64,000 nucleotides of DNA. It comes from Alloprevotella sp. (GTDB lineage: Bacteria > Bacteroidota > Bacteroidia > Bacteroidales > Bacteroidaceae). The stretch spans positions 1 to 64,000 of the forward strand of contig JAFUXE010000006.1 of NCBI GenBank assembly GCA_017477205.1, given 5' to 3'. The translations under genes and the position numbers were made by a program. The notes beneath the pieces were generated by a model, which did no database searches, was not told where the DNA came from, and saw only the letters and a list, made by a program, of their open reading frames with translations. Positions 1-64,000 of this stretch are shown one piece after another (positions within the stretch are counted from its first letter, which is position 1; each line of letters opens with the position of its first letter).

Positions 1-245
1 CCACGTGCGAAGCGAGCCGTGAGTTGATGTGAGAGTTCGGTCAATGTGGAAGTGCCGTATGCCACCTTAGCCTGTCCCCCTTGTTCGTATTCCACGATGT
101 ATTTTCCTATCTGCCAATAGGTCTGGGTCATCGTGGAATTGATGTGTGAGGCAACCTTTCGGCGTGCTTCGTTGATGGCTGTTGATATGTTCTCAATCAA
201 CGGTTGCAGGTTGTTAGTATTTGCTACAGCTATTTCTTTTGCCAT
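1..245 (-). CDS. DUF1016/YhcG-type nuclease, N-terminal part (cut by left edge)
   Basis: I translated this by hand on the minus strand from the ATG at 243-245; the frame stays open for 81 codons to the window edge, so only the N-terminus is present. The peptide begins MAKEIAVANTNNLQPLIENI and contains NEARRKVASHIN and MTQTYWQIGKYIVEYEQ. That pattern, an Arg-rich helix followed by YWQIGKxI, is typical of the DUF1016 N-terminal domain of YhcG-family proteins, which carry a C-terminal PDDEXK nuclease domain. Those proteins often sit in defence or restriction neighbourhoods, but the neighbours to the left are outside the window. The gene has a leader of about 330 nt that contains an 11-bp-period array. 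An overlapping plus-strand reading frame is rejected in its favour. Confidence 0.72.
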   Translation of the reverse strand, partial: MAKEIAVANTNNLQPLIENISTAINEARRKVASHINSTMTQTYWQIGKYIVEYEQGGQAKVAYGTSTLTELSHQLTARFAR

Positions 246-430
246 ATTTATTATAACTTTTTTCTTGTTTCTTTATTTCCTTCTATCTCTCTTGACCTAT
301 ATCGAATCTCTCTCGAAGGAGTCAGCTCTGCCTTCGCTACGCCCTTGCTACCCCTTGCTACGATATAGTCTTGTATTCCTACGATATCTCCACACTACCC
401 GCACGATATTCCAACGCTATAGGAAGGAGC

Positions 431-474
431 CTAAAGGAGGACTAAAGGAGCACCTAAGGAGGACTAAAGGAGCA
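431..474. repeat. 11-bp tandem array, 4 units
   Basis: Four consecutive 11-bp units differ from each other at one to three positions. Read as pairs they make a 22-bp period. The array resembles in period, but not in sequence, the arrays at 40572-40626 and 40648-40700. Confidence 0.75.
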
Positions 475-575
475 CCTCCAGCCCGCATCCATCGTCAATC
501 TTCCATTCAATGCACTCATCTCTTTCGTTTTTATTTAAGCAGTCTCCGGCCTTCGAACGGACCTTTCTTTTGGCG

Positions 576-583
576 CAAAGATA
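576..583 (-). promoter_or_regulatory. Possible -7 box for the DUF1016 gene
   Basis: On the minus strand this reads TATCTTTG, matching the Bacteroidetes -7 consensus TAnnTTTG. No TTTG is visible at the -33 spacing, so support is partial. It would give a long 5' leader containing the 11-bp repeats. Confidence 0.3.
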
Positions 584-629
584 CACAATTTTAGAATTTA
601 AAGGGGTATATTATTCAGGTTATTATACT

Positions 630-666
630 GAAAATCGGTGGAGGCTTACCGCTTCCACCGATTTTC
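630..666 (-). terminator. Terminator hairpin of the GH85 gene
   Basis: A near-perfect inverted repeat of about 15 bp (GAAAATCGGTGGAGGC against GCTTCCACCGATTTTC) with a short loop lies about 32 bp past the GH85 stop codon. The A/T ends of the stem supply the U-tract on the minus strand. Confidence 0.7.
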
Positions 667-697
667 CCAGAAAGTGTTTCGTATCGTTATCCTTCCG

Positions 698-3600
698 TTA
701 TCGACGCAGAACTTTCACAGAGCGAACGACGCGGCCGTCCTCAACGTACTGGAGGACATATACACCGGGCTGTTCCTTCATCTGCTCCTTCGTGACGGGA
801 CGTCCCTGAAGGTCGAATGCACGGAGGCTGCCTTCGGAAGCAGAGGTGAAGAGGTCGTCAATACCCTCAGCAACGGTTACCTCGATGTATTCAGGAAGTT
901 CGTAGGTAGCTGTGCCCCAGAGGTTGGAGAGTTCGAGGCGGGCATTGTATTTTCCAGCTGCGGGATAGGCAACGACAGCGGACTTATCAGCCGTGGAGAC
1001 GAGGTTTCCGCCTTCAAGCTTCCACGTCGGGGTCGTCTTGATTTCCAGCGAACCGGGGATGCCGGGATAGCCCAATACGTCGTTCTCGGCATTGCGATCC
1101 TGATAGCTTGCACCTGCCGTGCTTTCACCACCCGTATCGGCTTTCGTCACCACGCGTGCGGGCTTCGCGCCTGCATGTCCCAGGTTGCGGAAAGTGCCAT
1201 CGGCTTCCTTCTCCTCGAAGGTATAGTAAGCCTGAAGCCCCGTGGGTACGCTGCCCTCTTCATAGCCCTTCATGGCCTGAAGCACTTCGGCATCCGTGAG
1301 GGCCTTGTTCCATATCTGGACTTCGTCAATCCAGCCGTCGAAGCCGGACTTATAGACACCGCCGCCACCAATCGTGATGGGAGCGTCCCTTTCCGCTGTG
1401 ACGTTCACGCGCGAGTCACTGCTCCAAGGCGTGTTGGAGCGGTCGTCACGACGTCCGTTCTGGCCACTGGGTGCTGTGACTTCTGCCACCTTCTTTCCAT
1501 TGAAGTACATCTTCTGGTTGTTGCCCTGCTGTGTCACAACGACATGGTTCCACACACCCGGTGTCACCTGATAGCCCGTGGACATCATCTTCTCATAGGG
1601 GTCACCGTGTGCCGTCCAACCGAAGGTGTTGAAGGCGATTTCGTTAGCAGGATGATCCACGGTAGCCTTTGCGATGGTTTCACCGCTGTTGCTGAAGCCC
1701 TTCGCAATAGCCACACGGATGACTACCCAGAGGTCGCCCCAGTTGTTGTGGGGCCAGGAGTCTTCCATAGACATCTTGTTGATGAGGTTCGTGCCGTCAC
1801 GGCCGTGGGAGAACTTGTCGGCCTTGAACCAGAGGGCGTAAGAGTAGGTCTTGCCCTGCTGCACGTCGCCAGGAATCATGAGCATGTTGGGGTCGTAGAT
1901 GTGCAGGGCACGGGACACACTGCCTTCACCGTCGCGGGAGGTATAGGACAGCTGTACGTCCTCGCCCGTCTTGACCGTGGCCTTGTCTGCCGTAAGGCTT
2001 TCCACTACGGGCACGGCACCCGTGGATTCCGGTGTTACCTGCACGTAGCCACGCGTGATAACCTCGTTACCCTCAGAATCCGTGAAGTAGAGGTCGTAGA
2101 GACCTTCCTTGGCGATGCTGGTCTGCAGGTTCACGCTGTTCGCTGCCGTAGCGAGCGTTTCTCCCGTAACGGGATCAACGATTTTCCACTCCTTGGCTGC
2201 GGGACTCATGATGTCCTCCAGGCCTACGGTGAATGTTTCCCCGGGCTTCACAACGGCCTTGTCAATGACAACGGTCGTCAGCGTCTGGTTGTAGGGGATG
2301 TCGCGATAGTCCGTCCAGGCAATCTGGCTGCCGTTCTTACCATCGGGGGAAACGGCACGCACGCCAAAGCGTCCGCGACGGCCTTCCATGCCCGGTACGA
2401 GCGGAGCGTCAATGACATAGGCAGCCCAGGAGGTCGTTGCCGTCAGCAGATACTGCGGCTGTCCTTCCTGCTGGAAATAGATTTCGTAGTACCACGTGCC
2501 CACTTCGTCATTGTAGGTCTTCACTCCGCCACGCTCCTCGCGGCTCTGGTAGCGAATCTTGAAGTCAAGGGCGTTGTAGCGGCCACGCAGTATCTCCAGC
2601 TGTACAATTTCAGGCTCAACGGTATCGAAGGTCTGTGCGGGGTCTTTCACTGCGAGTTCACCGACAAGCATTTCGTAGTCGGCAGGCGTGCCGTCAAAGC
2701 TGAGGCCTATCATGGAAATCTGGTCGCCGTCCTTAATGCCAAGCTGCGAGAGCGGAGCTGAGAATGTGGTCCACTGTCCTGCCACCGTTGCAGCAGGAAT
2801 CTCTATTTCCTTATAGTCTGCCAAGGCACCGCGAAGAGCAACGAAGAGCTTTGCATGCGTGGCTTCCGTTGTCTTCATCTTGTAGGTCAGCGAAAGCGTA
2901 TTTTCAGGGGCTACGGTGAGCAGCGTCTTGAAGAGCTTCACGCGGCTGAAGGCCGTGGCGCCGTTCAGGCGGAGACAGGAGCCGCCAAAGTAAGCGTCGT
3001 CAAAGGTGAGCTCAGCATTGATGAAGTTGGATATGCCGGCCTGCGTCACCTTGTCCTGACGGTCCGTAATCCACCAGCGCCACGTCGGCATGAAATCCTG
3101 CGTATTGATATTGTACCACTTGTGGTCGAAGGCAACCTTGCCCTCGTTGTAGAACTTCTGGCCGTTACCGAGGTTGAAGCGTGTCACGAAGGGCAGCTGC
3201 TGGATGGTGGACTTTGCCGTGAGATAGGTAGCCAGACCGTGGAAGGTCTTCAGGTCGGAGTTCGAGAGGGAGGCATCCGTACGGAGAGCCGGCAGCAGGG
3301 CCGGGTTGCGGTTACCGCCACTGAAGGTGAGCTCCTGCTTCAGGAGGTATGCCTTCTGGATGGCAATGTCGGACGTGCCGTCGTCGGTAGCGGACTGCTG
3401 GATGAGGCTCTGCGCGTGGGCACCCCAGAAGCCGATAGAGACTTTGTTGTTCAGGAGAGCCTGCCACGTGGTGTAGGTGTTCTTCTCCTTATAGCCATTG
3501 CCCTGAATGTCAAATCCGGCATAGACGTCGTAGGGGTTGCGTCCCATCGACTCGGCCTGCTGCACCGAGCTGCTCAGCGTGCTGGCGCTCCAGTTGTAGT

Positions 3601-4435
3601 TGAAGAAGAGCTGGTCCGTCACGATGTTGTCCTTGTCGCCAAACATCTGGTTGTTGTGCGAACCCAGGCCACGGTCGAAGCTGATACCGCCCGTGTTGTT
3701 CGTTCCGTCGTACCAGGCCAGTTCGAAGTGCCAGCCTATCTCGGCTGCCTTCTTGTGGCAGTCCTTGATGAAGTCGCGCCACAGCGTCATGGCTGCGGGC
3801 GTGGAATAGAACTCGGAGTTGACGCCAATCTGGTCGATTCCGTAGTACTTCATGAGCTCCACGAGCTGCTGGGAGTGCTTGAAGGTGCCGTCCGTGTTCT
3901 GCTCAAGAATCTTCTGGAGTTTCTTTGAGTTGTCGTCGGTAGCGGTCGTGTTCACCTGTGCGACCCAGGGTATGCTCCATACGCAGCCCACCTTGACACC
4001 GTTCTTGTGTGCCACGTCCATGATGCCTGCGGTGGAACGGAACCAGGGAGCCGTCCAGTTTCCATGTGTGTCAATGTAGCTCCAAAGGCTGAAGTTGTCG
4101 CCTTCAAAGCAGTAGCGGGGCAGGGATTTCCACGTCACGGAAGGATCGTCCATCGGTACCCAGAGCAGCATTTTGCGGCCGGGATCCACAGAGGACTGCA
4201 CCTGATAATCCGCATCGCCTGCGATGCGCTCCAGGGGGCGTACGCGGCTGATGTAGAACTGGTCGTCAATGGAGGAGACGCCTCTCGGAGGCGTACCTGC
4301 CGTCCACGCGTCGAAGAAGGAGGGGAGGCTGAGGCTGACATCCTTGATGTCCAGCGGATGGGAGGGCGTGCTCTGGGCAAACGAAGCCGTTGCCAGCAGC
4401 GCAGAGGCCGCCATCAGAAGTAGTTTGTTTTTCAT
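698..4435 (-). CDS. GH85 endo-beta-N-acetylglucosaminidase, secreted, multidomain
   Basis: This 1245-residue protein is predicted to cleave the chitobiose core of N-glycans. Residues 1-20 form a Sec signal peptide (LLATASFAQ). The GH85 barrel spans roughly 40-390: LWSYIDTHGNW, NGVKVGCVW and the catalytic Asn-x-Glu in GVNSEF (N206, E208), then MGRNPYDVYAGFDIQG, which closely follows the Endo-D pattern. A carbohydrate-binding-like region (about 440-620), FN3/Ig-like modules and a LamG/concanavalin-like domain (about 845-1050, ending in DGWIDEVQIWNKALTDAEV) follow. The C-terminus, FDLQGRPVT...GVYVLQYVEDG, is a type A sorting-tail pattern of type IX secretion. The family call is strong; substrate preference among N-glycan types is not visible. 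It stands alone, with a hairpin terminator downstream and rpsU divergently spaced upstream by about 175 bp. Confidence 0.88.
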   Translation of the reverse strand: MKNKLLLMAASALLATASFAQSTPSHPLDIKDVSLSLPSFFDAWTAGTPPRGVSSIDDQFYISRVRPLERIAGDADYQVQSSVDPGRKMLLWVPMDDPSVTWKSLPRYCFEGDNFSLWSYIDTHGNWTAPWFRSTAGIMDVAHKNGVKVGCVWSIPWVAQVNTTATDDNSKKLQKILEQNTDGTFKHSQQLVELMKYYGIDQIGVNSEFYSTPAAMTLWRDFIKDCHKKAAEIGWHFELAWYDGTNNTGGISFDRGLGSHNNQMFGDKDNIVTDQLFFNYNWSASTLSSSVQQAESMGRNPYDVYAGFDIQGNGYKEKNTYTTWQALLNNKVSIGFWGAHAQSLIQQSATDDGTSDIAIQKAYLLKQELTFSGGNRNPALLPALRTDASLSNSDLKTFHGLATYLTAKSTIQQLPFVTRFNLGNGQKFYNEGKVAFDHKWYNINTQDFMPTWRWWITDRQDKVTQAGISNFINAELTFDDAYFGGSCLRLNGATAFSRVKLFKTLLTVAPENTLSLTYKMKTTEATHAKLFVALRGALADYKEIEIPAATVAGQWTTFSAPLSQLGIKDGDQISMIGLSFDGTPADYEMLVGELAVKDPAQTFDTVEPEIVQLEILRGRYNALDFKIRYQSREERGGVKTYNDEVGTWYYEIYFQQEGQPQYLLTATTSWAAYVIDAPLVPGMEGRRGRFGVRAVSPDGKNGSQIAWTDYRDIPYNQTLTTVVIDKAVVKPGETFTVGLEDIMSPAAKEWKIVDPVTGETLATAANSVNLQTSIAKEGLYDLYFTDSEGNEVITRGYVQVTPESTGAVPVVESLTADKATVKTGEDVQLSYTSRDGEGSVSRALHIYDPNMLMIPGDVQQGKTYSYALWFKADKFSHGRDGTNLINKMSMEDSWPHNNWGDLWVVIRVAIAKGFSNSGETIAKATVDHPANEIAFNTFGWTAHGDPYEKMMSTGYQVTPGVWNHVVVTQQGNNQKMYFNGKKVAEVTAPSGQNGRRDDRSNTPWSSDSRVNVTAERDAPITIGGGGVYKSGFDGWIDEVQIWNKALTDAEVLQAMKGYEEGSVPTGLQAYYTFEEKEADGTFRNLGHAGAKPARVVTKADTGGESTAGASYQDRNAENDVLGYPGIPGSLEIKTTPTWKLEGGNLVSTADKSAVVAYPAAGKYNARLELSNLWGTATYELPEYIEVTVAEGIDDLFTSASEGSLRAFDLQGRPVTKEQMKEQPGVYVLQYVEDGRVVRSVKVLRR

Positions 4436-4540
4436 TGTAAATTATAGTTATACAGTTCTTTATATTATGCATGCCGAGAATAGTTCTCTTTCGCGCCGTA
4501 AAGATACAAAAAGAATCCTATTACCGCGACTTTGGGCACA

Positions 4541-4580
4541 AAAAAATGCCGCTTTCCGCATTTTGCGGGAGCGGCATTGC
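4541..4580 (-). terminator. Rho-independent terminator of rpsU
   Basis: On the minus strand, AATGCCGCT pairs with AGCGGCATT, with a second short pairing (CCGCA/TGCGG) inside, and is followed by TTTTTTG. It sits about 30 bp after the rpsU stop. Confidence 0.85.
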
Positions 4581-4611
4581 TCTCCGAAAGCCGGAGATTG
4601 TGCTTGCAGGA

Positions 4612-4806
4612 TTAGTCCTGCTCCTGGAGGCGAAGCTTGCGTACGTAGTCAGCGTGTTCCTTCTGGAGACGCTTCAGTACGGAGGGCTTGTCGAACTGCT
4701 GGCGGCGACGGAGTTCCTTCGTGACGCCTGTCTTGTCGAACTTTCTCTTGAACTTCTTGAGGGCGCGCTCAATGCTTTCGCCTTCTTTTACGGGTACGAT
4801 AATCAT
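4612..4806 (-). CDS. rpsU: 30S ribosomal protein S21
   Basis: This 64-residue basic protein begins MIIVPVKEGESIERALKKFK and carries the S21 signature (FKRKFDKTGVTKELRRRQ). Its length and sequence match Bacteroidetes S21. S21 sits at the anti-Shine-Dalgarno end of 16S rRNA in the small subunit, and in Bacteroidetes it is part of the arrangement that hides that sequence. The gene is a single-gene unit here: a clear TTTG-N20-TATTTTTG promoter lies upstream and a strong hairpin terminator downstream. Confidence 0.96.
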   Translation of the reverse strand: MIIVPVKEGESIERALKKFKRKFDKTGVTKELRRRQQFDKPSVLKRLQKEHADYVRKLRLQEQD

Positions 4807-4889
4807 TGCGTTTGTTTGTTTTTATTGTTTTGTTGTTGTTTTACATCTTTTACCATGCATGCCGCGCATGGCGGCCGCATAGTGGGCTG

Positions 4890-4921
4890 CAAAAATATGC
4901 AATTATTTCAGATAGGACAAA
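4890..4921 (-). promoter_or_regulatory. rpsU promoter
   Basis: On the minus strand TTTG (4918-4921) is separated by 20 bp from TATTTTTG (4890-4897), matching the Bacteroidetes sigma-ABfr consensus. Transcription would start about 75 bp upstream of the rpsU ATG. Confidence 0.75.
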
Positions 4922-4980
4922 CTTTCGCTGATTTTTTCTTACCCTCCTTTCTTTTTTCGACCTTACGGGACAGGTCGTTT

Positions 4981-5841
4981 TCAGTCTTTTACAATATGGA
5001 GCGTCTGCGTCTGGAAGGGGATGTTGAGGCGTGCGTCCTCATTGATGGTGCGGTAGAAGAGGCTTTGCATCTTGAAGAATGCGGCCCAGTAGTCGGCAGC
5101 ATTGCAGTAGGCACGGACGCTCAGGTCGATGCTGCTGCTGTTCATGGCACTAAGCTCCACAAAATACGGCACGAGGGCGTTGCCGGCCTTGTCCTTCGGT
5201 TCAGTGAGCAGAAGAGGTTCGTTCTTCATCAGCCCGATGAGGACCTCACGCGCATAGTCCACGTCGTTACCGTATTCAATGCTTACCGTCCAGATAAGGC
5301 GGCGCATGTCAAAGCGGCTCACGTTGACCACCATCGCATTGCTCATGGAGCCGTTGGGAATGATTACGGCACGCAGGTCGGCAGTCTCGATGACGGTGTG
5401 GAATATCTGTATCTCCTTCACGGTACCACTTTGCCCCTGTGCCTCAATCCAGTCGCCCACCTTGTAGGGCTTGAACAGGAGGATGAGAATGCCACCGGCA
5501 AAGTTCTGCAGGTTGCCGCTCAAGGCCATGCCAATGGCAACGCCTGCCGATGCCAGCAAGGCGGCAAAGGACGTCGTATTCACGCCAAGAGCACTGACGA
5601 CGCTGACAACGAGGAGCAGGATGAGCAGGACATTCACGAGGCTCCGCAGGAAAGTCTGTACGCTGGGGTCTATCGTTCCCCGGCTCAGCAGACGTGCGAA
5701 GAGCTTGTTGAGAAACTTCACGATGTAGCGTCCTACGATGAAGAGCAGTAGGGCGGCGAGGATGTTCTTTCCCGCACTGACACCCATCGTCACGAGTTGC
5801 GAGATGAGCTGGTCCAGTTGCGATACGTTTAGGTTTTCCAT
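4981..5841 (-). CDS. mscS: Small-conductance mechanosensitive channel, MscS family
   Basis: At 286 residues it has the length of E. coli MscS and would act as an osmotic safety valve in the inner membrane. Three hydrophobic segments are visible (about 29-45, 68-85 and 91-122). The third is the Gly/Ala-rich pore helix (LLASAGVAIGMALSGNLQNF), followed by the family's GGILILLFKPYKVGDWIE and the MscS beta-domain signature (VIIPNGSMSNAMVVN). The start codon lies 8 bp after the end of the CapA-like gene, so the two are surely co-transcribed. Confidence 0.93.
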   Translation of the reverse strand: MENLNVSQLDQLISQLVTMGVSAGKNILAALLLFIVGRYIVKFLNKLFARLLSRGTIDPSVQTFLRSLVNVLLILLLVVSVVSALGVNTTSFAALLASAGVAIGMALSGNLQNFAGGILILLFKPYKVGDWIEAQGQSGTVKEIQIFHTVIETADLRAVIIPNGSMSNAMVVNVSRFDMRRLIWTVSIEYGNDVDYAREVLIGLMKNEPLLLTEPKDKAGNALVPYFVELSAMNSSSIDLSVRAYCNAADYWAAFFKMQSLFYRTINEDARLNIPFQTQTLHIVKD

Positions 5842-5849
5842 ATTTCTGT

Positions 5850-7016
5850 TTATTTTGTAAGCCGGATGGTACCGTCGTCGTCAATCACAAACGCACGGTT
5901 CTGTATGTCGGCCTCAGTCAATTGTTTTATTTCGCGTGCGGGCGCGCAGGAGGCATCCGTACGGGGACCTGCGCCGCGCTGCTGCACGAAGGAATGGATT
6001 TTTCCACCGAGGAAACGTCCGTCACGGCTCATCTTCACCTCTATGACGGGTGCATAGCCGTTGATGCCGCCCACGCTGATGCCGTAGGGCGTGCAGAAGT
6101 TGCCGAGGCTGTAGGCAATGAAGCGGTCCTTGTAGGTCTCAACGGCACGCGTCACGTGGGGCCCGTGTCCATAAACAAGGTCGGCACCGCTGTCAATGCA
6201 GACACGGGCAAATTCGCGCAGGCTGCCGCGATCCTCTCCCAGGAAGGTCTCGCGTCCCTGCGGCAGGTGGCGGAACTTTCCGCCTTCGCCGCCGCCGTGG
6301 AAGCAGACGATGAGGATGTCGCAACGCTCGCGCAGGTCGCTGACGATGCGGCGCACTTCTGCCGTTTCCTGCGTGCGGAGCGTATAGCGGTTGTGGCCGA
6401 AAGCGCAGAAGCCGTATTTGATGCCGCCTATTTCCTTGACCACGCTCTCCGCATGTCCCTTGATGCCGGCAAAGCCGATGCCCTGTTCGGTCAGGCAGCG
6501 TTCGGTGCTGCGGATACCGTCGGGACCGAAGTCGTTGGCATGGTTGTTGGCCAGGCCCAGAAAGTCAAAGCCGGCCTCCGCAAGACGCGGGGCAAAGCTT
6601 GTCGGCATCCGGAAGCTGTAGCTGTTAGCACCGCCGCGTTTCGTGGAGGTACCGCCGTCCGTCATGGCTCCTTCCAGGTTTCCACAGGCAACGTCCGCAT
6701 TGCGAAGAAGCTCGCCACAGTCGCGAAAGAGCTCGCGGCCCTCGTCAGGCGGAAGCTGTACGCTGGGATATGTGGTTCCCATCATGATGTCACCGACCAC
6801 GCAGATGGTGAGCGTGTCGCCCGCATCCTGCGAGGCAGGCGAACCGCCCTGCGGGGCTTCTGCCGTGAATCCCTGCGAGGGCTGTGCCTGCGAGGGGAGC
6901 GTATCACGCAAGGCGGAAGCCTGCTGCACATCGGCTGCGGGCTTCCGTCCAAATGTTCCGCCACATGCGGCGCACATGATAGCACCGAAGAGGCTTATCA
7001 GTATTATCTTTTTCAC
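5850..7016 (-). CDS. CapA-family metallophosphoesterase-like lipoprotein
   Basis: This 388-residue protein has the PGA-synthesis CapA fold, related to calcineurin-like phosphoesterases. The N-terminus has a lipobox-like Cys (IMCAAC, C18), then a low-complexity linker to about 65. The domain carries VGDIM (74-78), NLEG, GLANNHANDFG, an HG pair in VCFHGGGEGG and YGHGPHVTR, the expected metal/active-site motifs. In Bacillus CapA works in poly-gamma-glutamate export, but no capB/capC genes are near, so the true substrate is unknown. The gene lies between an NlpC/P60 peptidase (43 bp) and mscS (8 bp), which suggests a cell-envelope role. Confidence 0.85.
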   Translation of the reverse strand: MKKIILISLFGAIMCAACGGTFGRKPAADVQQASALRDTLPSQAQPSQGFTAEAPQGGSPASQDAGDTLTICVVGDIMMGTTYPSVQLPPDEGRELFRDCGELLRNADVACGNLEGAMTDGGTSTKRGGANSYSFRMPTSFAPRLAEAGFDFLGLANNHANDFGPDGIRSTERCLTEQGIGFAGIKGHAESVVKEIGGIKYGFCAFGHNRYTLRTQETAEVRRIVSDLRERCDILIVCFHGGGEGGKFRHLPQGRETFLGEDRGSLREFARVCIDSGADLVYGHGPHVTRAVETYKDRFIAYSLGNFCTPYGISVGGINGYAPVIEVKMSRDGRFLGGKIHSFVQQRGAGPRTDASCAPAREIKQLTEADIQNRAFVIDDDGTIRLTK

Positions 7017-7060
7017 TACACGTGAGGTATAAGTTCAGGCCTTGCGTCTGCCACCGGGGC

Positions 7061-7624
7061 TTAGATGACGCGGCGGGCTCCGATGAAGCGGCGGCTGTAG
7101 TAGGCTGACGTGCTCTTGTCCACCTTCACGCCGCTGCACGAAGCATGTACGAACGTGAAGCTTTGGCCGTCCTCTGCTACGTCAACGACGATGCCCACAT
7201 GCCCAACGCTGCGTGCGGCTCTGCGTCCTCCAAAGAACACAAGGTCGCCACGGCGCAGGTTGCTGATGCCACGGATGGCCTCGCCCTGTGTATATTGCGT
7301 GCGGCTGCAACGCGAGAGGCTGATGTTCTCCTTGCCAAAGACGTAGCTTGTGAAGCCACTGCAATCGAAGGTGCGGGGACCCGCAGTACCGTGGCGGTAG
7401 CGTGCACCGATATGTTTGAAGGCTTGTTCGATGATGCGGTCGCGCTGCTGTTCCTCGGCAGCAGCTTCTTCAGCGGCTGTGGCCTCTTCTTCGGCCGTGG
7501 TATTGTCTGCAGGGGTTTCTATGCCGTTGGTGGGGATAATGTTTGTGCGCTTCTCTGCGCCAAGCACCGTTGCATGGCCCAGGCAGAAGCAAAATGTGAG
7601 GATGTATAGAAGTTTTTGTATCAT
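7061..7624 (-). CDS. NlpC/P60 (C40) peptidoglycan endopeptidase, secreted
   Basis: This 187-residue protein has a signal peptide (1-22), an Ala/Glu-rich linker (about 40-60), and an NlpC/P60 domain. The catalytic Cys is C88 in FDCSGFTSYVF, the His is H142 in SVGHVGIVVD, and a third polar residue is H160 in FVHAS. Such enzymes cut the gamma-D-Glu to diamino-acid bond in peptide stems. It is the first gene of an apparent three-gene unit with capA-like and mscS. Confidence 0.92.
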   Translation of the reverse strand: MIQKLLYILTFCFCLGHATVLGAEKRTNIIPTNGIETPADNTTAEEEATAAEEAAAEEQQRDRIIEQAFKHIGARYRHGTAGPRTFDCSGFTSYVFGKENISLSRCSRTQYTQGEAIRGISNLRRGDLVFFGGRRAARSVGHVGIVVDVAEDGQSFTFVHASCSGVKVDKSTSAYYSRRFIGARRVI

Positions 7625-7662
7625 AGTCGTTTTTTAGAAGGGTAGGTTTGAAAAACCAAGCG

Positions 7663-7693
7663 CGAAAGTACAACATCAGGAGGGGAACCCGAA
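7663..7693 (-). promoter_or_regulatory. Possible promoter of the NlpC-CapA-MscS unit
   Basis: On the minus strand TTCG is 19 bp upstream of TACTTTCG. Both boxes differ from TTTG/TAnnTTTG by one base, and the spacing is exact. Confidence 0.4.
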
Positions 7694-7979
7694 ACGCTTT
7701 CACATTCTTTAGGACTCCCTTCGCGCGGTTTTCCACCACTCCCCGGCCACCGCTCATCCCCCTGCACAAGTGGCTTCTTGCACATTTCATCCTCCGTATG
7801 TGCAGCAAAATACTTTTTGTTTTTTAAGGAATGAAATGTTACAGAAAGTTAACGAATCATCCCTTTTTATCCCCGATTCTGCAAACACAGACTTTGCAAT
7901 AGGCTATGTTTCCTGTGCGCTTCTCACATTTCAAGCCCATTTTATGGCGCATTTCATCTTCACGGAACACCCCTTTTTG

Positions 7980-8117
7980 AGGTGTGCGCACACCTGCTTC
8001 TAAGGTAAGCGCACATCTCACCTTGAGGTAAGCGCAAAGCTCAACGCAAGGTAAGCGCAAAGCTCAATGCAAGGTAAGCGCACACCTCGGAAGGAGGTAA
8101 GCGCACACCTCAAACAG
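7980..8117. repeat. 23-bp-period array, 6 units (locus A)
   Basis: Six units of exactly 23 bp start at 7980, 8003, 8026, 8049, 8072 and 8095. Each has a conserved core of about 17 bp (AGGTAAGCGCA, then variable A/C, then CTC) and 5-6 variable bases. The first unit carries the perfect palindrome AGGTGTGCGCACACCT. A second locus with the same core and period is at 51382-51473. Confidence 0.9.
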
Positions 8118-8340
8118 AGGTTCCCTGACTGCTCCTCATCCACCCCGCCTTTGCGCGACAAAAGCAGACGCCAACACGCTTACAATCAACCTTTTTTTAA
8201 GAAAATACGCACCCATGTGGCCTTCAGAAGGTGCGGCTCTCCATGCCCAGGCAACCCTCAGAATGCTGACAGCAAACCTTCTCCCTACGCACAATAATAA
8301 ATTTATGCGCGCACGCGAGGTGAGAAAATGCACCAGATAT

Positions 8341-8371
8341 TTTGTACGGCCCCGAAAAAACGCTACTTTTG
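8341..8371 (+). promoter_or_regulatory. pepT promoter
   Basis: TTTG (8341-8344) and TACTTTTG (8364-8371) are separated by exactly 19 bp, an ideal Bacteroidetes promoter. Transcription would start about 30 bp before the chosen pepT start codon. Confidence 0.8.
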
Positions 8372-8407
8372 CCGACAAATACACAACAACAAACAAAACA
8401 TACGACA

Positions 8408-9637
8408 ATGGATATAGTAAAACGTTTTCTTGAATACACACAGTTCGACACGCAGTCCGCAGAGGACTCGCAGACAACCCCCAGCACGGAGAAGCAGTGG
8501 AAGTTTGCACGCTTCCTGCGCGACCAGCTGGACGACATCGGCCTGAAGGACGTAGAGCTGGACGACAACGGCTACATCTACGCCACGCTTCCTGCCAACA
8601 CGGACAAGGAGGCCCCCGTCGTGGGCTTCATCTCCCACTACGACACATCGCCCGACTGCTCCGGAGCCGACATCAAGCCGCGCATCGTGGAGAACTACGA
8701 CGGCACGGACATCGTGCTGGATGCAGAGGCCGGCATCATCACCAGTCCTGCGAAGTTCCCGGAGCTCAAGGCTCACATCGGAGAGGACATCATCGTGACC
8801 GACGGACATACGCTCCTCGGTGCTGACGACAAGGCCGGCATCGCAGAGATTGTGCAGGCGATGGTGTACCTGATGGAGCATCCCGAGATTGAGCACGGAA
8901 AAATCCGTGTGGCCTTCAACCCCGACGAGGAAATCGGACTCGGTGCGCACAAGTTCGACGTGGAGAAGTTTGGCTGCGACTGGGCTTACACGATGGATGG
9001 CGGCGACATTGGCGAACTGGAATACGAGAACTTCAACGCCGCCAGCGCGAAGGTGGACATCACGGGCGTCAGCGTGCATCCGGGATATGCGAAGGACAAG
9101 ATGGTAAATGCCATTCGCGTGGCCTCGGAGTTTATCGAGGCTCTGCCACAGGACGAAGTTCCTGAAAAGACCGAAGGCTACGAGGGCTTCTTCCACGTGG
9201 TAGGCATCGAAGGCAGCGTAGAAAAGGCTTCCGTCTCCTACATCATCCGCGACCACGACCGCGAACGCTTCGAACAGCGCAAGCGCCTCTTCCGCAAGAC
9301 GGCAGAAAGCCTGAGCGAGCGCTATGGCGCGGGCACCGTCAACGCTACGGTCAAGGACCAATACTACAACATGCGGGAACAGATAGACCCCGTCATGCAC
9401 GTCATCGACATTGCCATCAAGGCGATGGCGGATGCGGGCGTATCGCCGCGCGTACAAGCCATCCGTGGCGGCACGGACGGTGCACAGCTGTCCTTCAAGG
9501 GTCTCCCCTGCCCCAACATCTTTGCGGGCGGCCTCAACTTCCACGGCCCGCACGAGTTCCTGCCCATCCCCAACATGGAGAAGGCCATGCAAGTCGTCGT
9601 GAACATCTGCAGCCTCGTGGCGGACTTCAACGAATAG
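8408..9637 (+). CDS. pepT: Peptidase T (tripeptidase)
   Basis: This cytoplasmic M20B zinc aminotripeptidase releases N-terminal residues from tripeptides. The start is set at [12 protein letters not shown] (8408), because the upstream in-frame extension overlaps the promoter; this gives 409 residues, the normal PepT length. Metal and catalytic motifs are in order: H77-x-D79 in SHYDTSPD, D140 in [10 protein letters not shown]174/E175 in NPDEEIG, and the [11 protein letters not shown] segment. The antiporter gene starts 18 bp downstream and probably shares the transcript. Confidence 0.95.
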
Positions 9638-9655
9638 CCACATTCGTTTTTCCAC

Positions 9656-11944
9656 ATGCACCTTATCACCGACCTCGCGCTTATCCTCATCGTGGCTGGC
9701 ATCACGACGCTCATATTCAAGCGCCTGAAGCAGCCGCTCATCCTTGGCTACATCCTTGCGGGCTTCCTGACGGGACCGCACATGCCCTACACACCGAGCG
9801 TGGAGGAGATGTCAAACATACAGACGTGGTCGGAGATAGGCGTCATCTTCATCATGTTCACGCTCGGCCTCGAGTTCTCCTTCAAGAGAATCGTGAAGAT
9901 GGGCATCGGCCCCATCATCGCGGCCCTGTGCGTCATCTTCAGCATGATTACGCTGGGGAGCATGGTGGGAAGGCTCTTCGGCTGGACGCTGATGAACAGC
10001 CTTTTCCTGGGTGGCATGGTGGCAATGTCCAGCACGACCGTCATCTACAAAGCACTGGACGAACTGGGGATGCGACAGCAGAAGTTTGCCAGCGTCGTGC
10101 TGAGCGTGCTGATTCTGGAAGACATCCTGGGCATCCTGCTCATGGTCATCCTTTCCACGATGGCAGCCGTGGGCAGCCTTGAGGGAATGCAACTCGTCGG
10201 CAGCCTTGTGCAGCTGGGCTTTTTCCTCATCCTGTGGTTTGTGGTCGGCATCTTCGTCGTTCCGCAGGTGCTGCGGCGGAATTCCAAGTGGATTAGCCGC
10301 GAGACACTCCTCGTCGTGAGCGTGGGCCTGTGCTTCCTGATGGTGGTGCTGGCAGAAAAGGCGGGCTACAGCGCGGCCCTGGGCGCCTTCATGATGGGCA
10401 GCATCTTGGCTGAAACGGTAGAGGCGGAAAACATCGAGCACATCGTCTCGCCCGTGAAGGATTTATTTGGCGCGATATTCTTCGTATCCGTCGGCATGCT
10501 GGTGGATCCGGGAGTCCTCGTGGAGTATTGGCTCCCTATCCTGAGTATCATCGCCGTTATCCTCTTCGGGCAGACGTTCTTCGCCACGCTATCCTTCCTC
10601 ATATCGGGGCAGCCGTTAAAAGTGGCGATGCAGTGCAGTTTCTCGCTGACGCAGATTGGCGAATTCAGTTTCATCCTCGCAGCCCTGGGCGTGAGCCTCG
10701 GTGTCACGAGCGACTACCTGTATCCCGTCGTCGTGGCCGTCAGCATCATAACGACCTTCACGACGCCCTACATGATAAAGGCGGCGATACCAGTTTACAA
10801 TATCGTGGAACGCTTGCTGCCAAAAGCCGCCCGTGAACGCCTTGCCTCAGAGCATCGCGAAGCCTCGCCACAGGAGGCGGAACAAGAGGCGTCGCGCTGG
10901 AAGCAACTCCTCTCCAGTCTGCTGGTGACCACAACGGCCTACGTAGTACTCACGTCGGCCGCCATCGGCATCTGCTTCTCCACGGTGCTTCCCTTCTGTC
11001 GCGGCATATTGGGACACTGGCCGGGAAATGCCGTCTGCGGCCTCGTGACCCTCGTCGCCATAGCGCCCTTCGTGCGTCCCATCGTGATGAAGAAGTTCCA
11101 CGGGGACGAGGTGAGGCATTGGCGCCAAACGCATTCCCTGCAAGGCCTCGCAGGCTTCGGGCTCACGCTGCTGGTTCGCTTCGCACTGGCAACGGCTGCC
11201 GTATGGTACATCCTGGAATTTCTGTCGCCCGCCCGCTGGTACTGGCACGTGCTGCTGGCAGCCCTGCTTGTGACCTTGGTGTGCGTGGAACGCTTCGGCA
11301 AACGCAAGAACAGGCTTTGCCTGTGGGTGAAATACATCAGCATACGCATGGAGCGCACGTTCCTGCACAACTTTCGCGGACGCGAAATACGCGCACGGGC
11401 GAAACGTCCCGGCTACGCGAACACCCTGCAACGCCACGACGTCCACCTCTCGCAGCTCTCCCTGCCCGAAGGAAGCCTCTGGGGCGGAAAGACCCTGCTG
11501 GAGCTGAACTTCGGACATGAAGACGGCGTGATGGTGGCTGCCGTCATTAGAGGGTCGGGGCGCATCAACATCCCCGACGGAAGCACAATGCTTTTTCCGG
11601 GAGACCGTCTGGAGGTACTGGGCGATGACGAAAGCCTTGATGCCCTGGCACTCCGCATGAATACGGAGGTGAGCGAACTCACACCGAACGACCAGCCCCA
11701 CCGCCTCATACTGGAACGCCTGCGTATCGGCAAGCAGTCGCCCTTCGCAGGCCGCTCTCTCTACAGCAGCGACATCCGTTCCCGCTACCAGTGCATGGCC
11801 GTCGGCTTCGAGAACAAGGCCGACGGTACAGACACACTGGAACTCGCCACTTCCGACCGCCCGATATGGCCGGGCGACGTCATTTGGGTCGTGGGAGAAG
11901 AAGAGCACATTCGCACACTCGTGCGCGCGAACAATATTCTATAA
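9656..11944 (+). CDS. CPA2/KefB-type cation:proton antiporter with C-terminal RCK domains
   Basis: This 762-residue inner-membrane protein has about twelve hydrophobic segments in residues 1-395 with the Na+/H+ exchanger motifs (LGYILAGFLTGP, FTLGLEFSF, LGAFMMGSILAET). A short hydrophobic cluster follows at 420-550. The C-terminal third has TrkA-C/RCK-type sequence (LLELNFGHEDGVMVAAVIRG; LFPGDRLEVLGDDESL) and a second such module to the end. It would exchange K+ or Na+ for protons. The family is clear; ion choice cannot be read from sequence. Confidence 0.88.
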   Translation: MHLITDLALILIVAGITTLIFKRLKQPLILGYILAGFLTGPHMPYTPSVEEMSNIQTWSEIGVIFIMFTLGLEFSFKRIVKMGIGPIIAALCVIFSMITLGSMVGRLFGWTLMNSLFLGGMVAMSSTTVIYKALDELGMRQQKFASVVLSVLILEDILGILLMVILSTMAAVGSLEGMQLVGSLVQLGFFLILWFVVGIFVVPQVLRRNSKWISRETLLVVSVGLCFLMVVLAEKAGYSAALGAFMMGSILAETVEAENIEHIVSPVKDLFGAIFFVSVGMLVDPGVLVEYWLPILSIIAVILFGQTFFATLSFLISGQPLKVAMQCSFSLTQIGEFSFILAALGVSLGVTSDYLYPVVVAVSIITTFTTPYMIKAAIPVYNIVERLLPKAARERLASEHREASPQEAEQEASRWKQLLSSLLVTTTAYVVLTSAAIGICFSTVLPFCRGILGHWPGNAVCGLVTLVAIAPFVRPIVMKKFHGDEVRHWRQTHSLQGLAGFGLTLLVRFALATAAVWYILEFLSPARWYWHVLLAALLVTLVCVERFGKRKNRLCLWVKYISIRMERTFLHNFRGREIRARAKRPGYANTLQRHDVHLSQLSLPEGSLWGGKTLLELNFGHEDGVMVAAVIRGSGRINIPDGSTMLFPGDRLEVLGDDESLDALALRMNTEVSELTPNDQPHRLILERLRIGKQSPFAGRSLYSSDIRSRYQCMAVGFENKADGTDTLELATSDRPIWPGDVIWVVGEEEHIRTLVRANNIL

Positions 11945-11960
11945 GCCTTCAAAAATAATT

Positions 11961-12023
11961 TTCAAGGCACAAGAATCTTTTTTCAAGGCACAAGAATCTT
12001 TTTTCAAGGCACAAGAAACACAC
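11961..12023 (+). repeat. 21-bp tandem repeat, 3 copies
   Basis: Three consecutive 21-bp copies (core TTCAAGGCACAAGAATC) start at 11961, 11982 and 12003. The first two are identical; the third diverges at its end. They fill the 92-bp gap between the antiporter stop and the VWA gene. Confidence 0.92.
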
Positions 12024-12036
12024 AACATCCCTCCTT

Positions 12037-12852
12037 ATGAAATTCCTAAGAAGCTTTCTCGCCTTCATCTACGTGGCACTCATCATCCTCCTGCTGCTCA
12101 GATGCTGCGGTGGGTGCCAGCGAGCGGAAACACCCGCACCCGACACGCCCGAGCCGGCACCTGGCGACAGACCGCCAGTGGAGATTAAAGAATCTTTCAA
12201 GGCTGACGTCGTCATGTGTATCGACATTACGGCCAGCATGGGTGCCATCATCAACACCATCAAGGAAAACGCCCTGAACTTCTACCCCGACCTGAAGGCG
12301 CGATGCCTTCGCGAGGGAAAGGAGATAAAGAGCATGAGAATCAGCGTCATCGGCTTCCGCGACTACGAGATGCCTAATCCGTTGGACATCCTGAACGGCT
12401 ACGATACGCCGCCCACGCCACCGTTCCAGCAGTCGGGCTTCTTCACGATGCCGACGCAGGAGAACGACTTCCGCACCTTCGTGTCAAACCTGCAGCCTAT
12501 TGGCGGAGGTGATGACCCCGAAGCGGGCTACGACGCACTGGCCATTGCCTTCAAAAGCGACTGGGACAGAAGCGACGACGTGCGGCAAATCGTCATCCTC
12601 TGGACGGACAACCCCTCCCACCCCACAGGACGCAACGCCACCGTCGTGGGAAGTTTCGAGGAACTCACCCAGCTTTGGTACAAGATGAGCAGGAAGAACA
12701 AGCGCCTCTTCCTCTTCGCCCCGAACGAGCCCACCTGGGAAACGCTCGTCGCAAAGTGGGACCACACGGTGCGCCACGACGTATCCCTCGGAGGCGGGCT
12801 CACCGACGTGGACTACGAAGACATCCTGCGCACGCTGTCCGAAAGCATGTAA
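12037..12852 (+). CDS. VWA-domain envelope protein
   Basis: This 271-residue protein has an N-terminal hydrophobic segment (8-22) ending in a Cys-rich stretch (RCCGGC), which could be a membrane anchor or a lipidated Cys. A Pro-rich linker follows. The von Willebrand factor A domain covers about 55-271 with the metal-site motif D63-x-T65-x-S67 (CIDITASMG), a variant of DxSxS, and the later GGGDDPEAGYDAL and LWTDNPSH motifs. The partner is unknown. It converges with the DUF805 gene over a shared hairpin. Confidence 0.8.
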   Translation: MKFLRSFLAFIYVALIILLLLRCCGGCQRAETPAPDTPEPAPGDRPPVEIKESFKADVVMCIDITASMGAIINTIKENALNFYPDLKARCLREGKEIKSMRISVIGFRDYEMPNPLDILNGYDTPPTPPFQQSGFFTMPTQENDFRTFVSNLQPIGGGDDPEAGYDALAIAFKSDWDRSDDVRQIVILWTDNPSHPTGRNATVVGSFEELTQLWYKMSRKNKRLFLFAPNEPTWETLVAKWDHTVRHDVSLGGGLTDVDYEDILRTLSESM

Positions 12853-12876
12853 GGGACGCAGCAGACAACCCGAAGC

Positions 12877-12921
12877 AAAACAGAATCCCCGGAGCCGCCT
12901 TGGCTTCGGGGATTCTGTTTT
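12877..12921. terminator. Bidirectional terminator
   Basis: A 15-bp perfect stem (AAAACAGAATCCCCG and its complement) encloses a 15-nt loop between the convergent VWA and DUF805 genes. A-runs at the left and T-runs at the right allow use in both directions. Confidence 0.9.
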
Positions 12922-12938
12922 GACTTATGTCCAGAGAG

Positions 12939-13481
12939 TTATACGCCCGGTACGGCCGGAGCAACTGCCTTGAACTTGGGGGATTCACCATACTGGTTGG
13001 GAGCAGGCGTACCTTCCATGATTGCAAATACGAGGGGAACGATACCACCAACACCGCAGAGCAAGATGAGCCAGAGCAGATGACCGCTCTTGCCCGTGTC
13101 GTGCAGACGACGTGCCCAGGCAGCGAGCGTCGGGATGAGCAGAGCGAGGCTGATGATGCCGAAGATGCCCAGCAGGATGAAGTAAATGGTGTCATAGGAG
13201 CCATACTGAGCTTCAATCTGTGCCGTGAAGGCAGACATGTCGAAGTCGTCGTCGAACATGTGTTCCATGAGCTGAGCCTGAACTTCGGCCTGTGCTGTAG
13301 CCATGAGGCCAGCATGCCAGCTGACAACTGCGGACACGCAGCCGGAAACAATTGCATTCAGGAGGTAGAACCACCAGAACTCGGAGCGGCGAGCACGGCC
13401 GCTGAATGTAGCGTACTTACTGAAACATGTTTTGATGGCTTCTACGAAGCCCATCATGGGGGTTGCTGTTACGTTTGCCAT
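12939..13481 (-). CDS. DUF805 inner-membrane protein
   Basis: This 180-residue protein has the DUF805 marks: YATFSGRARRSEFWWFYL near residue 25 and AARRLHDTGKSG-type sequence (AWARRLHDTGKSG) near 125. It has four hydrophobic segments. An acidic insertion (MFDDDFDMSAFTAQIE) lies between segments 2 and 3. The molecular role of DUF805 proteins is not known. It has its own promoter. Confidence 0.88.
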   Translation of the reverse strand: MANVTATPMMGFVEAIKTCFSKYATFSGRARRSEFWWFYLLNAIVSGCVSAVVSWHAGLMATAQAEVQAQLMEHMFDDDFDMSAFTAQIEAQYGSYDTIYFILLGIFGIISLALLIPTLAAWARRLHDTGKSGHLLWLILLCGVGGIVPLVFAIMEGTPAPNQYGESPKFKAVAPAVPGV

Positions 13482-13535
13482 AAATTTTTGTTTTGGTTAA
13501 AGATAATGTTTGTGTTAATTAATCATTTTCAACGG

Positions 13536-13567
13536 CAAATTTAGAAAGTTAATTTTTATTAACCAAG
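13536..13567 (-). promoter_or_regulatory. Promoter of the DUF805 gene
   Basis: On the minus strand CTTG lies 20 bp (or TTGG 19 bp) upstream of TAAATTTG (13536-13543), fitting TAnnTTTG with a one-base change in the -33 box. Confidence 0.6.
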
Positions 13568-13625
13568 CATGATGGTCGTTTTTTCGCTTCTTTACACCGA
13601 ATTTAGTATTTTTGAGGAAAACTTG

Positions 13626-14960
13626 TCAGAAGAAAAGCTGCGAAAGGCCGAAGGCAACGAGCGTTGACACCGTCACGCAAACCAGGCCAGGCATCATAAA
13701 CGAATGGTTCAGCAGGTATTTTCCGATGACGGTGGTTCCGCTACGGTCGAAGTTCACGGTAGCGATGTCCGAAGGATAGTTCGGAATGAAGAAATAGCCA
13801 TAGACACTCGGCAGGACACCCAGCAGGATGACACCGTCGATACCCAGCTGATAGGCCAGCGGCAGCATGGAGACGACCACAGCCCCCTGTGAGTTGATGA
13901 GAACGGAGACGAGGAAGAATACGAGGGCAATGCTCCAGGGATATTGCGCCACGATGTCACCAAGGCCGCTTTTCATGACGTCCAGATAGTTCGAGAAATA
14001 GGTGTCCGCAAGCCAGGCGATGCCGTAGATGGCCACCACGGCCACCATTCCACTCTGCCACACCGGGCCGCTGACGGCCTTCTTTGGCGAGGCGTTGCAC
14101 GCAATGACCATCAGGGCTGCGGCCGTCAGCATGACAATCTGGATGACGATGTTCATCTTCAGCGTTGAGCCGTCAGCGAAGGTGGGGAGCAGCGCGGGAA
14201 CAGAGGCATAAAGGACGATGAGTGCCAATGCTGCCAGAAAGACGTAAACGGCAATGCGAGCACTGCGGGGTATCTCGCGGTCAAGGGTCGTGGCGGAATT
14301 TCCATACATATATTTATATGTCTCGGGATCCTTCAGGCGTGCCTGGAACTTCGGGTCCTTGTCCAGGTCCAAGCCGCGATGGTAGCTACAGCCCGCTGCG
14401 GCCATAAGGCCAATGATGCTGGCGGGGAGTGTCACCATCAGCACCTGCGGAATGGTCACGTGGAAACCATAGTCGGCCGAAATAGACGTGAAGGCCACGA
14501 CGGCAGCGGCTATAGGGGAACACGTGATGCCCACCTGCGAGGCTATCGAGGCTACGCCGCAGGGACGCTCCGGCCGGATGCCTTTCTTCAGGGCAATGTC
14601 GCAGATGATGGGCATGAGCGTATAGACCACATGCCCCGTTCCCACAAGCACCGTCAGGAAGAACGTCGTCAGCGGGGCGAAGAACGTGATGCGGTCGGGG
14701 TGTTTGCGCAGGAGGCGCTCGGCAATCTGAATCAACCAGTCCATACCGCCGCTGGCTTGCATCATGCCCGCACAAGTCACAGCCGCTATGATGATATAGA
14801 TAACGTCTGTCGGTGGCGTTCCAGGTTTAAGGCCGAAGCCAAGGACGAGAACGGCCAAGCCAATGCCGGAGATGGCACCCAAGGCGAGACTGCCATAGCG
14901 CGAACCCACGTAGAGGGCAAGCAGCACAACGAGCAGCTGGAGAATCATTGTAATTGTCAT
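13626..14960 (-). CDS. Dcu-family anaerobic C4-dicarboxylate transporter
   Basis: This 444-residue protein has 10-12 hydrophobic segments and is close in length to E. coli DcuA (433) and DcuB (446). It contains GTGHVVYTLMPIICDIALKKGIRPERP and ASQVGITCSPIAAAVV type motifs, characteristic of the family. Dcu carriers exchange fumarate, malate or aspartate for succinate during fumarate respiration, which fits an anaerobic succinate producer. I cannot separate DcuA from DcuB by eye. A TetR-type gene ends 45 bp upstream on the same strand and may be co-transcribed. Confidence 0.92.
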   Translation of the reverse strand: MTITMILQLLVVLLALYVGSRYGSLALGAISGIGLAVLVLGFGLKPGTPPTDVIYIIIAAVTCAGMMQASGGMDWLIQIAERLLRKHPDRITFFAPLTTFFLTVLVGTGHVVYTLMPIICDIALKKGIRPERPCGVASIASQVGITCSPIAAAVVAFTSISADYGFHVTIPQVLMVTLPASIIGLMAAAGCSYHRGLDLDKDPKFQARLKDPETYKYMYGNSATTLDREIPRSARIAVYVFLAALALIVLYASVPALLPTFADGSTLKMNIVIQIVMLTAAALMVIACNASPKKAVSGPVWQSGMVAVVAIYGIAWLADTYFSNYLDVMKSGLGDIVAQYPWSIALVFFLVSVLINSQGAVVVSMLPLAYQLGIDGVILLGVLPSVYGYFFIPNYPSDIATVNFDRSGTTVIGKYLLNHSFMMPGLVCVTVSTLVAFGLSQLFF

Positions 14961-15005
14961 GGTACTATAAGGTAGTTTTGTTTGCTTTCATGCGGGCTTG
15001 CGCAT

Positions 15006-15629
15006 TCAGAAATTCTTGCGGAAGTGGTCCAGACGCCGTCGGCCTTCCTCCGTAGTGCAGCCCCGGAGAAGGATAAAGACCGAGGACATGAAAATCTGCT
15101 TGGGGGTATAGCCTTCCAGTTGTTCCATGCTGTCCGACCGGCCGGCCATGGAATTCAGCGTGCGAAGGAGAACCGGAAAGTCTATGTCAGGCTCAATGAG
15201 TCCTTGTTCCACACCAGCCTTCATGAAGCGCAGGACACGTTCCTCGTTGTCATGATGACGCTTTCTGACGGCCTCGATGAGCCGGGGATATTTAGCCATT
15301 TCTGCAATGGCAGAAAGGGGTATGGAGGCGATTTGACTGATACGATGTTCGATTTGTTTGAGAAGGATGTCCAGAACATCGTCGTTGGCCTCCAGGTGGC
15401 GATTCAACGTTTCTTCTTGCTCGTCGGCATCGGCCTGATAGCAAAGCAGGATGAGTTCTTCCTTGTCGCGAACCACCTGATAAAGCGTGCGCTTGGAAAT
15501 ACGAAGCTCGTGGGAGACATCGTCCATGGTGACTTCGCGAAGCCCCTTCTCGAAGAAGAGTTTTTGGGCGGCACGGACTATGCGCTGCTGCAATTCACGG
15601 TCTTCCCGGAGGATTTTATTACCTTGCAT
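15006..15629 (-). CDS. TetR-family transcriptional regulator
   Basis: This 207-residue protein is read from MQGNKILRED; an upstream in-frame extension is rejected because it would run through the -7 box. The N-terminal helix-turn-helix is at about 33-53 (VTMDDVSHELRISKRTLYQVV), a standard TetR pattern. The ligand-binding domain is not diagnostic. It is upstream of, and on the same strand as, the Dcu carrier gene, making that gene a reasonable target. Confidence 0.88.
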   Translation of the reverse strand: MQGNKILREDRELQQRIVRAAQKLFFEKGLREVTMDDVSHELRISKRTLYQVVRDKEELILLCYQADADEQEETLNRHLEANDDVLDILLKQIEHRISQIASIPLSAIAEMAKYPRLIEAVRKRHHDNEERVLRFMKAGVEQGLIEPDIDFPVLLRTLNSMAGRSDSMEQLEGYTPKQIFMSSVFILLRGCTTEEGRRRLDHFRKNF

Positions 15630-15657
15630 GTCTTTTGTTTTGTGCTTAGTTCGGGGA

Positions 15658-15665
15658 CAAAAGTA
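15658..15665 (-). promoter_or_regulatory. -7 box of the tetR-type gene
   Basis: TACTTTTG on the minus strand, 28 bp before the chosen start. No -33 TTTG is visible at the usual distance. Confidence 0.4.
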
Positions 15666-15861
15666 CGAAAAAAACCGAAAAAGCACGTTCAGTGTACACA
15701 TTTTTGGCAGGAGAGCCGTAACGGTAAAAAGCTCGCCTCTTGTAATTTTATTTACATGGTTTTTAAACGCTTAAAGAAAAATCTTTGCATTTTTATACAA
15801 TAAGCCAAAAGTTATTTTCTTTGATTTTTCGCAAAGAAAAATTTGTTTATACAACGCTTCC

Positions 15862-16018
15862 GCGACGTTTTCTGCCGTCCTTTGCACCCGGAAATCGCGA
15901 GATAGGTGTTCGCGATTGGGCGCAGGCCTCGGCCTGTACGCCACGCACATATCCAGTGACACCCTTATTGAAAGTGACTATGGTAGTACAGCGAGGCGAA
16001 GCGTTTGCTTCGCTTTTT
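15862..16018 (+). ncRNA. Candidate structured small RNA
   Basis: Three stems lie in order on the plus strand: AATCGCGA/TCGCGATT (15893-15917, 8 bp perfect); a stem of GGCG and CAGG against CCTG and CGCC with a 2-nt bulge (15919-15942); and GCGAAGC-GTTT-GCTTCGC followed by TTTTT (15996-16018), a classic Rho-independent terminator. No plus-strand gene precedes it, so the terminator needs another transcript. It does not match tmRNA or RNase P as far as I can tell. The 5' end and promoter are not identified. Confidence 0.4.
15996..16018 (+). terminator. Rho-independent terminator without an upstream plus-strand gene
   Basis: A 7-bp perfect stem with a 4-nt loop and five T residues. The gene to its left is on the other strand. 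Confidence 0.75.
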
Positions 16019-16192
16019 GTTTGCACCGGCAACAGGCGTCGATCACCCGGACAAGGAGGCAAGCTCTCCCCGGAAATGGGGAAATAAAGAAAAAGATGCG
16101 TGCCACTTTAAACTTTTGCGCGCGAAAGATATCTTAAATGCGCTTTCTTGGAAAGTCCCCTTCTTTAAAGCACAACACATACAACACTTTTT

Positions 16193-19100
16193 ATGATACG
16201 CAGAACTCTTATTTTCCTGCTCCTGCTTACCACGGCCTTCAGCGTCGCCCCGGCGCAAAAGCGTTACGTCGTGGACGGTCTCATTGCCGACCGCCAGCAG
16301 GAGTATTGCCTGATGTATGCCGCTGCAGCGCTGCTACAGAAGGACAACAGCGTGGTACGCAGTACGATGACGGACAGCCTGGGACGCTTCCAGCTGGTCG
16401 TGGACAAGGCCGGAGACTACACGCTCCGCCTTTCATATATCGGCTACACGACGCAAAGTCAACGTGTGAAACTGACGGACGAGCAGGACACCGTCCATGT
16501 CGGTATAGTATTCCTGGACAGCGAAGACACGCAGCTTGGACCGGCAACGGTTACCGCCACGCTTGCCCGTGTGCAGCAAGTGGGTGACACGACGCAGTTC
16601 AATGCCGATGCCTATCGCGTGCCGGAAGGCTCCACGCTCGAAGCACTGATTGAACAGTTGCCGGGCGTAGAAGTCTCTGAAAGCGGAACCATCACGTGGA
16701 ACGGCAAGACCGTAAAGAACATCCTCGTAAAGGGCAAGGACTTCTTCAAGGGCGACACGTCCGTAGCCATGAAGAACCTGCCGACAAACATCGTGAGCAA
16801 AGTGAAGGCTTACGACAAGAAGAGCGACTATACGGAGCAGACCGGCATTGACGACGGGGAGGAGGAGACCGTCCTCGACCTGGACCTGAAGCGCGAGCTG
16901 AACCAGTCATGGATTCTCAATGCCGACATCGGCTACGGTACGCGCGAGCGCTACAGCGACCGCCTCTTTGCCACGCGTTTTACGGACAACAGCCGTATCA
17001 CGGCCTTCGCCAGTGCCAACAACGTGGGTGACCGTGGCTTCGGTGGACCGCGTGGTTTCGGTGGTCAAAGCGGTCTGACGGCCGTAAAGACGGGCGGTCT
17101 TGACTTCTCGTGGGAGAACGGCCTGAAAAAAAACCAGGCCGGACGTCTGGAAGTGGGAGGAAACGTGCGTTACAGCCATTCCAGTAACGACCTTATCTCC
17201 CGCACGAGTAGCGAGACCTTCCTTTCCGGTGGCGGCTCCAGTTCCTTCGGCAACAACCGCAACCGCAGCAATTCCCATTCCACGAACGTGAATGGTAACC
17301 TGCGCTTCCAATGGAATCCGGACTCGCTGACAAATATCACCTTGCGTCCGTCCTACACGCACAGCGAGAGCCGCAACGGTGCCGACCGCCTAAGTGCCAC
17401 CTTCAATGCCGACCCCTATTCTATCAACGGCATTGAGAATCCGCTGGACAGCGTTCTGTCACAGAATGCCGACCTCCTGGGTGTCACCATCAACAGTAAC
17501 AACCGTCAATCCCTCGGTTCGAGCAACTCCAACCAGATAGGGACGAACCTGAACATCACGCGCCGCCTCGGCACGAACGGGCGTAACCTGAGCTTCCGGG
17601 GTGACATCTCCTACAACAAGTCGCGTTCCAACAGCTTCTCCATATCCGACATACATTACTACACTCAGGGGACCGAGACTTCGAGCAGTTTCCTCAACCA
17701 ATATACGGCAACGCCCAACAAGAACTGGAACTACAGCCTGCGCCTGGGCTACGTGGAGCCGCTGGGCAAGAACTGGTTTGCAGAAGCCCGCTACGAATAC
17801 TCCTACAGGTATCAGGACAGCAACCGTTCCCTCTATGCGCTTAATAACTTGACTGACGGCGGCTGGGGCGACTCACAGAACCATCCCGCCATCGGCACGC
17901 TGCCCACGGAAGCAGCTTTGTTGCAGTCGGTGCGCGACGACTTCAACAGCCAGTTTGCCGAGTACAAATACTATAATAATAATGTGAACGTGGGCGTGCG
18001 CTACAATTCGAGCGACATACGCTTCAACGCGGGCGTTTCCTTCAACCCCCAGCGCACGAAGATGCAGTACGAGCGTCCGGGACAGAACATCGACACGCTC
18101 ATCACGCGCCACGTGTTCAACGTATCGCCTGAGGTTCGCTTCCGCTACCGCTTCTCGCGCACGAACTCCCTGGACATCAACTATCGCGGCTCGGCCTCGC
18201 AGCCTTCCATGACGAACCTGCTGGATGTCGTGGACGACAGCGACCCGCTGAACATCTCCATGGGTAACCCCGGCCTGAAGCCTTCGTGGTCGAACAGCTT
18301 CCGTGCCGAATACCGAGGCTACAATGCAGAACGTCTTGCCGGCATCAATGCCAACGTGAGCCTGCGCACGACGTCGAACAGCATCGCCACGCGCATTGTC
18401 TATGATGACGCAACGGGTGTACGCTACTCCCGTCCGGAGAACATCAATGGGAACTGGAACATTGACGGGCGCCTGATGTACAACTTCAGCTTCGGCCCCG
18501 AACAGCTGATGTCCCTCAGCACGAGCACCAACGTGGGCTACACGGAAGACGTGGGCTACGTGAGCCGCATGGGTAACGCCAACTACGTGCGCAACCTCTT
18601 CCGCAGCTATACCCTCTACACCCCGAAGGCTGCCCACACGGCCGACTACTACAACAGTGTATTCGAGAACAGCACGGCCACGAAGAACAAGGCCCGTCAG
18701 CTGAACCTGGGTGAGAACCTGCGCTACAACTACCGAACGTCCTACTTCAACATCGGTGCCACGGGAAGCCTGAATTTCCAGCATGCCCGCAACTCTGTAC
18801 AGACCTCTGGCAACCTGGACACGTGGCTCTACAGCTACGGTCTCACGGCCAGCACGACAACGCCTTGGGGCATGGAAATCGCCACCGACATCCGCATGTC
18901 CTCGCGTCGCGGCTACTCCGACCGCTCAATGAACACGAACGAGCTTCTGTGGAATGCCCAGCTTTCGCAGGGATTCCTCACGGGCAAACCGCTCCGTATC
19001 AGCGTACAGTTCTACGACATCCTGCACCGCCAGTCCACCGTCTCCCGTGTGCTGAACGCACAGATGCGCAGCGACACGTGGTCGAACGCCATCAACTCCT

Positions 19101-19312
19101 ACATCATGGTTCACGTCATCTATCGCCTGAACATCTTCGGCAAGGATACCTCCGCAAAGTCCAGCCGTGGCGGTCGCGGCGGTGACGAGGATGGTCCGCG
19201 TGGCGGCGGCCCCGGTGGTGACGGGCCTCGTGGCGGTGCTCCGGGCGGAGGACCTGGTGGAGGCATGGGAGGTCCCGGTGGTGGCGGCCCCGGTGGTCCC
19301 AACGCCTTCTGA
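16193..19312 (+). CDS. TonB-dependent-receptor-like outer-membrane beta-barrel protein
   Basis: This 1039-residue protein has a signal peptide (1-21), a carboxypeptidase-regulatory-like domain (about 23-118, DSLGRFQLVV...YTLRLSYIGY), and a plug-like region (EALIEQLPGVEVSESGTITWNGK, VKNILVKGKDFFKGD). A long beta-barrel region rich in alternating aromatic residues follows. It belongs to the Bacteroidetes outer-membrane beta-barrel family that lacks a SusD partner; none is nearby. The last 53 residues are an unusual Gly/Pro-rich tail with repeated GGP steps, ending in Phe. Substrate unknown. Confidence 0.85.
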   Translation: MIRRTLIFLLLLTTAFSVAPAQKRYVVDGLIADRQQEYCLMYAAAALLQKDNSVVRSTMTDSLGRFQLVVDKAGDYTLRLSYIGYTTQSQRVKLTDEQDTVHVGIVFLDSEDTQLGPATVTATLARVQQVGDTTQFNADAYRVPEGSTLEALIEQLPGVEVSESGTITWNGKTVKNILVKGKDFFKGDTSVAMKNLPTNIVSKVKAYDKKSDYTEQTGIDDGEEETVLDLDLKRELNQSWILNADIGYGTRERYSDRLFATRFTDNSRITAFASANNVGDRGFGGPRGFGGQSGLTAVKTGGLDFSWENGLKKNQAGRLEVGGNVRYSHSSNDLISRTSSETFLSGGGSSSFGNNRNRSNSHSTNVNGNLRFQWNPDSLTNITLRPSYTHSESRNGADRLSATFNADPYSINGIENPLDSVLSQNADLLGVTINSNNRQSLGSSNSNQIGTNLNITRRLGTNGRNLSFRGDISYNKSRSNSFSISDIHYYTQGTETSSSFLNQYTATPNKNWNYSLRLGYVEPLGKNWFAEARYEYSYRYQDSNRSLYALNNLTDGGWGDSQNHPAIGTLPTEAALLQSVRDDFNSQFAEYKYYNNNVNVGVRYNSSDIRFNAGVSFNPQRTKMQYERPGQNIDTLITRHVFNVSPEVRFRYRFSRTNSLDINYRGSASQPSMTNLLDVVDDSDPLNISMGNPGLKPSWSNSFRAEYRGYNAERLAGINANVSLRTTSNSIATRIVYDDATGVRYSRPENINGNWNIDGRLMYNFSFGPEQLMSLSTSTNVGYTEDVGYVSRMGNANYVRNLFRSYTLYTPKAAHTADYYNSVFENSTATKNKARQLNLGENLRYNYRTSYFNIGATGSLNFQHARNSVQTSGNLDTWLYSYGLTASTTTPWGMEIATDIRMSSRRGYSDRSMNTNELLWNAQLSQGFLTGKPLRISVQFYDILHRQSTVSRVLNAQMRSDTWSNAINSYIMVHVIYRLNIFGKDTSAKSSRGGRGGDEDGPRGGGPGGDGPRGGAPGGGPGGGMGGPGGGGPGGPNAF

Positions 19313-19365
19313 TTTCACATCCGTTCCCGACCCGCCTGCACATAAAATTACGGACAAAACCTGAG

Positions 19366-19449
19366 CGAAGAGCACGGAAAAGCCAACTTTCTTGCAACAA
19401 AAAGCATAAAAGAGCCTTCTCCGTGCTCTTCGTTCATTTTTTTTCGTAC
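19366..19449 (+). terminator. Terminator of the outer-membrane protein gene
   Basis: A perfect 12-bp stem (CGAAGAGCACGG at 19366-19377 with its complement at 19422-19433) has a 44-nt loop and is followed by a T-run. The loop is long for a simple terminator. Confidence 0.65.
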
Positions 19450-19454
19450 TTTTG
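19447..19454 (+). promoter_or_regulatory. -7 box of the lipoprotein-gpmI unit
   Basis: TACTTTTG fits TAnnTTTG and lies 24 bp before the lipoprotein start codon. The -33 region overlaps the stem of the preceding terminator and has no TTTG. Confidence 0.45.
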
Positions 19455-19477
19455 TGCCGAGAAAACATCGTAACAGC

Positions 19478-19834
19478 ATGAAACGCACCCCGTACATATT
19501 CCTTCTTGCGCTCCTGGCAGCCTGCACAGGCGAGGATCGAAGCGGCGAAGTGCCCTACGCGCCCTCGGTGCGCACGGTGGATGCCGTCGTGGACGGCGGG
19601 ACATGCAGTTTCACGGGCGAGGTGCAGGCTTCCCCCAACAGCCTGCTGACGGCGCAGGGCTTCTACTACGGCAACGATACGCTGCGCGTGCAGGTGCTTG
19701 CACCGCTGACCGGGGAAGCCTTGTTCTCCGAAAGCGTAGCCGAGCTGAAAGCCGGCGACTACTACGTCCATGCCTTCGCCACGAACGGCATCGGCACGAC
19801 CAACGGCGACACGCTGCGCTTCTCCATCCTGTAG
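19478..19834 (+). CDS. Small lipoprotein, function unknown
   Basis: This 118-residue protein is read from [16 protein letters not shown]; the lipobox LLAAC gives lipidated C16. The mature part contains [19 protein letters not shown] and [20 protein letters not shown], which looks like one fibronectin type III or Ig-like beta domain of the sort seen in Bacteroidetes lipoproteins. I do not recognise a specific family. It lies 50 bp upstream of gpmI on the same strand. Confidence 0.75.
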
Positions 19835-19884
19835 GACACAAACAAAAAACGCGGACACGTCCGCAAACGACAAACGAATACTTT

Positions 19885-21423
19885 ATGAACCAGAAGAAAA
19901 AAGCTCTCTTGATGATTCTCGACGGCTGGGGAATCGGCAATCACGGTAAAGGCGACGTCATCTATAACACACCGACGCCTAATCTCGACGCACTGAATGC
20001 GAAATACCCGCATTCGCAGCTTCTTGCCTGCGGCGAGAACGTGGGACTTCCCGACGGCCAGATGGGAAACAGCGAGGTGGGACACCTGAACATCGGTGCC
20101 GGACGCATCGTCTATCAGGACCTCGTGAAGATTAACCGCGCCATTGCCGACGGCAGCATCCTGCGCAATCCCGAAGTGGTGAGAGCCTATTCCTATGCCA
20201 AGGAACACGGCTGCGGCCTGCACATCATGGGTCTCACCAGCACCGGTGGCGTACACTCCTCGCTCGACCACCTCTTCAAGCTCGTGGACATCGCACGCGA
20301 ATACGGCGTGGCCGACAAGACATTCGTACACTGCTTCATGGATGGCCGCGATACCGACCCCAAGAGCGGCGTGACCTACATCGAGGCGCTCCAGAAGGAG
20401 TGCGACCGCACGGGCGCGCACATCGCCAGCATCATCGGCCGCTTCTATGCCATGGACCGCGACAAGCGTTGGAACCGCGTGAAGGTGGCCTACGACCAGC
20501 TCGTCCACGGTGAAGGCCGTAAGGAGACGGACATGGTGCAAGCCGTGCTGGGCTGCTACGAGCGTGACAGCGAGGACTTCAAGGATACGGATGAGTTCAT
20601 GGAGCCGCTGGTGAACGAGGGCGTGGACGGACGCATCAAGGAAGGCGACGTCGTCATCTTCTTCAACTACCGCAACGACCGTGCCAAGGAACTCACCGTC
20701 GTCCTCACCCAGCAGGATATGCCCGAGGAAGGCATGCACACCATCCCCGGCCTGCAATACTACTGCATGACCCCCTACGACGCCTCGTTCCAAGGCGTTC
20801 ACATCCTCTTCCCGAAGGAGAACGTCGATAACACGTTGGGCGAATACCTCAGCAAGCAGGGACTGCGCCAGCTTCACACGGCCGAGACCGAGAAGTACGC
20901 CCACGTCACCTTCTTCTTCAACGGTGGCCGCGAGGCACCCTTCGAAGGCGAAGACCGCATCCTCGTGCCCAGCCCCAAGGTAGCCACCTACGACCTGAAG
21001 CCCGAAATGTCCGCCTACGAGGTGAAGGACAAGCTCGTCGCCGCCATCCGCGAGGACAAATATGACTTTATCGTCGTAAACTTCGCCAACGGTGACATGG
21101 TGGGACACACGGGCGTCTATGAAGCCATTGAGAAGGCAGTCGTGGCCGTTGACACCTGCGTAGGTGAAGTCGTAGAGGCAGCTAATGCCACTGGCTACGA
21201 AACCATCATCATTGCCGACCACGGAAATGCCGACAATGCCATCAATCCCGACGGCACGCCCAACACGGCGCACTCCCTGAACCCCGTGCCTTGCATCTAC
21301 ATCTCGGAGAACGAAGGCGTCACGGTGAAGGATGGCGTTCTGGCCGACGTGGCTCCCAGCATCCTGCACATCCTCGGTCTCCCGCAGCCCGCAGAGATGA
21401 CGGGACATGACCTACTTTCTTGA
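19885..21423 (+). CDS. gpmI: 2,3-bisphosphoglycerate-independent phosphoglycerate mutase
   Basis: This cytoplasmic glycolytic enzyme interconverts 3- and 2-phosphoglycerate through a phosphoserine. The start is [16 protein letters not shown] (19885), giving 512 residues, the usual length. The long in-frame extension upstream would run antiphase through the lipoprotein gene and is rejected. Motifs include D13 in ILDGWG, the nucleophile S63 in [35 protein letters not shown], and IADHGNADN near the end, all expected for the two-metal alkaline-phosphatase fold. Confidence 0.97.
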
Positions 21424-21474
21424 AAGCCTAATTCAATTCCCTTTCTTTACTAATTTTTTAAATCTAAAAACAAC

Positions 21475-24400
21475 ATGAAAACGTTACACAGACTTTTCCT
21501 GCTGCTCGTCCTCACGCTGACGGGAGCAGGTGCGGCTTCGGCCCAGAAGGTCTATGAAGCCGTTGACTTTGGAGTGGCTCCGCTGACGGAAATCACGGAG
21601 GGGCAACAGATTGCCATCTACTTCACACGTGCTGCAACAGGCTTCATGGACAGTGACAACCTCACCACGCTCAACAGCATGGTGACGGAAAGTTGCGTCT
21701 TCGAGCTTGAAAGCGCTGGAGGTGAAGACCTTTACTACATCAAGAGCTCGGCCACGGGCCGCTATCTGCAGATGAGTTCCAGCACCTACCAACTCACCAC
21801 CGTGGAAGCGCAGCGCTCAGCGTCCGCCTTCCTCATCGTGCATCCCGACTACTACACCTCTACGTCCGACGTCCCCGCTGACGTCGATCCCCGCAGGGTG
21901 TCTGTGGATCCCAACAACTTCGAGGGTGCCGGCTACGTGATAAACGTAGATGCATGGTCCGACGCTACGGTGGCCTACTACCTCAGCTGCTACAGCGGCT
22001 ACAACTATGTGGCCAGCGACTACGGCGACGGCGTGAAGTACTACTACTACAACACGTTCCTTTTCTACGCCGTACGCGAAATCAAGGGCGTCACCTACCT
22101 GCAAGAGATCTTCTCGAAGCTGCTGCCCAGCGGCAACATCGACGGCTACATCCCCGGTACGAACCCCGGATGCATTCCGCAGGATGTCTATGACGAGCTG
22201 AAGGAAGCCTATGACACGGCTCTCGCCCTGCTGAACGAGGTATCGGACGACGCTGCTGCCTGTGAGGCCGCAGCCGAACGCCTGCAGGCTGCCGTGGAGG
22301 CGGCTGACGCCAGTGTCATCCCCGTACCGGCAGGCTACTACATCTTCACGAACTTCTCTGCCGACTATGCCGCTCTGTACGTGGATCCCACGGACGAGCG
22401 TGTGCGCATCCAGACTGCAGACCATTCGCTGAACTTCGACCGCGAGCTCACGGTAGATGACCTTCCCTACATCTGGCAAGTCATTCCCAACGACGACAAC
22501 ACGAACTACCTCTACAACCCCTCGACGGGCTACTACATGGGCGTAGCTCCCGGCTACTACTACACCGAGGCAAGCCTTGAGCCCACCCGTGCCTACGAGC
22601 TGCGCCGCTCCGACGCGCAGAACGGAGGTTTCTTCATCCTGCCCAGCACGAGCGACTCCTACGCACTGGCTTACCGTTCCTCATGGGGCAGCGAGCTCAT
22701 GCTCTGGTACTACGGCAACGGCCAGGACGCTTCCGCATGGCGCATCCTGAAGGTTTCCGACGAGGACTACGAGCGCCTTCTCCCCGACTTGGAGCAGAAC
22801 AAGCGTTCCAGCCTGCTGCAGAGCATGTTCGTGGACGGTGTTGCCGCTTTCCATAACGGCGTGCTTCACAGCTCCGACGCCACACCCACGACAAACTATC
22901 CCGATCCTGCCGACGGCCTCGTGACGCTGGAGGACCAAATCTCCACGAACGCACAGCATGCCGCCTACGGACCGCTGAGCAACGTGCTCGACGGAGACAT
23001 AACGACCTACTTCCAGAGCAACTTCGGGGTGGAAATGACCGACCTCCACTACATAGAGCTTGACCTGCGCGACCCCGTACCTGCCGTAGAGCTGAAGTAC
23101 ACCTCCACTGGCGAGTACTATCCCACGGAGGTGCAGATATACGGTTCCAACGATCAGGAGGACTGGACCTTCCAGGGTGGATACTCCCTGACCTACGGTT
23201 CGGGTGAGGAAGATGAGAACACCGGCCTGCTCTTCGTTCCCTTCATGGGCGACAACTACCAGTACATGCGCGTTGTGGTGTCCGGAACGGTCAACAACGC
23301 GAAGTACAACGGCAACCTCTACTTCCGCCTGGCAGAGCTTCGCGCCTATGAGGCCGAGGTGGATGCCAGCATCGTAGGAGAGGACGTGACCGAAACGCTT
23401 TCCGAACAGCTCGGCAACGCCATCCAGCGCATCAAGGAGAACAACGGCACGCAGGAGGACATCGACGCCTTGCAGCGTGCATTGGACGCATTCAAGGCAA
23501 ATGTTCCCGACCCCGCCGTTCTCACCGAACAGCTTAATGCTTACTACGAGCTCCTCACCACCAGCGAGGAAGGTTCCGAGGCCGGACAGTTCGCACCGGG
23601 CTCCAAGGAACCGTTCCAGAACGTGATTGCCCAGGTGCAGCAGGATGTAGATGACGGCAAGGTGACCACCGCTGCTGACATCCGCGACGCCCAGAAGCGC
23701 CTCGACGACGCATACGCAACGTTCCAGAAGGGTGTGGTATTCCCCGAGGGTGTTTACTTCATCCGTCGCCTCAACGGACAGTATCTCTACACCACCAGCA
23801 GCGATCCTGCCGAAGGCGTCTATAGTGGTGGCTACAACTCAACGACGGGTAGCGATGCCGACATTGACGGCCGCCTCGGCTACATGTGGAGCGTATCGAA
23901 GAACGACGACGGAACCTACAACATCCGGAACGTCGGCTACGGACACCACATCACGTACAACCTCGAAGAGACCACGGGCCTCATGTTCACGTCCGATGCC
24001 GAAGCACCCGCCACGACGTTCACCGTTGAGGGCGCAGGCAGCGGACGCCTCTACGTCAATGCTGAGGGACGTTCCTGGAGATACAGCACGAGCTACAACG
24101 TCGTGACGCTCAGCGCCAACCGCGACGCAGAACTCTCCCCGCTCACCTTCTCCAAGGTGGACAGCTGGACAGAGACCTTCTTCCTCGACGCAGCCGAAGG
24201 ACGTCCCTTCGTCCTCACGCTGCCGATGGACATTGACGCTATCATCGGTGGTACGGCCTACGAAGTGAAGGGTGTCACCCACGAAGGCGAGACCGGCACG
24301 CTTGAGCTCAGCGCCATTGCTGACAACACGCGCATCCCGGGCGGCACGCCCTTCGTCCTCGTGAGCGAACAGGCAGGCATCAACCTCCTGCCCGCATCCT

Positions 24401-24756
24401 CCGACCTCGCAGCATTCGACTACACCTTCACGGCAGCCAACGTAAACGGCCTGCAGGGCACGTTCCAGTCGCGCTGGGTAGGAGCCGGCAACGGCTTCAT
24501 CTCCAACGGACAGTTCCTCACCGGCACCTCCGACGACTACGTTCTGGGTAACTCCGGCGTCGTCATCCGCAGCCTCGTCGAGGACACCACGAAGGGCGAC
24601 CTCTCCCTCCCCGTGGACGGCACGTTCGTAACTTCTGTATCCCTGCCGCAGCAGAGCACCGTCGCTCCCGCCATCTACGACCTCCAGGGCCGCCGCGTCG
24701 CTACGCCGCAGCACGGTCTCTACATCGTGGGAGGCAAGAAGGTTCTCGTGAAGTAA
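21475..24756 (+). CDS. Secreted discoidin-type multidomain protein with sorting-like tail
   Basis: This 1093-residue protein has a signal peptide (1-23, GAGAASAQ). Several segments look like ricin/trefoil-type modules (YYIKSSATGRYLQMSS near 85; GYYIFTNFSADYAALYV near 285; YFIRRLNGQYLYTT near 760). An F5/8 type C (discoidin) domain lies at about 490-625 (ISTNAQHAAYGPLSNVLDGD to YFRLAELRAYE). Short helical FIVAR-like hairpins are at about 240-280, 640-670 and 700-765. The C-terminus is IYDLQGRRV...GLYIVGGKK. It probably binds carbohydrate; no catalytic domain was recognised. It follows gpmI by 51 bp. Confidence 0.78.
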   Translation: MKTLHRLFLLLVLTLTGAGAASAQKVYEAVDFGVAPLTEITEGQQIAIYFTRAATGFMDSDNLTTLNSMVTESCVFELESAGGEDLYYIKSSATGRYLQMSSSTYQLTTVEAQRSASAFLIVHPDYYTSTSDVPADVDPRRVSVDPNNFEGAGYVINVDAWSDATVAYYLSCYSGYNYVASDYGDGVKYYYYNTFLFYAVREIKGVTYLQEIFSKLLPSGNIDGYIPGTNPGCIPQDVYDELKEAYDTALALLNEVSDDAAACEAAAERLQAAVEAADASVIPVPAGYYIFTNFSADYAALYVDPTDERVRIQTADHSLNFDRELTVDDLPYIWQVIPNDDNTNYLYNPSTGYYMGVAPGYYYTEASLEPTRAYELRRSDAQNGGFFILPSTSDSYALAYRSSWGSELMLWYYGNGQDASAWRILKVSDEDYERLLPDLEQNKRSSLLQSMFVDGVAAFHNGVLHSSDATPTTNYPDPADGLVTLEDQISTNAQHAAYGPLSNVLDGDITTYFQSNFGVEMTDLHYIELDLRDPVPAVELKYTSTGEYYPTEVQIYGSNDQEDWTFQGGYSLTYGSGEEDENTGLLFVPFMGDNYQYMRVVVSGTVNNAKYNGNLYFRLAELRAYEAEVDASIVGEDVTETLSEQLGNAIQRIKENNGTQEDIDALQRALDAFKANVPDPAVLTEQLNAYYELLTTSEEGSEAGQFAPGSKEPFQNVIAQVQQDVDDGKVTTAADIRDAQKRLDDAYATFQKGVVFPEGVYFIRRLNGQYLYTTSSDPAEGVYSGGYNSTTGSDADIDGRLGYMWSVSKNDDGTYNIRNVGYGHHITYNLEETTGLMFTSDAEAPATTFTVEGAGSGRLYVNAEGRSWRYSTSYNVVTLSANRDAELSPLTFSKVDSWTETFFLDAAEGRPFVLTLPMDIDAIIGGTAYEVKGVTHEGETGTLELSAIADNTRIPGGTPFVLVSEQAGINLLPASSDLAAFDYTFTAANVNGLQGTFQSRWVGAGNGFISNGQFLTGTSDDYVLGNSGVVIRSLVEDTTKGDLSLPVDGTFVTSVSLPQQSTVAPAIYDLQGRRVATPQHGLYIVGGKKVLVK

Positions 24757-24784
24757 CAGCGACATCCAATACTATCTCCCCATC

Positions 24785-24833
24785 AATGGCGGGCGGGCAA
24801 CGCAACAGTTGCTCCGCCCGCCATTATTTAATG
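24785..24833 (+). terminator. Terminator of the discoidin-type gene
   Basis: A 12-bp perfect stem (AATGGCGGGCGG and its complement) with a 17-nt loop ends in ATTATTTAAT, 28 bp past the stop codon. Confidence 0.8.
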
Positions 24834-24873
24834 ATAATTCGCGATATTGACGGGGCGCCTTTCACCAGAATAC

Positions 24874-24935
24874 ACACTCCTGATTATTGTAAAACGGCTC
24901 CTGGTTTTCGTAATCAGGAGCCGTTTTTGAGGAGT
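24874..24935. repeat. Hairpin repeat element, copy 1
   Basis: A half copy (ACTCCTGATTATTGTAAAA) precedes a full hairpin (AAAACGGCTCCTG paired with CAGGAGCCGTTTT, 24891-24927). A second element with the same order is at 28081-28135, on the other side of the LRR gene. It may serve as terminator of the HigA-like gene. Confidence 0.7.
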
Positions 24936-24948
24936 TATTGCAAAATTC

Positions 24949-25251
24949 TTAGAATACTGCTGCGCAATTCTTACGGATATCAAGCAGTTTCGTCAGCAGG
25001 GGCTTTTTCTGTCTGGCAACAGCCATGTTGTAACGCGCCTGCATATTGATGAGCAGTTCGGGGCTGATGCCCAAGGCAGCCTCAACCATCAAGGCAAAAT
25101 CAGTCGTCACCGGGCGCTTACCATTTAGGATTTCATTCAGCTGCGTGTAAGGCACAAGCAGCAGTTCAGAGAATGCCTTATGGGTTATTCCCCTTGCTTC
25201 CAATTCTTCTTTCAGCACATCTCCTGGATGTGTGGGTATTCTGTTCGTCAT
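24949..25251 (-). CDS. HigA/VapI-type XRE antitoxin, orphan
   Basis: This 100-residue protein begins TNRIPTHPGDVLKEELEARG, the typical HigA start, with a helix-turn-helix at about 22-45 (THKAFSELLLVPYTQLNEIL) and the NGKRPVT turn. HigA is the DNA-binding antitoxin to the HigB RNase. HigB is normally the neighbouring gene, but only 33 bp separate this start codon from the LRR gene, and no toxin-like frame lies downstream. It is therefore an orphan regulator or the remnant of a lost module. Confidence 0.85.
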   Translation of the reverse strand: MTNRIPTHPGDVLKEELEARGITHKAFSELLLVPYTQLNEILNGKRPVTTDFALMVEAALGISPELLINMQARYNMAVARQKKPLLTKLLDIRKNCAAVF

Positions 25252-25284
25252 TGGTAGTGGTTTGTTATGTATCCGTCTGTCGTG

Positions 25285-28023
25285 CTACTTCACCAGCACT
25301 TTCTTGCCGCCAACGATGTACATGCCCTTGGGCATCTGGCTATTGGACAATTTACCATTTCTCAATTTGCGGCCCTGGAGGTCGTAGATGGGTGACGAGT
25401 GACGAGTGACAAGTGGAGAGCTGATGCCCGTGGGGTCGCCTTCCTTGATGGTGAGGAAGCTGGCCCACTGGCCGCTCTGGTCGGCGTCGGCATAGAGGTC
25501 GCGGCTGCCGGCGGGTACCCAGAGGGTAGCGGTCTCGTAGGTCTCGGGGCTGAACGTGTTGGCGTTGCGTAGGTTGATGGGCTCGGGGCGCAGATTCACG
25601 ACGTCCTTCAGGGCGGTGCAGCCGTCGAAGACCTGGTTGCCGATGCCCTCTACATCTACGGGCAGGACGATGGTCTCGAGCGCGGTGCAGTCCATGAAGG
25701 CGCGGCTGTCGATATACTGCAACTCTGCGGGCAGGCTCATGGACGTGATGCCGGTGTTGCCGGCGAAGACGTCGGGGTAGATGGCCGTGATGGGCCAGCC
25801 GTTGATGGCGTCGGGCAGCACGACGTCGCCCGTGACGGCGTCGGAGAGGCGGCGCTCGTCGTACTGGTAGGTCTCAGGGTCGTAGGTATAGACGGTGTAG
25901 TCTCGCAGACGGAGCTCGCGGCCCGTCACCTCGTAGTTGCCCGTCTCCTCGTTGTAGGTATATTTGTCGTTGTACGAGTAGGCGAGCTCCACCCTGGGCG
26001 CGTCGTCGCCCTCGGCGAGGGGTGTCATGGCCGACATGTAGCCACTCGAGCTTCCGAAGATGCGTTCGCCGAACGCTGCGGTGAAGGCCTCGTCGGCGAT
26101 GTATGCGGGCAGCGTGCCGATGGGTACCCAGAGGCGGGCGTCGGGGGCTATGTCATTGAAGGCGTCCTCGCCTACGGTTGGCGGCGTCTGGCGGTTGATG
26201 ACGACGTCCTCCAGGCGGGTGCAGCCCTCGAAGGCGCGGTCGCCTATCTCCTCGATCTCATCGCCGAGCTCCACGCGTTCTATCGTGGTCTGGTCCTTGA
26301 AGCCCTCGTCCATGACGCCCGTGATGCGTATCTCGTCGCCCTCGTCCGTGCGTCCTGCCGAGCCGCCGATGGTGACGGTGGTCTCGAGCAGGGGCGTGTC
26401 GGGCGTGGTGCCGCAGAGGGCGCCCGTCTTGCTGTCGTTCCACTGGTAGCGTCCGCCCGAGGTGCTGCCCTGCTCCCAGTATTCCCAGTACTTGCCGTCG
26501 CTCTGCGCCGTGCCGCGGATGTGGTAGAAGCGGTTCCAGCCGTCGGTCTGCACGAACTTCTGCACGCGGCCGTCGCCCACGATGAGGTCGCCGTAATAGA
26601 CGTCGCTGTAGAAGGCATTGGCGGGCAGGGGCTGCGGGTCGGGCGTGTCGGCATAGACCTTCCTGATGTTGCGGAAGTAGCTGCTGTAGAAGAGTCCGTC
26701 GGGCAGCGTGTGGGTGTGGCCTTGCAGGCGCACCTCCGTCAGGCCGCTGGCTCCCGTCAGCGCCTCGTCGCCCCACCAGTCGGTGCGCTCGGTCAGGGCA
26801 CGGGGTGCCCACTCCGTGATGCCGACCGTCTGGCTGTTGAGCTCCAGCTCCTCGGGCAGGGTGTAGGTGGAGGGCATGGCGCCATAGACGGCATCCACGC
26901 GGCATTCCCACTGCTTACCGTTAGGCGCGTCCTCCTCCTGCGTGATGGTGACGAGGTACTTCAGGCCGTCCTTCTCGGCCACGTACTGCTCGCCGAGGAA
27001 GAGGCTCTTGAAGGCGTGCGGCGTGCCCTCGTAGATGGCCTTGAACGAGCTCCACGGTGCCTTGCCCCTGTAGTTGTCGCGGCAGCCGTAGGGAACGTAG
27101 AGGATGGCGTCGGGGCTGATGCCGAACTTGTCTGACCACCAACCCTCCACGGGCTGTTTCATCTTCAGCACCAAAGCCTTAAGGTTCGGGCAGTTGTCTA
27201 ACGTAAACGTCGTCTGCACGTATTCGGGTATGGTGAGGGACGTGAGCATCGTGTTGTCGCTGAAACCTCCGAACTCCGTGCAGCTCTCCGCCAGCGCGAA
27301 GTCGCCCTGCGGCCAGCGGCTTCCTATGCAGTAGGCGAACGACTTGTAGCTGGACGGCAACAGGACGTTCAGCGGCGTGGTACTCAGGTCGTCGCTGTTT
27401 CTCTGGTACCCCGTCATCTTCAGTCCGCCGACAGCCTGCCCCGTGAACTCAATATGTTCCGTCAGCGGCTGGCTGTCGTAGTCTATCTCAGTCCAACTTG
27501 ACTTCTCGTTTGTGAGCTTATAGGAATATTGAGGCATACTGATATATGCCCCCGTAATGGAAGAGGCATTGATGCGCAGGCTCCGTACGTTTACCGGTAT
27601 CTCGAAGTAACCGTGGATATAGATGTCGTCGGGAAGGTTTATCTCCTCGCATCTTACCCCAAACCTTCCGTTTATCTTACAAGCCCCTATGCCTACGACG
27701 TTCCATGTACCGCCTTTGGGGTCGGTGACAGTTGTATAAAGCGTGAAACTCGTGACCGGGCTCGGCTGTACGGGATATGTCTCCGTAGAAACATAGCTGT
27801 CGTAAATCCTCGTCAGCTCCACGGTTCTGTCTTCCACGCTAACCACGCGAAAATCCAGATCCAAAGTGCTCCAATATCCGGGATATGTGTGAGAGGAAGA
27901 TGCTTCATTAAACGGGCTGTTCTCCCCAGAGATGTGAAATTCGTCTCCTACATTATACACCGTCTGCCCCCACGCGGTGGCGGCGCAGAGCAGGGCGAGG
28001 GTTGTGAGTAGAAAGTGTTTCAT
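25285..28023 (-). CDS. BspA-type leucine-rich-repeat surface protein with sorting-like tail
   Basis: The start is set at MKHFLLTTLALLCAATAWGQ (28023), a clear signal peptide; the open frame to 28140 encodes only hairpin-repeat and promoter sequence. The mature 912-residue precursor contains LRR_5 (BspA-like) repeats, clearest near the C-terminal third: GDRAFEGCTRLEDVVI, AFMDCTALETIVLP and QVFDGCTALKDVV. LWVPxGxxxxY segments, usual in this family, follow repeat blocks. The tail is IYDLQGRK...GMYIVGGKKVLVK. Two short stretches around the tail, SPLVTRHSSP and RNGKLSNSQM, are translated from simple intergenic-type repeats. It is likely an adhesin. Confidence 0.82.
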   Translation of the reverse strand: MKHFLLTTLALLCAATAWGQTVYNVGDEFHISGENSPFNEASSSHTYPGYWSTLDLDFRVVSVEDRTVELTRIYDSYVSTETYPVQPSPVTSFTLYTTVTDPKGGTWNVVGIGACKINGRFGVRCEEINLPDDIYIHGYFEIPVNVRSLRINASSITGAYISMPQYSYKLTNEKSSWTEIDYDSQPLTEHIEFTGQAVGGLKMTGYQRNSDDLSTTPLNVLLPSSYKSFAYCIGSRWPQGDFALAESCTEFGGFSDNTMLTSLTIPEYVQTTFTLDNCPNLKALVLKMKQPVEGWWSDKFGISPDAILYVPYGCRDNYRGKAPWSSFKAIYEGTPHAFKSLFLGEQYVAEKDGLKYLVTITQEEDAPNGKQWECRVDAVYGAMPSTYTLPEELELNSQTVGITEWAPRALTERTDWWGDEALTGASGLTEVRLQGHTHTLPDGLFYSSYFRNIRKVYADTPDPQPLPANAFYSDVYYGDLIVGDGRVQKFVQTDGWNRFYHIRGTAQSDGKYWEYWEQGSTSGGRYQWNDSKTGALCGTTPDTPLLETTVTIGGSAGRTDEGDEIRITGVMDEGFKDQTTIERVELGDEIEEIGDRAFEGCTRLEDVVINRQTPPTVGEDAFNDIAPDARLWVPIGTLPAYIADEAFTAAFGERIFGSSSGYMSAMTPLAEGDDAPRVELAYSYNDKYTYNEETGNYEVTGRELRLRDYTVYTYDPETYQYDERRLSDAVTGDVVLPDAINGWPITAIYPDVFAGNTGITSMSLPAELQYIDSRAFMDCTALETIVLPVDVEGIGNQVFDGCTALKDVVNLRPEPINLRNANTFSPETYETATLWVPAGSRDLYADADQSGQWASFLTIKEGDPTGISSPLVTRHSSPIYDLQGRKLRNGKLSNSQMPKGMYIVGGKKVLVK

Positions 28024-28055
28024 GTTGCTTTTTGGTTTTGGTTGGTTTTCGGCTG

Positions 28056-28063
28056 CAAAAATA
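28056..28063 (-). promoter_or_regulatory. -7 box of the LRR gene
   Basis: TATTTTTG on the minus strand lies 33 bp upstream of the start. The -33 zone has no TTTG; the hairpin element at 28081-28135 begins just upstream. Confidence 0.45.
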
Positions 28064-28080
28064 TACACAAAAAAACTGAA

Positions 28081-28135
28081 AAGACTCCTGATTTTTGTAA
28101 AAAGACTCCTGATTACGAAAATCAGGAGTCTTTTT
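28081..28135. repeat. Hairpin repeat element, copy 2
   Basis: A half copy (GACTCCTGATTTTTGTAA) precedes a hairpin (AAAGACTCCTGATT, ACGA loop, AATCAGGAGTCTTT), matching copy 1 at 24874-24935 in order and orientation, with paired base changes in the stem (GGCTCCTG versus AGACTCCTG). Confidence 0.75.
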
Positions 28136-28357
28136 TGCAAAAAACCGCACTTTTTTCATCCTGCGGCACCTGTTTTGCGCACTTTTCCCGGCCGCTTCAT
28201 GCAGGAAAAACAACTACAAACAATATGATGCCTGAGGATTCTGGAACCCCTGCGGGGTTCGGCTACGGCGGATTCCATCGGAACCGGGGTGTGCTCGCAT
28301 GCGCTCGCTTCACCCCGGCCTAAATTCTCAGACCCCAAGGGGTCTTTTCTTCCGGCG

Positions 28358-28552
28358 AGATGCCTTAACGATCCGACGAAGTGCCTTTATCTTCCGGCGA
28401 AATGCCTTCTTGATTCAGCAAGATGCGCAGAAGAATCCTGCGAGATGCCGTGATAAATCCCGCAAGATGCCGTGATAAATCCCGCAAGATGCCGTGATAA
28501 ATCCCGCAAGATGCCGTGATAAAATAATTCAGATGCCGTGACGAATGAATCC
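28358..28552. repeat. 22-bp-period array, about 9 units
   Basis: Units start with AGATGCC or a variant. The first four are degenerate (20-22 bp), then three near-identical 22-bp units (AGATGCCGTGATAAATCCCG...), then two that diverge after the core. The last unit provides the left arm of the cdsA terminator stem. Confidence 0.85.
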
Positions 28553-28564
28553 GTCACGGCATCT
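28531..28564 (-). terminator. Terminator of the rsfS-ftsH-cdsA unit
   Basis: A perfect 13-bp stem (AGATGCCGTGACG and its complement) with an 8-nt loop; on the minus strand AT-rich sequence follows. It lies 48 bp after the cdsA stop. Confidence 0.8.
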
Positions 28565-28611
28565 TCCGGCATGCTTTCGCATGCGCACGCGTATGTAAGA
28601 GGATTATTGTC

Positions 28612-29457
28612 CTAAAAACCGAGGGTGTAGAGGTAAAGGGCGGTGGCGGGCGCGGCCATCAGGCAGCTGTCGAAGCGGTCGAGCATGCCGCCGTGGCCGG
28701 GCAGCACATTGCCGCTGTCCTTGATGCCGAGCTGCCGCTTGAAGAGGCTCTCCACGAGGTCGCCCCACGTGCCGAAGACGCAGACGACGAGGGCAAAGCC
28801 CATCCAGCGCAGCAGGCTCATGTTGCTGGGAAAGAAGGTGAAAAGCAGAGAGGCCACGAGGAGGCAGAGGACGCCGCCGCCAATGCTGCCCACCCAGCTC
28901 TTGTGGGGCGAAATGCGCTCGAAGAGCTTCGCGGGGAAGCGCTTGTGGAGCAACGAGCCCACGCAGTAGGCACCCGTGTCGCTAGTCCACAGGAAGAGGA
29001 AGAGGCTCAGGGGAAGAATCCAGTGGTAGGCGGTGGCCTGCGTCACGGGATCCTGCACGAAGGCGAGCGTGGCAAGCAGCGCGAAGGGCAGGGCCACGTA
29101 CACCTGCGATGCGAAGGCGTAGGCCCAGTTCTTCAGCGGGTCGGGCTTCTGCAGGTAGAGCTCGCTGATGGGCAGGTAGATGAGCGTCACGAGATAGGGA
29201 TAGAAGACCTCGCTGCCCTGATAGCCGCTGACGTAGGCGGCGAAGGCCAGGAAGAGGTACACGCCCCCCACGGTGTTGATGAGGCGGTTGACGGAGGCTC
29301 CGGCATGACGGTTCACGAGCGTGGAGAACTCCCAGAGGCTGAGGCCCGTAATGAGGGCAAACAGCAGGACAAACGTTATGGGGGAGAGCAGGATGCCACC
29401 TACCATGACGACGACAAAGGCGGTGCCGGTGAGGAGGCGCTTGATGGTTTCGTTCAT
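28612..29457 (-). CDS. cdsA: Phosphatidate cytidylyltransferase
   Basis: This inner-membrane enzyme makes CDP-diacylglycerol from phosphatidic acid and CTP. The start is MNETIKRLLTGTAFV (29457); the open frame upstream lies antiphase inside ftsH. It has 281 residues with 7-8 hydrophobic segments. Family signature: SPHKSWVGSIGGG, then GDLVESLFKRQLGIKDSG and LPGHGGMLDRFDS, which fits the PROSITE CDS pattern ending HGGxxDRxD. It starts 4 bp after ftsH, so the two are translationally close. Confidence 0.95.
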   Translation of the reverse strand: MNETIKRLLTGTAFVVVMVGGILLSPITFVLLFALITGLSLWEFSTLVNRHAGASVNRLINTVGGVYLFLAFAAYVSGYQGSEVFYPYLVTLIYLPISELYLQKPDPLKNWAYAFASQVYVALPFALLATLAFVQDPVTQATAYHWILPLSLFLFLWTSDTGAYCVGSLLHKRFPAKLFERISPHKSWVGSIGGGVLCLLVASLLFTFFPSNMSLLRWMGFALVVCVFGTWGDLVESLFKRQLGIKDSGNVLPGHGGMLDRFDSCLMAAPATALYLYTLGF

Positions 29458-29461
29458 ATAC

Positions 29462-31519
29462 TCAGTTTGCTTCGTTGGCGTTTTCTGGCGGGGGCGGGGG
29501 TGTCTGTGCTTCTGCGCCTGCGGCAGCCTCGGCCTTCTTGCGGGCATGTTCCTCGGCCATCTGCTCGGCACGCTCGCGGTTTGCCCTCTCCTGAAGCTCA
29601 AGGAGCTCGTCGGCACGGCTCTTCCACGGGCGGGGACCGAAGATGTGCTCCACGTCCTCGCGGTAGATGACCTCACGCTCCACGAGGAGGTCGGCCAGGC
29701 GGGCATGCCCCTCGCTGTTCTCCGTCAGTATGCGCTTGGCGCGTGCATACTGCTCGGCAATGAGGCGCTGCACCTCGGCATCAATCTGCTGGGCCGTCTT
29801 CTCGGAATAGGGCTTCGTGAAGCCGTACTCCTGGTTGTCGTAGTAGCACACGTTGGGCAGGGCTTCGCTCATGCCCATGTACGCCACCATTCCGTAGCAG
29901 CGCTTCGTGACGGTCTCCAGGTCGTTGAGGGCACCGCTGCTGATATGGCCGGTGAAAAGTTCCTCGGCAGCACGTCCGCCCAGCGTGGCGCATATCTCGT
30001 CCAGCATCTGCTCCTTCGTCGTGATGCTGCGCTCCTCGGGGAGATACCATGCGGCACCGAGGGCCTGTCCTCGCGGCACAATCGTCACCTTGATGAGCGG
30101 GTTGGCAAATTCAAGCAGCCAGGATACGCTGGCGTGTCCGGCCTCGTGGAGCGCGATGGTGCGCTTCTCGCCTTCCGTCATCACCTTCGTCTTCTTCTCC
30201 AGGCCACCGATGATGCGGTCCACGGCATCCAGGAAGTCCTGCTTCACCACCTTCGGGTGGCCATGCCGGGCGGCGATGAGGGCCGCCTCGTTACAGACGT
30301 TGGCGATGTCCGCTCCAGAGAAGCCCGGCGTCTGGCGGGCAAGGAGCTCTATGTCGAGGCTTTCGTCGTACTTCAGGGGCTTGAGATGGACGTTGAAGAT
30401 GGCCACGCGCTCGGGCAGGTCGGGGAGGTCCACGTGTATCTGGCGGTCAAAGCGTCCCGCACGCAGAAGCGCCTTGTCCAGGATGTCCACGCGGTTCGTG
30501 GCGGCCATGATGATGACACCGGAGTTCGTACCGAAGCCGTCCATCTCCGTAAGGAGCTGGTTCAGCGTGTTCTCGCGCTCGTCGTTGCCGCCTACGGCAG
30601 CATTGCGCCCACGGGCACGTCCCACGGCATCAATCTCGTCAATGAAGATGATGCAGGGCGACTTCTCCTTGGCCTGGCGGAAGAGGTCGCGCACGCGGCT
30701 GGCGCCTACGCCCACGAACATTTCCACAAAGTCGGAACCGCTCATGGAGAAGAAGGGCACGTTCGCCTCACCGGCTACGGCCTTCGCCAGCAGCGTCTTT
30801 CCCGTTCCCGGAGGCCCCACCAGGAGAGCACCCTTGGGGATTTTTCCTCCCAGCTCGGTATATTTGCCGGGATTCTTCAGGAAGTCAACGATTTCCTGTA
30901 CCTCCTGCTTCGCACCCTCCTGTCCGGCCACGTCGGCAAAGGTGACACCCGTGCCTTTCGCGCCCTTTTCGACAAGCTTCGCACGGCTTTTCCCCACGTT
31001 GAAGATGCCGCCACCCGGACCTCCGCTGCCGCGAAGCATCCAGAACCACAGCAGCACGAGCAGCACGATGGGGAATACGCTGTAGAGGAGATTCGAAAGC
31101 AGGTGGTTCGACTCCTCATACTTCACGACACCCTTGTACTCGGCTGCGGCGAGGAAGTCCTCAAATTTGTCTAATGTGGGAATCTTGGCCGATACGGTAG
31201 GCGTGCGGCCCACCTGCTCCGTGCCCTGCTTGAAGACGTCGCGGATTTTCTCGGGCACCACCACGAGGCGTGCGATGCCGTCCGTCTTATCTACGATGAT
31301 GCTCTTCGCAAAGCCGTTCTGCACGTAGGTCTTGAACTCCGTGTAGGGAACTTCCTTGTTGAAACCGGTCGTTTCGCCCTGCTGACCCTGAAAGAGGATC
31401 CAGGCCAGGACACCCACGACGATGAGGTACACCCAGTTCAGGTTGAAGCGGGGCATACGGTTGTTGTCCCCCGGGGGTTGGGGGGTATTCTTCTTGTTCT
31501 TGTTGTTTTCTGTCGCCAT
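29462..31519 (-). CDS. ftsH: ATP-dependent zinc metalloprotease FtsH
   Basis: This membrane-anchored AAA+ protease of 685 residues has TM1 at about 28-44, a periplasmic domain, and TM2 at 145-161. The AAA module has Walker A GPPGTGKT (235-242), Walker B CIIFIDE (289-295), and the second-region-of-homology GRFDR. The zinc site is HEAGH (458-462). The C-terminus is Pro/Ala/Glu-rich, as in other Bacteroidetes. It degrades misassembled membrane proteins and regulatory proteins. It lies between rsfS (53 bp) and cdsA (4 bp), a gene order common in Bacteroidetes. Confidence 0.97.
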
Positions 31520-31572
31520 GTGCGGCTGTTGTTATGCGTGTTAGAAAAAAGGGGAAAGGGCATTCCACGCGC

Positions 31573-31932
31573 TTAGTCCAAGTTGGGGACCTCGTGGAGT
31601 TCGCGATATTCCCAGAGACCTTCAAGGTCGTAGTGTTCGCGCGCCTCGGGGAGGAAAACGTGTACCATCACCGTCCCGTAGTCCAGCGCCACCCATTGCA
31701 GGTTGTCGCGTCCGGCAATGGCGGCAGGCTTTTCGCCTCCCTTCTTGCGGGCGGTTTCCTCCACGCTGTCGGCCACGGCGTCCACCTGCTGCGGGCTGCC
31801 TGCCGAGCAGATGACGAAAAACTCCGCAGGAGCCGCTTCGATACCCCGCATGTCTGCGGCCACGATGTCGAAGCCCTTTTTCTCCTGCATTCCTTCGATG
31901 ATGGTATCAACCAGTCTTTCTGTTTGCGTCAT
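31573..31932 (-). CDS. rsfS: Ribosomal silencing factor RsfS
   Basis: This 119-residue protein of the RsfS/Iojap family contains KKGFDIVAADMRGI, EFFVICSAGSPQQVDAVADSVEE and WVALDYGTVMVHVFLPEAREHYDLEGLW, the standard family run. RsfS binds L14 on the 50S subunit and blocks subunit joining under starvation. First gene of the rsfS-ftsH-cdsA unit. Confidence 0.95.
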   Translation of the reverse strand: MTQTERLVDTIIEGMQEKKGFDIVAADMRGIEAAPAEFFVICSAGSPQQVDAVADSVEETARKKGGEKPAAIAGRDNLQWVALDYGTVMVHVFLPEAREHYDLEGLWEYRELHEVPNLD

Positions 31933-31984
31933 TTCCTTTGTCTTCAGTGAATGTTTCCGGCACTATATGCCGTAAAGTAGGGCA

Positions 31985-31992
31985 CAAAAATA
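31985..31992 (-). promoter_or_regulatory. -7 box of the rsfS-ftsH-cdsA unit
   Basis: TATTTTTG on the minus strand, about 55 bp upstream of the rsfS start; the only TTTG upstream is at an unusual 12-bp spacing. Confidence 0.4.
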
Positions 31993-32052
31993 CGATATAA
32001 CTTCCAAATAGATGGTACGTAAGCAGAAATTTTGAAAAAAAACGGCAAAGTT

Positions 32053-32084
32053 CTTGGTAGGAATGCAAGAACTTCTTACTTTTG
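32053..32084 (+). promoter_or_regulatory. tRNA-Gln promoter
   Basis: CTTG (32053-32056) and TACTTTTG (32077-32084) are 20 bp apart. The tRNA begins 50 bp further on. Confidence 0.6.
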
Positions 32085-32133
32085 CACCCGCATTTCGGAG
32101 CAGGAAGCTCGCAAAAATGCACTCAACAGCGTT

Positions 32134-32204
32134 TGGGGTATGGTGTAATGGTAACACTGCAGATTCTGGTCCTGCCTTTCCTGGTTCGAATCCGGGTACC
32201 CCAA
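32134..32204 (+). tRNA. tRNA-Gln (CTG anticodon)
   Basis: The acceptor stem TGGGGTA (32134-32140) pairs with TACCCCA (32197-32203), discriminator A. A D-arm (GTGTAATGGTAACAC), an anticodon loop TTCTGGT with anticodon CTG at 32166-32168, and a T-arm with GGTTCGAATCC are all present. The anticodon stem's closing pair is A-C. CCA is not encoded. Confidence 0.95.
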
Positions 32205-32220
32205 CAAAACTCCCTTCAAG

Positions 32221-32256
32221 TCGTCGTAAGTCAGGCACTTACGGCGATTTTCTTTT
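32221..32256 (+). terminator. tRNA-Gln terminator
   Basis: An 11-bp stem with one G-T pair (TCGTCGTAAGT against ACTTACGGCGA) is followed by TTTTCTTTTG, 17 bp after the tRNA. Confidence 0.75.
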
Positions 32257-32319
32257 GTCTTATATTTGTCCCCCTGCTCTCCTCGTCACTCGTCACCCGT
32301 CAATTATAGCATATAGCGA

Positions 32320-32352
32320 GCAGCAGGCACCTCGCTGGGAGATGCCTGCTGC
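32320..32352 (-). terminator. Hairpin downstream of the DUF349 gene
   Basis: A 10-bp perfect stem (GCAGCAGGCA and its complement) with a 13-nt loop lies 46 bp past the DUF349 stop. The following T-run is weak. Confidence 0.5.
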
Positions 32353-32397
32353 ATATTGAAACCCGTGCGGGCGGGGCCGCACTGTCGGGGATTGTCG

Positions 32398-34428
32398 TTA
32401 TTCCTCAGCCTCTTCGTTGGCAGCTTCCTGCTCGCGTGCAGCCTTTATCTTTTCGGCAATGCCAGCGAGGTCTTCCTTCAGGCGGGCAATCTTGCGCTCC
32501 ACTTCCTCCACGAGGCTGCTGCCGCCCTTGCTCTTTGCGGAGAAGAACGTGAGGTTGGTCTCGTAGTTCTTGATTTCGTCGCGCTTTGCCTCGAAGGCGT
32601 TCTGCAGGCGCTGCAGCTCACGCGTCAGTTCGTTACCGCTCTTCTCGGCCACACTGCGGCGGAAGTTCTCAACGCTGCGGCGGCGTGCGGAAATGTTCAG
32701 TTCCTTATAGATGCGGTCGAGCACTTCGCGATACCGCTTGTAGATCTTGTCCTTCTTGCGGAAGGGCACGTGGCCGATGGAGTTCCAGCGGTCCTGGAGC
32801 GCGTGTACGGCCTGCTGTGCGTCCTCGCGGGCTTCGGCCAGGATGGCTTCCAGCTGTGCGATGACGTCCTGCTTCTGTGCCAGGTTGGCCTCCTCCTCGC
32901 GGAGCTGGTCGCCCGTGGCTTCGTTCTTGCGCTCGAAGAAGTAGTTGCAAGCCTCGTTGAAGCGCTTCCAGATGGCCTCAGATGCCTTGTGGGAGATGGG
33001 ACCCACCTCCTTCCAGCGCTTCTGCAAGGCGATGAGCTTCTGGGAGGTGCTGTTCCAGTCGGTGCTTTCCTTCAGGGCCTCGGCCTCGTCGGCCAGGCGG
33101 TTCTTGGCCTCAAGGTTGGCGGCGTGCGTCTCACGTGCGGAACGGAAATACTCGGCCTTGCGCTGGAAGAAGCGGTCACAGGCGGCACGGAAGCGCTCGA
33201 AAATCTTGGCGTTCACCTTGCGGGGCGTGAAGCCTACGGTGCGCCATTCTGCCTGCCATGCCAGCACCTGCTTTGTCATCTTGTCCCAGTCGGCAAAGGT
33301 CTTCAGCTTGTCGAGGTCGAGGCCTTCCACCTGTTCGCAGAGTGCCGTCTTGCGCTGGAGGTTTTCCTCCTCCTGTGCCTTCATGTCCTCGAAGTAAGCC
33401 TGATGGCGCTTGTTGATGACGGTGGAAGCCGCCTTGAAGCGCTCCCATACCTCCTCGCGCTTTTCCTTCTCGACGGGTCCCGTCTCACGGAAGTCCTGGT
33501 GCAGAGCCTGCAACTGGCGGAAAGCGGCGATGGGGTCTTCCATCTCGGCCAGCTTCTCTGCCGACTCGCAGAGCTGGAGCTTCTTCTCAAGATTCTTCTT
33601 GAAGTCATACATGCGTGCCTCGTGGTTGAGGTGGAGCTGGTCGTAGAAGAGCTCGATGTAGTGCTGGTAGTTTTTCCACAGCTCCGTTGCGTTCTCTGCG
33701 GGCACGCTCTTGATTTCGCGCCACTCCGCCTGCAGTTTCTTCAGCTGCTCGAAGTTCTTGTCTGCCGTTTCGGGAGATTCGGCATACTGCTTCACGAGCT
33801 CTATGATTTCAAGCTTGCGCTTCAGGTTGCGCTGCTTCTCCTCCTCAAGGCTGGCAGCTTCCTTGGCACGCACCTCGCGCACGCGCTCCATTTCCGCCTT
33901 GAAACTCTCCTCCAGGGGGTCGGGAGCAGGCTGGAAGTCGTCAGCATTGCCACCTGCGGCGATGAAAGCCTCACGGGCAGCGGTAGCCTCGGCATTGTGT
34001 ATGTGATAGTAAACCTGTTTGAGGTGTTCCAGTTCCTGACGTGCTACGGTCTCCGCCTCGGCCACGATCTGGCGCAGGCGCTCAATGACCTCCTCCTTCG
34101 TGCGGGGTGCGGGGTGCTCCTTGGCTTCGGGCTCAGGCTCGGCAGGCGCTTCCTCCGCTGCGGGAGCAACCTCCTCCTCTGCGGGGAGGTCGGAAGGAAC
34201 GTCCTCCGCAGGAGCCTCCTCAACGGGAGCGGCTACTTCCTCTGCGGGAGCGGCCTCTTCCACCGGTGCAGCTTCCTCGGCAGGAGCTTCTTCTGTAGGA
34301 GCTTCCTCGGCAGGAGTTTCCTCGTTTTCAACTGTTTCAACTACCGTAGCTTCGGCCTTTGTCTCGGCCTGTTCGCTCTTCACTTCCTCAATGACCTCTT
34401 GCGGGTCAAGGTTCTTGTTTTCGTCCAT
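32398..34428 (-). CDS. DUF349 coiled-coil protein
   Basis: This 676-residue, probably cytoplasmic protein has an Ala/Glu/Pro-rich acidic N-terminal region (about 15-110, repeated EEAPAEE) followed by at least five DUF349 repeats. These are helical pairs marked by W-x5-8-F-x-A, for example WERFKAASTVINKRHQAYFED, IFERFRAACDRFFQRKAEYF and IWKRFNEACNYFFERKNEAT. DUF349 proteins are widespread in Bacteroidetes; their role is not established. The N-terminal repetitive part is likely to vary in length between strains. Confidence 0.85.
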   Translation of the reverse strand: MDENKNLDPQEVIEEVKSEQAETKAEATVVETVENEETPAEEAPTEEAPAEEAAPVEEAAPAEEVAAPVEEAPAEDVPSDLPAEEEVAPAAEEAPAEPEPEAKEHPAPRTKEEVIERLRQIVAEAETVARQELEHLKQVYYHIHNAEATAAREAFIAAGGNADDFQPAPDPLEESFKAEMERVREVRAKEAASLEEEKQRNLKRKLEIIELVKQYAESPETADKNFEQLKKLQAEWREIKSVPAENATELWKNYQHYIELFYDQLHLNHEARMYDFKKNLEKKLQLCESAEKLAEMEDPIAAFRQLQALHQDFRETGPVEKEKREEVWERFKAASTVINKRHQAYFEDMKAQEEENLQRKTALCEQVEGLDLDKLKTFADWDKMTKQVLAWQAEWRTVGFTPRKVNAKIFERFRAACDRFFQRKAEYFRSARETHAANLEAKNRLADEAEALKESTDWNSTSQKLIALQKRWKEVGPISHKASEAIWKRFNEACNYFFERKNEATGDQLREEEANLAQKQDVIAQLEAILAEAREDAQQAVHALQDRWNSIGHVPFRKKDKIYKRYREVLDRIYKELNISARRRSVENFRRSVAEKSGNELTRELQRLQNAFEAKRDEIKNYETNLTFFSAKSKGGSSLVEEVERKIARLKEDLAGIAEKIKAAREQEAANEEAEE

Positions 34429-34594
34429 AATTAGATATTGGTAATGCTATGGCAAAGCATGCGAGGGGGCGCAAAAGAGACCCCTGCGAAATGCTCCGCA
34501 GTTTAACGTCCTGCAAATGAAAGCTATTTTTCCTTTACCACAAAACTTTTTCGCCTTTTTTTATTCGATTGCCACCAAAGCATGCGCCAAAAGG

Positions 34595-34626
34595 CTTGCA
34601 ATAGTCCCAAAAGTTTCTTATCTTTG
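34595..34626 (+). promoter_or_regulatory. Promoter of the NfeD-flotillin unit
   Basis: CTTG (34595-34598) and TATCTTTG (34619-34626) are 20 bp apart; the start codon is 33 bp further. Confidence 0.65.
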
Positions 34627-34659
34627 CAGCCTCACATATACCATTCAACTACACAAGCG

Positions 34660-35262
34660 ATGTTTGAATCATTTACAACCTGGTTTTCGGCCCTGGACGG
34701 CATACAGCAGATGTTCTGGGGCTGTGCACTGGTGGCCAGTGCAGTGTTTCTCGTACAGATGGTGCTGACGCTGCTCGGCATGGACGGCCACGACGTGGAC
34801 GTGGACTTCGACGCAGCCGACTTTGGCGACACGGACGGCGACACGATGGACACGGGCGGTGCCGTATCGCTCTTCTCCGTCCGCAGCATGGTCAACTTCT
34901 TCGTGGGCTTCGGATGGGCAGGCGTGAGCTTCCACGACCTGATTGGCAGCCCCGCATTGCTGATTGCGGTCAGCGTACTGGTGGGCGCGCTCTTCGTCTG
35001 GGTTTTCTTCTTCATCAAGAAGCAGACGAAGAAGTTCGAGGCCAACGGTGCCTTCGACATCCGCAACTGCGAGGGGCGCACGGCCAATGTCTATCTGCGC
35101 ATCCCGGAAGGGAAGGCAGGCAAGGGCAAGGTGCAGGTGTCCGTAAACGGCTCCATCCACGAAATAGATGCCCTCACCGACGGCGATGCCATCGCCAGCG
35201 GGCAGAAGGTGCGCATCGTCGAGGTCATCGACGGTGAGACGCTACGGGTTGTTCCCCTTTAA
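34660..35262 (+). CDS. NfeD-like membrane protein
   Basis: The start is set at MFESFTTWFSALDG (34660), downstream of the promoter, giving 200 residues. The N-terminal half has hydrophobic segments (about 20-37, 70-90 and 100-125) split by an Asp-rich loop (HDVDVDFDAADFGDTDGD). The C-terminal half is a soluble beta-rich domain (NCEGRTANVYLRIPEGKAGKG to KVRIVEVIDGETLRVVPL) that fits the NfeD OB fold. NfeD proteins partner with SPFH proteins, and the flotillin gene follows by 39 bp. Confidence 0.8.
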   Translation: MFESFTTWFSALDGIQQMFWGCALVASAVFLVQMVLTLLGMDGHDVDVDFDAADFGDTDGDTMDTGGAVSLFSVRSMVNFFVGFGWAGVSFHDLIGSPALLIAVSVLVGALFVWVFFFIKKQTKKFEANGAFDIRNCEGRTANVYLRIPEGKAGKGKVQVSVNGSIHEIDALTDGDAIASGQKVRIVEVIDGETLRVVPL

Positions 35263-35301
35263 CGCTTAATTATCATTTTTCAATCCTAAATTATCTACGA
35301 T

Positions 35302-36684
35302 ATGCAATCCATGTACATAATCATCGCCTTGGCCATAGTGGTAATTTTCCTCTTCATGGCCATCATCAACCGCTATCGTCGCTGCCCCTCGGACAAGATC
35401 CTCGTCATCTACGGCAGCAAGAGTAACAAATCCAGCGCCCGTTGCATCCACGGTGGTGGTGCCTTCGTATGGCCCATCATCGAGGACTATGCCTACCTGT
35501 CGCTGACCCCCATCTCCATCGATGCCAACCTGACCAATGCGCTCTCGAAGCAGAACATCCGTGTTGACGTGCCCAGCCGCTTCACCGTCGGTATCAGCAC
35601 CGACCCCGAGTCGATGAATGCCGCTGCCGAGCGCCTTCTTGGCCTCACGCCCGGACAGATTCAGGAGCTGGCACGCGACATCCTCTTCGGCCAGCTGCGT
35701 CTCGTCATTGCCACGATGAGCATTGAGGAGCTGAACAACGACCGCGACAAGTTCCTGGAAAGCATCTCCGCCAACGTGGAGGTCGAACTGAAGAAAATCG
35801 GCCTGCGCCTCATCAACGTAAACGTCACCGACATCAAGGACGAGAGCGGATATATCGAGGCCCTCGGACGCGAGGCCGCAGCAAAGGCCATCAACGAGGC
35901 CAAGGTGCGCGTGGCCGAGCAGGACAAGGTCGGTGAAATCGGTAAGGCAGAAGCCGTCCGGGAAACGCGTATCCGTACGGCCGAGGCCAATGCAACGGCT
36001 GTACAGGGTGAGAACGCGGCAAAGGTGGACATTGCCGTCAGCGATGCCGACCGCCGCGAGAAGGAGGCCGAGGCACACCGCAAGGCCACGGCTGCCGAGC
36101 GTGTGCAGGAAGCCCGTGCACAGCAGGAAGCCTATGCCGCAGAGCGCGAGGCGGAAATCGCCCGTGCCGAGCGCGAACAGGCCACGCAGAAGGCCAACGT
36201 CCTCGTGCCGCAGGAAATCGAGAAACAGCGCCTCATCATTGAGGCCGAGGCAGAAGCCGAGCAGAAGCGTGTCAACGCCAAGGGTGAGGCCGACGCCATC
36301 TTCGCCAAGATGGAGGCCGAGGCAAAGGGTCTCTACGAAGTGCTCACGAAGCAGGCCGCAGGTTACGACAAGATGGTACAGGCCGCAGGCGGCGATGCCG
36401 ACAAGGCATACATGCTGCTCCTCCTGGAAAAACTGCCGGAGCTCGTCAAGACGCAGGTGGAGGCCGTCAAGGGCATCAACATCGACCACGTCACCGTCTG
36501 GGACGGCGGCAACAGTGCCGACGGCAAGGGCTCAACGGCCAACTTCGTCAGCGGGCTGATGAAGTCTGTGCCCCCGCTCAACGAACTCTTCGACATGGCC
36601 GGCCTCAGCCTGCCGGAATATCTCGCAAAGAAGAAAGAAGGCGTCAAGCCCGTAGAGACGGCTGATGCAGAGGAAGTCAACTGA
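35302..36684 (+). CDS. Flotillin-family SPFH protein (YqiK-like)
   Basis: This 460-residue protein has an N-terminal membrane segment (4-22), an SPFH/band-7 domain (about 25-190, CPSDKILVIYG ... LARDILFGQLRLVIATMSIEEL), and a long Ala/Glu-rich coiled coil (about 190-350, many EA and AE steps). The C-terminal oligomerisation part contains LLLEKLPELVKTQVEAVKGI. Flotillins scaffold membrane microdomains. The NfeD-like gene upstream is the standard partner. A very strong terminator follows. Confidence 0.9.
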   Translation: MQSMYIIIALAIVVIFLFMAIINRYRRCPSDKILVIYGSKSNKSSARCIHGGGAFVWPIIEDYAYLSLTPISIDANLTNALSKQNIRVDVPSRFTVGISTDPESMNAAAERLLGLTPGQIQELARDILFGQLRLVIATMSIEELNNDRDKFLESISANVEVELKKIGLRLINVNVTDIKDESGYIEALGREAAAKAINEAKVRVAEQDKVGEIGKAEAVRETRIRTAEANATAVQGENAAKVDIAVSDADRREKEAEAHRKATAAERVQEARAQQEAYAAEREAEIARAEREQATQKANVLVPQEIEKQRLIIEAEAEAEQKRVNAKGEADAIFAKMEAEAKGLYEVLTKQAAGYDKMVQAAGGDADKAYMLLLLEKLPELVKTQVEAVKGINIDHVTVWDGGNSADGKGSTANFVSGLMKSVPPLNELFDMAGLSLPEYLAKKKEGVKPVETADAEEVN

Positions 36685-36703
36685 TTTCCTTTATTTAACG
36701 ACG

Positions 36704-36760
36704 AATCGTGGGCATTCTTGCGTCAGTGCAAGAATGCCCACGATTATTATATATTTTTTA
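36704..36760 (+). terminator. Terminator of the flotillin unit
   Basis: A perfect 18-bp stem (36704-36721 with 36728-36745) and 6-nt loop, followed by ATTATATATTTTTTA. Confidence 0.92.
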
Positions 36761-36763
36761 GCG

Positions 36764-36993
36764 GTCACCGGAGGTGACACATCATGCTTAACCCCCGTCG
36801 CGCGAAGCGCGTCGTGGGGGTATCTAAGCACACGACGGGGTCACGTCTCCGTAGGAGTCGCACAAGCAAATATGCGTTTAATCATGCGACTGCTCCGCAG
36901 ACGCCCCGCAGACAGACATCTCCTTCTCCCCACGACGCTCATCGCTTCGCTCCGAGCGACGGGGGTTAAGCATAATGTGTTGCCTACGGCAAC
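36764..36993. mobile_element. 230-bp palindromic element with hairpin ends (MITE- or BIME-like)
   Basis: The two 38-nt ends (36764-36801 and 36956-36993) are inverted copies. Each end has a terminal 15-nt hairpin (GTCACC-GGA-GGTGAC left; GTTGCC-TAC-GGCAAC right), a 5-nt spacer, and an 18-bp perfect inverted repeat (ATGCTTAACCCCCGTCGC). The hairpins differ at two stem positions on each arm and every change is compensated. Inside, a further inverted repeat pairs 36845-36862 with 36885-36902 (15 of 18). There is no coding capacity. No target-site duplication was recognised. Confidence 0.7.
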
Positions 36994-37011
36994 TTTAGCA
37001 GACACGAAGGA

Positions 37012-37083
37012 TTACATACCCGCAAAGATTCGTGAAATTCGTGCCGTTCGTGGTTCAAACAAAGAGTGGAGTCTGTGGTTTAA
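37012..37083 (-). repeat. 75-bp dispersed repeat, copy 1
   Basis: The minus strand matches 41191-41267 on the plus strand over its length; a core of about 38 bp (AACCACGAA, GGCACGAATTTCACGAATC, TTTGCGG) has only two differences. Confidence 0.75.
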
Positions 37084-37086
37084 CAG

Positions 37087-38013
37087 CTATATCCAGGCAC
37101 GCTTGCGGAAAAGCCAGTAGAAGAGGCCCGTGATGGCCAGCGAGCCCACGACGACGACGGGCATGCCCCATGACACACTCTCCATGCCGTTCAGGAGGTT
37201 CATGCCGAAGATGCTGGCGATAAGCGTCGGTACCATGAGGATGAGGCTGATGCTCGTGAGCTGCTTCATGACGCTGGCCATGTTGTTGTTGATGATGCTG
37301 GCGTAGGTCTCCATCGTCGAGTCGAGGATGTTCGCATAGATGTTCGCCGTCTCGCGCGCCTGGTTCATCTCGATGTTCACGTCCTCGATAAGTTCCGCGT
37401 CCAGCTCATCGACGGGAAGCTTGAACTTCAGCTTCGAGAGCAGCGTCTCGTTGCCGCGTATGGACGTCACGAAATACGTCAGGCTGTCCTGCAGGCGCGA
37501 AAGGCCGATAAGGTCCTCGTTGTCGATACTGTGGTCAAGGTTGCGCTTGGACTCCTCGATGAGCACGTTGATCTGTTTCAGGCGCTTCAGGTACCATACG
37601 GCGCTGGAGAGGAAGAGGCGGAACGTAAGGTCCACGCTGTCCGTGAAGCCCAGGGCACGCTTCTGCTGGTAGCTCACGAAGTCTATCATCATGTTCGTCT
37701 CGTAGTTGCAGACCGTGATGCAGACCCCCTTGTTCATGATGATGCCCAGCGGGATGGTGGTATGCGGCGTGCGCGAGCGTACTTCCTTCACGTAGGGGAT
37801 ACGCAGGATGATGAGCGACCAGCCCTCTTCGTATTCGTAGCGGGCACGCTCGTCCTTGTCTCGGATGTCGTCAAGAAAGTAGGTGGGGATTTCGAGCTCG
37901 TTAAAGAGGAATTCCTCGTCCTCTGCGGACGGACAGGTCACCTGCACCCAGCAGTTGGGTTCCCACTTTTCGAGGGTGCGCAGACCATGGTTGATGTTCC
38001 AGAATGTTCTCAT
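37087..38013 (-). CDS. corA: CorA-family magnesium transporter
   Basis: This 308-residue protein has a cytoplasmic alpha/beta N-terminal domain, a long helical stalk and two C-terminal membrane helices. The ion-selectivity motif G270-M-N272 lies in ASIFGMNLLNG at the end of TM1, and TM2 ends in a basic tail (FRKRAW). It imports Mg2+ and related divalent ions as a pentamer. It converges with the flotillin unit. Confidence 0.93.
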   Translation of the reverse strand: MRTFWNINHGLRTLEKWEPNCWVQVTCPSAEDEEFLFNELEIPTYFLDDIRDKDERARYEYEEGWSLIILRIPYVKEVRSRTPHTTIPLGIIMNKGVCITVCNYETNMMIDFVSYQQKRALGFTDSVDLTFRLFLSSAVWYLKRLKQINVLIEESKRNLDHSIDNEDLIGLSRLQDSLTYFVTSIRGNETLLSKLKFKLPVDELDAELIEDVNIEMNQARETANIYANILDSTMETYASIINNNMASVMKQLTSISLILMVPTLIASIFGMNLLNGMESVSWGMPVVVVGSLAITGLFYWLFRKRAWI

Positions 38014-38164
38014 GGGGCAGTCTCTCCTACGATTTTAGGCGGCAGGAAAGTGCTCGCGTGAGAGCATCTCCGGCCGCATCAGTTCATGTATTCCGCGTGA
38101 TAGTCGTCCATTTTTCGTGTTTGTAATAGCCGCCGCAAACGTGGCAACCTTTGTTTTTGCGGCG

Positions 38165-38172
38165 GCAAAAGT
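38165..38172 (-). promoter_or_regulatory. -7 box of corA
   Basis: TACTTTTG on the minus strand, about 150 bp before the corA start. It is followed by a stem of 11 bp (GCCGCCGCAAA and complement) that would be at the start of the transcript. Confidence 0.4.
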
Positions 38173-38228
38173 AAGAATTTCTCCGAGATATGCCCACTCC
38201 TAAGCAGAAAAAATATACTTTTGCACCC

Positions 38229-39086
38229 ATGAAATGCCTGTTTTTTCTCACGTGCATGCTGCTGTGCGGCATCTGTTCGGGTGTGGCACAGGTACGCGTG
38301 GAGCTTTCTCCCGACGGCCCCACGCTGCGCCCGCTGGAGATGTCGGACTACGACCGCCATGAGCCTGCAAGGCGACTTACGCGGCAGGACAGCGTGGACT
38401 ACAGCAGCCACGTGGCGCGCGCCTTCAACTACCTCGCTGCGGACTCCCTGGCGCAGGCACGCATGCACCTGGAGCAGGCATTGCGCCTCTGGCCGGAGGC
38501 ACCCGGCACATGGATTCTGCGCCACAACCTGGGACGCATCGCACTGGCCGAGGGCCGCCATGCCGCTGCCTATGAGGAGTTCACGCGCATACTGAAGAAA
38601 CTGCCCGAAGAGCGCACGGTGCGCAAGGACCGCGCTGCCGCAGCCCTGGAGCTGGGATATACGCGGGAGGCGCTGGAAGACCTGAACCTGCTGCTGGCGA
38701 ACGAGACTTCGGACTCGCTGCGCGCAAGCCTCCTTTTCATGCGGGCCTCGGCACGCATGAAAAGCCGCCTCTATGCCGACGCACGCACGGACCTGAAGGC
38801 AGTGCTGTCGCTGCAGCCCGCCAGCGAGAATGCCATGCTCCTGCTCTGCGCCGTCGACTGGCAGTCGGGACGCCGCGAGTCGGCACTCCTCATGCTGGGA
38901 GGCTTCATCAATGCGCACCCCGCAAACACGCTCGCACGCTCCATGCGTGCCGGCTTCCTGGCCGAACAGGGCCGCACGGAGGCGGCCATCCTCGACCTGG
39001 AGGATGCACTGCGCATAGAGCCCGGCAACCTCGAAATCCTCCAACAGCGGGACAACATCGTCCGCCAACAACGTAAACGCAAATGA
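38229..39086 (+). CDS. Secreted or periplasmic TPR protein
   Basis: The start is set at MKCLFFLTCMLLCGICSG (38229), a signal peptide. The 285-residue precursor has about six tetratricopeptide repeats from residue 65 onward (for example AFNYLAADSLAQARMHLEQALRL, NLGRIALAEGRHAAAYEEF and AGFLAEQGRTEAAILDLEDALRI). TPRs mediate protein contacts; the partner is unknown. Its stop overlaps the start of the GHL10-type gene (ATGA), so the two are translationally coupled. Confidence 0.85.
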   Translation: MKCLFFLTCMLLCGICSGVAQVRVELSPDGPTLRPLEMSDYDRHEPARRLTRQDSVDYSSHVARAFNYLAADSLAQARMHLEQALRLWPEAPGTWILRHNLGRIALAEGRHAAAYEEFTRILKKLPEERTVRKDRAAAALELGYTREALEDLNLLLANETSDSLRASLLFMRASARMKSRLYADARTDLKAVLSLQPASENAMLLLCAVDWQSGRRESALLMLGGFINAHPANTLARSMRAGFLAEQGRTEAAILDLEDALRIEPGNLEILQQRDNIVRQQRKRK

Positions 39087-40546
39087 CGCACCCCAAAATA
39101 CACTCCACCCTGCTCCTGGCAACCCTGCTCCTGGCAACCCTCAGCACCCTGCATGCCCAGCCCGTGCCGAGGGAATACCGCGCCGTATGGCTCACAACCA
39201 TCGTGAACCTCGACTGGCCCCGCACGCGCGCCACGTCTTCCGACATGCGCGAGAAGCAGAAGGAGGAACTCGTCCGCATGCTGGACGACCTGCAAGCCTG
39301 CGGCATCAACACGGTGCTGTTCCAGACGCGCCTGCGCGGCACCCTCGCCTACCCCTCCTCCTTAGAGCCCTGGGACCAGGCCTTCACGGGAACGGCAGGA
39401 CGCGACCCGGGCTACGACCCCCTGCGCTTCGTCACGGACGAATGCCACCGTCGCGGCATGGAACTCCACGCATGGGTCGTGGCCTTCCCCGTATGCAAGA
39501 CGGCGACGGTGCGGGCACTGGGACGGCAGACGCTGCCGCGACGCCACCCCGAGCTCTGCCAGCAGTCTGGCGACGGCTACCTCATGGATCCCGGCATGCC
39601 GGGGACGGGGGACTACATCGCGGCCCTGTGCCGCGAGATTGTGGAACGCTACGACGTCGATGGCATACACCTCGACTACATACGCTATCCCGAGAAAAGC
39701 ATACATTTCGACGACAGCCGCACCTTCCGACGCTATGGTGGCGGACAGCGCCTGCAGGAATGGCGACGGGACAACGTGACCTCCGTCGTCCGCAAGGTGC
39801 ACGATGCCGTGAAGGCCGTGCGGCCGTGGGTGAAACTCTCCTGCTCGCCCGTGGGGAAATATGCCGACCTCCCACGGCACAGCTCGAAGGGCTGGAACGC
39901 ACGCGATGCCGTCTTCCAGGACGCCATCGCATGGCAGAAGGAAGGGCTCATGGACGTGCTGTTTCCCATGATGTATTTTGACGGAGACCATTTCTACCCC
40001 TTCCTTGCCGACTGGGCGGAGCAGTGCGGCACGGGCGTCGTCCCCGGCCTCGGCATCTATTTCCTCGACCCACGCGAGGGGAAGTGGCAGCTGCCTGCCG
40101 TCAGGCGCCAGATGAACGTAAACCGCAGCCTCGGCACGGGGGGCTATGCCATGTTCCGCAGCCGCTTCCTCACGGAAAACATTCGCGGCCTCTACGACTG
40201 GACACGCGACTTCAACCGTCGCCCCGCCCTGCCGCCTGCCGTCACGACCGTCCCCGACCTGCCGCCTTCGCAGCCGCAGCCCACGGCACGCATCGAGGGC
40301 TTCCGCCTCCACCTCGCGTGGGACGCAGCGTCCCACACCGACCCCACGGCACCGGAAACCCTTCCTATATATTATAATGTGTACCGCCTCTCACCAGGAG
40401 AGCCGGTACTTCTGTCGGCACGGCAGACGGAGACGTCGTTCTCCCTCACCCCTGCCCTCCCCTGCATGCTCCATGCCTGCTACGGCATCACCGCCATCGA
40501 TGCCTACGGCCGCGAAAGTACCGTTGCCGAGGTCGAGGCGTTTTGA
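39083..40546 (+). CDS. GHL10/DUF187-type glycosyl hydrolase, secreted
   Basis: This 487-residue protein has a signal peptide made partly of a perfect 15-bp duplication (LLLATLLLATL). The (beta/alpha)8-type domain has PREYRAVWLTTIVNLDWP, INTVLFQTRLRG, ELHAWVVAFP, YDVDGIHLDYIRYP and MDVLFPMMYFDG, which match the PF02638 family. These enzymes act on glycans, some on peptidoglycan-derived or other bacterial polymers; the substrate here is not evident. A C-terminal FN3-like domain is at about 395-485. It is coupled to the TPR gene. Confidence 0.87.
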   Translation: MTHPKIHSTLLLATLLLATLSTLHAQPVPREYRAVWLTTIVNLDWPRTRATSSDMREKQKEELVRMLDDLQACGINTVLFQTRLRGTLAYPSSLEPWDQAFTGTAGRDPGYDPLRFVTDECHRRGMELHAWVVAFPVCKTATVRALGRQTLPRRHPELCQQSGDGYLMDPGMPGTGDYIAALCREIVERYDVDGIHLDYIRYPEKSIHFDDSRTFRRYGGGQRLQEWRRDNVTSVVRKVHDAVKAVRPWVKLSCSPVGKYADLPRHSSKGWNARDAVFQDAIAWQKEGLMDVLFPMMYFDGDHFYPFLADWAEQCGTGVVPGLGIYFLDPREGKWQLPAVRRQMNVNRSLGTGGYAMFRSRFLTENIRGLYDWTRDFNRRPALPPAVTTVPDLPPSQPQPTARIEGFRLHLAWDAASHTDPTAPETLPIYYNVYRLSPGEPVLLSARQTETSFSLTPALPCMLHACYGITAIDAYGRESTVAEVEAF

Positions 40547-40571
40547 AGCTTCACCCAGCCTTCAGGCTCCC

Positions 40572-40700
40572 CTTACCCTCCTCTTACCCTCCTCTTACCC
40601 TCCTCTTACCCTCCTCTTACCCACCTCTCAGGCGCACTCATGGGCTTGGGTAAGGCTTGGGTAATACTTGGGTAATACTTGGGTAAGGCTTGGGTAGAGC
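40572..40700. repeat. Two facing 11-bp arrays between convergent genes
   Basis: Five 11-bp units (TTACCCTCCTC) at 40572-40626 face about five 11-bp units in the other orientation (GGGTAAGGCTT, GGGTAATACTT) at 40648-40700. TTACCC and GGGTAA can pair in register five times with a 5x5-nt interior loop between, so transcripts from either side can fold into one long periodic stem. No conventional terminator is present in this 158-bp gap. Confidence 0.75.
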
Positions 40701-40704
40701 ATTC

Positions 40705-41121
40705 CTAAGGCTTGCTGATGCCGGCCTTGAGCTCGTTGCAGGGCACCTCCAGCGTCACCTTCTGGCGCGTCCGTTTTCCCGTGATGTTGACACGTACGCC
40801 ATAGCCGCCATCGGTGAACGTGCGGCGCAGCTCCTCGCTCAGCGTGCCGACGTAGAGGCGGCGGAAGTCGTCGCGCGTCTGGTCGATGATGTTGAGGGCA
40901 AAGATTTCGTTGTCGCCACGGTATTCCACCTCGTACACGACAAATTCCGGGTCGCGCCATACGCTGTCCATGTAGAGTTCCTCGCCTATCTGCTTCGCCT
41001 TCTTCGAGAGCGCCTTGTTCTCCTTGTCGATTTCGTGCTGCACGCGGTCTGCATTGGAGGAGCATCCCGCCAGCAGGGTGATGCACAGTGCCGCGAGGCA
41101 CATGATTCTTTTTGTATTCAT
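40705..41121 (-). CDS. Small lipoprotein, function unknown
   Basis: Read from MNTKRIMCLAALCITLLAGC (41121), with lipidated C20 in LLAGC; the longer open frame to 41244 encodes only the dispersed repeat. The 138-residue precursor has a charged helical segment (ADRVQHEIDKENKALSKKAK) and then an alpha/beta part (FVVYEVEYRGDNEIFALNII, GVRVNITGKRTRQKVTLEVP). No family recognised. It is the last gene before the convergent array. Confidence 0.7.
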   Translation of the reverse strand: MNTKRIMCLAALCITLLAGCSSNADRVQHEIDKENKALSKKAKQIGEELYMDSVWRDPEFVVYEVEYRGDNEIFALNIIDQTRDDFRRLYVGTLSEELRRTFTDGGYGVRVNITGKRTRQKVTLEVPCNELKAGISKP

Positions 41122-41190
41122 AACGTCCTTGTTGCTTTTATTTTTAACCACAGTTTTTTTTAACCACAGATGCCACAGATGCCTTGTGTT

Positions 41191-41267
41191 TAACCACGGA
41201 TTGCACAGATTCTTTGTTCTAACCACGAATGGCACGAATTTCACGAATCTTTGCGGATATGAAAACC
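41191..41267 (+). repeat. 75-bp dispersed repeat, copy 2
   Basis: This copy lies in inverse orientation to copy 1 at 37012-37083 and matches it through the block AACCACGAATGGCACGAAT and the following TTCACGAATCTTTGCGG. Confidence 0.75.
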
Positions 41268-41346
41268 TTCGTGTTCCTTCATGTGCTTCGTGGTTGGTAT
41301 ATCCTTCGTGGTTGGTATGCGCTTCGTGCTTCCGCTGGTTTTTAAC

Positions 41347-41380
41347 GAAGAGGCGCAGCCAAATAAGGCTGCGCCTCTTC
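41347..41380 (-). terminator. Terminator of the 62-residue peptide gene
   Basis: A perfect 14-bp stem (GAAGAGGCGCAGCC and complement) with a 6-nt loop, 26 bp past the stop codon. Confidence 0.85.
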
Positions 41381-41405
41381 TGTTGTTTACGTGGTTACAC
41401 GAGCG

Positions 41406-41594
41406 TCAGAACTCTTCGTCGTCACCGGTGTCCGTCCAGTCGTCACTGTTCCATCCCATGCCGCGTGTGAGCTGCAACGTGGGGTCTGTGTCAACGGGAA
41501 TGACGGTGCCGTTACCGGGGTTCATGGAGAGAGCCAACATATTTTCGGTCTGCAAGCAGAATTCCACTGTTTCGGGAGCAATATACTTTTTCAT
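41406..41594 (-). CDS. 62-residue acidic peptide of the MKKYIxPE type
   Basis: The peptide begins MKKYIAPETVEF, has a central ENMLALSMNPGNG and ends in a WNSDDWTDTGDDEEF tail. It resembles a group of short Prevotella/Bacteroides peptides I recall with a conserved KKYxxP start, an LALS middle and an acidic Trp/Asp-rich end; that is memory, not a search. It has no signal peptide. It starts 46 bp after the stop of the 1262-residue secreted protein, on the same strand, and has its own terminator. The role is unknown; a precursor peptide is one possibility. Confidence 0.65.
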   Translation of the reverse strand: MKKYIAPETVEFCLQTENMLALSMNPGNGTVIPVDTDPTLQLTRGMGWNSDDWTDTGDDEEF

Positions 41595-41640
41595 TGTATC
41601 TTAGCTTTTTAGTCGTTACACATGTGAATATCGTTTCTGC

Positions 41641-44600
41641 TTACTTCGCGAGCAACTTCTTGCCACCCACGATGTAGAGACCGCCCTTCTGGAACTGCTG
41701 CACGCGGCGTCCCTGGAGGTCGTAAGCTTCGCCTTCGGGCATCTGAACGCCGATGGTGCTAATGCCAACAGTTGTGCCGTCGAATGTAAAGCCGCGAACG
41801 CCTGCTGCCTGCTCTGCGGGAACAGCGAGGTATGCCTTGTGGGCACCACTCGTGAAGGCAGCGCCATCTTCCTTGCCCCAGTAGAAGCCAACCTTGCTGT
41901 CAACAACACCGAGGAGGTAGAAGAGGTAGTCACCGGCTGCGGGACCTTCGGTCGTTACAGCAACGTCAGAACCGCGAAGGAGGTTGTCGGGATCTTCAAG
42001 ACCAACTTCTGTTGTAACTACGAACTTGTATTCTCCGGCATTAGCCTTCAGAACCACACCTGTTCCAGCAGGTATCACTTCGTTAGCTTCGTACAGATAG
42101 CTTTCGTCAAGTTTACCATCGGTCACCTTGTAGGTGTAAGCCTCAACGCCTTCGGGAACAACGAGGTTTGTTTCACCATAGTACAGCGTTGCATAGCCAA
42201 CCGTGCCAACAGTTACGGAGAGATGATCCGTAAACTTATAGAAGGAGAACGTTTGATCTTTGATGTTGTTATTTATTGTCGTATAACAACGCCAATCCGA
42301 ACCACTCGTATCGGTATAAACTCCTATATAGCGGGAAGTAGCACTATTCACCAAATATCCTTCTTTGCTAACAGTGAAGTTCTTATTTTCATTTGTTCCT
42401 ACACGAACACCATTATTGGTATTTGTGCAATACAACCACTTTTCGCTGTCTCCATTGGGATAGAATGTATAACCATCTGTAGCGTTACCACTGATATTCC
42501 ACTTCATGTTGTCAGCAACATTACTCGTAATCATATCACCAGTAACCGTGACCTCAACTGCTGCCGGAGCATTGCTTGTTCCATTATCATTTGTCATTGC
42601 ATTGTTGTAGCCATCGTTGCCTACAATAACAAATACGTCACTGGAGGTGAGATCAGCCAAATCTGTCTTCACCCAAACTCCAGCAGGAGCAGGAGCAACG
42701 TAAGCAGCCTGATTGATGGTAATCAGCTCGGAGTAAACGTCGTTAGCCTCATCGTCAAGAGCATAAACCTTCAAGTAAGCTGTGCGAGCTTCTGTAGCGG
42801 TATTTTCACCGATGAGATATTCGATATTGCCAGTTGTTGCGTCGAAATCCGTAATAAGCCAGCCGTATGTGGCAGATGTTTCTCCGTCAGCTGCAACCGT
42901 CTGAATCTCCTTATCGGCAGGTTCAAAGTTTACATAGGTTACCGTGATTGTTCCTTCTGTTTCTGCAGAAGTAGCATCCACATTTTTAGGATTCACCTTA
43001 ATTGAGGGCTCTGTGGAATTAACTACTTTCTTATAGAGAGATAGTGCTCCACCAGTGCTTGTCCCGTAGCAAGCAAAGCCGTATGCGGCGTTGTTTCTCA
43101 GGTTTGCATTAACGCTATTTGATGTGTTCTGCTTGTTAACGAATTCATAGGTTTCTGTTCCAGATACTGTCCACAAAGCCTTGTCGTCTGTACCATCTTC
43201 CAGCATTTGAGCTTTATTCTTGGCACCAGTACTTGCTGCGTATGCATTGGCATCAGCATTGTAGATAGTCCAGTATTCTCCGCTTGGGGCGATGTGCCAA
43301 ACGATGGAAGCATCAGATGTGGTAATCACGTCACTATTAGGCTCAATTTCTGCATACTGCAAACGGTCGCTTGATACCGTCGTGTTCATGGCCTTTCCAT
43401 CATAATAGATGATGTAATCACCCTCTGTCAGAGCACCAGTGTAGAGTTCGTAGCTGTCACCAGTAGCAGGAGCAACATAAGCCTCCTGGTTGATGGTTAC
43501 GAGTTCGGAAGACAGGCCGCTTGTGGTATCTTGCACCTTGAAGTATGCGGTGCGGGCTGCGCCTGTGTTGGCCTCAATCGTCAAATCAATCTTGTTTTCC
43601 GAGGTGATTGCCGTTGATACCCAGTCGTACGTAGCGGAGGTTGTTCCGTCGGCCTCGAAGAAGTTAACCTCGAAGGTGGGATTCTCCAAGCCACCAAAAT
43701 CGATGTTGACGGTTTTGCTTTGTCCCTCAGCTGTGAAGTCCAAAGAACCCGTCACTTCGATGCTCGCACCATTCTGCGTGAAGGTTACGAGGTTGGAGTT
43801 AACGGTGTTGCCGTTAGCATCCTTACCCGTCACGTAGAAGTAGGCAGTACGTGCTTCGCCTGTGTTAGCCAGAATCTCACCGTCAATGTTGCCATCGGTA
43901 TTGATAGTTGCAGAAATCCAATCGTAAGTAGCGGGAGTTTCACCGTCAGCCTCACAGAATACAACTGCGAGCTGCGGGTCAGCGGCCAAGTTGCTGCATG
44001 TTACGGGGAGCTCGTTGTCGCCACCGTCAGCATTCACTTCGAATTGATATCCAGCCGGAAGGGTGATGCTGGGAGTTGTTGCGACAATTTCCTCAACACT
44101 TCCAATCATCGTGTTGTAATACTGGCTGGAAGAAACACCTACATAGTAGCCTGTCACCTTAACCTTTTTGCCATCAAGAGACGTAAAGTCGGTATTCAGC
44201 GGATAGGAAATGCTTCCTTTTGCAGTACTTGCACCTTCAATACTTGTAATGTTGTAGTATGTTCCACTAACGGTAAGCGTACCCTCGTACTGAACATAGT
44301 TTGACAACTGTGCAGGTGTGGTAGATGCAACTCGCGCATCCATATCGGCACCAGACAACACAGTCGGAGTTTCTGCTACATAATTTGATGATGTTGCAGG
44401 AGTAACAGTCGTAGTGTTATTGAATTCATAAACGCCTCCATAAACAACAACTGAGCCAGAGAGTTCTACCATATCTCCGATGTTGTAGGCTGTTTGGTCA
44501 TAGCTTGAGTTGTAATAGTAAACATAGCCTGTACCATCGCCAACTATGAAGCCCCTTTGGCTCTTGGCAACAATGGTGCCCCTTACCTTATAAGTACCAG

Positions 44601-45429
44601 TGGCTGTAATGTCAGAGATGTTGTTAACGGCAGGGTTACTATTGGTTACATTGATTGTGAATGTTACACTACCAGCCTTATATGTGTCATCAGCGGCCTG
44701 ATTGACCGTGATGGTCTGTGTGCTGGGCGTTTCAGCCGTAGGAGTAACGGTAATCGTCTTGTTGGTTTGGTCAACAACGAACGTTGCATAGTCATTGTCA
44801 GCAACGGTCACTTCACCTGTGCTGGAAGTGGTGTAGTTGATAACTTGTGCCGTAGCGTTGTTGTAGAGGTCAAAGCTCAGCGCAACAGGATCGCCCGTCA
44901 AAGCGAGGTTGTTGTCTGTGAGAGTAGAGGTGCCGCCTGAAGTATAAGTGACAGCCACACTTTTTACATAAATTGCTTTTGTTGCTTTGCTAGGCTTTGT
45001 AACAGTCACAACAATTTCTCCTGAAGCAGAACCATTAAACGTATAGTTTGCAGCTGAAGCAGAAAGGCTTTGTGGGCTATCTCCAAAAGCTTCTCCACCA
45101 ACGGTAACGTCCACCGTAGCTGAAACGCCACTTGCTGTAGAAGCGTTTACCACAACACTCGTAATGGTTCCCTCTATCTGCGAAGTTGAAAGCTTAATGT
45201 ACTGGACTTGTTGACTACTTGTTCCGTAGTGAATACCTTTGTTGTTGTCAAAGTTTGACTCACTACCATCAGAAGTCACTGTCCAGGACACTCCATCATC
45301 CGCAGTACCTGAGCCATTGCATTTTGCAGAGAACGTCAAAGTACTCGTCGATTGTGCCCACGCACTGTTTCCCACCATCGCCAACAGGGCGAGGATGAGG
45401 AACGTCTTGAAACGTAGAAGTTGTTTCAT
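41641..45429 (-). CDS. Large secreted BACON/Ig-type repeat protein with sorting-like tail
   Basis: This 1262-residue protein has a signal peptide (1-25, GNSAWAQ). The N-terminal part is Ser/Thr/Val-rich beta sequence. A segment near 275-460 looks OB-fold-like (ISDITATGTYKVRGTIVAKSQ; GFIVGDGTGYVYYY). Three BACON-like repeats share ATY(D/G)W, ANTGEARTAYF and ITINQ. Two lectin/trefoil-like inserts sit between them. The tail is YDLQGRRVQQ...GLYIVGGKKLL. The gene is visibly poorer in GC than its neighbours and has few long antisense frames. No catalytic residues were recognised; a surface-binding or matrix role is likely. Confidence 0.78.
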   Translation of the reverse strand: MKQLLRFKTFLILALLAMVGNSAWAQSTSTLTFSAKCNGSGTADDGVSWTVTSDGSESNFDNNKGIHYGTSSQQVQYIKLSTSQIEGTITSVVVNASTASGVSATVDVTVGGEAFGDSPQSLSASAANYTFNGSASGEIVVTVTKPSKATKAIYVKSVAVTYTSGGTSTLTDNNLALTGDPVALSFDLYNNATAQVINYTTSSTGEVTVADNDYATFVVDQTNKTITVTPTAETPSTQTITVNQAADDTYKAGSVTFTINVTNSNPAVNNISDITATGTYKVRGTIVAKSQRGFIVGDGTGYVYYYNSSYDQTAYNIGDMVELSGSVVVYGGVYEFNNTTTVTPATSSNYVAETPTVLSGADMDARVASTTPAQLSNYVQYEGTLTVSGTYYNITSIEGASTAKGSISYPLNTDFTSLDGKKVKVTGYYVGVSSSQYYNTMIGSVEEIVATTPSITLPAGYQFEVNADGGDNELPVTCSNLAADPQLAVVFCEADGETPATYDWISATINTDGNIDGEILANTGEARTAYFYVTGKDANGNTVNSNLVTFTQNGASIEVTGSLDFTAEGQSKTVNIDFGGLENPTFEVNFFEADGTTSATYDWVSTAITSENKIDLTIEANTGAARTAYFKVQDTTSGLSSELVTINQEAYVAPATGDSYELYTGALTEGDYIIYYDGKAMNTTVSSDRLQYAEIEPNSDVITTSDASIVWHIAPSGEYWTIYNADANAYAASTGAKNKAQMLEDGTDDKALWTVSGTETYEFVNKQNTSNSVNANLRNNAAYGFACYGTSTGGALSLYKKVVNSTEPSIKVNPKNVDATSAETEGTITVTYVNFEPADKEIQTVAADGETSATYGWLITDFDATTGNIEYLIGENTATEARTAYLKVYALDDEANDVYSELITINQAAYVAPAPAGVWVKTDLADLTSSDVFVIVGNDGYNNAMTNDNGTSNAPAAVEVTVTGDMITSNVADNMKWNISGNATDGYTFYPNGDSEKWLYCTNTNNGVRVGTNENKNFTVSKEGYLVNSATSRYIGVYTDTSGSDWRCYTTINNNIKDQTFSFYKFTDHLSVTVGTVGYATLYYGETNLVVPEGVEAYTYKVTDGKLDESYLYEANEVIPAGTGVVLKANAGEYKFVVTTEVGLEDPDNLLRGSDVAVTTEGPAAGDYLFYLLGVVDSKVGFYWGKEDGAAFTSGAHKAYLAVPAEQAAGVRGFTFDGTTVGISTIGVQMPEGEAYDLQGRRVQQFQKGGLYIVGGKKLLAK

Positions 45430-45561
45430 TGTGTTTGTTGTTTTTAGTTTGTTGATTTATTGAGTTGTTTGATTTATCCAGAAAGAACGCTTCATTCTTC
45501 GAATAGAATCAGGAAGAATGGCATTCATTGTGTTCGTCGTTTGTTTTGTTTATTTCGCAAC

Positions 45562-45867
45562 TTATTGTTTTACAATAGATGTCATGTCCGACCAGTTTTC
45601 AACACGAAATACACGAATATCGCGAACGCATGCCGAAAACCACGGGAGTGATTTCAATGCATTGATTGCAAGATACAGATTGGGCATTGATGCATCCGAA
45701 CCGTCTGCATTCTGCTGTAGAGGATATTGTATATAGACGCTTCCTTGTACATTAAAAAAGCCATACTTGCGCAACACAGCCTTCACATCGTAGTAGGCAC
45801 GAGTATAGTTCTCCCCATAATTCTCTTGGAGAGCTTTGACAACAAGATCGAATGCTATTGCATACAT
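45562..45867 (-). CDS. vapD: VapD-family ribonuclease toxin
   Basis: This 101-residue protein begins MYAIAFDLVVKALQENYGENY, with the family's active-site Asp (D7), and has RAYYDVKAVLRKYGFFNVQGSVY and WFSACVRDIRVFRVE, the usual VapD sequence. VapD is a Cas2-like ferredoxin-fold endoribonuclease and acts as the toxin of VapXD. The second Asp of the common FDLD motif is Val here. The start overlaps the upstream small gene by 13 nt, as in toxin-antitoxin pairs. Confidence 0.88.
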   Translation of the reverse strand: MYAIAFDLVVKALQENYGENYTRAYYDVKAVLRKYGFFNVQGSVYIQYPLQQNADGSDASMPNLYLAINALKSLPWFSACVRDIRVFRVENWSDMTSIVKQ

Positions 45868-46055
45868 GACCTATTCATCAATTGAAAGGCATCGAGTCTG
45901 CCAAAGTAAACATTTCGATCTGGAGTCTCTGCGGAAATCACGATGCCCTGAAAAGGATTGTCCTCCACATCTATCACTGTTCCCTCTAACCATTCTTCAC
46001 GATGAGTCAGTTCGGGAGAAATCATGACCTTGTCTTGTAACCTAAACTGTTCCAT
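45855..46055 (-). CDS. Probable antitoxin of the VapD pair
   Basis: This 66-residue protein (MEQFRLQDKVMISPELTHRE...) is upstream of vapD and overlaps it by 13 nt, the position of VapX in Haemophilus. The sequence GTVIDVEDNPFQGIVISAET looks like a small beta-barrel. I do not see sequence similarity to VapX, so the call rests on position and size. A promoter lies about 130 bp upstream. Confidence 0.65.
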   Translation of the reverse strand: MEQFRLQDKVMISPELTHREEWLEGTVIDVEDNPFQGIVISAETPDRNVYFGRLDAFQLMNRSCMQ

Positions 46056-46185
46056 TGTGTTCGTCGTTTGTTTGTCGTCTTGGTGTTTGCCGTTTGGTAA
46101 GGAGAAGAAGCTATTGGCCTGTCAGGCCGTTTACACGAAAGGGCTGTGCTCGCCATACTTCCGTGCGATTATCGTTTCCTGCGTG

Positions 46186-46217
46186 CAAAGGTACGGTATC
46201 TTTTTGTTTCATGCAAG
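46186..46217 (-). promoter_or_regulatory. Promoter of the VapD pair
   Basis: On the minus strand CTTG is 20 bp upstream of TACCTTTG (46186-46193). The leader to the start codon is about 120 nt and contains the palindrome GGCCTGACAGGCC. Confidence 0.6.
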
Positions 46218-46219
46218 TT

Positions 46220-48838
46220 TTAGCGAATAATCTTCTTGCCGTTCCGGATGTAAACGCCCGTTGGCCATTGAACATTGAACATTGAAGATTGACCATTCTT
46301 GCTCTGGCAAGCGTCCCGTTGGGCCGAGCGGACGCGGCGGCCTTGCAAATCGTAAATGGCGGAGGACGTGCGCGTGAGCTTTTCTGCGGAAACTGCGTCT
46401 ATGGTGCCGTCGAGGTTGAGGTAGTAGAACTCGCGGGCCTCGGCCTTGGAAAGGCTGAGATAGGCCGTGTTGGCAGGCACCACGCCGCCCTCTATCGGCA
46501 CGAGGCTGAGCAGGCCGTCCTGCACACCGAGGCCATAGACAACGTTGCCTGCATCTGCGGTGAAGCCAGACTGCAACGTGCCGCTCAGGATGTTGTGCGG
46601 GAAGAGGTGCGTCACATAGAGGGAATGCGCCAGTCCTTGCAGGGTAATCGTCTCGTCGCCGTCCCGGTTGACAAGGAGCAGGGGATAGGTGACGGCAAAA
46701 GGACGGCAGTCATCATCGTAGATGGCGGCGTCGGCCACGCGCCCGTGGAGGTATTCCACGGCGTATGCTTCCGTATTCTCGGGCAGGCCGGCACACGTGA
46801 AGGGCAGGTTCACAAGGGCATAGGAGCCTTCGAGGCCTTCCATCTTCTGCATGGGGATGGTCCACTCGTTGACGGGCTCGATATAGAAATGGGAGTTGTC
46901 GGACTCCGCCTTCCAGGCCACGAGGCGGGAATGGTTGTCGAGGTGGATGGCGGGGAAGGAGGCCATGCCCGGGGCGTTGCACACGAAGGTGCTGCGGCCG
47001 TCCGCAGCGGAGGTGACGGCATAGGTGGGGGGCATGACGGCAGCCTCCGTCTGCTCGAAGAGGGGCACGGACGTATTGACGGCCGAGGGCGTGGCTCCGA
47101 CGTAGCATCCGTGACGCCCGGCATTGAGCGCGAGGATTTCATGGCCTTCTGCGGTGGAGGCGGGCAGGAAGCCGAAGACGGTGGAGAGGCTGGCCGCATC
47201 GTTGTCCACGGGGGCGAGGATGCCGAGTGCCTCGTCTGCCCCCCAGAGGCGCAGGTCGTAGGTGGAAGTCTTTCCGTTCTCGTCCGTGAAGCTCGTGTTG
47301 ACGGAGCGCACACGGTAGGGCGTGGATTGGTCCAGCGTGACGGTCTGCAACGTACCCTCGCGACCGGCCTTGACGATGGCCTCCATGCCCTGCTGCGTCT
47401 TGGGCGCATAGCCGTAGGCATCCGCATCAATCATGCCGACGGCCGTGCCTGCCACACCGCCCGTGCGGGCGAGGATGTTGCCGTCCATGAAGCTCTCGCG
47501 CTCGCCATAGGTGAGGTCGGTCTCGTAAAGGCCGCCCGTGAGGGTGCTCAGGGGGATGTCACGGAAGATGATGTCATAGGCCTCCGTCTCGGCATTGCCG
47601 TCGGCACCGAGGCCCTGTTTTCCGTTATCCTCGGCCAGGAGTCCCACGTTGCCGTTCTCCAGCAGCACGAGGTCGGTATAGGCGGAGAGTTTGTCCGTCA
47701 CTTGCAGGCCGCGCTGCCAACCGGCAGCAAGGTTCGCGCCTTCCTTGTAGTCCTCAACGGAGGCTATCTCCTTGAAGTAAAATCCCACGCTCTTGCGCCC
47801 GTAGTTGTTGACGGCATCACGCGTATCGTTGGTATGGAAAGGAAGGGCCACGACGGAGACATAGACATTCTTGCCGTCGCTGACACGACGGGCGGGCAGC
47901 GTGAGGATGCTGTTGTTGCAGGCGTTCTTCATGCCCGTGATGCCGCTGACGGCCTTTGACCAGAAGCCTTCGCCCTTTTCGCTGTCGGTATAGGTGAAGA
48001 TGTTGAAGTTCTTCTTTCCTGCATTCAGGTTGCTTTTCCCTGCGTCGTCGCGCACCATGATGACGACGCTGCCGTCAGGCATCTCCGTCACCTTCGCCTC
48101 TTCATAGACGGTATTCGTGGGGAAGGTGGTGGGGCCTCCGAGCACGTGCCACGTGCGTCCGAAGTCGTCGCTGTAGATGACACCGGACGTATTGCCGTTG
48201 CGGGACGTGCGCAGGGGGAAGGCGGCATATATGCGGTAGTACTTGTCCACCTTGACATAGCGGCTCTGGCAGAGGCTTCCGCTCGTGATGAACAGGGCGG
48301 TGGCGTTGCCGCTATAGAGGCCGTAGATGGCGGACGTGACGTCCTGGCCGTCGTCCCATGTCCGGCCGTTGTCGGAAGAGCGGAACTGCCCCACCTTGAT
48401 GGGGTTGGAGGCCGTGGAGGCTCCCATGCCCGTGGAACCGGCAGCGCACATCATGAGTACTTCTCCGCTCTCGCGGTCTGCGACGAGGGAGGCGTCGCCC
48501 ATAGCGTACTTCCAGTTGCTGCGCGTGGACACCTTGGGGCATACGGTCTCGGCCGCGCTCCAGGTTTTTCCTCCGTCCTCGGAACGTCGGTACTGGAGCT
48601 CTATCTGGCTGCCGTTGACACCGACGTCGCTCAGGTTGTAGCGGTAGTCGCAGACGGCAAGCAGGGAACCGTCGCCGCAGCGCACGATGGCGGGAATGCG
48701 GTGCGAAGGTGCCGTGTTGATGGTGGGCTTTGCAGGCGACTCCCACAGCGTGACGGTGGGATAGTCGGTGCTCTGCGCCAAGAGGGACAGCGGCAGCAGG
48801 GCGGCCGCCAGAACGAGGAGGGAAAGCGTCTTTTTCAT
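46220..48838 (-). CDS. Exo-alpha-sialidase (GH33), secreted, with sorting-like tail
   Basis: This 872-residue protein has a signal peptide (1-21). The sialidase domain starts with HRIPAIV (46-52), a variant of the F/YRIP arginine motif, and has Asp boxes SEDGGKTW (86-93), SSDNGRTW (about 153) and SDDFGRTW (about 222). AYTDLVLLENGNVGLLAED is where the nucleophilic Tyr region is expected. It removes terminal sialic acid from host glycans. A C-terminal beta-rich region precedes the tail IYDLQGRRV...GVYIRNGKK. The tail is split by NGQSSMFNVQWPTG, encoded by an ATTGAACATTGAAC-type simple repeat. Confidence 0.9.
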   Translation of the reverse strand: MKKTLSLLVLAAALLPLSLLAQSTDYPTVTLWESPAKPTINTAPSHRIPAIVRCGDGSLLAVCDYRYNLSDVGVNGSQIELQYRRSEDGGKTWSAAETVCPKVSTRSNWKYAMGDASLVADRESGEVLMMCAAGSTGMGASTASNPIKVGQFRSSDNGRTWDDGQDVTSAIYGLYSGNATALFITSGSLCQSRYVKVDKYYRIYAAFPLRTSRNGNTSGVIYSDDFGRTWHVLGGPTTFPTNTVYEEAKVTEMPDGSVVIMVRDDAGKSNLNAGKKNFNIFTYTDSEKGEGFWSKAVSGITGMKNACNNSILTLPARRVSDGKNVYVSVVALPFHTNDTRDAVNNYGRKSVGFYFKEIASVEDYKEGANLAAGWQRGLQVTDKLSAYTDLVLLENGNVGLLAEDNGKQGLGADGNAETEAYDIIFRDIPLSTLTGGLYETDLTYGERESFMDGNILARTGGVAGTAVGMIDADAYGYAPKTQQGMEAIVKAGREGTLQTVTLDQSTPYRVRSVNTSFTDENGKTSTYDLRLWGADEALGILAPVDNDAASLSTVFGFLPASTAEGHEILALNAGRHGCYVGATPSAVNTSVPLFEQTEAAVMPPTYAVTSAADGRSTFVCNAPGMASFPAIHLDNHSRLVAWKAESDNSHFYIEPVNEWTIPMQKMEGLEGSYALVNLPFTCAGLPENTEAYAVEYLHGRVADAAIYDDDCRPFAVTYPLLLVNRDGDETITLQGLAHSLYVTHLFPHNILSGTLQSGFTADAGNVVYGLGVQDGLLSLVPIEGGVVPANTAYLSLSKAEAREFYYLNLDGTIDAVSAEKLTRTSSAIYDLQGRRVRSAQRDACQSKNGQSSMFNVQWPTGVYIRNGKKIIR

Positions 48839-48895
48839 TGTTGTGTTATGTATTTTCTTAGTCGCTTCGCGAGAAATCTTTCAAATCTTTTTAAC

Positions 48896-51106
48896 CTACC
48901 GGAGAACCTTACGCCCTCCTCGTATGTAGATGCCGTGCTGCGGCTCAGTCTTCATAGAGCGGCCCTGAAGGTCGTAGATGAGGGACGAGTCGTCGGACTG
49001 TCTGATGTCCCTGATGCCCGTCATCTCCTCGAGCTGGAAGGTGTCGGTATAGGTGCCGAAATAACCGGCCTCCACGAAGTAGGTGAGCTGGAAGGAGAAG
49101 GTGCCGTAGAAGTCGTGGTCGCCATAGAGGGTGGCGGTGCCGAGGTCTGCGGTGCCGAAGCCGTAGGTGTGGGGGTCGCTGGCATAGATGATGCCATAGC
49201 CGCTGTAGTCCCAGCCGGTGCTCTGGTTGTCCATGTAGATGCGGCCGTCAGAAGAGACGGTGAAGACAGCGCCGTCCTCGTTATAGAGGAAGGGGGCGAT
49301 GAGGTAGTGCGTGGGATTCGTCAGCGAGCGGCTGAGGATGGCGATGTAGCTGCGGCCGAGCATCGCGCTCTTGAAGGTGCCGCGGCCAATCTCCTTGAAG
49401 ACGTCCTCCTTGGGCTGGTTCTCCTCGGTGTCCTCAAGGATGAGGGGGAAGGCGTTCCAGCCGTCCGTATTCTTGTAGGTCTCCACGGTGCCGACGGGCA
49501 CGTAGAGCGTTGCCGTGTAGGAGCCGAAGGGGTCGATGTTGTAGAGGGAGGCGTAGGCCTGCTCCCCGGCATTGCTGACGAAGGAGAAGGGCTGCGTCAT
49601 GGCGGTGTGTATCTCCTTCAGGGGACTGTAGGCGAAAGCGTAGAACTCCATCTGCTCAAGGCCGTCGTTGATGTAGAGCTTGCGCAGGTTGTTGCACAGT
49701 CCGAAAGCGAACTGACGGACGCTCTTCATCGTGGAGGGCAGCGTGAGGCTCTGGATGTTCTGGCACTGTATGAACTGCATGCGCCCTATGCTCTCCACGC
49801 CCTCGGGAATGACGAGGTCCGTGCAGGGCTCACCGTTCACGTAGAGGTTGAAATTGCTCCACGGGGCATAGAACTCGGCCTCCTCGTCGTCCATCAGCTG
49901 TATGCGGCAGAAGGCGGCGAGGTCCGTCACGTTGAGGTCCACCTCCTGCGCCGTCTGCAAGCCGTTCACGCCAATGCGCTGCAAGGCGGGAGAGAGGTTG
50001 ATGCGCGTGAGGTACTGGTTGTTGCAGAGTGCCGAGCCATCGACGGTGCGCAGCGTTGCAGGCATCGTGTATTCCAGCTCGTTCTTTCCGCAGGGATAGC
50101 AGATGAGGCGTGTCATGTCCTTGGTATAGAGGATGCCGTCCTTCTCTGCGAAGTGCTCGCTGGCCCTGTCCACGGAGATTTCCAGCAGGGACTCGTCGGC
50201 CTGGAAAAGGGCGAACTCACCGATGGTCTCAAGGCTTGCGGGGATGTAGAAGGAGGAGGCACGGCAGCCGGAGAAGGCATAGGCTCCCAGCTCGCGAAGC
50301 GTTGCGGGCAGCGTGATGTCCATGGCCCCGGAGCACATGTTGAAGGCTCCGTAGTCCACCACTTCAAGCCCCTCGGGGAGGTCCAGGCCGGGGATGTCGG
50401 CATTCAGGTAGAAGGCCATGCGGCCGATGCGGCGCAGGGACGTGGGGAAGCTCACCTCCTTGATGCCCTGGAAGAAGCCGAAGGCGAAGTCGTGAATCTC
50501 CTCCGTGCCTTCGGGCACGACAACCTCGCTCAGGGCCTCACCCCCCACCGTCAGCTGGCCGCCACCGGCCCAGATGGGCTGTGCGTTGGTGTCCTCGAAG
50601 ACGATGCGGAGCCAGTCGGCCAGCGTGGGCACATCCACCTCCTCCACAACGCCGCCCGTAAAGGCGCGTGCCCCGATGTGTTCAAGGCCTGCGGGCAGCG
50701 TGAGGCGCGTGAGGTCGGTGCGGAAGAAGGCACCGGCACCGATGGTCCTGATGCCCTCCGGCAGCGTGATGCTCGTGACACCGTCGGCATAGGCGAAGGC
50801 CCAGTCGCCAATGCGCGTGACGGCCAGCGTACCGTCCGCCGTGCTGATGGTGCGGGGCACGGTGATGTCGCCGCTGTAGTAGGTGTGCTTTCCCTCGGGA
50901 TTGTTGCTGTCGGTTTCCGTCCTGAAGTAATAGACGCAGGCGGCGGAGTCGTGGAAGGTTACTTCGGCCTGACCGTCACCGATGCGGTTGTAGAAGAGTC
51001 CGTCCACCTCGTAGTCGTACTGCGGGGCGGAGGAGACAACGCGATTTTGTGCCGCAGCGTATTGTGAAAACAGTGCAGCAAGTGAGATGAGAACAAGTTT
51101 TTTCAT
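48896..51106 (-). CDS. BspA-type leucine-rich-repeat surface protein with sorting-like tail
   Basis: Start set at MKKLVLISLAALFSQYAAAQ (51106), which follows an ideal promoter; the open frame further upstream has no ATG and covers that promoter. The 736-residue precursor has LRR_5 repeats from about 90 to 520 (GDWAFAYADGVTSITLPEGI, GAGAFFRTDLTRLTLPAGL, GRMAFYLNADIPGLDLPEGL, GAYAFSGCRASSFYIPASL). A beta-rich domain and the tail IYDLQGRSM...GIYIRGGRKVLR follow. It is likely an adhesin, and is followed by the sialidase gene (57 bp), so the two may form a unit. Confidence 0.85.
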   Translation of the reverse strand: MKKLVLISLAALFSQYAAAQNRVVSSAPQYDYEVDGLFYNRIGDGQAEVTFHDSAACVYYFRTETDSNNPEGKHTYYSGDITVPRTISTADGTLAVTRIGDWAFAYADGVTSITLPEGIRTIGAGAFFRTDLTRLTLPAGLEHIGARAFTGGVVEEVDVPTLADWLRIVFEDTNAQPIWAGGGQLTVGGEALSEVVVPEGTEEIHDFAFGFFQGIKEVSFPTSLRRIGRMAFYLNADIPGLDLPEGLEVVDYGAFNMCSGAMDITLPATLRELGAYAFSGCRASSFYIPASLETIGEFALFQADESLLEISVDRASEHFAEKDGILYTKDMTRLICYPCGKNELEYTMPATLRTVDGSALCNNQYLTRINLSPALQRIGVNGLQTAQEVDLNVTDLAAFCRIQLMDDEEAEFYAPWSNFNLYVNGEPCTDLVIPEGVESIGRMQFIQCQNIQSLTLPSTMKSVRQFAFGLCNNLRKLYINDGLEQMEFYAFAYSPLKEIHTAMTQPFSFVSNAGEQAYASLYNIDPFGSYTATLYVPVGTVETYKNTDGWNAFPLILEDTEENQPKEDVFKEIGRGTFKSAMLGRSYIAILSRSLTNPTHYLIAPFLYNEDGAVFTVSSDGRIYMDNQSTGWDYSGYGIIYASDPHTYGFGTADLGTATLYGDHDFYGTFSFQLTYFVEAGYFGTYTDTFQLEEMTGIRDIRQSDDSSLIYDLQGRSMKTEPQHGIYIRGGRKVLR

Positions 51107-51130
51107 TGTTTGCGGTATTGTTATTTGCCG

Positions 51131-51161
51131 CAAAGATAATGATAATTCTTTGTCATACAAA
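51131..51161 (-). promoter_or_regulatory. Promoter of the LRR-sialidase unit
   Basis: TTTG (51158-51161) and TATCTTTG (51131-51138) on the minus strand are separated by exactly 19 bp. Confidence 0.8.
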
Positions 51162-51381
51162 CCCGAAAAGTCTATTTCATCCGTCAAGGCTAAAGATTTC
51201 TGAACCAACCGTGTCCAAGGATGTTATCCCGGACGTACATACCCGCCTGCGGCACCTTGTCCGGAAATGTAAACACAATTCGCAGTCTGACGGTAAATGG
51301 CTCGCGCAAAACCATCAGACCGGACATGTGCAAAAAAAACGCCTCATCGCTAAAAAGGCGGAAAAAGCGGGGCACCAGACG

Positions 51382-51473
51382 AGCTGTGCGCATATCTCAA
51401 TGCGAGGTAAGCGCAAAGCTCAATGCAAGGTGTGCGCACACCTCAACATGAGGTAAGCGCACATCTCGCGTAG
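51382..51473. repeat. 23-bp-period array, 4 units plus a partial (locus B)
   Basis: Units start at 51382, 51405, 51428 and 51451, each exactly 23 bp, with a degraded fifth at 51474. The core AGGTAAGCGCA...CTC is the same as at 7980-8117; the unit at 51405 is identical to the one at 8049. The palindromic version AGGTGTGCGCACACCT recurs at 51428. Confidence 0.9.
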
Positions 51474-51635
51474 AGATAAGCACTATCTGGGGCGAAAAAG
51501 GGGCAAAAAGGGGCTACTGCCACCTGCTTCAGGGGTCATTTTGTTCGGAAAAGGCACCGTTTTTCCTCCCCCAACCCCAAATTATGGCTTTTCCCACGTC
51601 GCGAAACGCACATTACGGGAAAAGAGGGTGTAAAG

Positions 51636-51679
51636 AAAAACAACGGCGCCGCACGTTGCCCGAGGCAATATGCGGCGCT
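51636..51679 (-). terminator. Terminator of the sus locus
   Basis: On the minus strand AGCGCCGCA and TTGCC pair with GGCAA and TGCGGCGCC in a two-part stem, then GTTGTTTTTC follows. It lies 25 bp past the amylase stop. Confidence 0.85.
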
Positions 51680-51703
51680 GTGAGGAGAAAAGGATTACGG
51701 CGC

Positions 51704-53137
51704 TCAGCGGAACACCTTTTTACCGTTCTGAATATAAACGCCGTGCTGCGGCTCAGCTTTCATGCGGCGACCCTGGAGGTCATAGATGGCGGCGACGCTC
51801 GCAGGCTGGCACGTGGGTTGCTGCACGCCCGTATAGCGCTCCTGCAAATCGTCGGCCAGGAAGTAGCGCCAGCCGTTGCCGCTGGCAGCGAGGAAGTAGC
51901 CCTCGGGAGCCTCCGCAGGGGCGGCACTGCCGATGCGGCAGATGAGGTTGCCATAGCGGCCCTTGGAGAGGCATTCGTAGTACGAAGAGCGCTGCGTCAC
52001 CTCGACGTCGCTCTGGCTGTGCAGGCCGGCCACGGTGCGGCAGTATATCTGCCGGCCGATGTCCTGGCGGTACTGCGTCCAGTGGGGCCAGAAGGCGCAG
52101 GGCACACCGGGGGCGGAAAGCAGGAAGGCGTATGCCTGCGGCACGTTGCCGGAGTACTTGTTGCCGTCGCGGTAGGTGTCATGGTTGTCCACGAAGGTGA
52201 CGGCATAGCGGTTCGTGGAGAAATGGTGGATGAGACCTGCGGGACGCCAGATGCCCGTCTCCACTTCCTGCCACGCCATGCTGCCGTAGTCGCCCTTGGC
52301 GAGGCCATTGTTCAGGGCCGCATTCTTGGCAGGGAAGTCGAAGCAGGTGGACTGGTACTGTGCCGCTTCGAGCCAGGCCTTGCAGACGTCGTAGCTGAAG
52401 TCGAAGCATTCGCCTACGGAGAGCCAGGGCTGCGAGGCCTCGTTGTACATGGCCACGTACTTGCCGTCAAAACCCTTCACGAGGTCATAGCGCCAGCCGT
52501 CGTAGCCCATTTCCTTCTTCATCCATTGCAGGTAGGCCTTGACGTCGGCCTGCACGTTGGCAGAGGTATGGTCGAGGTCGCGGGCACCGTTCCACTTGTC
52601 GCCCGTGTCCTTGGCACCGGTGGCAAGGCCGTAGTTCTGGCGGAACGTGGCGGCATCGGAGGCCGTGTTCACCTCGTCGTCCTGGCAGACGTCGGCCAGC
52701 GTGAGCTGGTATGTGCCGAACTCTCCGAAGTCGTCAATGGGGAAGTTGGCCCAGTCGGTATAGCCGGCACGATGGTTCACCACGATGTCAGCCATCACCT
52801 TCACGCCGTGGCTGTGGAAGTCGGCAATGAGCGTCTTCAGGTCGTCGGCATAGCCCCAGCAGGAGGTCTGGTCGTTCCAGAGGCGGGGATGGTAGCCCAC
52901 GTTCGTACCGCCCACGGCACCGCCTCCCTCGGCACTGGCGGAAGGCGGCAGCCAGATGCCGGTGAAGTTCTGCGAAATCTCCCCCGTATAGTCCATGAGC
53001 TGCGTCCAGCCGGTGTATTTCTGGGAATTCCAGTAGAAGCCCTGCAACAGGACGTCAGTACACTCGGCAGGTGCCTGGGCGAAGGAGGAAAGGACTGCTA
53101 AAAAGTAAAGATTAAAAAGGAGTAGTTGTTTTTTCAT
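51704..53137 (-). CDS. Alpha-amylase (GH13), secreted, with sorting-like tail
   Basis: This 477-residue protein has a Sec signal peptide without lipobox (LSSFAQAPA). The four GH13 regions are present: DIVVNH (117-122), GWRYDLVKG with nucleophile D218, GECFD with acid/base E243, and FVDNHD (315-320). It would cut internal alpha-1,4 bonds in starch. The C-terminus is IYDLQGRRM...GVYIQNGKKVF. It occupies the position of susG, but B. thetaiotaomicron SusG is a lipoprotein; here surface delivery would depend on the tail. Last gene of the sus locus. Confidence 0.93.
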   Translation of the reverse strand: MKKQLLLFNLYFLAVLSSFAQAPAECTDVLLQGFYWNSQKYTGWTQLMDYTGEISQNFTGIWLPPSASAEGGGAVGGTNVGYHPRLWNDQTSCWGYADDLKTLIADFHSHGVKVMADIVVNHRAGYTDWANFPIDDFGEFGTYQLTLADVCQDDEVNTASDAATFRQNYGLATGAKDTGDKWNGARDLDHTSANVQADVKAYLQWMKKEMGYDGWRYDLVKGFDGKYVAMYNEASQPWLSVGECFDFSYDVCKAWLEAAQYQSTCFDFPAKNAALNNGLAKGDYGSMAWQEVETGIWRPAGLIHHFSTNRYAVTFVDNHDTYRDGNKYSGNVPQAYAFLLSAPGVPCAFWPHWTQYRQDIGRQIYCRTVAGLHSQSDVEVTQRSSYYECLSKGRYGNLICRIGSAAPAEAPEGYFLAASGNGWRYFLADDLQERYTGVQQPTCQPASVAAIYDLQGRRMKAEPQHGVYIQNGKKVFR

Positions 53138-53209
53138 GAGTCAAAGAGTTCAAAGAACGAGCGAACAAGTGGCGATGTACGTCACTTGCTCGCTCGTCAC
53201 ACTGCGGAA

Positions 53210-54373
53210 TTACTTGCTTTCAGCTACCGCGATGACGACACGGTTGCTGTCGTTCTCGCTGAAGGGCTGCACGGTGTCACCGAAGGAGCTCACTTCGAGG
53301 CGGCTGGCATCGATGCCATACTTCTCGACGAGGAGCTTCTTGACACCCTCGGCACGCTCCTGGGCATAGCGGGCATTGATCCTCGCATTACCCGTGCCGG
53401 CATCGGCATACCCCTTGATGGTGGCCTTTGCCTTCGGATTTTCCTTCATCCATGCTGCGAGGGAAGCCACCTTCTCGGCCTCTGTGCCGACGGGCTCGCT
53501 CTTGGCGATGGCGTAGTGAATCTCATAGTAGATGCTCATGGGGCGACGTTCCTCCACGATGGGCTTCTTCTCTTCCACCACAACGGGTTTGGGCTTATCG
53601 ACACTCACGGGCTTCTTCTCCTCAATCACCGTGGGCTTCGGGTCCTCGATGACGACGGGCTTCGTATCCACAACGACGGGAGCCTTCTTGGCCTTGGCAC
53701 CGAACTTGTACGTCAGGCCGAGGAGGGCGGCAATCTGCCAGTTCTTGGCACCGTTGAACTCGTGGGCGTAGGAGCGGGAACCTACGTGGTTGGCCTGACC
53801 TTCGAGGTTCAGAGCCCAGTTCTGTCCGAGGTTCAGGTTGAACTGAATGCCCAGACGGTCGTAGTGGGCCACGTGGTTGTGTGCCTTGCTGCCAATCTCC
53901 ACGACGGGAGCAGGAGTGCCGTCCCATGTGTAGTTGGGAATCTCGTTGTACTTATGTCCCCAAGCCTTGTTGGCACCAACACCACCGAGGAGGATTACCT
54001 CGAAGGCATGGTTATCAGTCCTGGAGAAAGCATTGGTCAGGTTCACCATCAGGTCGATGGTACCGGCGGCATACGTGAACTCGTAGTTTCCGAAGTCGGT
54101 CGTACTGTTCCATACGCCTTCCTTACCCTGCCAACCATTGACATGGGCGCGCACACCGAGGGCGGGAGAAATCCACACACCACCGTTGATGGCGGCGATG
54201 GGGGTCAGCACGTCGGTGACCTTGTAGCCGTTGGCTACGAACTGCGCACCACCCTGTACGCCCACAAAGGCGTAGGGATATTTGCGAGTCTCTTCTCGGT
54301 CCTGAGCCGAGGCCGTCTGCACGACGCTCAGGATGAGCGCCAGTGCAGCCAGCATAGTCTTAAACTTTATCAT
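53210..54373 (-). CDS. OmpA-family outer-membrane protein
   Basis: This 387-residue protein has a signal peptide (1-23), an N-terminal beta-barrel (about 30-230, YPYAFVGVQGGAQFVANGY to LLGLTYKFGAK), and a Lys/Pro/Val-rich linker (about 232-285, repeated VIEDPKP and VVEEKKP). The C-terminal OmpA peptidoglycan-binding domain has TIKGYADAGTGNARINARYAQERAEGV. It would link the outer membrane to the cell wall. It is 13 bp downstream of the susF-like gene, inside the sus gene order, which is unusual. Confidence 0.9.
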   Translation of the reverse strand: MIKFKTMLAALALILSVVQTASAQDREETRKYPYAFVGVQGGAQFVANGYKVTDVLTPIAAINGGVWISPALGVRAHVNGWQGKEGVWNSTTDFGNYEFTYAAGTIDLMVNLTNAFSRTDNHAFEVILLGGVGANKAWGHKYNEIPNYTWDGTPAPVVEIGSKAHNHVAHYDRLGIQFNLNLGQNWALNLEGQANHVGSRSYAHEFNGAKNWQIAALLGLTYKFGAKAKKAPVVVDTKPVVIEDPKPTVIEEKKPVSVDKPKPVVVEEKKPIVEERRPMSIYYEIHYAIAKSEPVGTEAEKVASLAAWMKENPKAKATIKGYADAGTGNARINARYAQERAEGVKKLLVEKYGIDASRLEVSSFGDTVQPFSENDSNRVVIAVAESK

Positions 54374-54385
54374 AGCTGATTTCTA

Positions 54386-55789
54386 TTATTGTTGTCTTTC
54401 AAGTGTGCAATAGTAGTTCTCGCCCGTAATGCGGGAAAGGTAGAGTTTCACGGTGTAGGTGCCAGCCTCGGGTATGCTAAGATTTCCACCATCCTGTACC
54501 AAGTCGTTGATGTCACCGCCCACGTTGATGGTCCAAGCGTCGTTGGCGCGGAACTTGAACTCACCTGCTGTGAGTGCGAGCGTTGCCGTCCAGCAATTAT
54601 CGGCCGCATCGTAGGTCATGTCGGTGTCGGCATCCCAACCACCAGGCTGTGCGGGGCCAATGATGCCCCACTCGGTCTTGGTAGCTTCGAGAGACTTCCC
54701 TGCCACGTTCACCTTCAGGAAGAAGTAGCCGCTGTCAGCAGGCTTGATGTTGGTGTTGCCGTCGCCATCGCCCTTGGCATAGCCTTCGGGAACGCTGGTG
54801 AAGTTGGTCCAGTTGAGCTCACCGTCGCTCCAGTTGCGTGCGAGGGTGAACTTGAACTCACCGTCGATGTAGGCGAAGCCCTGGATGGAGCCGTCGCCCG
54901 TGATGCAGAGCATCGGGGCGGACTCGGGCTTCCAGCCGTTACCGTTACCGGGCACGTAGAGCTCCGTCACGGCAGGCGTCACGGAATAGGTCATGTTGAC
55001 AGCGTCGAAGGTGAAGCGGTAGTTGCCACCGGCTTCAATCAGCAGGCCGTCCGTCTGGTGACCCAGCTCCTCGAACCAGTTCACCAGGCCGCTCAGCTCC
55101 TTATAGTCGGAACCGTCGTGGCCAAAGCCATAATCCCAGTCGGCAGCTTCCACGGCAGCCTTGCCGAAGACCTTCCAGTAGCAGTTTTCGGGAACATCGT
55201 TGACGACAGCCTCAAACACGCCGTTGCCCTTGGCTTCCATCTTGATGGAGCCGCTGGGGCTGAGGTTCCAGTTGTTGAAGCCGCCCACGAGGTAGTATTC
55301 CTCCTCCACGTCGGGCGTGGGGATGGGACGATAGGTGAAGTCGATGGCGTTCGTCTCAACGCGTACGGCCTGGCCTTCTCCGTCAACGGCAGCACCCTTC
55401 AGGGAGAACTGTAGGGCATTGTCGATGTAGGCACGGCTGTTCGTGAGCTGGCGCACGGCCGCGTCGAGGTCGGCCTTGCTCAGGTTGATGTTGTTGCCGT
55501 CCTGCGTGAAGGCAACTTCGTACGTACCGTTCAGGAGGGCCTGACTGAACTTGACGTCGGTGACGTTCTCGTCGCTGGCACCCTGATAGACAGCCACGTT
55601 GAGGTCGTCCGCAGCGTCGTTATATACGACGGCTGCATCCGTACCGTTACCGATGACGGCCGTAACCGTGGGGAGGGCGTCCTGCTGGGCATTGCTCTGA
55701 GGAGCTGCCCAGTCCTTATAGTCTTCCGTGCAGGCGGAGAGGCCGAGGACGACCGCTGCGAGACCTGCGTATAATGAAAATCTTTTCAT
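54386..55789 (-). CDS. susF: SusF/SusE-type starch-binding lipoprotein
   Basis: Read from MKRFSLYAGLAAVVLGLSAC with lipidated C20 (55789). The 467-residue protein has an N-terminal Ig-like domain (about 40-165) and three tandem starch-binding-like modules: LVGGFNNWNLSP (about 175), YVPGNGNGWKPES (about 275) and IGPAQPGGWDADTD (about 380). Each has the Trp-rich GxxxxW pattern and an EFKFR-type strand. It would hold starch at the cell surface. The symbol is by position and domain count. Confidence 0.85.
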   Translation of the reverse strand: MKRFSLYAGLAAVVLGLSACTEDYKDWAAPQSNAQQDALPTVTAVIGNGTDAAVVYNDAADDLNVAVYQGASDENVTDVKFSQALLNGTYEVAFTQDGNNINLSKADLDAAVRQLTNSRAYIDNALQFSLKGAAVDGEGQAVRVETNAIDFTYRPIPTPDVEEEYYLVGGFNNWNLSPSGSIKMEAKGNGVFEAVVNDVPENCYWKVFGKAAVEAADWDYGFGHDGSDYKELSGLVNWFEELGHQTDGLLIEAGGNYRFTFDAVNMTYSVTPAVTELYVPGNGNGWKPESAPMLCITGDGSIQGFAYIDGEFKFTLARNWSDGELNWTNFTSVPEGYAKGDGDGNTNIKPADSGYFFLKVNVAGKSLEATKTEWGIIGPAQPGGWDADTDMTYDAADNCWTATLALTAGEFKFRANDAWTINVGGDINDLVQDGGNLSIPEAGTYTVKLYLSRITGENYYCTLERQQ

Positions 55790-55810
55790 AGCTTTACACA
55801 TTATTATTTA

Positions 55811-56992
55811 TTATTCGACGCTACCTGTGTTCGTGGTGAAGTTGATCTTCACAACCTTACCGGGAGCACCGGCAATAGAGTATTCCGGACCTACGTTGTC
55901 ATTCCAGTTGGCAGGAATGTCCATTGTGCGGTAAACGACATCCGTGCCGTCCTTGAGCGTGAGCTCCGTGCGCCACCAGTCTGTCGTGGTGCGGACTGCG
56001 ATGCGGACTTCACCGTCTGCGACCAGGGCGGGAGACTCGAAGCTTCCGATGGCCTCAACGGGAACGCGGAACATCCAGTCGGCATTGTATTCCCAAACGT
56101 CGCCGGCCGTGGCACCGAAGATATAGACACGGGGCTGGAGGAAGCGTACGGTGTAGGCAATGTCCTCGCCCTTGGCCTTCACTTCCACAACGATGGTATA
56201 CCAGCCTGCATTCTGACAGACGATGTTGGAACCGGCCTGTGTGTCGTCAGCAGCCACAATGCCTGCACCGGCCTGATCGTCGAACTCGGCAATCTGGCCG
56301 TAACCACGGTCGCGACCCTGCCAGCCTGCATCGGGATTGAACTTGAACTCTGCACCGGCCTGCAGATAGACAACTCCATAGAAGTAGCCTTCAAGGCCGT
56401 AGGCAGGCGTGAGCTCGTAGAACTCCGCCCAGCCTTCACCGGCATCGTTGCGGGAAGCTGCGAAGTCACCGACGATGTGCATCGTCGTGGGCAGAGCAGC
56501 CACCTCACCGCCCTCGTTCGGGTCGAAGGGCAGCACGTTGGGCAGTGTCACTACGTTGGACGTGATGATACCCAGCGTGGGGTCGGCATAGAGGTTGGCA
56601 CGAACGCGAACGTAGAGGGGGATGGCTTCCGTGATGGGCTCGTCGCCGTTGAGGGCGATGATGGCATCATTGATTTCAGAAGCGGGCACCTCCATCTTGG
56701 CGTTTGTCAGCGTAGTGGGCAGAGCCTGGAAGGTTACGCCGTCGAGAGACACCTCCGTGGTATAGACCGTGGAGAGAGGGAAGTTAGGCGTGCCGTAGTC
56801 GGGCTGGGAAACGGTGAGTTCCAGCACGTCGGCATTGCGCAGGTCGTAGATGTTGTTCGTGGCATAAGCCGGCACATTCAACTCGAACGTCGTGGGCTCA
56901 TGGAACGTGGGGTTGCTGTCGCGGTCCTCGTCGCAGGCTGCCATGAAAGGCAGGGCGAGGGCAATGAGCAGCAGGTTAAATATCTTTTTCAT
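55811..56992 (-). CDS. susE: SusE-type starch-binding lipoprotein
   Basis: This 393-residue lipoprotein has lipidated C20 (FMAACDED). The SusE N-terminal domain is at about 30-150 (FELNVPAYATNNIYDLRNADVLELTVSQPDYG). Two binding modules follow, MHIVGDFAASRNDAGEGW (about 168) and VYIFGATAGDVWEYNADW (about 285). It is 19 bp downstream of susD, in the usual gene order. Confidence 0.88.
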   Translation of the reverse strand: MKKIFNLLLIALALPFMAACDEDRDSNPTFHEPTTFELNVPAYATNNIYDLRNADVLELTVSQPDYGTPNFPLSTVYTTEVSLDGVTFQALPTTLTNAKMEVPASEINDAIIALNGDEPITEAIPLYVRVRANLYADPTLGIITSNVVTLPNVLPFDPNEGGEVAALPTTMHIVGDFAASRNDAGEGWAEFYELTPAYGLEGYFYGVVYLQAGAEFKFNPDAGWQGRDRGYGQIAEFDDQAGAGIVAADDTQAGSNIVCQNAGWYTIVVEVKAKGEDIAYTVRFLQPRVYIFGATAGDVWEYNADWMFRVPVEAIGSFESPALVADGEVRIAVRTTTDWWRTELTLKDGTDVVYRTMDIPANWNDNVGPEYSIAGAPGKVVKINFTTNTGSVE

Positions 56993-57011
56993 GTTGTTCT
57001 CTGTTTGAAAA

Positions 57012-58652
57012 TTAATAGCCCGGGTTCTGAGTCATGTTGTTGTTCGTGCTCAACTCAGCGTAGGGGATGGGGTAAACATTGTAGAAGGAGTTCACTGCGT
57101 TGCCTTCATAGGTACCGCCCTTCCAGTCCCAGAGGTAGTTGCCGGTGGTGAAGCAGTTGAAGCGCACGAGGTCGCTGCGGCGACGGCCTTCGAAGTAGAA
57201 CTCGCGGCACCATTCGTCAAGCAGGGTGCGCTCGTCAACATCCTGAAGGTCGGCAGCGTGTGCACGGGAGCGGATCTTGTTCAGGTCCTTCAGTACGTCC
57301 ACGGCGTTGGAGCCGATGCGATAGTTGGCTTCTGCGCGCGTGAGGTAAGCCTCGGCCACACGGAAGAGGGGCACGTCGGTATCGGGGAACTTCGTGTCGT
57401 GGGGACGTCCGCCCGTGGCGTAGATGTTCGTCCACTTCAGGATGCCGAGACCTGCGGTGAAGCTCATCTTGGTCTCCGTCTCCACGGTGCGCTGGTTGGT
57501 CAGCTCGCCTTCCACCATTTCACCGCCGCCATAGAACATGGCACGGTCGTCATTGGCAGCAGTGCGGATCTCCATGGGATCCTGCGTGAGGGGCACGGTG
57601 CTCAGGTCGTCAAAGAACTTGGCAACCATAGCCTGGCGGGCACGGTTGCAGGTCCAGGCCTCCGTCGTGCCGGCATCGGGCGTACCGTTGCCGCGTGTGG
57701 AACCAATGGTATATTCACTGCCGCTCCAGTTCTGGGTGGCAGCACCGTCGCAACGGATGGCGAAGATGATTTCCTGACGGGCATTGGCGTTCTCGCCATT
57801 GTCGCCCATGAAGAGCTGCTCGTAGGCGGTATAGCCGTTGAGTTCGGTCTCGTTGAGCTTGTAGCCGCTCTCGTTGATGACCTTGTCGGCATAGGTCTTG
57901 GCATTCTCCCACTGGGGCGTGCCGGTATAAACCTCTGCGTTCAGGTAGAGGCGGGCGAGGAGCATCCATGCGGCAGCCTTGTCGGCACGGCCGTAGTCAA
58001 CTGTACCTGCATCGCCCAGCACTTCGTTGGACTCCGTTTCTCCGGCAACAGCCTTCAGTTCGTTCACGACATAGTTGAAGGCATTGGCACGGCTCATCTC
58101 CGTGGGGAGGTCGGTGTTGAAGTGCTCCTTGAAGGGCACCTTGCCATAAAGGTCGATGAACTGCGTGTTGAAGTAGGCACGGAGGAAGCGCACCTCGGCA
58201 CGCTGCTGCAACGTCTCGGCATCGGTAGCGCCTTCCGTCTGGTCGAGGAAGAAGTTACAGAGCGTGACGTTGAACTCGATGCGGTAGTAGGTGAGTTCGT
58301 TGTAGCCGTGTGCGGAGTTCCAGCTGATGTTGGTGAGCTCGGGAATGCCGGCATCACCCTGCCATGTCCACATGGTTTCGTCCGTAGGAAGTTCGTTGGC
58401 CTCGAAGACGCGACGGTAGAAGGAGGAGTTACCCTCGTCGAACTGGGCCATATCGGCACCTCCGTCAGGACCCTGCGAGCCTGTCTGCACGAGGCTTGCA
58501 TACACCTTTGCCAGATATGCGGTCTGATCGAATTCCGTATTGGTCTGGTCGTCCTGCACGCTCAGGTCGAGGTCGTTGACGCAGGAGCTAACCCCAAAGG
58601 AGAGGGAGAGCAGAGCGGCAGGAGCTATGTTTTTAATAAAATTGAGTTTCAT
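57012..58652 (-). CDS. susD: SusD/RagB-type glycan-binding lipoprotein
   Basis: This 546-residue lipoprotein has C24 in GVSSC. It has the SusD helical TPR-like framework (RAEVRFLRAYFNTQFIDLYGKVPF; ADKAAAWMLLARLYLNAEVY) and the RagB C-terminal part (FRVAEAYLTRAEANYRIGS; LLDEWCREFYFEGRRRSDLVRF). SusD forms the lid of the SusC transporter and binds maltooligosaccharides. It lies 24 bp after susC. Confidence 0.95.
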   Translation of the reverse strand: MKLNFIKNIAPAALLSLSFGVSSCVNDLDLSVQDDQTNTEFDQTAYLAKVYASLVQTGSQGPDGGADMAQFDEGNSSFYRRVFEANELPTDETMWTWQGDAGIPELTNISWNSAHGYNELTYYRIEFNVTLCNFFLDQTEGATDAETLQQRAEVRFLRAYFNTQFIDLYGKVPFKEHFNTDLPTEMSRANAFNYVVNELKAVAGETESNEVLGDAGTVDYGRADKAAAWMLLARLYLNAEVYTGTPQWENAKTYADKVINESGYKLNETELNGYTAYEQLFMGDNGENANARQEIIFAIRCDGAATQNWSGSEYTIGSTRGNGTPDAGTTEAWTCNRARQAMVAKFFDDLSTVPLTQDPMEIRTAANDDRAMFYGGGEMVEGELTNQRTVETETKMSFTAGLGILKWTNIYATGGRPHDTKFPDTDVPLFRVAEAYLTRAEANYRIGSNAVDVLKDLNKIRSRAHAADLQDVDERTLLDEWCREFYFEGRRRSDLVRFNCFTTGNYLWDWKGGTYEGNAVNSFYNVYPIPYAELSTNNNMTQNPGY

Positions 58653-58676
58653 ATTCTTGTGTTTTTTGCTTTGAGA

Positions 58677-61600
58677 TTAGAACTGCAGGCTCAGACCGAG
58701 CATGTACGTAGTGGGACGCGGGTAAACGCCACCGTCAACGCCCTCACCGAACTCACGCTCGGGATCCAGACCGTCGTACTTCGTGATGACGAAGGGGTTC
58801 TGTACCGTCACGTAGATGCGGCCGCCAACACCTTCGTACTTGTTGCCCTTGAAGAGGTTGCGGAAGGTGTAGCCGAGGTTGATGTTGTCGCAGCGCAGGA
58901 AGCTGGCATTGCGTACGAAGTAGTCGCTCATGTAGTAGTCCGTCTTGCCCTGGAATCCGAGTTCGATGGCTTCCTTCGTCGTGTTGGAGTAGGCACTGTT
59001 GGAGTAGAGGCCGCTCCAGCTGGTGTTAGCCTTGTTGCTGAGGAAGTCGTAGTAGAGATAGTTGTTCAGGCTGGCGCGCAGGGAGAAGCTGAAGTCCCAG
59101 TTCTTCCAGATGAACTTGTTCGTCATGCCCATCAGGACGTCGCCTGTCGGGTTCTTATAGACGTACTTGTCGTTCGGGTCGATGATGCCGTTGCCGTCGC
59201 GGTCAACGAATACACCTTCCATGGGCTTGCCTGCCTCGTCGTAAACCTGCTGGTAAACGTAGAAGCTGTTGGCAGCCTCACCGACCATGTTCACCTGTAC
59301 CTGGTTGCTCAGGCCGGCACCGATGCTGCTGCCCGTGAGCATCCAGTTGGTCTGGCCGTTGAGCTTCGTGATCTTGTTGCGGTTCCAGGTTGCGTTGTAG
59401 GTAACCTGCCACGTGAAGTCGTTTGTCATCACGGGACGGGCGTCAATCATGAACTCAAGACCGTAGTTCTTCAGCGAGCCGATGTTGCGGATCTGGTAGT
59501 TGCTGAACTGCGTGCCGGAGGCAATCTGTACCTGGGAAATCAGGTCCTTCGTCGTGCGGTAGTAGTAGTCGATGGCACCCGTGATACGGCCGTTGAGGAA
59601 GCCGAAGTCAAGACCGGCATTCCACGTCGTGGTCTGTTCCCACTTCAGGTCGTTGTTGAAGATCTGCGGGTTCTGCGTGTAGTAGTATTCGTCGCCAAAG
59701 GGATAGCGGGAGTAGCTGTTACCGGCCACGTAGGTGGGCAGATAGTAGAAGTCGTAGCCCTGGAGGTCCTGCTGACCCGTGATACCCCAGCCGAGGCGGA
59801 GCTTCAGCTCGCTCAGGGCGTTCACGTTCTTCAGGAAGCTTTCTTCCTTCAGCTTCCATGCCAGTGCCAAGGAGGGGAACTCACCCCAGCGGTTGTCCTT
59901 GGAGAAGCGGCTGGTGCCGTCCCAACGCATGGTGAAGGTGAGGAGGTAGCGGTCAAGGAGACCGTAGTTCAAACGTCCGAAGAAGGAAACCTGCGTGTTG
60001 CGGTAGAGGTGGGACGTCTCTGCGCGCAGCCAGGGATTGTGGGCAACGGGAGTTGCCAGCTGGGCGCCGTTCTCGTCATACCATTCGAAGCCACTGCCGA
60101 AGCTGTAGGTGCGACGACGGATGTGCTGTTCTTCCGCACCGGCCATCACGTCCACGTTGTGGATGCCGAACTGGTGCTGATACTGTGCGTAGGCATTGCC
60201 CATCAGGTTGTACTTGAAGGAGCGTGACACACCGTCGGAACCATAGTAGTAGGCGTCACGGGAGAACGGAGACTTCCAGGTGGTCTGCTCACCCTCGGAG
60301 TAGTCACCGGAGAGGTTGGCATGGAGGTGGAGGTCTTCAAAGCCGTGGATCTTGTAGTCCACTTCGATGTTGCCGATGTAGGAGTTGGCGTTGGCGTGGT
60401 CGTCCATCTGGTTCTGCAGAGCCACAGGGTTCTGCGGCGTGTTGGTGTTGACGGCCTGCGTCCAGTTGGGATTATTGTAGGCACTGGTAGCCTGAAGCGT
60501 CTGCCAGTAGCCGTCCGTGTAGTTCTGGTAGTTTGCACCTGCATCGCGTACGGGACGCGTGGGGTCAATGTTGATGGCATTGCCGAAGACGCCGCCATCC
60601 ACGTAGCGGTTGCGGGCGTTCATGTACTTGGCGTTCAGCGTCACTGCGAGGTGGTCCTCCAGGAACGTCGGGGCAAGGTTCAGGGCTGCCGTGTAGCGCT
60701 CGAAGTTGGACGTGCGGGCGATACCGTCCTGGTCCGTATAGCCGAGGCTGACACGATAGGGCATGTTACCAATACCACCGCTGATGCCGATGTTGTGCTC
60801 GTGGCTGATGGCCGTGCGATAGATTTCCTTCTGCCAGTCCGTGTTGGACGTACCGAGAGCCGGCATGTTGGCGGCGTCGGGGTCGTTGGGATTTGCGGCA
60901 ATCCACGTCTGGCGGGCAAAGGCGCGATACTCGTCGCCACTCAGCACGTCGTAGGTGTTGCGGGCGTGGGCAACGGAGATGTTACCCGTATAGGTCACAC
61001 GGGGAGCCGTGTCCTTGGCACCCTTCTTCGTCGTGATGATGATGACACCGTTGCTGGCGCGGCTACCATAGATGGCCGTGGCACTGGCGTCCTTCAGCAC
61101 GGAGAAGCTTGCGATGTCCTCGGGGTTCACCATGGCGAGGGGGTTGGAAAGCCCCTGCACGCCGCTGCCGTCCATAAGGAGACCGTCGATGACGATGAGC
61201 GGGTTGTTGTTGGCCGTGAGGGACGAACCGCCACGGATGCGGATGCTGGCGTCGCCACCTGGGGTACCGCCCTTCGTGGAAACGTTCACACCGGCTACCT
61301 TACCCACGAGCATGTCCTGGGCATTCGTCGTGATACCCTTCGACATCTCATCGGGCTTGATGGCAGTCACGGAACCGGTGGCGTCGCTCTTCTTCACGCG
61401 GCCGTAACCTACGACCACGGCTTCGCCCAGTTCGTTGTTGTCTTCAAGGACAACCGTCATGCCGTCCTGAGCAGCAAGCGTCTGCGTCTTGTAACCGAGA
61501 TAGGAAATGCGGACTTGCTCCGCCTTGTCCACTTTAATCGTAAAATCGCCGTTAGCGTCCGTATTGGCAACGGCTTTCGTACTCAGAGTGACCACGTTCG

Positions 61601-61733
61601 CGAACGAAATGGGCATACCCTCTGAGTCCTGCACATGTCCCTTCACGGTGACGCTCTGCGCCGCCGCGCCCAAGGACACGAAGATTCCTGCCATAAGCAT
61701 CAGCAGAAACCTGAAGCTAAACTTTTTACTCAT
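58677..61733 (-). CDS. susC: SusC-type TonB-dependent maltooligosaccharide transporter
   Basis: This 1018-residue protein has a signal peptide (1-25), a carboxypeptidase-like domain (VKGHVQDSEGMPISFANVV, about 28-100), and a short TonB box region (EAVVVGYGRVKKSDATGSV). The plug has SIRIRGGSSLTANNNPLIVIDG and IYGSRASNGVIIITTKKG. The 22-strand barrel ends in LGLSLQF, with the terminal Phe typical of outer-membrane proteins. It imports oligosaccharides with SusD. A 9-bp array lies just upstream, between it and susB. Confidence 0.95.
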   Translation of the reverse strand: MSKKFSFRFLLMLMAGIFVSLGAAAQSVTVKGHVQDSEGMPISFANVVTLSTKAVANTDANGDFTIKVDKAEQVRISYLGYKTQTLAAQDGMTVVLEDNNELGEAVVVGYGRVKKSDATGSVTAIKPDEMSKGITTNAQDMLVGKVAGVNVSTKGGTPGGDASIRIRGGSSLTANNNPLIVIDGLLMDGSGVQGLSNPLAMVNPEDIASFSVLKDASATAIYGSRASNGVIIITTKKGAKDTAPRVTYTGNISVAHARNTYDVLSGDEYRAFARQTWIAANPNDPDAANMPALGTSNTDWQKEIYRTAISHEHNIGISGGIGNMPYRVSLGYTDQDGIARTSNFERYTAALNLAPTFLEDHLAVTLNAKYMNARNRYVDGGVFGNAINIDPTRPVRDAGANYQNYTDGYWQTLQATSAYNNPNWTQAVNTNTPQNPVALQNQMDDHANANSYIGNIEVDYKIHGFEDLHLHANLSGDYSEGEQTTWKSPFSRDAYYYGSDGVSRSFKYNLMGNAYAQYQHQFGIHNVDVMAGAEEQHIRRRTYSFGSGFEWYDENGAQLATPVAHNPWLRAETSHLYRNTQVSFFGRLNYGLLDRYLLTFTMRWDGTSRFSKDNRWGEFPSLALAWKLKEESFLKNVNALSELKLRLGWGITGQQDLQGYDFYYLPTYVAGNSYSRYPFGDEYYYTQNPQIFNNDLKWEQTTTWNAGLDFGFLNGRITGAIDYYYRTTKDLISQVQIASGTQFSNYQIRNIGSLKNYGLEFMIDARPVMTNDFTWQVTYNATWNRNKITKLNGQTNWMLTGSSIGAGLSNQVQVNMVGEAANSFYVYQQVYDEAGKPMEGVFVDRDGNGIIDPNDKYVYKNPTGDVLMGMTNKFIWKNWDFSFSLRASLNNYLYYDFLSNKANTSWSGLYSNSAYSNTTKEAIELGFQGKTDYYMSDYFVRNASFLRCDNINLGYTFRNLFKGNKYEGVGGRIYVTVQNPFVITKYDGLDPEREFGEGVDGGVYPRPTTYMLGLSLQF

Positions 61734-61777
61734 GTTTGTGTTATTAAGGTTGATTATAAAGTTTTTGTCTGTTGGAT

Positions 61778-61884
61778 CCGGAAACTCCGGAATATCCGGA
61801 GAACCCCGGAAAACCCGGAATATCCGGAAAACCCGGAAAACCCGGAAAACCCGGAATATCCGGAATATCCGGAAACCCCGGATG
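61778..61884. repeat. 9-bp CCGG-type array, 12 units, inside the sus operon
   Basis: Twelve units begin with CCGG and are mostly CCGGAATAT or CCGGAAAAC on the plus strand, in mixed order. They fill the 151-bp gap between susB and susC up to the susB stop. Confidence 0.9.

Positions 61885-64000
<2,116 letters not shown>

Follow-up and report, generated by a model that had tools for sequence, protein, structure and literature searches.

The closest described systems are the REPINs and BIMEs, inverted pairs of short hairpin units that are dispersed in genomes (PMC3116915, PMC6006769, PMC8266576). Related units cluster there at a low-copy Y1 gene, the RAYT (TnpA_REP), and their stems show compensatory changes. 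The 2018 survey (PMC6006769) calls TnpA_Y1 subclass 1.2 IS200-like and, in its table, gives it a low copy number and a "no" for REPs; it describes proteins of about 150 aa with the motifs Y---Q--HH and DH[IV]H, few copies per genome and an occurrence in Bacteroidetes. Open-licence literature, screened by title and the start of the abstract, yielded no treatment of REPs of subclass 1.2. Two further systems have features in common with the locus described here. In PMC3733652 the TIRYT tyrosine transposase genes lie between long, partly self-complementary repeats (TIRtrons) that are also dispersed as pairs or clusters. In PMC1525189, insertion sequences that target REPs place an IS-type end against a REP hairpin.

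The element that we analyzed lies in the window, the whole 64-kb stretch of DNA examined. Its likeness to REPIN/BIME pairs in form and in Y1 association is strong. The inverted units make up one long hairpin, units flank a low-copy Y1 gene in the genomes G043 and G339, and copies are dispersed in the relative G043. Unlike the RAYT-type REPs, the units here share a TAACC that lies between hairpins and have no GT[AG]G foot; each has three hairpins, and the candidate partner scores as IS200-type rather than REP-associated. Membership in the GTAG-tagged RAYT group thus fails on both tag and protein score. The GTAG/CGTC REP families of PMC3733652, which are single palindromes with a terminal GTAG or CGTC motif, were rejected by reading, as the units here have two extra hairpins and no terminal GTAG or CGTC. 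The motif given there for the TIRtrons is GGGGWSAS, and their likeness to the present units is by description only.

Anatomy and surroundings of the palindrome

The 230-bp palindrome at 36764-36993 consists of two REP-like units, mutually inverted. As the initial annotation had described, it has a 15-nt hairpin at each end, 5-nt spacers and a perfect 18-bp inverted repeat (36784-36801 / 36956-36973), and the left and right terminal stems differ at two positions per arm with pairing retained in both. A repeat search found 42-nt arms with 86% complementarity. Folded as single-stranded DNA, the palindrome reaches -72.5 kcal/mol, where shuffles average -36.77 (z = -9.98) and none of 200 does as well. 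The internal pairing that had been claimed is present and more ordered than supposed, each half also containing hairpins B and C. Copies compared by eye share a plan of hairpin A, spacer, ATGCTTAACC, hairpin B and hairpin C, the last mostly followed by GCAC. The spacer is mostly ACAYY or GCAYY. Hairpin B has a G+C-rich stem with a variable inner part (CGCGC/GCGCG, CGCAC/GTGCG, CGCAT/ATGCG or CGCTC/GAGCG).

Read on the plus strand, the left unit begins with hairpin A, GTCACC-GGA-GGTGAC (36764-36778), a slot that varies with mostly retained pairing in the 31 rows compared below. The spacer ACATC (36779-36783) fills a slot that is ACAYY or GCAYY in most rows, and the linker ATGCTTAACC (36784-36793), which includes TAACC, is also found in relatives. 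A hairpin B of the short type, CCCC..CGCGC-GAA-GCGCG..GGGG, spans 36792-36819, and hairpin C, GTCTCC-GTA-GGAGTC with one T-T mismatch and followed by GCAC, spans 36845-36859 and is present in G043 copies. The right unit reads on the minus strand. From its outer end it has hairpin A, GTTGCC-GTA-GGCAAC (36979-36993; GTTGCC-TAC-GGCAAC on the forward strand), the spacer ACATT (36974-36978; AATGT forward), the linker ATGCTTAACC (36964-36973), a hairpin B of the long type, CTC..GAG, seen by reading and by the repeat search (36928-36965), and hairpin C, GTCTGC-GGA-GCAGTC, again with one T-T mismatch (36888-36902). At their feet the terminal hairpins read TAGCG|GTCACC (left) and TAAA|GTTGCC (right, minus strand), so neither has a GT[AG]G foot; GTAG in the palindrome is confined to hairpin apices. 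The two types of hairpin B mostly keep to one end each in G043, the long type to the GTCGCC end and the short type to the GTTGCC end (L098/L122 and L090 are exceptions). The window copy has the opposite combination to the G043 majority, as though its interior had been turned around between the ends.

The palindrome sits between two convergent genes, as the initial annotation stated, coding for an SPFH/Band_7 protein (35302-36684, plus strand) and CorA (37087-38013, minus strand). Outside the element, reading and the repeat search give a perfect 18-bp hairpin at 36704-36745 on the plus strand, probably the terminator of the SPFH gene. The element had been said to lack coding capacity. This needs amending in that two mechanically predicted ORFs run across it, one of 151 aa (36665-37120) and one of 61 aa (36784-36969), though nothing points to either being a gene. 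The neighboring repeat that had been reported is also there, a 64-nt sequence at 37002-37065 that is 90.6% identical to 41274-41211 on the opposite strand and has ATTCGTG-like repeats within it. A 15-mer like that of this repeat (at most two mismatches) occurs in three of 80 relatives' loci, with none for the reversed control.

These loci came from a scan with the neighboring CorA in which 80 of 146 were kept, the best being from an uncultured Prevotellaceae genome (92%) and the next from Alloprevotella. In 66 of the 80, CorA has a DUF349 homologue on its downstream side; in two the homologue is upstream, and in 12 it was not found. In the window, a 226-aa ORF without a Pfam match and the SPFH gene stand between the DUF349 homologue and CorA (34429-37086). 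None of the 80 loci yielded either protein at E ≤ 1e-10, so the element is located in a stretch that is absent from these relatives.

Dispersed units and paired changes in hairpin A

Uniqueness to this locus, which the initial annotation had named as grounds for refuting it, does not hold, as copies occur in relatives. The window has no second copy of the palindrome within its 64 kb. By blast the element had no match at E ≤ 1 in the first 80 CorA loci; at E ≤ 10 with two added loci, both of these matched and the remaining matches were 13-mers. We also surveyed a genus sample of 58 genomes, in which G003 is Alloprevotella rava; G339 is from outside the sample. Element DNA matches two of the 58, G043 with 33 matches and G004 with two overlapping matches at one place. 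The linker pattern YAYYATGCTTAACC matches 67 times in G043, 16 times in A. rava and not at all in the other 56. Its reversed control gave no match in either genome and one in each of three others. Across the family, CACCATGCTTAACC was found in seven of 399 genomes, with more than one match only in G043 (34) and A. rava (13); the five genomes with a single match have no convincing hairpin A. Units of the form A-spacer-ATGCTTAACC-B-C are dispersed in relatives. The copy number in G043 is probably underestimated, because nine contigs start within 75 nt of the 17-base core.

Hairpin A was compared in 31 distinct 32-nt rows from 33 units of the window, G043, G004 and A. rava, collected with regular expressions on the spacer, linker and following bases. 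The selection excluded ends whose linkers are decayed or unusual, among them L149 1501 (intact stem), L150 1469 (altered) and the left end of L121 (degraded). Paired cells make up 94.1% against 79.9% in shuffles, changes on both sides occur in 29 cells against 10.3, and the covariation score is 0.489 against 0.209; in each case none of 500 shuffles, which leave kinship among the rows in place, was as high, and the best score with the hairpin slid out of register was 0.201. Two of the five measures are ordinary, the number of pairs with both-side changes (4) and the number of further pair types (10), reached in 96 and 48 of the 500 shuffles, respectively. Together the rows indicate that hairpin A has mostly been maintained by paired changes. 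The selection on structure that had been read from the two ends of the window copy is in keeping with this covariation but does not extend to all copies, since uncompensated changes also occur. At 31 G043 places of the window type, the hairpin A stem is intact in 22, has one mismatch in three and is degraded in six. The degraded form, GTTGCC-GTA-GCTGGC, has two Watson-Crick pairs, three G-T pairs and one C-C. The R-end hairpin GTTGCCGTAGCTGGC occurs at six G043 places (L115, L122, L124, L125, L143 and L144) and looks like a chimera of the stem types GTTGCC..GGCAAC and GGCAGC..GCTGGC.

Hairpin units beside Y1 transposase genes

The element has no tnpA of its own, as the 64-kb window codes for no Y1 homologue (best tblastn E = 0.06). 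In G043 there is one Y1_Tnp match, to which a protein search adds just a fragment of the same gene's 3' end. This gene (152 aa, L153 1495-1953) has units on both sides with other stems and an identical ATGCTTAACC, and five ATGCTTAACC units lie within about 1.2 kb of it. Its 3' end has been duplicated along with a flanking unit (L153 about 2385-2440; G043 C42:36853-36915). The Y1 gene of G339 is accompanied by six hairpin-AACT-ATGCTTAACC units, divided five to one between its two sides. At 29 other Y1 loci a search for a narrower unit form found no ATGCTTAA unit, three single matches looking like chance.

The G043 Y1 protein scores 68.1 bits as an IS200/IS605 transposase (cut-off 55) and misses the NCBIfam model for REP-associated tyrosine transposases, with 22.5 bits against a cut-off of 80. 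It matches transposase chains of known structure, 2xm3 among them (E = 1.7e-10), which we take to be ISDra2. Its YIMKQKEHH agrees with the Y---Q--HH signature of subclass 1.2, and it reads WVRGY where the survey table has WQ (PMC6006769). Y1 matches are present in 28 of the 58 genus genomes, 26 of them above the cut-off. Genomes with both units and Y1 have one to five Y1 matches each and many units. We took 29 of 30 Y1 loci (L155 was omitted) and placed the gene in 25. The Y---Q--HH and HUH motifs are found in 22 of these 25 and in 39 of 40 genes of a second set described below. By motif, rather than by the published profiles, these Y1 proteins fit subclass 1.2.

Repeated sequence beside the gene is common in these genomes. 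At least 20 repeated 12-mer positions occur in the flanks of 17 of 20 Y---Q--HH loci and at 10 of 78 control spots (p = 1.3e-8), two of 22 loci shorter than 3 kb and two of 80 controls shorter than 6 kb having been dropped. In this the loci differ from the entry for subclass 1.2 in the survey table (PMC6006769). Units from one Y1 locus are dispersed, with 47 matches at home (G005), 44 in G006 and none in the other six of eight genomes, in a search that scored part of the candidates. Units from another have 32 matches at home (G013) and none in the other six of seven genomes.

To follow the shared stretch, we scanned for a hairpin with TAACC 2-15 nt after it. In the first set this was found at nine of 22 Y1 loci and one of 78 controls. 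Other pentamers gave, in Y1 loci and controls, respectively, four and one (TTAGG), three and six (CCAAT), three and three (CCTTA), two and six (GGATT), and two and one (TACCC). In a tree of the 22 proteins, nine loci labeled TAACC-type by eye before the tree was made form precisely one side of a split with support 97/93. By the scan, the tag is in eight of these nine and one of the other 13. Five Y1 loci outside the TAACC clade (L162, L163, L170, L172 and L173), which form one tree group (86/84), have by eye a different kind of flanking unit, mostly GCCCTGAAAGGGC-like hairpins and AGCCCAGGGC..CCCTGGG-like hairpins.

A family-wide protein search found Y1 matches in 60 of 399 genomes. The second set comprises 40 loci from 37 genomes, none from the first genus sample, with two loci each from G254, G338 and G355. 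Here the tag is present at 13 of 17 closer Y1 loci and one of 23 more distant ones (p = 2.4e-6), a p value that is not blind, since the 115-bit line between closer and distant was prompted by earlier scores and applied after the tag counts were known. In a joint tree of 62 rows the tag occurs at 21 of 28 Y1 loci in one clade (99/94) and two of 34 in the other; seven of the 28 in the TAACC clade are without hairpin and TAACC by the scan. In one protein clade, most of the sampled Y1 genes have TAACC-bearing hairpin units around them. A. rava, despite its 16 linker matches, matches neither Y1_Tnp nor the Y1 protein of G043, which leaves a real gap in this link; the gene may have been lost, the draft may be incomplete or another enzyme may be used.

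IS4-type ends and the origin of the element

Many G043 copies have TATTGSTGTCCGSTAAAAGTTG-like ends outside hairpin A, and such an end (at most two mismatches) is present in 24 of the 58 genomes. Counted within 200 nt outside hairpin A, and only where 100 nt or more of upstream sequence was available, it is near 22 of 30 window-type places in G043, three of 39 of type B (the type at the Y1 gene) and none of 16 in A. rava. A full insertion sequence with these ends (L227 1501-2941) codes for a DDE_Tnp_1 and DUF4372 protein (NF033592, 196.1 bits against a cut-off of 115). This IS4-family element has a 9-bp duplication when read by eye; in L250, another full-length candidate, the same kind of reading revealed none. 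Seven terminal-repeat pairs in G043 enclose a unit, two with a perfect 9-bp duplication, one with 7/9, one with 6/9 and three with at most 2/9. The perfect-duplication pair L088/L115 carries a degraded hairpin A. On two or more occasions, therefore, IS4-type transposition would have moved the G043 composite, and it would not have required both ends to keep hairpin A intact. The composite has its likeness in REP-targeting insertion sequences, except that in PMC1525189 the IS inserts into REPs and here the REP pair is inside the MITE.

At the window copy, no matching terminal inverted repeats were found with up to six mismatches in 22, and no 9-bp target duplication by eye. There is a shorter remnant on the right only, at 36994-37008 on the minus strand, where TTTAGCAGACACGAA compares by eye with CTTTTAGCGGACACCAATA in G043 (3/14 mismatches at 36993); this possible decayed terminal repeat is backed by its position and is without significance alone. 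TTTTAGCGGTCACC at 36756-36769 overlaps the left hairpin and, but for one mismatch, would equal an IS4-type end in inverted sense; when the whole window was shuffled 100 times, 35 of the shuffles had a match with at most two mismatches. The copy in the window has the look of an old relative of the G043 composite, with a possibly decayed IS4-type repeat on its right and none recognized in the proper place on its left.

The initial annotation had proposed a non-autonomous element moved by a hairpin-recognizing transposase, or a BIME-like pair. The dispersed REPIN/BIME-like pair, its link with Y1 genes and the covariation of hairpin A agree with this, but part of the G043 spread appears to have occurred as IS4-type MITEs and, because of the IS4-type ends at 22 of 30 places and the 9-bp duplications at two of seven pairs, would not have needed such an enzyme. 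Could the whole be a plain IS4-family MITE, the palindrome being subterminal sequence, a DDE transposase the sole mover and the likeness to Y1 units inherited, functionless baggage? The ends on G043 copies and in 24 genomes, the full insertion sequence with its DDE protein and duplication, the two perfect duplications and the spread of degraded hairpins all speak for it. We nevertheless consider it unlikely, since units without such ends are common in A. rava and among type B in G043, the window copy retains no more than a single end, a decayed one, and none properly placed on its left, five of the seven G043 pairs lack a perfect duplication, and hairpin A covaries across genomes.

Two further explanations seem considerably less probable. 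A transcribed RNA structure, acting as a bidirectional terminator or stabilizing mRNA 3' ends and spreading incidentally, would suit the position between convergent genes, the strong fold and the covarying stems; it is very improbable given that the SPFH gene has its own perfect downstream hairpin and that an RNA role alone leaves the clustering of repeats at Y1 genes unexplained. Rfam gave a single tRNA in the window and no gathering-score match at the element, which also counts against it. We give still less credence to an origin by deletion from an autonomous IS200/IS605-type insertion sequence whose transposase gene was lost. Hairpins at both ends, and a related Y1 protein that scores as an IS200 family transposase and resembles 2xm3, would fit such an origin. 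The ends of IS200/IS605 elements are not known to be inverted repeats, whereas the halves of this element are inverted, and the few Y1 matches per genome stand against many units. A multicopy element of the form unit-Y1-unit was not noticed in the loci fetched, which had no dedicated search for one.

The element is, in our reading, probably an inverted pair of REP-like units whose partner is a Y1 enzyme of the TAACC clade. Its action on the units, and the manner of it, we infer from their association. The enzyme of this clade would recognize A, and perhaps C, as single-stranded hairpins, may read the TAACC stretch, and would cut and rejoin nearby, such that units spread in trans while its own gene stays put. 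In G043 only, the pair lies between IS4-type terminal repeats in many copies, some of which would have been inserted with 9-bp duplications as by a DDE transposase. On a broader proposal we find the case evenly poised: that subclass 1.2 works as a REP-type system in Bacteroidales and acts on multi-hairpin units, each marked by a tag particular to the clade (TAACC in one clade) that sits between two hairpins rather than at the foot of one, and that the window holds two such units in inverted orientation, able also to ride as IS4-type MITE cargo. The proposal supplies a specific DNA partner for transposases that had been listed as having no REPs, which makes the substrate testable in vitro, and would add a REP-like class with its shared tag between two hairpins. 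It also suggests hairpin repeats that appear to have been spread by two unrelated transposition systems.
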